A DNA stretch of 33,737 nucleotides. Source: Spirochaetales bacterium. Its GTDB lineage: Bacteria > Spirochaetota > Spirochaetia > SZUA-6 > DRHE01. Each line of letters starts with the position of its first letter. Position 1 is the stretch's first letter. The translations under genes and the position numbers were made by a program. This document shows, in pieces, positions 1 through 33,737 of this stretch. The stretch is from NCBI GenBank assembly GCA_016935715.1, contig JAFGQJ010000112.1, forward strand, positions 1 to 33,737, read 5' to 3'. The notes under the pieces are model-generated. The model had not been told where the DNA came from and made no database searches. It saw only the letters and a program-made list of their open reading frames with translations.

Positions 1-60
1 CCGTGATTGCAGGACCGAGCCGGAATGTGGTATAAGGGTCGGGAGAGGTGGGATGAGCTC

Positions 61-381
61 ATGCAGGAAATCGTAACCAAGGTACTGGAAGCCGAGCAGG
101 CCGCGGAGCAGCGCATCCAGGAAGCCCGCAGCAAAGCCGCAGAGATCCGCGCCCGGTCGGATCGGGATGTCCAGGCCCGGCTGCAGGAGGCCCGCGAGCA
201 GGCGGGAAAGCGATCCCAGGAGATCCTGGAAAAAGCCCGCGCTCAGGTCCGGGCGGAGCATGACAAGTCCCTGAAGCAGGCCCAGGGAGAGAGCCGGGAG
301 TTTTTTCAAAGCCACGAACATGACATCGAACGCGCCGCGGAGGCGGTGATCAGGCTGGTCACGGCTTCGGAGTGGTCTTGA
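61..381 (+). CDS. V-type ATPase subunit G/H-like coiled-coil stalk protein
   Basis: Ala/Glu/Arg/Gln-rich coiled coil (MQEIVTKVLEAEQAAEQRIQEARSKAAEIRA...) directly upstream of the V-ATPase genes; ATG at 61 preceded by a purine-rich RBS. The track start at 7 is TTG and less likely. Confidence 0.7.
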   Translation: MQEIVTKVLEAEQAAEQRIQEARSKAAEIRARSDRDVQARLQEAREQAGKRSQEILEKARAQVRAEHDKSLKQAQGESREFFQSHEHDIERAAEAVIRLVTASEWS

Positions 382-471
382 GGATCTGCGCGCGCCCTGG
401 ACGCGCTCCGGTTTCGCGGTACCGGAAGGTTCCGCGAAGCCCACAGATTCGATCACGGCTGTGCGGAACGG

Positions 472-1551
472 GTGAGGATTGTGGCAGGACCCCTTAAAAC
501 CTACGCCTTCATCAATGCCAAGCTGCGGACCCGGATCAGCAAGATCCTGCCGCAGGAGTTCATCCGGCAGCTGGTGCGCTCCCGCTCCCTGGCGGAGAGC
601 GTGCAGATGCTGGCGGAAACGGATTTCGCGCCGGTGCAGAAAATCTACGAACAAACGGGGGACATCAAAAGCGCGGAGCTCGAGATGCTCTCCGAAGAGC
701 TGGCGATCTACCTGGAGCTGGAGAAGCTGGTGGAAGAGGAGGTGCGCGGCTTCGTTCACGCCCTCAGCATGCGCTTCGAGACGGAAAACCTGAAAAACGC
801 ACTGCGCCTCTGGTTCGACAGGCGGATCCGGGGACGAAGCATCGAGGATGCGCTGAGCTATCTTCTGCGTGAACCGATCCATCACCCCATCGACCTCGAT
901 GCAGTGATCCACGCCGACACGCTGGAGCAGGCCGCCGAACGGCTGCAGGCCACCCCCTACGGCGCAATCGTGCGGCAGCACGCGGGACGGGTTATGGAGG
1001 ACTCCAGCCTGTTTTCACTGGAGCTGGCCCTGGACCGGTTCCAGTTCGGACGTCTGGTGCAGGCGGCGGATCAGCTTACGCCCCGAGACCGGGACATCGC
1101 CCAGCGCCTGATCGGGGTGGAAATCGATCTGCAGAATATCGGCTGGCTGATCCGTTTCAAGCACTTCTACTCCCTGGATGTGGAGCAGGCGCTTGGCAGC
1201 ACCCTTCCCGGGGGGTTGAACCTGGCTCCGGAGCTGATGCGGGCCAGCTACGAGTCGGAGCACACCGATCGGGAGATCTCCACCCTGGTGGGAAGGCGCT
1301 ACCCGGAGATCGCTCCCCTGCTGGCCTCCCGGGATCAGACCAGGATCACCTCCCGCCTGACCATGATCGAACGAGTCCTCGGGCAGATCATGACGATCGA
1401 GGTGCGAAAAATCCTGGCCGGCTACCCCTTCACAATCGGAATCATTATGGCCTATTTTATTCTCAAGAGCGACGAGATGCGAAAAATCATGACCGTTCTG
1501 AACGCCAAGTTCTACGAATGGCCGGAGGAAAGCATCCTGGCACTGATCTAG
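472..1551 (+). CDS. V-type ATP synthase subunit C
   Basis: ORF 359 aa, GTG start; family-like C/d subunit sequence (KTYAFINAKLRTRISKIL...; NLKNALRLWFDRR...); position in V-ATPase operon. Confidence 0.85.
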   Translation: MRIVAGPLKTYAFINAKLRTRISKILPQEFIRQLVRSRSLAESVQMLAETDFAPVQKIYEQTGDIKSAELEMLSEELAIYLELEKLVEEEVRGFVHALSMRFETENLKNALRLWFDRRIRGRSIEDALSYLLREPIHHPIDLDAVIHADTLEQAAERLQATPYGAIVRQHAGRVMEDSSLFSLELALDRFQFGRLVQAADQLTPRDRDIAQRLIGVEIDLQNIGWLIRFKHFYSLDVEQALGSTLPGGLNLAPELMRASYESEHTDREISTLVGRRYPEIAPLLASRDQTRITSRLTMIERVLGQIMTIEVRKILAGYPFTIGIIMAYFILKSDEMRKIMTVLNAKFYEWPEESILALI

Positions 1552-1558
1552 AGGCGCT

Positions 1559-3583
1559 ATGATCTTCACCGAACCGATGCAGCAGGTCGTGGCCGTGGTT
1601 CTCGATCACCACGCCGACGCGGTAACCAAGGAGCTTCTGCGCCTTGGGCTGCTTCACTTCGTGAGCATTACCGAGGTCGACCGGGAGGTGGGCGCGAAGG
1701 TGGAGGCGGTGGTGCCGGCGCTGGCAGAAGCGGGAATCACGGAGATACGCCGGCGGATAGAGGGTTTCTTCGCCATGGTGAAGGAGAAACCTCCGACAGG
1801 AGAGGACCTCAAGGTGGAGGATCTGCAGGCGGTCGACCTGGATGAAACGACCAGGGTTCTCGATACCCTGGCCGCTTCGGTTCAGGAAATCCGGGATCGC
1901 CAGAACGTCCGCCAGCAGGAAATCCTCCGGCTTCAGGATATCCAGCGGCAGCTGCAGATGTTCGGCAACCTGAGCGAGGTGGTGGAAGCCCGCTCCCAGT
2001 ATTCCTTCCTCAGTGTCCATACCGGCTCCATCCGCAGCTCCCTTCTCGAGCCCTTCGAGCAGGCCCTGGCAGAAGTTCCGAACGTGGTGATGGAGATGGG
2101 TGCCCAGGACAACCGGACCCTGCTGCTTCTGATCGCCATGAAGCGAGACGAGGGACAGCTGGACCACGTGCTGGACAAGTTCGAGTGGACCGACGTTCAT
2201 CTCCCCCGGGAACTGTCCGGAAAAAAGGAACAGGTACGGGAGGAATTGGAGAACAAGCTGCGGCTTCTGAAGGACGAGCAGGAACAGCTGAGATCTCGGG
2301 CGGAATCTCTGGTCCGGGAGAAGCTTCCAGCCCTGGAGCAGATGTGGAGAAACCTGCGTCTCAATGAGCTCTACGCGCGCGTGCAGTCCTTCTTCAGCAA
2401 GACCGCCCGAACCGTCATATTTTCAGGGTGGCTGCCTTCCGGTAAACGGCCCGTCGTGACCGAGGCGGTGCGCCGCGTCACCGACGGCCAGTGCTATCTG
2501 GAATGGCACCGGGGGCGGGAGGTTTCCAGGGAGCATCCGGCTTCGGTGCCGGTTCAGATGCACAATCCCCGCTTCCTCTCCCCCTTCCAGATGCTGGTCA
2601 CCAACTATTCGGTCCCGGAGTACGGCACCATCGATCCCACGCCCCTGGTGGCCGTGGCCTACCTGATCATGTTCGGCCTGATGTTCGGCGACGCCGGGCA
2701 CGGCGCAGTATTGATCCTGGTGGGAGCGCTCGGCTCCATTTTGAACCGGGACGCTCGTCAGGGGGTGCGCGACCTTCTGCGCCTGATCGCCTACTGCGGA
2801 GGTGCCGCTGTGGTCGCCGGCGTCCTGTTCGGCTCGTATTTCGGAATGCAGTGGTTTGAACCTCTGTGGTTCGACTACCACGCGGTGGTGGCCGGACACG
2901 GGGGAGGGGGTCTGGTGAGCGATATCTACGGGATCCTGGTGATCACCATCTATTTCGGCATCGCCGTCATCGCCCTGGGGCTGGCGCTCAACTGGATCAA
3001 CTGCGTGGCCAAACGGAGATGGTTTCGACTGATCTTCGACAAGGGAGGCCTGATCGGCGGCTGGATCTACGCGGCCGGGGTGTACGCGGCCACGTACTTC
3101 GTCAGGCATGATTACAGGCAGCTGCCTGACGCAAATCTTCTCATTTTCCTGATCGGCATCCCCGTGCTGATCCTGACCCTCAAGCCGGCGCTGGAGTACC
3201 TGCTTCACAAGCCGCGCAAACCCTTCACCCTGCTCACCCCGGTGGATTTTTTCATGGAATGGATCGTGGAGATCCTGGAGATCTTCTCCGGCTACCTTGC
3301 CAACACCCTCTCCTTCATGCGGGTGGCGGGCCTGGGAATCGCCCACGTCAGCCTGATGATGGCTTTCTTCTCGATCGCCGGCATGATCGGCGGACCTTCC
3401 GGGAGCTTCACCGTTGGTTCCTATCTCGTCTTGATCGCCGGCAACGTACTGGTTATCCTTCTGGAGGGTTTGTCCGCGGGAATCCAGTCATTGAGGCTGA
3501 ACTACTACGAGTTCTTCTCCAAATATTTCAGCGGCTCCGGACGGGCCTATGCCCCGGTGTCGCTGCATAAAACTTCTGCTTAG
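1559..3583 (+). CDS. V-type ATP synthase subunit I
   Basis: 674 aa; cytoplasmic coiled-coil N-half then multiple TM helices, with MFGDAGHGAVL and LSFMRVAGLGIAHVSL motifs typical of subunit I/a. Confidence 0.93.
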   Translation: MIFTEPMQQVVAVVLDHHADAVTKELLRLGLLHFVSITEVDREVGAKVEAVVPALAEAGITEIRRRIEGFFAMVKEKPPTGEDLKVEDLQAVDLDETTRVLDTLAASVQEIRDRQNVRQQEILRLQDIQRQLQMFGNLSEVVEARSQYSFLSVHTGSIRSSLLEPFEQALAEVPNVVMEMGAQDNRTLLLLIAMKRDEGQLDHVLDKFEWTDVHLPRELSGKKEQVREELENKLRLLKDEQEQLRSRAESLVREKLPALEQMWRNLRLNELYARVQSFFSKTARTVIFSGWLPSGKRPVVTEAVRRVTDGQCYLEWHRGREVSREHPASVPVQMHNPRFLSPFQMLVTNYSVPEYGTIDPTPLVAVAYLIMFGLMFGDAGHGAVLILVGALGSILNRDARQGVRDLLRLIAYCGGAAVVAGVLFGSYFGMQWFEPLWFDYHAVVAGHGGGGLVSDIYGILVITIYFGIAVIALGLALNWINCVAKRRWFRLIFDKGGLIGGWIYAAGVYAATYFVRHDYRQLPDANLLIFLIGIPVLILTLKPALEYLLHKPRKPFTLLTPVDFFMEWIVEILEIFSGYLANTLSFMRVAGLGIAHVSLMMAFFSIAGMIGGPSGSFTVGSYLVLIAGNVLVILLEGLSAGIQSLRLNYYEFFSKYFSGSGRAYAPVSLHKTSA

Positions 3584-3592
3584 GAGGAAGGG

Positions 3593-3967
3593 GTGGAAAA
3601 AACAAACAGAACGAGATTCAGACGGAAGATCTTCTTGAGCCTGGTCTTTCTTTTTGCCTTCTTCGTCATGTTCGGGATGGTCTCGGTGGTGCGGGTCTTC
3701 GCCCAGGAACAGGCACCGCCGGCCGAGGTGGAGATGACCGCCGAACGCGCTTCGGTGGCCCGCTTCGGCCTGATGGCCGCAGCCATCGCGTTCGGTTTCG
3801 GCGCGATCGGTGCCGGCATAGCCATCGCCAACGTGGGGGCGGCCGCCATGGGCGCCATCGGTGAGAGGCCGGAGATTGCCAGCCAGGCCCTGATCTTCAT
3901 AGCCCTGGCCGAAGGTCTGGTGGTCTTCGGATTCATCACCGCTCTGATGATCCTGGGGAGAATATAG
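3593..3967 (+). CDS. V-type ATP synthase subunit K (proteolipid)
   Basis: 124 aa; N-terminal signal-like segment then a two-helix proteolipid with TM2 carboxylate (ALIFIALAEGLVVFGF); GTG start after GGAGGAAG. Confidence 0.92.
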   Translation: MEKTNRTRFRRKIFLSLVFLFAFFVMFGMVSVVRVFAQEQAPPAEVEMTAERASVARFGLMAAAIAFGFGAIGAGIAIANVGAAAMGAIGERPEIASQALIFIALAEGLVVFGFITALMILGRI

Positions 3968-3985
3968 GACGATAGGCTCGAGAGA

Positions 3986-4291
3986 ATGCGCTACTTCATC
4001 ATCGGGGATGAGGATGCCGTGCTCGGTTTCGGACTGGTCGGTGTGGCAGGAACGGCCGCCACCAGCGTCGCTCAGGCCCAGGAGGCCTTTAACGCGGCCA
4101 TGGAGCAGTCGGACATCGGGATCATCATCATCACCGAGCGGGTGGCCGATCTGATTCGTCCCCAGGTGGATCGCTTCATCTTCACCCGGAATTTCCCGCT
4201 GATCGTGGAGATCCCGGACCGGCAGGGACCTCTTCCCGGTAAACCGGGAATCCGGGAGATGGTCAACCAGGCAATAGGTATCAAGCTATGA
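3986..4291 (+). CDS. V-type ATP synthase subunit F
   Basis: 101 aa; MRYFIIGDEDAVLGFGLVGVAG...IGIIIITERVADLIR is typical of subunit F. Confidence 0.92.
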   Translation: MRYFIIGDEDAVLGFGLVGVAGTAATSVAQAQEAFNAAMEQSDIGIIIITERVADLIRPQVDRFIFTRNFPLIVEIPDRQGPLPGKPGIREMVNQAIGIKL

Positions 4292-4956
4292 GCGATCGCA
4301 GGAGGCGGAACCAGCAGGCGGAGCAGGACACGGAGCAGCAGGCGGATCTGATCGACGGCATCGCTCAGGATGCCGGGGCGGAGGCTGAGAAGATCATCAG
4401 CGAAGCCGAAAAAGCGGCGGAGGAGCGGATCCGGGCCGCCGAGGAACAGGCCAGGGCCGTGGTCCAGCAGGCGGAGAGCAGGGCCGAGGAACAAGCGGAG
4501 CGCATCCGTACTCAATCCGCCTCCTCACTGCTCATGGAGCACCGGCGCACGCACTTGAAGCTGCAGGAGCAGGTGGTTCAGGAGGTGCTCTCCCGGGTTC
4601 GGCAGCAGCTCGCCGGGATGATCGGCAAGCCGGCGTACCGGGAGGTGCTGCTGGCCTGGATCGTGGAAGGGGCGATCGGACTGGATGTGGAGCAAGCGAC
4701 CGTGAACGCCTCCGCGGCCGAACGGAAGCAGATCGACAAACGGCTGCTTCAGGATGCCCAGGGCAAGGTCGCGGAGCTCACGGGGAGGAAGGTGAGCCTG
4801 ACCCTGGCGGAGGACGGTCCCCTGATCCCCCAGGGGGTGGTGCTGAAGGCCGCGGACGGACGGGTGGAGTTCAACAATCAGGTGGCCACCAGGCTGCTGC
4901 GCCGGCAGTCGGAAATTCGCAAAATGATCCAAGATATAATATGGAAGAACGAATAA
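4288..4956 (+). CDS. V-type ATP synthase subunit E
   Basis: 222 aa; coiled-coil N-half, ATGA overlap with subunit F stop, operon position. Confidence 0.88.
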   Translation: MSDRRRRNQQAEQDTEQQADLIDGIAQDAGAEAEKIISEAEKAAEERIRAAEEQARAVVQQAESRAEEQAERIRTQSASSLLMEHRRTHLKLQEQVVQEVLSRVRQQLAGMIGKPAYREVLLAWIVEGAIGLDVEQATVNASAAERKQIDKRLLQDAQGKVAELTGRKVSLTLAEDGPLIPQGVVLKAADGRVEFNNQVATRLLRRQSEIRKMIQDIIWKNE

Positions 4957-6719
4957 TCGGACAGGTAAGGCGGGTCAACGGTCCGGTCATCGAAGCCGCC
5001 GGCGTCAGCGACGCCATGATGCTGGAGCTGGTGCGGGTGGGGGAGGTGCGCCTGGTCGGGGAGGTCATCAAGCTGGCCGGAAATCGGGCCATCATCCAGG
5101 TCTACGAGGACACCACCGGAATCGCTCCGGGAGACAACATCTTCGGTTCCGGAAGTCCCCTGTCCGTGGAGCTGGGCCCGGGATTGATCGGGACCATATA
5201 CGACGGCATCCAGCGGCCCCTGGAGCGAATCCTGGCCCTGTCCGGAAACTTCATCGAGAGGGGCATCCGCGCAGCCTCCCTGGATCGGGAGAAGAAGTGG
5301 CTGTTCCATCCGGCCGATCTTGCTGCCGGCTCTCAGGTGAGCGGAGGCGTCGTTGTCGGCACGGTGCAGGAAACCGAGCGGATCGAACACCGCATCCTGC
5401 TTCCCCCCGACGCGGGGGGAACATTGAAGTCCCTGGCCGTCGAAGGGGAGTACACGGTGGAAGAGCCGATCGCCCTGATCGAAAGCGAAGGCGGGGAGCG
5501 GGCCGTGCCCATGATGCAGCGCTGGCCCATCCGCACCCCCAGACCCACGGGCGAACGACTGCCGGCGAACCGCCCCCTGATTACCGGGCAGAGGGTCATC
5601 GACACCCTCTTTCCCGTAGTCCGGGGAGGCACCGTGGCCATCCCGGGGGGGTTCGGGACGGGCAAGACCATGACCCAGCATGCCATCGCCAAGTGGTGCG
5701 ACGCGCAGATCATCGTGTACATCGGCTGCGGCGAGCGGGGCAACGAGATGACCGACGTTCTCAGCGAATTTCCCAAGCTCATCGATCCCCGAACCGGGCG
5801 CAGCCTGATGGAGCGCACCGTGCTGATAGCCAACACCTCGAACATGCCCGTGTCCGCCCGGGAAGCCTCGATCTACACCGGGGCGACCCTGGCCGAGTAC
5901 TACCGCGACCAGGGCTACGACGTGGCGGTCATGGCGGACTCCACCTCCCGCTGGGCCGAGGCGCTGCGGGAGCTCTCGGGGCGCATGGAGGAGATGCCGG
6001 CGGAGGAGGGCTTTCCCGCCTACCTGCCCACCCGCATAGCCGAGTTTTACGAGCGGGCCGGATCCATGAACACTCTGGCCGGCCAGAGAGGCTCGGTATC
6101 CATGGTGGGGGCGGTGTCCCCTCCCGGGGGGGATTTCTCCGAGCCGGTGACCCAGCACACCAAACGCTTCGTACGCTGCTTCTGGGCTCTGGACCGCCAG
6201 CTGGCCAACGCCCGCCACTACCCGGCCATCTCCTGGCTGGAGAGCTACAGCGAGTACGTAGAGGAGGTCACCCCCTGGTGGGAGCAGGAAGTGGGAGGCG
6301 ATTGGACGAAGGACCGGGCGGAGATCCTGGATCTGCTGCACCGGGAGGTGAGGCTGCAGCAGGTGGTCAAGCTGGTCGGGCCCGATGCCCTGCCGGACAG
6401 CCAGCGATTCGTAATCGAAGTCTGCTCCCTGTTCAAGAACGCCTTCCTGCAGCAGAATGCCTTCGACGACGTGGACCGCTACTCCACGGTGGACAAGCAG
6501 AGCCGGATGCTCGCCATCATTTTGACCTACTGGCGCCGGGGGGCCGAGGCGATCCGGCGGGGGATGACCCTGGTCCGGCTGAGGCGCATGAAGGTGCTCC
6601 AGGACGTGGTGAAGATGAAGTTCACGATCGCCAATGACGATGCCCGGGGCTTCGACAAGCTGGCCGCCCGCCTTGAGCGCTCCCTCGATCAGCTGGAGGA
6701 GATCTATGAGGAAAAGTAA
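4941..6719 (+). CDS. V-type ATP synthase subunit A (catalytic)
   Basis: 592 aa; P-loop [41 protein letters not shown]. Confidence 0.97.
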
Positions 6720-8133
6720 AAACTCCACCGGCGATTTGGAAGAGGCCCAGAAGCGCCTTCTGGCCGGCCGGGAGTACATCGGGGTGGATCGCATCGAGGG
6801 ACCCCTGGTGTTCGTGCGCAACACACACCCGGTGGGCTACCGGGACCTGGTGGAATGCGTGGATCCCGGCGGGGATACCCGGCTGGGCATCGTCCTGGAC
6901 ACTTCCGCGGACATCGTGGTGGTGCAGGTGTTCGCCGGTACTTCGGGGCTGACCATGCCGGGAACCCACGTCCGCTTCCGGGGGGAGCCCCATACCCTCC
7001 CGGTCAGCGACAGGATGCTGGGACGGGTGTTCAACGGCCTGGGCCGGCCGATCGACGGCGGTCCTCCCCCCATCGGAGAGGAGCAGCTGGACGTCAACGG
7101 CAGGCCGATCAATCCCACCGCAAGGGAGTATCCGCGGGATTTCATTCAGACCGGAATATCCGCCATCGACGGCATGAACACGCTGATTCGCGGTCAGAAG
7201 CTGCCGATCTTCTCCGGCAACGGGCTGCCCCACAACGCCCTGGCCGCCCAGATCGCCCGGCAGGCCAAGATCCGCGGGGAGGAGAGCCGTTTCGCCGTGG
7301 TCTTCGCCGCCATGGGGGTCAAGCACGATGTGGCCCGTTTCTTCATCGACAGTTTCGAAAGCTCCGGGGTCCTGGAGAACGTGGCCCTGTTTCTCTCCCT
7401 GGCCGACGATCCTTCCATAGAGCGGCTGATCACACCGAGAACCGCCCTTACCCTGGCCGAATACCTGGCCTTCACAAAAGACATGCACGTCCTGGTGATC
7501 ATGACCGACATGTCCAACTACTGCGAGGCCCTGCGGGAGATCTCCACCATCAGGGGGGAGATCCCCTCCCGCAAAGGCTACCCCGGCTACCTGTACTCCG
7601 ACCTGGCGGAGATCTACGAGCGTTCAGGCATGATCAAAGGGTTTACCGGGTCCATAACCCAGGTGCCGATCCTGACCATGCCCAACGACGACATCTCTCA
7701 TCCCATTCCGGATCTGACCGGCTATATAACCGAGGGACAGATCGTGTTCGAGCGGGAGATGGATGCCAGGGGCATCTATCCCCCCGTTGCCGGGCTTCCC
7801 TCCCTGTCCCGGCTGATGAAGGACGGGATCGGCGAAGGCATGACCCGGGCTGATCATCCCCACCTGGCCAGCCAGCTGTTCGCCGCTTACAGCTACGTCA
7901 AGGACGTGCGCAACCTGGCCTCGGTGATCGGAGAGGAGGAACTGACTCCCCTCGATCATCAATACCTCGAGTTCGGGGAGAGCTTTGAACGCAAGTTCGT
8001 CAGCCAGACGAAGAGCGAGGAGCGCACCATCGAAGAGACTCTGGAGCTGGGCTGGGAGGCCTTGAGGCTTCTTCCGGTGGAGGAGCTGCACCGGGTCAGT
8101 GAAGAGGAGATCGAGAAGTACTACGGGGGATAG
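6706..8133 (+). CDS. V-type ATP synthase subunit B
   Basis: Internal ATG ([15 protein letters not shown]...) follows GGAGGAG and overlaps the 3' end of A by 14 bp; motifs [51 protein letters not shown]. Track start 6634 is probably too far upstream. Confidence 0.95.
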
Positions 8134-8135
8134 GA

Positions 8136-8774
8136 TTGCCGAACGTAGCGCCGACCAAAACCAACCTCCTGCGCATCCGCAATGAGCTGGAGTTCGCCCG
8201 CCTGGGGCACGAGCTGCTGGATCAGAAGCGCAACATCCTGGTCATCGAGCTGCTCAACCTGGTGGACCAGGCGGTTGACTTCCAGGAGCGCGTGATCAAG
8301 GCCCTGGAAGAGGCGTACCGGACCCTGGAACAGGCGGTGCTGCGCATGGGCAAGCTGCGGGTGTCGAATCTGGCCAGCGCGGTGAACATCCGCACGGAGA
8401 TCGAGCTCAAGACCCGCCGGGTGATGGGGGTGCGGCTTCCGGTCGTGGAGACCAGCTTTGCGGAGCATCCACCGTACTTCAGCCCGCTGGGCACCAGTTT
8501 CTGGATCGACAACTCCCTTGAGGAGTTCAAGGAAGCCCTGCAGCTGATGGGACGGCTGGCGGAGCTGAAGATCTCGATCATCCGCCTGGCCGCGGAGGTG
8601 CGCAAGACGATCCGAAAAGTCAATGCACTGGAGAAGATCGCCATTCCCGACCTGGAGCAGACGGTGGGCTTCATCCAGAACAGGCTGGAGGAGAACGAGC
8701 GGGACATGTTCGTTCTGATGAAGATGGTGAAGAACCGTCTGGAAGCAAAGGAGCAAGCGGAGCGAGGAGCATGA
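8136..8774 (+). CDS. V-type ATP synthase subunit D
   Basis: 212 aa; NVAPTKTNLLRIRNELEFARLGHELLDQKRNIL...VNALEKIAIPDLEQTVGFIQNRLEENERD; TTG start. Confidence 0.95.
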   Translation: MPNVAPTKTNLLRIRNELEFARLGHELLDQKRNILVIELLNLVDQAVDFQERVIKALEEAYRTLEQAVLRMGKLRVSNLASAVNIRTEIELKTRRVMGVRLPVVETSFAEHPPYFSPLGTSFWIDNSLEEFKEALQLMGRLAELKISIIRLAAEVRKTIRKVNALEKIAIPDLEQTVGFIQNRLEENERDMFVLMKMVKNRLEAKEQAERGA

Positions 8775-9259
8775 ACGGTCCGATTAAAAAGATTCTCGTA
8801 TACGTCGATGGAACCGAGGGCTCGATCACCGCGGCCCAGTATGCGGTCGTGTTGAGCCGTACGCTTCGTGCCGACCTGGCCGCGTTGTACGTGGTCAACA
8901 CGCGGGCGCTGGATGACCTGCTCAAGGCCCGGATTTTCATCAAGGCCGAGGAGGAGGAGTACAAGCGCGACCTGGAAGCGGACGCCAACCGCTATCTGAA
9001 CCACGTGCAGAGCCTGGCCCGCAAGAAGGGGCTGGCCATCGAAACGGTCAGCGTCAGTGGAGCCGTCCATCAGGAGATCAAAAAGTACGTGCAGGAGAAG
9101 GACATCGATCTTCTGGTGATCGGCGAGCTGTCCCACGTGCGCAGCCGCCGGGATGAGTTCTACAATGAGGCCGAGCGGGCCATGCGCAGCGTTGCCTGCT
9201 CCGTGCTGATCGTGAAAGATGAAGACCGGGTTTGGGAACTTTACGACGCCCTGACCTGA
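8771..9259 (+). CDS. Universal stress protein (UspA) family protein
   Basis: 162 aa; KKILVYVDGTEGSITAAQYAVVLSRTL... DLLVIGELSH... SVACSVLIVKDE; ATGA overlap with subunit D. Confidence 0.85.
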   Translation: MNGPIKKILVYVDGTEGSITAAQYAVVLSRTLRADLAALYVVNTRALDDLLKARIFIKAEEEEYKRDLEADANRYLNHVQSLARKKGLAIETVSVSGAVHQEIKKYVQEKDIDLLVIGELSHVRSRRDEFYNEAERAMRSVACSVLIVKDEDRVWELYDALT

Positions 9260-9280
9260 GCTGTAGAGAAAGGATTGACT

Positions 9281-9730
9281 ATGGCACTAGTTGATTTGAT
9301 TCGACCGGAGGTTGTCAAGGTTCCCCTGGTCTCCACCACCAAACCGGAGGTGATTCGGGAGCTCGTGGAGTGCTTGAGGGACGCCGGCAAAATTTCGGAC
9401 GTGGAGTCGGTGTACGACGCCCTGATGAAGCGGGAGAGCATGGGTTCCACCGGTCTGGAGCAGGGCATCGCCGTACCCCACGCCAAGACCCCGGCCGTCA
9501 ACGCCCTGACCGTGGCGTTGGGCATCTCGCCCAGGGGAATCGATTTCCAGGCAATTGACGGCAACCCATCCAGGTTGTTCTTTCTGCTGCTCGCGCCGCC
9601 GGACCAGTCCGGTCCCCACATCGAGGCTCTGGCGGACATCGCCCGCATCACCAAAAGCCAGGCCTTCTGCCGCACCGTGATCGGCTCCACCTCTCCGCAG
9701 GAGGTGGTGGAGCTGTTCAGCGAAGATTGA
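9281..9730 (+). CDS. PTS EIIA domain protein (fructose/mannitol/PtsN-type EIIA-2)
   Basis: EIIA-2 motif MGSTGLEQGIAVPHAKT with the phospho-acceptor His; LFFLLLAP; ATG at 9281 preferred over TTG at 9275. Confidence 0.88.
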   Translation: MALVDLIRPEVVKVPLVSTTKPEVIRELVECLRDAGKISDVESVYDALMKRESMGSTGLEQGIAVPHAKTPAVNALTVALGISPRGIDFQAIDGNPSRLFFLLLAPPDQSGPHIEALADIARITKSQAFCRTVIGSTSPQEVVELFSED

Positions 9731-9746
9731 GCTCAAAGGATCTGAT

Positions 9747-11366
9747 ATGCCGGGAATGATCGTCGCCTCCGAGCCTCTCGCGGTGGAAGAGGGATGGCGG
9801 GTGCTGGTGGAAGGCGGCAACGCGGTGGATGCTGCGGTTACGGCCGCTTTGGTGCAGGGCGTTGTGAATCCGCAGATGTGCGGGATCGGCGGCTATACGC
9901 TCTTGAACCTGTTTGTTCCGGGAAAGGGCGGTCAAGGACTCTCCCAAATCCACGACGCGCCGGCTCTGGCTGGTTCTGCAGTGAGGCCGGACATGTGGGT
10001 CAACGAGGTGATCCGGCCGAATCCCGACGGGTGGGGCTATTTCCTGAAAAACGGCGTCAACACGGTGGGATACACCGCCATCTGTACGCCCGGAGCAGTA
10101 AGAGGGCTGACAGAGATGCTCTCAAACTGGGGAACGATCTCATGGAAGCGTGCTCTGCAACCCGCGATTCGCATCGCCCGCGAGGGCTATATGGTCAGCG
10201 CCGCTGTGGACAACTACTGGAAGGAACGGGCCAGATACCCCGAGGCCTACTCCTTTATCGATATCATCCGCAGCAATGCCGAAGCGAGCCGGATCTACCT
10301 CACGGCCGAGGGAAAGTCTCTCGACAAGGGGGCAGCGCTAAGAAACCCCGACTACGCCGCTACGTTGACCCGGCTGGCAAACGACGGGCCGGAAGATTTC
10401 TACACGGGGAGCCTGGGTGAGATCATCAGCAGGGATCTGGATAAGAATGGCAGCTTTGTCACCATCTCTGACCTGGAAAATTACCAGGCACGTTCGGGCG
10501 ACCCCATAGCGACAACCTACCGCGGCTTCCGTGTGGAAACGGTTCCGCCTCCCCACGGGGGAGCGACCCTGCTCGCCATCCTCAACATCCTGGAGCATTT
10601 TGACCTGCGTTCCATGGGACACAATTCGCCGGATTACATCTACACGATAGCCATGGCCATGAAAGCGGGCTTTGCCGATCGCAATCCCCATCTCGGGGAT
10701 CCGAGCTTCGTGAATGTTCCTCTGGAGTGGATGATCTCCAGCGAAAGAGCTCGATACTGGTACGAAGAGATCCGGAGCGGCGGGCCGATTGAGGTGGTCT
10801 TTGCGCCTTCAGAGCCCCCGGAGACCACCCACCTCAGCGTGGTCGACAGCGGCGGAAACTGCGTCGCCCTGACGCATTCCCTCGGGACTTCCTCCGGCGT
10901 GATTACCCCGGGCCTGGGCTTCATGTACAACAACTCCATGGTCAATTTTCACCCGGTCCCGGGTCACCCCAATTCAATCGCTGCGGGCAAGGGGCGCACC
11001 ACCGGCATGACGCCGACCATCATCTACAGGAAGGATCAGCCCATTCTGGTGATCGGCGCCCCGGGGGCGACCCGGATCATCACCTCTTTGGTCCAGGTGA
11101 TTGTGAATGTGATCGATTTCGGCATGCCTGTAGAGCGGGCGGTGCTCGCTGCCCGCATGGACTGCCAGGGCGACCTCATCCGCTGCCAGGCCCGCATTCC
11201 CGGCCACGTATGCGCTGAAGTCGAGAAGCGCCATCCCGTCCGGCGCATGCCCGAGAGCCACGGGGGGCTCGGCCTGGTGCACGCGATCGCCATCGATCCC
11301 GAGTCTGGGGTTTTGTCCGGGGCAGCCGATTTCGGCAGCGGGGGAATGGCCCTGGAGGTCGAGTAG
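9747..11366 (+). CDS. Gamma-glutamyltransferase family protein (putative cytoplasmic Ntn-hydrolase)
   Basis: 539 aa; GGNAVDAAVTAALVQGVVNPQMCGIGG, catalytic-Thr context PPETTHLSVVDSGGNCVALTHSLG; no obvious signal peptide. Confidence 0.88.
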   Translation: MPGMIVASEPLAVEEGWRVLVEGGNAVDAAVTAALVQGVVNPQMCGIGGYTLLNLFVPGKGGQGLSQIHDAPALAGSAVRPDMWVNEVIRPNPDGWGYFLKNGVNTVGYTAICTPGAVRGLTEMLSNWGTISWKRALQPAIRIAREGYMVSAAVDNYWKERARYPEAYSFIDIIRSNAEASRIYLTAEGKSLDKGAALRNPDYAATLTRLANDGPEDFYTGSLGEIISRDLDKNGSFVTISDLENYQARSGDPIATTYRGFRVETVPPPHGGATLLAILNILEHFDLRSMGHNSPDYIYTIAMAMKAGFADRNPHLGDPSFVNVPLEWMISSERARYWYEEIRSGGPIEVVFAPSEPPETTHLSVVDSGGNCVALTHSLGTSSGVITPGLGFMYNNSMVNFHPVPGHPNSIAAGKGRTTGMTPTIIYRKDQPILVIGAPGATRIITSLVQVIVNVIDFGMPVERAVLAARMDCQGDLIRCQARIPGHVCAEVEKRHPVRRMPESHGGLGLVHAIAIDPESGVLSGAADFGSGGMALEVE

Positions 11367-11369
11367 GCT

Positions 11370-11431
11370 TCCCGGCCGCCCTCATGCCGGGAGCGGGGCG
11401 ATCCACCGCCGCGGGGACACGATAGCGGCGG
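11370..11431. terminator. Candidate convergent terminator region (two GC-rich stem-loops, no U-tract)
   Basis: TCCCGGC 11370-11376 / GCCGGGA 11386-11392 and CCGCCGC 11406-11412 / GCGGCGG 11425-11431, between convergent genes. Confidence 0.35.
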
Positions 11432-11455
11432 GGGGCTCTGTAGTCGCAGGGGGCT

Positions 11456-12616
11456 CTATGGCCGCCGCGGGTCGCTCGGCTTCCCGGCGACGATTACTTT
11501 CTGCAGCTCCAGGTCCGGGTTCACGATAATGATGTCGGCGTCCATACCGGAGGCTAGGTACCCTTTGCGATCGATGCCCAGCAGACGGGCGGCATTGCCT
11601 GAGCAGAGCATCGAGGCCTGCGGGAGCGAACGACCGTAAACGTTAACGGCGCGAAAGAATCCTTTTTCCAAGGTCAGGGCGCTACCGGACAGCAGGTCGT
11701 CCGACACCCTGCGCACCCCGCGATCCGGGGTCACTTCCAGTTTCCAGCCGGGATACAAGCCGTCGTATATTCCGGGGGAGCTGCCTGCGCCGGGTACGCT
11801 GTCGGTGATGAACACCACCCGCTCCATTCCCTTGCAGCGCAGTGATTTTTCCACCAGCATCGGATAGACGTGGACGCCGTCGGGAATGATTTCCACGGTC
11901 AGCCTGTCCTCGATGTTGATATAGTCGGTGACTCCTTCCGGGTAGACCCCCTCATCGATTTCCTCGGGAATGGGGAACAGGTCGTAGAAATGCGTTACCA
12001 GGCGCATGCCTGCGTCCACGGCCTCACGAATTTGGGGGACATCCGCGAAGCTGTGGGCCATGCTGGTGACGATGCCATTGCGCGCGGCCCAGCGGATGAA
12101 ATCCGTTGCCCCTTCCAGCTCGGGCGAAACGTCCCATATGCGGATCGTCCCTTGGCCGGCTTCGAACAGGGCCTCGGTGTTTTCCGCCGTGATCGGGGCC
12201 AGAGAGTCGGAAGAGCCGGCGCTGGCATCGCTGATGTAGAGGATTTCCGGTCTGAATCCCACCAGATTCGGCGTTCGTTTGAAGTGGTCGGTTTCCTTCA
12301 GTCCTTTTCGGATGACCTCGATGTCTTCCTGCAGTGTGCCGGCCAAGGTAGGAACGCAGGCTGTAATGCCGTGACCGAGCTGCAGGCGTGCAAACTCGGC
12401 CAGGTCCCCGTGATCGACCCGCACCTCGTGCAGCCCGTGGGTGTGGATGTCGATTAAACCGGGCAGCACGTAGCAGCCCTCCGCGTCGATTACCTCTTCC
12501 CCGTATTCACCTTTCAGCTCCGGGCCGATCGAGCGGATCGTCTTTCCCTCGGTCCGTACGTCGCAGCCGATTTCCATCCTGTTTGCATGCAGAACCTTGC
12601 CGTTTTTTATGATCAT
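11456..12616 (-). CDS. N-acetylglucosamine-6-phosphate deacetylase-like amidohydrolase (divergent NagA)
   Basis: 386 aa; LPGLIDIHTHG, GFRPEILYIS, AHS, THFYDLF, PDGVHVYP, FITDSVPG; ATG preceded by GAGGAGGAG. Confidence 0.82.
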   Translation of the reverse strand: MIIKNGKVLHANRMEIGCDVRTEGKTIRSIGPELKGEYGEEVIDAEGCYVLPGLIDIHTHGLHEVRVDHGDLAEFARLQLGHGITACVPTLAGTLQEDIEVIRKGLKETDHFKRTPNLVGFRPEILYISDASAGSSDSLAPITAENTEALFEAGQGTIRIWDVSPELEGATDFIRWAARNGIVTSMAHSFADVPQIREAVDAGMRLVTHFYDLFPIPEEIDEGVYPEGVTDYINIEDRLTVEIIPDGVHVYPMLVEKSLRCKGMERVVFITDSVPGAGSSPGIYDGLYPGWKLEVTPDRGVRRVSDDLLSGSALTLEKGFFRAVNVYGRSLPQASMLCSGNAARLLGIDRKGYLASGMDADIIIVNPDLELQKVIVAGKPSDPRRP

Positions 12617-12636
12617 GAAGCTCCTCCTCAGCCGAA

Positions 12637-13476
12637 TCAGCCCTTGATGGCTCCAGCGGTTAGTCCCTTGATGAAGTATCGGGACAGGGCTACAAACAGA
12701 ATGATGGGCGGGACCGCGGCGGCCGACAGAATCGCGAACAGCAGGCCGTAGTCCGTTTCGTGCTTACCGAACAGCCGAGCGGTAGCCAGGGGGATGGTCA
12801 TCAACGAATCCTTGTTGATCAGGATCAACGGGAACCAGAAATCATTCCAGACCGGAACCAGATTGTACACCGCTACCACGACGATCGCCGGGCTCAGCAG
12901 GGGAACGATTACGCTGGTGAAGATGCGGGTCTCACCGTAGCCGTCGATCCGCGCCGCGTCACTGAGCTCATCTGGGATCTCCCGTATGAAGCCGGTGAAA
13001 ATCAGGATGCCCGCGGGTATGCCCATGGCCGTGTAGATTATTATCAGTGAAATCAAACTGTTGAACAGGTTGATGGTTATGAAAATCTGCATGATGTTGA
13101 TCGTGCCCAGCCGAATGGGAAGCATCAGACCGATCAGGAAATAGAGAAAAACCGTCTGGTTGCCCCGGAAGCGGTATTTGGCAATCGCGTAGGAGGCTAT
13201 GGAGGTTGCCATAATGGCGAAGAGGATGGCCAAGAATGACACCAGTACGCTGTTGAAGAAATATCGTTCGTAGCTCTGCTGGATGAACAGGCGGGCGTAA
13301 TTGTCCAGGAACAGTGGCTTGGGAAACGCGAAAGGGTTCTTGAAGATGAGGCGGCTGGCCTTCACCGAGGAAACCAGCATCAGCAGTATCGGAAACAGAA
13401 CGACCACGCTCTGGGCCAGTAGCACCAGATACAGCACCGTTCTCAGCGTTTGTCTCCGCACTTGCAGCCAGGTCAT
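12637..13476 (-). CDS. Carbohydrate ABC transporter permease (MalG-type)
   Basis: 279 aa; multi-TM with EAA-type loop (ELSDAARIDGYGETRIFTSVIVPLLSPAI) and C-terminal F-x-K-G-L-T-A-G-A-I-K-G. Confidence 0.93.
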   Translation of the reverse strand: MTWLQVRRQTLRTVLYLVLLAQSVVVLFPILLMLVSSVKASRLIFKNPFAFPKPLFLDNYARLFIQQSYERYFFNSVLVSFLAILFAIMATSIASYAIAKYRFRGNQTVFLYFLIGLMLPIRLGTINIMQIFITINLFNSLISLIIIYTAMGIPAGILIFTGFIREIPDELSDAARIDGYGETRIFTSVIVPLLSPAIVVVAVYNLVPVWNDFWFPLILINKDSLMTIPLATARLFGKHETDYGLLFAILSAAAVPPIILFVALSRYFIKGLTAGAIKG

Positions 13477-13497
13477 TCGCTTGTTTCTCCCCGCAGC

Positions 13498-14400
13498 TCA
13501 GCCGCTGCGCCGAAAAATCCTGAGAAACAGAAGGACTCCCGTGAAGATGATGAAGAACATGATCGAGGCCAGCGCAGCCCCCAACCCGACGTCATTCACG
13601 TTGTTCATCACCGTCCCGAACGCCGTACGATAGAAGAACGAACCGAATACGTCGGTGGCGTATTCGGGATTTCCGTAGACCGTCTCCATGGTGTACACGA
13701 TTTCGAACTCGCTGAAATTGCCCACAAAGGTGAGGATCGTCACGATTCCGATAATCGGTTTCAATATGGGAATCAGGATGTGACGCACTTCACCGAGAGC
13801 ACCCAGTCCGTCGATTCTTCCCGCCTCGAGGATATCGGTGTTGATGCTGTCGATTCCCGCCGTGAAAAAGATGATGGGTATGCCGATGTAGTGCCAGGCC
13901 GTGACCACCGCCAGGATCGGCAGTGCCAGCAGCGGGTCGCCGAGCCAAGGCCGGATCAATGCTTCCAAACCGGCGGCGCGCAGGATGCGGTCGAATACGC
14001 CCCAAACTGGATTGAGGATAAGCTTGAAGACGAATCCCACGATAATGACCGATAGAGCCACGGGCACGAAAAAAAGTGTGCGAAAGAAACGCTGTCCCCG
14101 GAACTTGCGGGTCAGCAGCACGGCTAAAAAGAAGCCGAAGGCATTCTGAGTAATGCAGACCATCAGGAAGAACTGGACGTTGTTCCTGAGAACGTTGAAG
14201 AACCGCTCGCGGAAAGGAAACTGCGTAAACAGCTTGACGTAGTTACCGATGCCGACGAATTGGTTCGGCCGTATGCCCGTTCCCGTGTACAAGCTGAATC
14301 GCATCGATTGCAGGATCGGCATGATCATGAATGCCGTGTAGATGCTGAGGGCGGGCAACAGATAGAGCAGCAGGTAGAACCTGATCTTGCGAGATTGCAT
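13498..14400 (-). CDS. Carbohydrate ABC transporter permease (MalF-type)
   Basis: 300 aa; multi-TM with EAA loop (DILEAGRIDGLGALGEVRHILIPILKPI). Confidence 0.93.
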   Translation of the reverse strand: MQSRKIRFYLLLYLLPALSIYTAFMIMPILQSMRFSLYTGTGIRPNQFVGIGNYVKLFTQFPFRERFFNVLRNNVQFFLMVCITQNAFGFFLAVLLTRKFRGQRFFRTLFFVPVALSVIIVGFVFKLILNPVWGVFDRILRAAGLEALIRPWLGDPLLALPILAVVTAWHYIGIPIIFFTAGIDSINTDILEAGRIDGLGALGEVRHILIPILKPIIGIVTILTFVGNFSEFEIVYTMETVYGNPEYATDVFGSFFYRTAFGTVMNNVNDVGLGAALASIMFFIIFTGVLLFLRIFRRSG

Positions 14401-14416
14401 GCGATGATTTACCAGC

Positions 14417-14450
14417 CGACGTTCGCCCGGCTGAAGCCGAGCGAACGTCG
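14417..14450 (-). promoter_or_regulatory. Intercistronic stem-loop between solute-binding protein and permease genes
   Basis: 10-bp stem CGACGTTCGC/GCGAACGTCG, one mismatch, 4-bp inner stem, TGAA loop (+ strand); no T-run on the minus strand. Confidence 0.7.
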
Positions 14451-14464
14451 ACCCTCAGTATGGC

Positions 14465-15745
14465 TCAATAATACCAGGTGTCCAGGCCTTTCTGGACGTG
14501 TGCGGTCGCCTCTTTGGCGCTCCACGTGCCGTTCATGAATTTCTGCATCGCCTCGTTCTCCAGGGTGGCCCCGCTGGGCTCCTGGCGGGAGAGCTTCTCC
14601 CACATGAGCTGCCCGGTGGTATCCACATCCGGCCGCTGGGCGATTTGCACGATTTCCAAGGCCAAAGGATCGGCTATGTCGAACTTGACTTTCAGAGGAG
14701 GGAACATGCCGGGAAGCTCGTTTGCCAAAAGCGAAGCGTGTTCGGGCGTGGCAACCCAGCGCAGGAACTCCACTCCCTCATCCTTGTATTGGGTCGCCTT
14801 GTTGAGGCCCAATCCCAGGTCCGCATAAAAGGCGTACTGCATGCGGTCGCCCTTCTTTTCAACCGGCGGTCCGAACCAGCCAACCTCCAGGCCGGAATCC
14901 CGTATGATGCCTAGCTCCCAGGAGCCGGCTATCCACAGGGCCGCCTGCCCGTTGATGAACATCTGCTGCATAGTCACGTAATCGATAGCCTGATAATTCG
15001 GGGGGAAGAACTCGATCAGCTCCTTCATCTTCTCATAGGCTTTGACAAACAGCGGATCGGTGTATTTGATCTCCTTGTTGATCAGCTTCTGGCGGGTTTT
15101 TTCCCCTCCGTAGAAGTTCGGACCCAGATCGCACAGCAGAGTCTCTGTCAGTACCCACTGCTCATTGGTGCCGTGAGCGAGAACCGTTTCACCGGCGTTC
15201 TTGAGTTTGCGGCTCAGCTGAATAAACTCGTCCCAGGTAACGGGCTCCTGGAGGCCATGCTCGGAGAATATTTCCAGGTTGGTCCATACACCGGTGATCG
15301 AGCCGAAATAGGGTAGCCCGTAGCTCACCCCATCCTCGGTTGCCCAGGTAGCCACGGAATTGGCGGTGAAGTCGGAGCGCAGATTCGGCACCAGGTCGTT
15401 CAACTCGTATATGTAGCCCGCGTCGTAGATCTGACGACCCCCATCGTAGGATCGCAGGATCATGATGTCCGCACCGACACCTGTTTCGAGGGATGTCTTC
15501 AACGCCGTATCGTATTCCGAGTTCTTGATGGGTTCGAACTTGATCTGAATATTAGGATGCTTTTCCATGAAAACCGCATTTATGCGGTTCTCCCGTTCGG
15601 CGTCCTCGGTCCTGAGGCTGGTGTATCTCAGCACCACCTTTTGCGGGCCGGCGGCCTGTTCTTCCCCGCCGCCCCCGGCGAACACGGGGCCCGCAGTCAA
15701 CGCCAGGGCCACTGCGATAATCACTAACACAACGCCATTTTTCAC
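14465..15745 (-). CDS. Extracellular sugar-type solute-binding protein
   Basis: Start GTG (15745) preceded by AAGGAGGACGAA; signal peptide VKNGVVLVIIAVALALTAGPVFAGGGGEEQ; family 1 SBP features. Upstream part of track ORF (to 15961) is likely untranslated. Confidence 0.88.
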   Translation of the reverse strand: MKNGVVLVIIAVALALTAGPVFAGGGGEEQAAGPQKVVLRYTSLRTEDAERENRINAVFMEKHPNIQIKFEPIKNSEYDTALKTSLETGVGADIMILRSYDGGRQIYDAGYIYELNDLVPNLRSDFTANSVATWATEDGVSYGLPYFGSITGVWTNLEIFSEHGLQEPVTWDEFIQLSRKLKNAGETVLAHGTNEQWVLTETLLCDLGPNFYGGEKTRQKLINKEIKYTDPLFVKAYEKMKELIEFFPPNYQAIDYVTMQQMFINGQAALWIAGSWELGIIRDSGLEVGWFGPPVEKKGDRMQYAFYADLGLGLNKATQYKDEGVEFLRWVATPEHASLLANELPGMFPPLKVKFDIADPLALEIVQIAQRPDVDTTGQLMWEKLSRQEPSGATLENEAMQKFMNGTWSAKEATAHVQKGLDTWYY

Positions 15746-15962
15746 TTCGTCCTCCTTGATCCTTGAAGTTTTTGTAGAAACATCTCGATCGGGGTCCCTC
15801 ATCCTTTGAACCGAATGCAGTTGGAGTTTGCCTATTACCTCCTTTCCCGACCTGTCTGCACAACGCTCGATCGCTGGGTTCGATCCAACTGCGAAGCGAC
15901 GCGCGGGCAGATGAATCCCTTCTATCAGGTAAAACCCCCTCGTCAACCAAAGTCCGAACAAC

Positions 15963-17171
15963 CTATGGACAGAAGATCCGGTCCATCGCGATCAGGGCGA
16001 TTCCTAGGGCTGAGCTGTCGACCCCCAGCTTCGAAACTCTGATCTCGATGTCCTCGGCGATACCCATCATCGTGTATTGCTTCAGGGATTCTTTGATGCT
16101 GTCGATCAATATGCTGCCGGCGTTGACCAATCCGCCCCCCAGGATCAACAGCTGCGGATCGAGCAAGTTCACCGCATTCGCCGTGGCGGCCCCTATGTAT
16201 CTCCCTGCTTCCCTCAGCAGGGCAACGGAATACTCGTCGTTCATGCTGGCGGCTATGGCGACATCGTGGGCCGTGACGGTTTCACATTTTCCGTGGGTCA
16301 GCCGCTCGAGCAGTTCGGATCGCTTCTCGGCGATTCCGCTTGCGGCCTGGCGGGCGATTCCTCTGCCGGAGGCCACGGTCTCCAGGCATCCCCGTTTGCC
16401 GCAGGTGCACTCCGTACCGTCGAGCTTGACGACCGAATGACCGATTTCCCCCGCTTTGTAGCCGCTTCCGGTATACAGCTCGCGGTTGAGAAAAAGAGAC
16501 ATCCCGATGCCGTAGCCCAGATCCAGGGTCAAAAAATCTTTGGCCTGCTTGCCTTCCCCCAGCCAACGTTCTGCAAAGCCCGCCGCCCTGGAGCAGTCCT
16601 CCACGTAAACCGGCTTTCCCTGCTCCTGTTCAAAGATCTCCCGTATGCGTACATCCCGCCAACCCGGAATGTTCTCCGCGATCACCGAGATCCCGGTGTC
16701 GGGATTGACGAATCCGGGGACGCACAGCCCGATTGATGGAATTTCAGCGGTGGCGCGTTGCGATTTGATCAGAGTTTGGCAGACTGTCTTCATCTGCTCG
16801 AGGATCAGCTTGACGGGAAGTTGGGGTCTTATTTCGAAATACACCCGGTCCACGACCTCGCCTCTAAGATTGACGAGGATGCCGATTACGTGGGTTGCAC
16901 CGAGATCGATGCCGATGAAATTGCTGTGTGCCCCGTTCAGTCGCAGGATCTCCTGCCTCCGTCCGACCTGCGAGTCCTTGTATCCCGCGCTTTCGATCAA
17001 CAGCTTGTTGGAAAGATCCCGCACTAGTGTCGACACCGTTTTCTTGTCGATATCGAGGGCTTCGGCTATCTCGGTGCGCGTACAGTTGTCCTTCTCCCGT
17101 ACGAAGTTGAGCACCTGGAGCTGTTTGGCATGTACACTGTCCAGGTCCGAAAAATTCTTCGTTTTTCTCAT
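15963..17171 (-). CDS. ROK family transcriptional regulator / sugar kinase-like protein
   Basis: 402 aa; N-terminal HTH (TRTEIAEALDIDKKTVSTLVRDL), FIGIDLGATHVIGI, zinc motif CTCGKRGCLE. Confidence 0.9.
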   Translation of the reverse strand: MRKTKNFSDLDSVHAKQLQVLNFVREKDNCTRTEIAEALDIDKKTVSTLVRDLSNKLLIESAGYKDSQVGRRQEILRLNGAHSNFIGIDLGATHVIGILVNLRGEVVDRVYFEIRPQLPVKLILEQMKTVCQTLIKSQRATAEIPSIGLCVPGFVNPDTGISVIAENIPGWRDVRIREIFEQEQGKPVYVEDCSRAAGFAERWLGEGKQAKDFLTLDLGYGIGMSLFLNRELYTGSGYKAGEIGHSVVKLDGTECTCGKRGCLETVASGRGIARQAASGIAEKRSELLERLTHGKCETVTAHDVAIAASMNDEYSVALLREAGRYIGAATANAVNLLDPQLLILGGGLVNAGSILIDSIKESLKQYTMMGIAEDIEIRVSKLGVDSSALGIALIAMDRIFCP

Positions 17172-17183
17172 ATTGTTCCCCGA

Positions 17184-17212
17184 ATAGTAACATGGATGGC
17201 GGAAAAATGCAA
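17184..17212 (-). promoter_or_regulatory. Candidate sigma70-type promoter of the ROK gene
   Basis: Minus strand TTGCAT (17212-17207) - N17 - TACTAT (17189-17184), close upstream of ATG at 17171. Confidence 0.45.
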
Positions 17213-17285
17213 TTTCCTTGTAACAATCCCTTTTTTGACTGTTGTTGAGCTATTAGGCGTATTAGGAGTTTTATTTGCCCTATTA

Positions 17286-17313
17286 TTGACTAATCGGCAT
17301 ATTGGACTATAAT
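17286..17313 (+). promoter_or_regulatory. Candidate sigma70-type promoter of the aminotransferase gene
   Basis: TTGACT (17286-17291) - N16 - TATAAT (17308-17313). Confidence 0.65.
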
Positions 17314-17376
17314 AGTCGTGACGCTGCTGCAACATACAATCGAATCAAACCGCCGGATTCTCAATTGGAGGAAGAA

Positions 17377-18705
17377 ATGAAAGACCGATTGGCTATCGAG
17401 GGAGGAAACCCGGTTATCGAGCCAGGGTCGGTCAAACCCTGGCCGGTGATCGATCAACGGGACAAGGACGCCGTCATGCGTGTCCTGGACGGTGCCTATC
17501 TATGCGGAGGGGGAGCCCCCGAAGCCAAGGCATTGGAGGAGGAGTGGGCCCGCTACGTGGGCCGAAAATACTGTTTGACCACGAGCAGCGGAACCGCCGC
17601 CCTCCACATGGCCCTGGCGGCTTTGAACATCGGTCCAGGGGATGAGGTGATCGTGCCCTCTCACACATTCCTGGCAACCGCATCCTGCGTGCTGCATGCA
17701 GGGGCGATCCCCGTTTTCGTGGATATCGACCGCCGGACCTATACCATGGATCCCGAGAAGATCGAGGAGAAAACCAGCGATCACACCAAGGCGATCATTC
17801 CGGTGCACCTGCATGGATTGTGCGCGGACATGGACCGGATTCAGTCGATCGCGAAAAAACACAAACTCTTCGTGATTGAAGACGCCTGCCAGGCCCATGG
17901 TGCGGAATACAACGGAAAGAAAGCCGGTACGCTGGGGGACCTGGCCGCGTTCAGTTTGAACAGTTCCAAGAACCTCTGTGCGGGAGAGGGGGGTTTGCTG
18001 GTCATGGATGATGATACCCACTTCTCCCGGGCCGATATGCTGCGGATGTTCGGAGACGAGGTAGACGATGAAACCAAGCTGCGGGTCTACAACGCTTCGA
18101 TTCTCGGCTACATGTACAGGAACCAGGAGCTGCCGGCCGCCTTTACGCGGGCGCAGCTGCAGCGATTGGATGAGAACAACGATATTCGCATTCAAAACTG
18201 TGATTATTTGAGTGAAAATCTCAAGGGAATTCCCGGACTGCATACCCCCTATGTCCCGGAAGGATACAAACATGTCTATTGGATGTACGTTATAGAGTTC
18301 TATCCGGAAGAGACGGACATAGGCTTGAGCCCGACAGAATTCCGCATCGGAATGGAAAAAGCTCTGTTCGCCGAAGGGGTTCAGCTGGGTCAGTGGCAGA
18401 CGATGCCCGTTCCCGATCAGGACCTGTTCCAGACGAAGAAGGGATATGCGGCCAGCGGTTTCCCGTGGAGTTATACCGAACGGGGCAAACAGATCGTCTA
18501 CAGGGGAACGGAATTCCCCAATGCACTGGATCTGTGCGAACGCTACACCGCGGTGGTCGGTTTTGCTCCCCCCAATGATCTGAGCTTGATGGAGAAGTAC
18601 GTAAAGGCCTTCAAGAAAGTCTTCGCCAACCTCGGTGTCGTAAAGAAGCATTGGCAGGATGACATGGTGGCCCACTACCGGGGCGAGTTGTTCCGGGCGA
18701 AATAG
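17377..18705 (+). CDS. DegT/DnrJ/EryC1/StrS-family aminotransferase
   Basis: SSGTAALHMALAALNIGPGDEVIVPSHTFLAT, VIEDACQAHGA, PLP-Lys context SLNSSKNLCAGEGG; ATG 17377 preceded by GGAGGAAGAA. Track start 17302 falls inside the predicted promoter. Confidence 0.92.
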   Translation: MKDRLAIEGGNPVIEPGSVKPWPVIDQRDKDAVMRVLDGAYLCGGGAPEAKALEEEWARYVGRKYCLTTSSGTAALHMALAALNIGPGDEVIVPSHTFLATASCVLHAGAIPVFVDIDRRTYTMDPEKIEEKTSDHTKAIIPVHLHGLCADMDRIQSIAKKHKLFVIEDACQAHGAEYNGKKAGTLGDLAAFSLNSSKNLCAGEGGLLVMDDDTHFSRADMLRMFGDEVDDETKLRVYNASILGYMYRNQELPAAFTRAQLQRLDENNDIRIQNCDYLSENLKGIPGLHTPYVPEGYKHVYWMYVIEFYPEETDIGLSPTEFRIGMEKALFAEGVQLGQWQTMPVPDQDLFQTKKGYAASGFPWSYTERGKQIVYRGTEFPNALDLCERYTAVVGFAPPNDLSLMEKYVKAFKKVFANLGVVKKHWQDDMVAHYRGELFRAK

Positions 18706-18717
18706 GAGGAGGATGCC

Positions 18718-19740
18718 ATGAAAGCCCTGTTTGCCAAAAAGTCTTTCGAGTTCAAAATCGAAGAACGGGAGCCGAAAAAACCCGGCCAGGACCAAGTCCT
18801 GGTGAAGGTGCACGCCTGCGGCGTCTGCGGCACGGATCTCCATTTTGCAAGGGATTGGACGGAGGGTTTTGCCCCTCTGGGCCACGAAATCGCGGCGGAA
18901 GTTGTCGAAATAGGAACCGGAAACATTCCCTACAAGGTCGGAGACAAGGTCATCGTGGAAGATGTCGCCCTCTGCGGTGTATGCGAGGACTGCAAATCCG
19001 GCAGGACGGAGTTTTGCCGCAATATGTACGATCTGGAGGGTCAGCCCGGGATGGCTGAGATGATGACGGTGAACTACCACCTGCTGGATCGTTTCGATGG
19101 TATTCCCTGGACGCACGCGACCCTGGTCGAGCCCATGGCCGTCGCCTACAACACGGTGCTCAAGGCGAAGATTCCTTTGGGCGGCAATGTTGTCGTGCTG
19201 GGTCCCGGACCCATCGGTTTGATGTGCGTGCGCCTGGCCAAAATGGCCGGAGCGGTCAAGGTCGTCCTGGTCGGCTGGTCCAGCAAGGATGTCAGAGAAG
19301 CCGCCCGCCTGAAGGTCGGCACCCAGATGGGGGCGGACACGATCGTCGAATCCGCCGAGGGAGATCCGGCGAAGCGGATCAAGGAAATCTTTCCCAAGGG
19401 TGCCGACAGCGTTATCGTGACCTCCCCGCCGAAGACACTGCCCCAGGGAGTGAGCTTCGCGAAATTCGGAGGAACCGTATCATTCATCGGCATCAACCTA
19501 GGGGGAAAAAGCACGATCGAGCTGGACGTGAATGACCTGATCTTCAACAAGATTTCCCTGATTCCCTGCTTCGCGGAGCCGGCTCTGAATTTCCCGGAAA
19601 CGATCAAGCTGCTGCAGGAGAAAGCCGTGGATGCCTCTCTGCTCATCACCACGGAGTTCGGATTCTCAGAGGCCGAGGAGGTGTTCCGGAACAGCGATTC
19701 CGGGCGGGAAGCGACGATCAAAGCGGTGCTGGTGCCCTGA
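18718..19740 (+). CDS. Zinc-binding alcohol/polyol dehydrogenase family protein (MDR superfamily)
   Basis: 340 aa; VHACGVCGTDLHFA, GHEIAAEVVEIG, structural Zn Cys cluster CGVCEDCKSGRTEFC, Rossmann VVVLGPGPIGLMCVRLAK; SD GGAGGAGG. Confidence 0.92.
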   Translation: MKALFAKKSFEFKIEEREPKKPGQDQVLVKVHACGVCGTDLHFARDWTEGFAPLGHEIAAEVVEIGTGNIPYKVGDKVIVEDVALCGVCEDCKSGRTEFCRNMYDLEGQPGMAEMMTVNYHLLDRFDGIPWTHATLVEPMAVAYNTVLKAKIPLGGNVVVLGPGPIGLMCVRLAKMAGAVKVVLVGWSSKDVREAARLKVGTQMGADTIVESAEGDPAKRIKEIFPKGADSVIVTSPPKTLPQGVSFAKFGGTVSFIGINLGGKSTIELDVNDLIFNKISLIPCFAEPALNFPETIKLLQEKAVDASLLITTEFGFSEAEEVFRNSDSGREATIKAVLVP

Positions 19741-19803
19741 CACCAGCGCCCTGACTCGAAAAGCCTCCTGACACGACTCCGCGGATCGCGGTCGAGCGGG
19801 GAA

Positions 19804-20670
19804 TCAGCCCTTCAGGCTGCCGGCGGTCAGGCCGGCAATGAGTTTTCTCTGAAACACGGCGTAGACCACCAGTACTGGCAGGATGCAGATGATGGCGGCG
19901 GCGAACATCGCACCCCAATCCCGGCGCTCTCCGAAGGTATCGTACAGTCCTGACAGGAATTCCACCAACCCAAGGGCCAGCGGTTTCTTGGCCGTATCCC
20001 CGATCAAGGTCAGAGGCAGGATATAGGTGCTCCAAAACTCGAGGAAGTGGAAAACCCCGACGGTGATCAACCCCGGGCGGGCCAGGGGTAGCATAACGAG
20101 GGAAAAGGTCTTGAAGTGGGAACAGCCGTCGATCATGGCCGACTGTTCAAGCTCACGGGGCAGGGTCTTGAAAAAGGCAACCAGCAGGAACACCGCGAAG
20201 GGCATCCCCCAGAATATGTAGGCGATGATCACGCTCAACCGCGTATTGTAGAGATGAAACTCCCGCATCAGGAAGAAGAAGGGGATGACGGTGAGAATCT
20301 GCGGCATCAACAGACCGGCGATGAACAGCTTGTAGAGAAAATCCCGGCCGAAAAACGCGAAGCGGGCGATCACGTAGGCGACCATGGCGCCCAGGCTCAG
20401 GTTTACCAGAACTGCGACGGAGGTGATGATTATGCTGTTCACCATGTACACACCGACGTGTACTTTCTTGAAGGCCACCACGTAGTTCTGCCACTCCAGC
20501 TGGGCTGGGAGGGACCAGATGTTGTGATTGAACTCCATGTTGGTCTTGAAGGTGTTGTAGAACATCCAAACGAATGGTAGCAAAACGATCAGCCCGTATA
20601 GAATGAAAAACAGCCGGAACAGATTGGTAGTAAGAGCTGTCGTTGTTTTTCTACTCAAGTCGAATACCAT
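19804..20670 (-). CDS. Carbohydrate ABC transporter permease (MalG-type), copy 1 of tandem pair
   Basis: 288 aa; EAA loop (ELEQSAMIDGCSHFKTFSLVMLPLARPGLI), C-term RKLIAGLTAGSLKG. Confidence 0.94.
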   Translation of the reverse strand: MVFDLSRKTTTALTTNLFRLFFILYGLIVLLPFVWMFYNTFKTNMEFNHNIWSLPAQLEWQNYVVAFKKVHVGVYMVNSIIITSVAVLVNLSLGAMVAYVIARFAFFGRDFLYKLFIAGLLMPQILTVIPFFFLMREFHLYNTRLSVIIAYIFWGMPFAVFLLVAFFKTLPRELEQSAMIDGCSHFKTFSLVMLPLARPGLITVGVFHFLEFWSTYILPLTLIGDTAKKPLALGLVEFLSGLYDTFGERRDWGAMFAAAIICILPVLVVYAVFQRKLIAGLTAGSLKG

Positions 20671-20680
20671 CAGATGTGAT

Positions 20681-21532
20681 CTATCCTTTCAGGCTGCCCG
20701 CCGTCAGGCCGGCCACCAGCTTTCTTTGAAAAACCGTGTAGATCAGGAGAATGGGGAGAATGCAGATGATGCAGGCTGCGAACATGGCTCCCCAATCCTG
20801 TCGGATCCCGACTCCGGAGGAGAACTCGACAAGGCCTAGGGATACCGGTTTCCGCGCTTCGTCGGCGATCAGGGTCAGGGGCAGGATATAGGCGCTCCAG
20901 AACTCGAGAAAATTAAAAACCGAAACCGTTATCAATCCCGGGCGGGCCAGGGGCAGCATGATCAGGGTAAAGGTCTTCCAGTAGGAACAGCCGTCGATCA
21001 TGGCCGCCTGCTCCAGCTCCTGGGGCAATGTCTTGAAGAAGGCGACCAGGAGGAAAGTTGCGAAGGGCATCCCCCAAAACGTGTAGGCTATGATCACACT
21101 GGCCCGGGTGTTGAACAGGCTCATCTCTCTCATGAGGAAAAAGTAGGGAATCACCGTAAGAATCCGCGGCATCAACAGACCCGCCAGGATGAGCTTGTAG
21201 ATGAAATCGCGGCCCCAGAATTTGAAGCGGGAAATCACGTAGGATAGCGCAGCGCTCAATCCGACGTTCAGCAGAACGGCGATGCAGGTGATGATCACGC
21301 TGTTGATCATGTACACGCCGATATTCGCTTTGTCGAACGCAAGCCGGTAGTTCTCCCATCTCAACTGGCTGGGCAGGGACCAGATGTTGAGGTTGAACTC
21401 CATGTTCGACTTGAAGGTGTTGTAGAGCAGCCAGACGAAGGGCAGCAGGACCACGATCCCGTATATGATGAAGATCAATCGGAACAAATTGGTGACCAGA
21501 AACTTCAGGGTGTTGCTTCGTATGCGTTGCAT
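20681..21532 (-). CDS. Carbohydrate ABC transporter permease (MalG-type), copy 2 of tandem pair
   Basis: 283 aa; very similar to the adjacent 19804-20670 product along its length (ELEQAAMIDGCSYWKTFTLIMLPLARPGLI; RKLVAGLTAGSLKG). Confidence 0.94.
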   Translation of the reverse strand: MQRIRSNTLKFLVTNLFRLIFIIYGIVVLLPFVWLLYNTFKSNMEFNLNIWSLPSQLRWENYRLAFDKANIGVYMINSVIITCIAVLLNVGLSAALSYVISRFKFWGRDFIYKLILAGLLMPRILTVIPYFFLMREMSLFNTRASVIIAYTFWGMPFATFLLVAFFKTLPQELEQAAMIDGCSYWKTFTLIMLPLARPGLITVSVFNFLEFWSAYILPLTLIADEARKPVSLGLVEFSSGVGIRQDWGAMFAACIICILPILLIYTVFQRKLVAGLTAGSLKG

Positions 21533-21553
21533 CGCTTATTACACCTCGGTTGC

Positions 21554-22456
21554 TCAGTACTGGATGACTTCCCTTTTTGTTGTCCGGAGCAAGATCAGCG
21601 CCAGAATCAGGGTTATTACCAGGATCATCACCCCGATCGTCGTGCCGTAGCCGAACTTGGAAAAAGTGAAGGCGTTCTCGTACATATAGGTCACCAGCAC
21701 CTCCGAAGCCCGGTCCGGCCCACCGTGGGTCGTCATGAAGATGATGGCGAAGGAAGCGGCAAAGGAGGAGATGATGAAGAACACCAGGGCGGTGCGCACG
21801 ACTTCCCAGATCAGGGGCAGGGTGATTTTGATCGTCTGCTGCCAGGTTCCGGCACCGTCGATTACCGCGGATTCATAGAGCTCCGCCGGAATGTTCTGGA
21901 TGGCGGCGATCATGAGCACCATGTAGAACCCCAGTACTTTCCAGACCAGGAAGGTAATGAGCGATGGCTTCACCAGGTGTTTGTTGGAGAACCACAGCTG
22001 CTTCAGGCTTCCCAAGCGGATCGCATCGAGAAAGGTGTTGAGGATTCCGTTGGTCGGCGCGTAGACGCTCATGGCGATGATGCCGACCACGACCATTGGA
22101 ACGGCTGCCGGAAAGAAAAATATGGTTCGGTAGATGTTTCGCTCCGGCAGAACGTTTCTCGACAGGATCACGGCGAAGAAGATGGAAAATACGAACAGCA
22201 ACACGGAGGTGAAGAAGAAGATGTAGAGATTGTTGTACAGAGACTTCAAGAAATTGCGGTCCTGGAACAGATCGACGAAGTTCTTGAAGCCCACGAAGCT
22301 CATGTTCATGGAGATTCCCCGCCAGCGGAACAGGCTCATGTACAGTCCGCGGATGCAGGGAAAAATATAGAACAGGATATACAGGGCGATGATGGGAACC
22401 ACGATCGAAATAATGAAGATATTACGTTCTCGCTTTGTAGTTGTTAATTTGACCAT
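21554..22456 (-). CDS. Carbohydrate ABC transporter permease (MalF-type)
   Basis: 300 aa; multi-TM, EAA loop (ELYESAVIDGAGTWQQTIKITLPLIWEVV). Confidence 0.93.
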   Translation of the reverse strand: MVKLTTTKRERNIFIISIVVPIIALYILFYIFPCIRGLYMSLFRWRGISMNMSFVGFKNFVDLFQDRNFLKSLYNNLYIFFFTSVLLFVFSIFFAVILSRNVLPERNIYRTIFFFPAAVPMVVVGIIAMSVYAPTNGILNTFLDAIRLGSLKQLWFSNKHLVKPSLITFLVWKVLGFYMVLMIAAIQNIPAELYESAVIDGAGTWQQTIKITLPLIWEVVRTALVFFIISSFAASFAIIFMTTHGGPDRASEVLVTYMYENAFTFSKFGYGTTIGVMILVITLILALILLRTTKREVIQY

Positions 22457-22489
22457 GCGTATATCCTACCATTGTGATTTGCGGGCGAT

Positions 22490-22520
22490 AATACGGCCGG
22501 GCTTTAGACCCGGCCGTATT
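22490..22520 (-). promoter_or_regulatory. Intercistronic stem-loop between solute-binding protein and permease genes
   Basis: Perfect 12-bp stem AATACGGCCGGG (22490-22501) / CCCGGCCGTATT (22509-22520), 7-nt loop; no U-tract downstream on the minus strand. Confidence 0.8.
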
Positions 22521-22544
22521 GAATGCTATGGAAGCCGTGCTCGA

Positions 22545-23861
22545 TTACTCGAAGGTGTACTTCGGAATCGTATCGTCATCGATGACCGCTTTTGTGGCCT
22601 CGGTCATCCGCTTCATGAAATCGCTCGGCTCCTGATCACCGGATACCAGAGCATTGATCGCGTTGCCCGCTTCTTTGGGCAGGGTTTTGTACCAGGCACT
22701 CCACATGCTCACCATCGATGGATTGGTGTTCAGGGCGGCCACGGCGCTGGTTACGGCATCTGGAAGAAGGTGACCGAAGTCGTCGGCGAAGCCTTTGATG
22801 GGCATGATGAACTTGTTCGCCTCGATGTTCTTCCTGATGGTCTCTTTATCGTTGAGCAGGTACTGGTAGTACTCGATGACCAGCGCCTGGTTTCGCACCG
22901 GTTTGGGCACCGAACCCCTGAGCAGAATCGACCAAACATAATTATCCCCCGAAGCTGTTTTCTTTCCCGGGGTGGGGAAGAAGGTGAGGCCGAAATCCGC
23001 CGGCCAGCTGTCCCCCATCTCCGCGTACAGCCAGGAGCCGCAGGGGTACATGCCGATGTTGTACTTGAGGAACTCCTGCTGGACCTCGATCTTCGCGGTG
23101 AGCGAGGGCGGCCAGATGTAGCCCTTGTCCCGCATTGAGGCAAACCTTTCCATCGCTTCCTTTACCGCCCCAGATTTCCAGGCATCCGGCTCCAGGTTCT
23201 GAATATCCACGTAGGCCTGGTGGCTCAAGCTGTTGATCATGGGGAAGAGGAAGTAGTTCAGAGGATATTCATGAGCGAAATCGCCCATATAGGCAAACGC
23301 CTCGATACCGTTCTGTTCGAATTTGGCCGCGGCGGCCATGAATTCATTCCAGGTCTCCGGTACAGTCACCCCCAGATCGTCCACCAGCTTCTGGCTGTAC
23401 CACATGCCCCCCAGATAGGAGACTTCCGGAATGAGATAGTGCTTTCCATCCACGTAGCCGCTGCTGTCCATGTCGGGCTTGTAGAAGACGTCTCGCATCT
23501 TCCCCTTGCCGTCGAGGGTTGGGGCATCGTAGATGAAATCGATGGGGGCGAGAAGACCTTCGGTAATGGCCCCGTAGTAGTCGAACAATCCCTGGTTCAC
23601 GTGGGCAACGTCCGGCGGCTCCCCCGCCATGATTTTGTTGCGGAGAATGTCCTGAGCTTTGTGGCTGTACTCCAGAGAGATGTCGACGTCCGGATGGTTC
23701 TGCTTCAGCATGTCAACCGCGGCGTTGGCCATCTCTCCCATGCCGCCAACGAAGTACAGGACCTCGAATTTCCCCGGAGCCGCACCCTCCTGCGCTCCAC
23801 CGGAGAAGGCGAACGGGCAGGTCAACAGCAGGACTAATCCGAGTAACAATAGTTTTCTCAT
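22545..23861 (-). CDS. Extracellular sugar-type solute-binding protein
   Basis: Start ATG 23861 preceded by GGAGGGACAG; signal peptide MRKLLLLGLVLLLTCPFAFSGGAQEG; family 1 SBP features. Confidence 0.9.
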   Translation of the reverse strand: MRKLLLLGLVLLLTCPFAFSGGAQEGAAPGKFEVLYFVGGMGEMANAAVDMLKQNHPDVDISLEYSHKAQDILRNKIMAGEPPDVAHVNQGLFDYYGAITEGLLAPIDFIYDAPTLDGKGKMRDVFYKPDMDSSGYVDGKHYLIPEVSYLGGMWYSQKLVDDLGVTVPETWNEFMAAAAKFEQNGIEAFAYMGDFAHEYPLNYFLFPMINSLSHQAYVDIQNLEPDAWKSGAVKEAMERFASMRDKGYIWPPSLTAKIEVQQEFLKYNIGMYPCGSWLYAEMGDSWPADFGLTFFPTPGKKTASGDNYVWSILLRGSVPKPVRNQALVIEYYQYLLNDKETIRKNIEANKFIMPIKGFADDFGHLLPDAVTSAVAALNTNPSMVSMWSAWYKTLPKEAGNAINALVSGDQEPSDFMKRMTEATKAVIDDDTIPKYTFE

Positions 23862-23898
23862 CTGTCCCTCCTTAATATGAAGAATAGTATTGGATGTA

Positions 23899-23927
23899 AT
23901 TTTACCGTATACATAGCGCTTTGTCAA
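23899..23927 (-). promoter_or_regulatory. Sigma70-type promoter candidate for the second ABC operon, with palindromic operator-like spacer
   Basis: Minus strand TTGACA (23927-23922) - N17 - TAAAAT (23904-23899); spacer overlaps near-palindrome ACAtAGCGCTtTGT (23911-23924). Confidence 0.75.
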
Positions 23928-24087
23928 GATTCAATTCGGAGGTAGATTTCCGTTTTGGAGATTAGGTCGTCTTTGTTACGCAAATTTCCATTAGAAAGCT
24001 AATTATGGGAAAATTGACCTCTAATGACCTATATAGTGGGTGTCCTGCACAATTAGTACCAATTTCTCTTCGTGACGGGCACCTATA

Positions 24088-24115
24088 TTGACAAACCGGG
24101 ATATGTGGCTACAAT
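24088..24115 (+). promoter_or_regulatory. Sigma70-type promoter candidate for the 24130-32883 operon
   Basis: TTGACA (24088-24093) - N16 - TACAAT (24110-24115). Confidence 0.7.
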
Positions 24116-24129
24116 TACTCCAGGTCGAG

Positions 24130-25377
24130 GTGACAACGGTGAGTGCACGGAAGCTGGATGGTTCGTTGGTGCTACGAAATGCGAACGTTCTGCTCGGCAG
24201 CGGTGAGTTCCGGGAGTGCGACGTCCGCATCGACGGCCCGGTCATTTCAGCAATCGGTGAGGGACTGGGCGGCGGCGAAGAGCGGGACGTGGGCGGTTGC
24301 TACGTCTTGCCTGGTTTGATCGATCTGCATACCCACGGAATCGGCTACCAGGCGGTGGAGGTCTGTGATTTGTCCGCCTATGCCGAGATGGAGGCCGCCC
24401 GGGGTGCTACTTCGGTCGTGCCCACGATGTTCGCGCCGCTCGACGAAATCCTGCGCCAATTGAAACGTCATCGAGCCGAGACGGCGGAGCTGTCGCGGCT
24501 CAAGCAGGTCCGCGGTTTCCGCCTGGAGTCTCCCTACGTGGCGAACACCGGAGCCGGGAGGCGGCAGGACCTGGAGCCGATATCCCGGGAAACCACCGAT
24601 GCGATTCTCGAGGCCGGGGGTGGTCATATCCGGATCTGGGACATCTCCCCCGAGCTTCCACGGGCCCCCGAGGAGATTCGCTATCTCACCGGCAAGGGCA
24701 TCGTCTGCAGCATCGCCCACACCAAGGCGACGATCGAGCAGAGCCGGGCCGCCGTGGATGCCGGCGCCGCCTTGGTGACCCACCTCTTCGACGTGTTCGA
24801 ATTGCCCGAACAGACCGAAAGCGGCGTGATCCCGGCCGGCCTGGTGGATTACCTGCTGACCGAGGATCGGGTGGTCTGCGAGATCATCCCGGACGGAACC
24901 CACGTTTCCCCGATACTCGTGGAAGAGGCATGGCGCTGCAAGAGCCCGGAGCGCATAGCGATGGTCACGGATTCGAACCTGGGCGCGGGTCTCCCTCCCG
25001 GAAGGTATACCCTGGCCAGAGGCCTGGGAGAGGTGATTATCCGGGATGTGAACGACGGGGTGCGCCTGGTCGACCGGGGAATGGGCCTGGCCGGAAGCGC
25101 GCTCACCCCTTTGGACGGCCTGCGGAACCTGGTGCGGCTTTTCGGGAAAAGCCTGGAGCTGGCCAGTCGGGTCTGTTCGCGCACTCCGGCCCGGCTGCTC
25201 GGCCTCAATGCCGGGGAGATCGCCGAAGGACGGGATGCGGACCTGATCGTACTGGATGAACAGCTGCACCTCCTGCTCACCATCACGCGGGGGGCCGTTG
25301 TATTCCGGGCCGAGTCGCTGAAATCTACACAAACGGAGGTATTAGCATGTTTGCCGGAACAGGGAAAATCGACATAA
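24130..25377 (+). CDS. N-acetylglucosamine-6-phosphate deacetylase-like amidohydrolase (divergent NagA)
   Basis: LPGLIDLHTHG, GFRLESPYVAN, AHT, THLFDVF, PDGTHVSP, MVTDSNLG; start GTG 24130 or 24139, because the track TTG at 24088 is the -35 element of a promoter. Confidence 0.8.
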   Translation: MTTVSARKLDGSLVLRNANVLLGSGEFRECDVRIDGPVISAIGEGLGGGEERDVGGCYVLPGLIDLHTHGIGYQAVEVCDLSAYAEMEAARGATSVVPTMFAPLDEILRQLKRHRAETAELSRLKQVRGFRLESPYVANTGAGRRQDLEPISRETTDAILEAGGGHIRIWDISPELPRAPEEIRYLTGKGIVCSIAHTKATIEQSRAAVDAGAALVTHLFDVFELPEQTESGVIPAGLVDYLLTEDRVVCEIIPDGTHVSPILVEEAWRCKSPERIAMVTDSNLGAGLPPGRYTLARGLGEVIIRDVNDGVRLVDRGMGLAGSALTPLDGLRNLVRLFGKSLELASRVCSRTPARLLGLNAGEIAEGRDADLIVLDEQLHLLLTITRGAVVFRAESLKSTQTEVLACLPEQGKST

Positions 25378-26651
25378 CGCCCCGGGGCAGCGTCTGGATG
25401 GACGGGATGATTCGCGCCCATCGATCGACGGGGATCCACGATCCCCTCCACGCCCGGGCCCTCTACCTGGCAGCGGATGAGAATCCCCGAAACGCCTTCG
25501 TCCTGGTTGCCATGGACGTCGTGGGCCTGAACGCGGAGGACGGGATGGTGGTGCGCCGGAGCGTGGAGAAAAGCACCGGGATCCCCTGGGATCACATCAT
25601 CCTGGCCGCCTCCCATACGCACTCCGGACCGGCCACGATTGGAGCCTTCAACCCGAAGGAAACGAAGTACGTGGGGGAACTGCAAAAGAAGCTCGTAACG
25701 GTCATCGGGCGGGCTGCGGGCGGCGCGGTTCGGGCCGCCGCCGGCAGCGGCTCCGGAAAGGAAGACACAATCAGTCACTACCGGCGGTTTCTCACGAAGG
25801 ACGGCCGGGTCGTGATGATCTGGGAGCCCTGTCCCGCGGAAGATATCGTCGGACCCCTGGGGGAGATCGACCCGGAGCTCGGCGTGCTCAAGGTGACCGG
25901 GAGCGAGGGGAGCAGCGACGGCAACCTCTGCATCGCCTTCAACCACGCGGGTCATCCCAACGTCCTGTCGGGGGAGAACTACCTGATCAGCGGCGATTAT
26001 GCCGGTCTGGCGGCGCAGCTCGTGGAGGAGAGGTTCGGCTGCACCTCCATGTTCTTAAACGGTGCCCAGGGCACCATGGACGTGGACGGTTTTAAGGACC
26101 GGGACTGGGAAGGACGGGATCGGATCGGAAGGACCCTGGCCGATGCGGTCGGCTCGGTGGCGGCCGATCTGCCGACCTCCCCTTCCGTGCATCTGCGGGG
26201 AGGGTCGGTACGCTACACGATCCCCTCGAGGAAAATCAGCGAAGAGGAGTATCGCTGGGCCGAGAAGATACTGGAGCAGACCGGGGGAAAGATCCAGCCC
26301 CTGGCCGACGGGATAGGGGATGACTACCTGGCCGTACTGTTCAAGCGCCTGCGGGGCAGGGAGCAGGAGGAAAACCCGGCCGAGCAGGTCTGTGTGGCAC
26401 TGGATGACAGCGCTTTTCTCAGCTTCCCCGGCGAGCTGTTCACGGAGATCGGGATGGAGATCAAACAGGCCAGCCCCTTCAAGCACACCTACATCGTCGA
26501 CCTGGCCAACGGGACGATCGGCTACGTTCCCAGCAGAAAGGCCATCGGCGAAGGGGGATACGCGGTGGTGACGCGGAAGCTCGACCACAGCGCCGCGGAT
26601 CTGGTCAAGGAGCACAGCCTGGCCCTGCTGCGCGAGGTGTTCGACCGCTGA
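25347..26651 (+). CDS. Neutral/alkaline non-lysosomal ceramidase N-terminal-domain-like protein, cytoplasmic
   Basis: 434 aa; AGTGKIDITPRG, SHTHSGP, FNHAGHPNVL, FLNGAQGTMD; no signal peptide; ATG overlaps the previous gene. Confidence 0.75.
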   Translation: MFAGTGKIDITPRGSVWMDGMIRAHRSTGIHDPLHARALYLAADENPRNAFVLVAMDVVGLNAEDGMVVRRSVEKSTGIPWDHIILAASHTHSGPATIGAFNPKETKYVGELQKKLVTVIGRAAGGAVRAAAGSGSGKEDTISHYRRFLTKDGRVVMIWEPCPAEDIVGPLGEIDPELGVLKVTGSEGSSDGNLCIAFNHAGHPNVLSGENYLISGDYAGLAAQLVEERFGCTSMFLNGAQGTMDVDGFKDRDWEGRDRIGRTLADAVGSVAADLPTSPSVHLRGGSVRYTIPSRKISEEEYRWAEKILEQTGGKIQPLADGIGDDYLAVLFKRLRGREQEENPAEQVCVALDDSAFLSFPGELFTEIGMEIKQASPFKHTYIVDLANGTIGYVPSRKAIGEGGYAVVTRKLDHSAADLVKEHSLALLREVFDR

Positions 26652-26666
26652 ACGTTCAGGATTAGG

Positions 26667-28769
26667 GTGAAGGAACTTCTTCGTCTTCCCGTTACCTGCA
26701 ACAAGGACTGCGGGGGAGGCTGCCCCCTGATCGCCGAGATCAGGGACGGCCGTCTGCTCCGTCTTCTGGACAATCCCCTCAAACCCCCTGCCATGAGGGG
26801 CTGTGTCCGGGGCTATCAGATGGCTCGCACGGTGTACCATCCCCGGCGTCTGCGGGCACCCCTGCTGCGAAGCGGCCCCCGGGGCTCGGGGCGGTACCGC
26901 GAGGTCGGCTGGAAGGAGGCCCTGCGGGTGGTCGCCGAAAGGCTGGAGCGGATCCGCGCCGCCGGGGATCCGCAGGCGGTCATGCGGCTAGGGGGTTCGG
27001 GCTCCCCTCGGGGCGCTCTGCACAACACCGACCTGCTCACAAAGCGCTTTTTATCCCTATTCGGGGGCTTCACCGATCTCAGCGGGAGCTACAGCGCGGG
27101 AGCCGAGCTGTTCGTCAATCCCTATCTTTTCGGTCCGGCCCATGCCGGGAGCGCGGGAATAGACGCCGCCACCCTGCGCCATTCCCGGCTGATCCTGCTC
27201 TGGGGCGCGAATCCAGCCGATACCCGTTTCGGCGCCGAACTGTGCACCCGCATCCGCGAGCAGCGCAGGCGGGGTACTCCGGTCATCACGATCGATCCGC
27301 GCTGTTCGCGCACGGCAAGGAGCCTGTCCGACCAGTGGATAGCGGTGCGGCCGGGAAGCGACACGGCCCTGATGGCGGCGATTCTCTACGTGTTGCTGGA
27401 GGAGGAGCTGGTCGATCGGGTGTTCGTTCGCGAGCACAGCCTCGGCTTCGAAGCGCTGGAACGCTACGTCCTGGGCAGGGACGACGGGGAAGCCAAGACA
27501 CCGTCCTGGGCCGGGGAGATCTGCGGCACGGGCCGGGATGTCATCCTGCGGCTGGCCCGGTTGTACGGAAAAAGCCGACCCGCCGCCCTGATTCCGGGGC
27601 TGTCCATCCAGAGAACCATCGGCGGGGAGGAAGCCATTCGCATGGCCGTGGCTCTGCAGACCGCTACCGGCAACGTGGGCGTCCCGGGCGGATCCTCCGG
27701 TTCCAGCGCCTGGGGAAGGCTCCCCGATCCCCGCTGCGGGCGAATGACCGTGCCTCCGGGGGGGCCGCGCCCGGAGGTACCCGAGTACCGCTGGGCCGAC
27801 GCGATCCTGGAAGGGCGATCAGGCGGCTATCCCGGCGATATCCGGGCCCTCTACAATGTCGGGGGCAACTACTTGGCGACGGGAAGCGACGTGCGGAAGA
27901 ACATACGAGCCTTTGCAAAGGTGGATTTCTCAGTCTGTCACGACTGCTTCCTGACGCCTACGGCTGCACATTGCGACGTGGTGCTGCCGGTTACCACCTT
28001 TCTGGAACGGGAGGATATCGTTTTTCCCGAGAGCAACCACCTGTTGTACTCCCACAAGGCGATCGAGCCGGTGGGGCAGTCCAGGAACGATTACGATATC
28101 TTCTGCGGGCTGGCCGATCTGCTCGGCTTCGGCCGGGAGTATTCCCTGGGCAGGAGCGCCGGCGAATGGTTAGAGTGCTTCCTGGAAGAATCGGAGATCC
28201 CGGATGCGGATGAGTTCCGCCGCACCGGCATCTATTCGGGTCCCGAGCAGGAGCGCTGCGGCCTGTCCGAGTTCGCCGCCGATCCGGAGGGTTTCCCGCT
28301 GTCCACCCCGTCGGGGAAGATCGAGATCGCCTCCGCCGGATACGCCCGCCTCGGCTTTCCCGCCTTTCCCACCTGGAGGGGCTTCCGGACCGGGGAGGAA
28401 TATCCGCTTTATCTGATCACCCCCCATGCTCGCTACCGGACCAACTCCCAGCACGCCAATGATCCCTGGTTCGTGGAGCGGGAAACGCAGCTTCTGTGGA
28501 TGCATCCCCGGGATGCCGCGGCCCGGGGCATCCCGGAAGGAAGCCGGGTGGAGGCGGCCAGTCCACAGGGGAAGCTGCGGGTCACGGTCCGGGTCACCGA
28601 GGAAATCATGCCCGGCGTGGTGTGCCTCCTGGCCGGAATGTGGCCGGAGATAGGCGGGGACGGCGTGGACACGGCGGGCTCGGCGAATATCCTCACCTCC
28701 ACGCTGCCCACCCAGCCCAGCCAGAGCTCCCGCACCCACTCGGTGGCCGTGGATGTGAGGCCCGCCTGA
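26667..28769 (+). CDS. Molybdopterin-dependent oxidoreductase, DMSO-reductase superfamily
   Basis: 700 aa; [4Fe-4S] motif CNKDCGGGC...GC, LILLWGANPADT, VITIDPRCSRTA, molybdopterin-binding C-terminal domain (HARYRTNSQHAN...); GTG start. Confidence 0.9.
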   Translation: MKELLRLPVTCNKDCGGGCPLIAEIRDGRLLRLLDNPLKPPAMRGCVRGYQMARTVYHPRRLRAPLLRSGPRGSGRYREVGWKEALRVVAERLERIRAAGDPQAVMRLGGSGSPRGALHNTDLLTKRFLSLFGGFTDLSGSYSAGAELFVNPYLFGPAHAGSAGIDAATLRHSRLILLWGANPADTRFGAELCTRIREQRRRGTPVITIDPRCSRTARSLSDQWIAVRPGSDTALMAAILYVLLEEELVDRVFVREHSLGFEALERYVLGRDDGEAKTPSWAGEICGTGRDVILRLARLYGKSRPAALIPGLSIQRTIGGEEAIRMAVALQTATGNVGVPGGSSGSSAWGRLPDPRCGRMTVPPGGPRPEVPEYRWADAILEGRSGGYPGDIRALYNVGGNYLATGSDVRKNIRAFAKVDFSVCHDCFLTPTAAHCDVVLPVTTFLEREDIVFPESNHLLYSHKAIEPVGQSRNDYDIFCGLADLLGFGREYSLGRSAGEWLECFLEESEIPDADEFRRTGIYSGPEQERCGLSEFAADPEGFPLSTPSGKIEIASAGYARLGFPAFPTWRGFRTGEEYPLYLITPHARYRTNSQHANDPWFVERETQLLWMHPRDAAARGIPEGSRVEAASPQGKLRVTVRVTEEIMPGVVCLLAGMWPEIGGDGVDTAGSANILTSTLPTQPSQSSRTHSVAVDVRPA

Positions 28770-28836
28770 TTCAGGCCGGGTATGATCGGCGGAGCGTCAA
28801 TGCAGAATGCATAGTAAAATTACTAGGAGGAACGAT

Positions 28837-29862
28837 ATGATTTCCAAAGAACAGATGCGTGAAAAGATCGCCTCGGAATCCGGCGCGGTGATCGACGTCC
28901 ACACCCACGTGGGCATCAGCCCGGGAGGGTACATCAGCCAGGGATATCCCTACTGCCTCAGCCTGGAAGACCTGGCGATCCGGATGAACATCCTCGGGAT
29001 TTCCTACTCGGTGGTTTTTCCCTTGGGGTCTTTCTACTATGCCCTGTCCCGGTCCAAGGAGAAGAAGGTCCGGATCAGCGGGCGGATCAGCCGTTTCCCG
29101 TACGAGCTGGCGAATCAGAACCTTCTCAACGAGATTTTCGAGATATTCCCCGGGTATTCGCAGCTCTTTCTTCCCTTCGCCATGTTCGATCCCTCCAGAA
29201 AACAGGCGGCCCAGGTGAAGCTGCTCCGGACCCTAGCCGATCGCTATCCCCTGTACGGATTGAAGACGGTGACCAGCTATTCCCAGGCGAACATCACGGA
29301 CCTTCTCTCGCCGCGGGGCCGCTGCATCCTGGAGTTTGCCCGGGATCTGGATATCCCCGTCACGATCCACACTTCGGTGGCCCCGGGAGATCCCTGGGCG
29401 AATGTTTTCTCCATCCTCGATGTGGTTTCCGACAATCCGGAGGTGCGCTTTTGCCTGGCTCATACCTGCCGCTTCAGCAAGACGGCCCTCGACACCGCCG
29501 ATCGCCTGGACAACTGCTTCGTGGACCTGTCCGCCTTTCACATCCACTGCCAGCTGGCCGTCCAGGACAGTCCGTCGATCGCGGGCAGGGATGAACGGTT
29601 CGACGCCGACTACCACAGGCCCCTGGAGGCGCTGAAACAGCTGGCCGAAGCCTATCCGCAAACCCTCTGCTGGGGTACCGATACGCCCGCCTACTACTAC
29701 ATCAATCGCTGGGTGGATGACCAAGGGAGGATGCACCGGTCGGATTTGAAGTGTGACTGGGACGTGGAAGCGCTGGCCCTGAGGAAGCTGGACGATCAGA
29801 CCCGCCGGCGCCTGGCCTACGACAATCCGCTGCGTCTGCTGTTTGCGGGCAAAGTTGTCTGA
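28837..29862 (+). CDS. Amidohydrolase family protein (amidohydrolase_2-like TIM barrel)
   Basis: VIDVHTHVGISPGG, IPVTIHTSV, FCLAHTCR, LCWGTDTPAYYY; ATG 28837 preceded by AGGAGGAACGAT. Confidence 0.78.
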   Translation: MISKEQMREKIASESGAVIDVHTHVGISPGGYISQGYPYCLSLEDLAIRMNILGISYSVVFPLGSFYYALSRSKEKKVRISGRISRFPYELANQNLLNEIFEIFPGYSQLFLPFAMFDPSRKQAAQVKLLRTLADRYPLYGLKTVTSYSQANITDLLSPRGRCILEFARDLDIPVTIHTSVAPGDPWANVFSILDVVSDNPEVRFCLAHTCRFSKTALDTADRLDNCFVDLSAFHIHCQLAVQDSPSIAGRDERFDADYHRPLEALKQLAEAYPQTLCWGTDTPAYYYINRWVDDQGRMHRSDLKCDWDVEALALRKLDDQTRRRLAYDNPLRLLFAGKVV

Positions 29863-29863
29863 G

Positions 29864-31045
29864 ATGGCCAAAGCCGAATTGAGCTCCAGGGAACGGATGC
29901 TGGGAGCGATCGAGTCGCGGGAGATCGACTATATCCCCTGCTCCTTCATGCTGTTCTGGAACGTCTCGCAGAGCTGTTCCTCCCAGGAGGAAAGCGTCGA
30001 AAAACAGCTGCAGCTGGGGCTCGATCCCTACCTCACCACGGGGCCGAAGCGCTGCCTTCATCCCGACGTCGAGTACCGGGAATGGGCGGAAACCCGGGAG
30101 GGGATCAAATATTTCTGCAGGAGCTTCGATACGCCCCGGGGGCCTCTCACCGGTGCAGTGCGCCAGATCGACGGCTGGCCCTCGGGGGGGGGCCTGCCCC
30201 TGTTCCACGACTTCATCGTTCCCCGCATCGCCGAGCCCCTTGTCAAGCCCGAACGGGACCTGGAGAAGCTGCCCTACCTGTTCGGGCCGTTCAGCGACGC
30301 GGCCGTAGCGGAATTCCGGGAGAAAGCCGGGAAGACCAGGGCGTTCGCGGAGAAGCACGGCCTGCTGCTGACCGGGGGATTCGGCTACGACGGCTATGAA
30401 GGGCTGGTCGGGGCCGAGGCCATGTCCTGGATTACCGGCTTCACAGAGACGATGATCCTGTCGGTGACCCGCCCTGAGCTCATCCGGGAATACGCGAACA
30501 TCATCCACGAGTGGAATCTGCGCCAGATCGAGCTGATCCTGGATATCGCGAATCCGGACCTGCTCATACGCAGGGCCTGGTATGAAACCACCGAATTCTG
30601 GACCCCGACAGCCTTCAGACAGATCATCGCCCCGACCATCCGCCGGGAAGTCGAGCTGGTGCATCAGGCGGGCAAGAAATACGGCTACCTAATCACAAGT
30701 GCATTCCTGCCAATTCTGGAGGACATCCTGGAGGCCGGCATCGACGTACTGATCGGACTGGACCCGAAGGAGGGAAAGGGGACGGACATCGCCGTGGTCA
30801 AGGAGCGTTTCCGTGCTCGAAACAAGGCCATTTGGGGAGGTGCCAGCGGGTCGGTGACCGTCGAGATGGGAACGGAGAGGGAAAACGAACAGGCGGTCAT
30901 GGAGACCCTCACTGTTCTCGGTAAGGGTGGGGGATTCATCCTCTCACCGGTGGACAATGTGCGGGAGGACAACGAAAGAACCTGGCGGAATACGTACACC
31001 TATATCGACACCTGGAAACGCTACAGGACCATCTATGGCCACTGA
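29864..31045 (+). CDS. Uroporphyrinogen decarboxylase (URO-D)/methyltransferase family protein
   Basis: SSRERMLGAIESREIDYIPCSFMLFW..., EILEAGIDVLIGLDP-type C-terminal half; ATG immediately after upstream stop. Confidence 0.78.
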   Translation: MAKAELSSRERMLGAIESREIDYIPCSFMLFWNVSQSCSSQEESVEKQLQLGLDPYLTTGPKRCLHPDVEYREWAETREGIKYFCRSFDTPRGPLTGAVRQIDGWPSGGGLPLFHDFIVPRIAEPLVKPERDLEKLPYLFGPFSDAAVAEFREKAGKTRAFAEKHGLLLTGGFGYDGYEGLVGAEAMSWITGFTETMILSVTRPELIREYANIIHEWNLRQIELILDIANPDLLIRRAWYETTEFWTPTAFRQIIAPTIRREVELVHQAGKKYGYLITSAFLPILEDILEAGIDVLIGLDPKEGKGTDIAVVKERFRARNKAIWGGASGSVTVEMGTERENEQAVMETLTVLGKGGGFILSPVDNVREDNERTWRNTYTYIDTWKRYRTIYGH

Positions 31046-31083
31046 TCCCATTAGCGGTGTATGATGCCGGGAGCGCTCGGATC

Positions 31084-32062
31084 ATGAGGGAACTACTGTC
31101 CACAGCGATTACTCCCGATTGGGAAGGTTTGATCTCCTGCATCCGGTGTGACAAGACCCCCGCACGCACGCATCACATCGAGCTCCTCCTCGACGAGGAG
31201 GTCCAGGATGCCGTCTGTGCCAGCTTCACCCTTCTCGAAGGCCTGGATCAAGAGGATCCGTACTTTTCGGAGAAAAGGCAGATCCGGCTGCAGCGTTTCC
31301 TCGGTTATGATTACGTCACAGTCTGTCCGGAGAATTCGGAAAGCTTTCTTCATCACTACGACAGCACCGAAGATACGGCAAATCTCAAGCGCTCGGAAGG
31401 GCGGGTGTTCATCGACGAGCATCGCGACCCCATCACCGATTGGGACGAATTCGACTCGTACCCCTGGCCCGATCCCCGCGATTTCACCACCCGCTCACTC
31501 GAGTACTACCAGGAAAACCTTCCCGACGACATGTGCATCATCGGCGGACTGGTCGGTTCCTACGCGGAGAACATCACCTGGCTGATAGGCTACGAGAGGT
31601 TGTGCTACGCCCTCTACGATCAGAGGGATCTGGTGCAGGCCATAGCCGACAAGCTCACGGAGATCTTTCGTGCCACTGTGCAGATGATCCTGCGCTTCGA
31701 TCGCGTCAAGGCAATTTGGGGAAGCGACGATATGGGCTTCCGAACCGGCACGTTCATCAGCCCGGAGGATCTGAGGACTTTCGTTTTGCCGGGCCACAAG
31801 GCTCTGGCCGAAATGGCGCACGATGGGGGCCATCCATATTTCCTCCATTCCTGCGGACGGATTGACCGCGTGACGGAAGATCTCATTGAAGGTGTCGGCA
31901 TCGACGCCAAGCACTCCTTCGAGGATACCATCGAAAGCGTCGTCGAGTTCACGAAGAAATACGGGCGGCGGATACTGCCTGGGCACGGGCAACTCGGTGG
32001 CCAACTACATTCCTCTGGCGGGCTATCTCACGATGCTCGATGAGGGGCGGAAATCCCGGTGA
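31084..32062 (+). pseudogene. Uroporphyrinogen decarboxylase-like gene with internal deletion and frameshift near the 3' end
   Basis: Frame 1 encodes a UroD-like protein up to ...FTKKYGRR (31971); a different frame then encodes the expected family C-terminus GGGYCLGTGNSVANYIPLAGYLTMLDEGRKSR* ending at 32062. Intervening ~30 residues absent. Start may alternatively be GTG 31057. Confidence 0.72.
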
Positions 32063-32883
32063 ATAGCAGCGATCACGGCAAAGATGACCCGGCGCGGCGG
32101 CAGCACGCGAGCGAATCACCGGGGGAGATCCTTTTCCTGCGCGTTCCGCCCGCGGGACTGGTCAAGCCCGTGGGGAGTGTCGGGCGACCCGTGCCGGCCC
32201 GCCTGCGGGCCGTGTTCGACCGCGACGGTTTCCGCGGCCGGGCGGGGCAGCGCAGCGTCACCTGTTTCTGGATCGGGATGGGCAGGCGCGTACGAGTGCC
32301 GGGCCGGAGGCTGCTGGAGCGGATTCGCTGCGGGGAGATTACTGAAATTATCGACATCGGCTGCGCCGGCGCCCTGGATCCGGCCCTGCGCAGGGGCGAC
32401 ATGGTCCTGAGCAGCGACGACATCGTCTTCGACGGCGGCTTGCCCGTGGTTGTTAGCCGCCGCCCGGAGCTGAGTTCCATTCTGGCCGAGGTGGCCGCGG
32501 GCCGGGGAGCCGCCTTCCGCAGAGCTCCGATCCTGACCCACGAACGTTTCGTCGCGAGACGGGAGCAACGCATCGAGCTGTTCGAACGTACCGGCTGCGT
32601 GGCTGTGCAGATGGAACACGCCTGGTTCGTCCGGCTCCTGCAGCAGCTGTTGGCAGCCGACAGGTTCGAAAAGATCCGGATCACCCACCTGGTGCTGATT
32701 ACCGACGCGGTTCCCCGCGGAGCAGGCCGGAGGGAAACAATGCTTTCAACCTGGGATGCCCTGACAGGCTACACTTTTCCGGGAGGAAGATGCGGGATCG
32801 CCTCCCTGCGTCGGGAGGTACTGAGCCGCTGGCCGGGTGCTACAGAGCCGCCCGGCGCCGTCCCTCCCCACCGATCTGGGTGA
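32059..32883 (+). CDS. Nucleoside phosphorylase/nucleosidase superfamily-like protein
   Basis: EIIDIGCAGALDPALRRGDMVLSSDDIVFDGG and CVAVQMEHAWFVRLL resemble PNP/MTAN glycine-rich and (E)ME motifs; GTG start overlapping ancestral stop of the preceding gene. Confidence 0.6.
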   Translation: MNSSDHGKDDPARRQHASESPGEILFLRVPPAGLVKPVGSVGRPVPARLRAVFDRDGFRGRAGQRSVTCFWIGMGRRVRVPGRRLLERIRCGEITEIIDIGCAGALDPALRRGDMVLSSDDIVFDGGLPVVVSRRPELSSILAEVAAGRGAAFRRAPILTHERFVARREQRIELFERTGCVAVQMEHAWFVRLLQQLLAADRFEKIRITHLVLITDAVPRGAGRRETMLSTWDALTGYTFPGGRCGIASLRREVLSRWPGATEPPGAVPPHRSG

Positions 32884-33691
32884 GCTCCCTGTACCCGATT
32901 CCCTTGAGTATCCGGGCCGCCTCGACGTAGTACCCGTCAAGCTGCTCAGGCCGGTGGGCGTCGGAGTTGATCATAACGGGTATGTTCCGTTTGAGGCACT
33001 CGGCCAGGATCCACTCAGATGGATAGAGGGCCCCGCTGGTGTTGCGCACGATGCCGCCGGTGTTGACCTCCAGGATGCAGGGGGATGCGGCCACCGCGTC
33101 CAGGGCACGGCTTACCGCGGCACGGTACCAGGATGCCTCCTCGGAGAAGTACTTCCCGTCCCGGTTGTTCTTCTTGATAAGATCGAAGTGCCCGATGATG
33201 TCCGGGGCCGCTGTAGCGACCATGGCGGTCATCCGGCTGTAGTACTCCTCTACGGCTCTGCGGATATCACCTCGGAAGGTTTCAGCCAGGCCCCTTTCCG
33301 TCTCTTCGGGAGGACCATCGACCGTCCAGAGCTCGCCGCCGTTCAGGCGCCCGACGAAGTGCACCGATCCAATCGTGAAATCCAGGTTCAGGGCCCGGAT
33401 ATGCGCCGCCGCGGGTGTGATGATCTCTGGGATGTAGTCCACCTCCAGGCCTACGAGCAGTTCGATCCTGTCCCGGTACGTGTTTTTGAGCCGTCGAGCC
33501 GTGTCGAGGTACTCCGGCAGAAGCGGGGAGGGGATCGTCCAATCGCAGTCGAACGGCACCGGAGCGTGCCCGCTGAAGCCCAGAGTGTGCAGGCCTTTCT
33601 GAAGGGCCGCCCGTACGTAATCTCCCAGCTCGCCGTGGCCGTCGTCGAGGCGGGAGTGGCAGTGGTAGTTGGCCAGGATGCTTTGCTTCAT
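32840..33691 (-). CDS. Histidinol-phosphatase (PHP family)
   Basis: 283 aa; YHCHSRLDDGHGELGDYVRAALQKGLHTLGFSGHAP, LVGLEVDYIPE, FTIGSVHFV, GHFDLIKK, NSDAH. Confidence 0.88.
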   Translation of the reverse strand: MKQSILANYHCHSRLDDGHGELGDYVRAALQKGLHTLGFSGHAPVPFDCDWTIPSPLLPEYLDTARRLKNTYRDRIELLVGLEVDYIPEIITPAAAHIRALNLDFTIGSVHFVGRLNGGELWTVDGPPEETERGLAETFRGDIRRAVEEYYSRMTAMVATAAPDIIGHFDLIKKNNRDGKYFSEEASWYRAAVSRALDAVAASPCILEVNTGGIVRNTSGALYPSEWILAECLKRNIPVMINSDAHRPEQLDGYYVEAARILKGIGYRELTQIGGEGRRRAAL

Positions 33692-33737
33692 GGGTGGATT
33701 CTACCGGAGCGATCGAGGAATGAACAGACGCCGCGGA

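Follow-up and report, generated by a model that had tools for sequence, protein, structure and literature searches.

Gene content of the locus

The window analysed here (33,737 nt of contig JAFGQJ010000112.1, from a Spirochaetales bacterium) carries two neighbouring UroD-superfamily genes on the forward strand, followed on the same strand by a gene of the nucleoside-phosphorylase superfamily (32059-32883; PF01048 profile match, GTG start). The upstream UroD-superfamily gene (29843-31045) is, by profile and alignments, intact along its length when compared with relatives of 55-57% identity. The second is represented by a broken ORF of 328 aa (31057-32043; likely original start, ATG 31084), recognised through its match to the URO-D profile PF01208 and the alignment of its relatives. 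The profile match (1.5e-11; 44.4 bits, above the curated cut-off of 23.9) covers profile positions 97-278 of 346. Against TIGR01463 (MtaA/CmuA methyltransferase) the ORF scores 24.3 bits, below the curated cut-off of 235.4, as does an intact relative (56.6 bits).

The product of the broken ORF ends with ...VVEFTKKYGRR-ILPGHGQLGGQLHSSGGLSHDAR (at full length, ...VVEFTKKYGRRILPGHGQLGGQLHSSGGLSHDAR) at a TGA met after a frameshift (32041-32043), and all codons from 31972 on, the final 23 of the ORF, are out of the ancestral frame. The family C-terminus, GGGYCLGTGNSVANYIPLAGYLTMLDEGRK, is found outside the frame of the ORF, at 31964-32062 of the same strand, where the ancestral 3′ end reads GGGYCLGTGNSVANYIPLAGYLTMLDEGRKSR and closes with a TGA at 32060-32062. 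An earlier note on this DNA had described a family-like C-terminus in another frame, running from 31964 to that TGA, and our reading agrees with it base for base.

The GTG of the phosphorylase gene (32059) overlaps the ancestral TGA as GTGA. The frameshift moves the stop by only 19 bases, to a position 15 bases ahead of the GTG, and the overlap is gone. The earlier note took this as a lost coupling between the two genes; the overlap with the ancestral stop is indeed there, but a loss of coupling is not established, because re-initiation over 15 bases is possible. Moreover, in a congeneric genome (G001) the GTG of the phosphorylase ortholog also overlaps the preceding stop as GTGA, and there the preceding gene encodes a GNAT-like acetyltransferase; the overlap is thus common to both phosphorylase genes although the genes before them are unrelated, and it is no peculiarity of the UroD gene. 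The phosphorylase gene of the window has about 16 extra N-terminal codons compared with its G001 ortholog (window 32059-32106; L165 6850-7020). A separate idea, that in-frame TAG/TGA codons are recoded in relatives of the neighbouring genes, was dropped: no stop interrupts the coding sequence aligned for the flagged UroD-like matches, nor the displayed portion of the phosphorylase alignment.

Gene order in G001 is V-ATPase, UspA-like, PTS EIIA-like, GNAT-like and phosphorylase, the first four names being taken from translations and not from a profile search. The window matches this order through the PTS-like gene (stop 9728-9730), after which about 22.3 kb intervene before the phosphorylase gene. 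This block (9731-32058) occupies the place where G001 has only the GNAT-like gene, and carries, among others, genes for a gamma-glutamyltranspeptidase, ABC transporters, a ROK regulator, a DegT aminotransferase, a molybdopterin oxidoreductase and amidohydrolases as well as the two UroD-like genes. In this lineage-specific block, which has the look of an island, the broken gene comes last. The window's genome, about 91% complete, yielded no ortholog of the GNAT-like gene, the best match reaching 28%. Part of the block (about 13-24 kb) has a GC content of 52-60%, against 60-66% around it.

A conserved segment is missing from the broken gene

A scan of about 85,000 genomes yielded 80 loci coding for relatives of the broken gene, with about 52-61% identity and labelled as Planctomycetota, Chloroflexi, Hydrogenedentota, Armatimonadetes, Spirochaetaceae and others; searches of related genomes added more. 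The final alignment comprised 88 relatives, of which 87 could be scored. The remaining one, L115, is itself interrupted upstream by a stop codon in frame. This relative (L115:4106-4975; DAOUVF010000107.1) has an in-frame TAA/TAG/TGA just upstream of the LHSCG motif, and represents either a second broken member of the family or a sequencing error.

After the YG.RI motif, the scorable relatives continue, with small variations, as ALLGGIDVDFLCR...R.RVR.TL..C.P and then GGGYCLGTGNSVANYIP...Y..MLDEGR. The first of these stretches, a segment of about 35 residues, is present in all 87 and absent from the broken gene. The implied loss is exactly 107 bp when measured against 84 of the relatives and 116 bp against the other three, both lengths being of the form 3k+2. 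As 107 equals 3x35+2, the rest of the gene shifts frame and runs into an early stop. The earlier note had argued that a missing segment, and hence no simple indel, lies at this place. The alignment bears this out, but the segment amounts to about 35 residues (107 bp) and not to the 30-33 proposed.

On either side of the junction the gene has retained its family character. Before the junction, 57 of the 61 columns conserved at ≥95% are kept; the four departures place the gene towards the upper end of the family's range but still within it. Twelve further conserved columns are gone with the segment. Beyond it, the detached tail retains 14/14 family columns conserved at ≥95%, and its 32 residues match the family by themselves (window 31961-32053; E-value 1.3e-12, 84% identity), far beyond chance. 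Because the tail has kept all of these columns, the deletion event looks recent and the pseudogene, judged from its sequence, looks young.

The same data bear on whether the gene might belong to a separate, naturally shorter subfamily. The best relatives are just about 61% identical, and a short sister group could be missed at that distance. Against this, the family tail stands in the wrong frame with every conserved column kept, and short forms, which the earlier note had singled out as the observation that would speak against a deletion, number zero among the scorable relatives. We regard such a subfamily as exceedingly improbable.

Conversely, the lack of decay in the tail would also be expected if most cells carried an intact gene, the 107 bp having been dropped in the assembly or consensus or being absent in part of the population. 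The draft genome is fragmented (426 contigs, 5.83% contamination), which favours such an explanation. However, among its 19 PF01208 matches none contains in-frame stops, and no second or intact copy of the broken gene, such as a strain variant, was found on other contigs, the nearest sequence in the same genome (G000) being an intact 45% paralog on contig C310. In addition, a repeat of 11-12 bp is shorter than the words used by assemblers and is unlikely to make an assembly collapse. An error or a minority allele is accordingly unlikely in our view. More specific, and quite improbable, is a scenario in which the deletion allele varies within the population, some of whose members keep the 107 bp, and in which loss of this enzyme, encoded at the border of a lineage-specific catabolic block, is being selected. 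UroD-superfamily genes, by sequence matches, are strongly expanded in the window's lineage; several relatives (among G001, G005, G008, G018, G059 and G063) have at least 20 matches to the protein of the broken gene.

The junction fits the family in two frames

The deletion junction, CGGGCGGCGGATA (31962-31974, forward strand), would be the remaining copy of a direct repeat of about 11-12 bp, with about 107 bp missing. This stretch fits the family in both frames, as G-R-R-I upstream (YG-x-RI) and as G-G-G-Y downstream (P-GGG-Y). Outside it each frame leaves the consensus, with L for A after the I and T for P before the GGG. A dual-frame fit bounded in this way is what one would expect once a deletion had joined two copies of about GGGCGGCGGAT.

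Both arms of the putative repeat occur in intact relatives: the upstream arm CGGGCGGCGGAT is found letter for letter in L073, whose upstream site reads CGGGCGGCGGATC, and the downstream arm GGGCGGCGGATA likewise in L118, at its downstream site. In this register the two sites of L073 itself share 8 bp, and those of most relatives share a run of only 1-4 bp. To place the match against a background, we considered 3.6 million pairs of breakpoints separated by 80-139 bp in 65 GC-rich genes of the family. Pairs sharing at least 9 bp occur at a frequency of 1.5e-4, and those sharing at least 11 bp at 6.6e-6. The codons that the repeat requires are ordinary for the window. The ATA at the junction is a rare codon (11% of Ile), which is explained if the TAC in the downstream arm supplied its last A.

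No pair of direct or inverted repeats remains around the junction (31850-32120), as expected when one copy has been consumed; the repeats are deduced from the family and not seen. No closer ortholog carrying the parental repeats was found: the best sequence overall is about 61% identical, an order-level search gave at best 54%, and two congeneric genomes contained no ortholog of the broken gene (best, 42%). The repeat is consequently a reconstruction. The proposal of the earlier note that the junction matches the family both upstream and downstream thus holds for the two frames and gains from the arms in L073 and L118, but its flanking repeats are inferred, as the parental sequence was not found. 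Its further proposal, a deletion of about 100 bp between short direct repeats, is supported by the 107 bp implied by 84/87 relatives and by the rarity of such a breakpoint match.

Predicted consequences for the protein

As a search by sequence found no relative with a solved structure, we compared folds. The model of the intact relative L050 (pLDDT 90, pTM 0.89) is closest in fold to UroD structures and to the Methanosarcina mazei methyltransferase 4ay7, which we take to be MtaA of that organism. The lost part corresponds to about residues 301-336 of the L050 model, with a strand (305-307), two helices (312-317 and 320-334) and the invariant residues G308, G309, D311, D313 and C334; the out-of-frame part corresponds to a strand (340-342) and a helix (354-363). 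Judging from the order of strands, the lost segment would be β7 and α7 of the TIM barrel, and the frameshift would scramble β8 and the last helix. The model of the broken product is good up to the junction, with pLDDT of 34-41 beyond. The end of the PF01208 match at 278/346, the absence of the segment and the models agree that the ORF lacks a complete TIM barrel (β7, β8 and C-terminal helix). A TIM barrel that has lost its final two strands would not be expected to function, and the product is almost certainly inactive on the strength of these predictions.

A short form still in use, whether as the truncated protein or through ribosomal frameshifting into the frame of 31964-32062, would be in line with a 5′ part that is stop-free and keeps most conserved residues, and with the open frame of the tail. 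Nevertheless, even a frameshifted product would lack the segment present in every scorable relative, and the barrel is incomplete in the models; a functional short form is therefore very improbable. Programmed frameshifting in particular was rejected, since no unusual RNA structure was found over 31950-32075 (z -0.65) and the segment would be missing anyway.

Probable origin of the pseudogene and comparison with known systems

Our preferred reading, to which we assign a probability of about 0.8, is that a 107-bp deletion between short direct repeats turned this gene into an inactive young pseudogene. The original gene would have been a normal UroD-superfamily member of about 360 codons, on the MtaA/CmuA-like side. 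The 107 bp, presumably in the chromosome, would have been lost between two short GC-rich direct repeats of about GGGCGGCGGAT, one arm lying over the codons for YG-R-R-I and the other over those for P-G-G-G-Y. Strand slippage or misannealing is the likely route, with a single copy of the repeat left behind; the loss would then have brought about the frameshift, the early stop and a young pseudogene. The main bearing of this single case is on annotation, in which the ORF at 31057-32043 should be flagged as a pseudogene or possible mis-assembly and not as a 328-aa enzyme. It also shows neatly how the size of a small deletion can be read from one genome by combining a family alignment with a conserved tail that lies in another frame.

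The sequence family of the 5′ part places the broken gene within the UroD superfamily (PF01208), on the MtaA/CmuA-like methyltransferase side (TIGR01463, PRK06252), from whose members it differs in lacking about 35 residues and in its out-of-frame C-terminus; even its intact relatives fall far short of the curated cut-offs for the named methyltransferase subfamilies. The proposed mechanism is a textbook, common and ordinary way of gene decay. RecA-independent loss of the DNA lying between short direct repeats has been documented in E. coli K12 (PMC5426353), and our literature search for a direct precedent of such a pseudogene returned nothing closer than this general mechanism. Like pseudogenes that arise by deletion between short direct repeats, through slippage or RecA-independent misannealing, the present one would have lost the interval and kept one copy of repeats that were short and close; it differs from them in that only the product is seen, the event itself being unobserved and the repeats deduced from the family.
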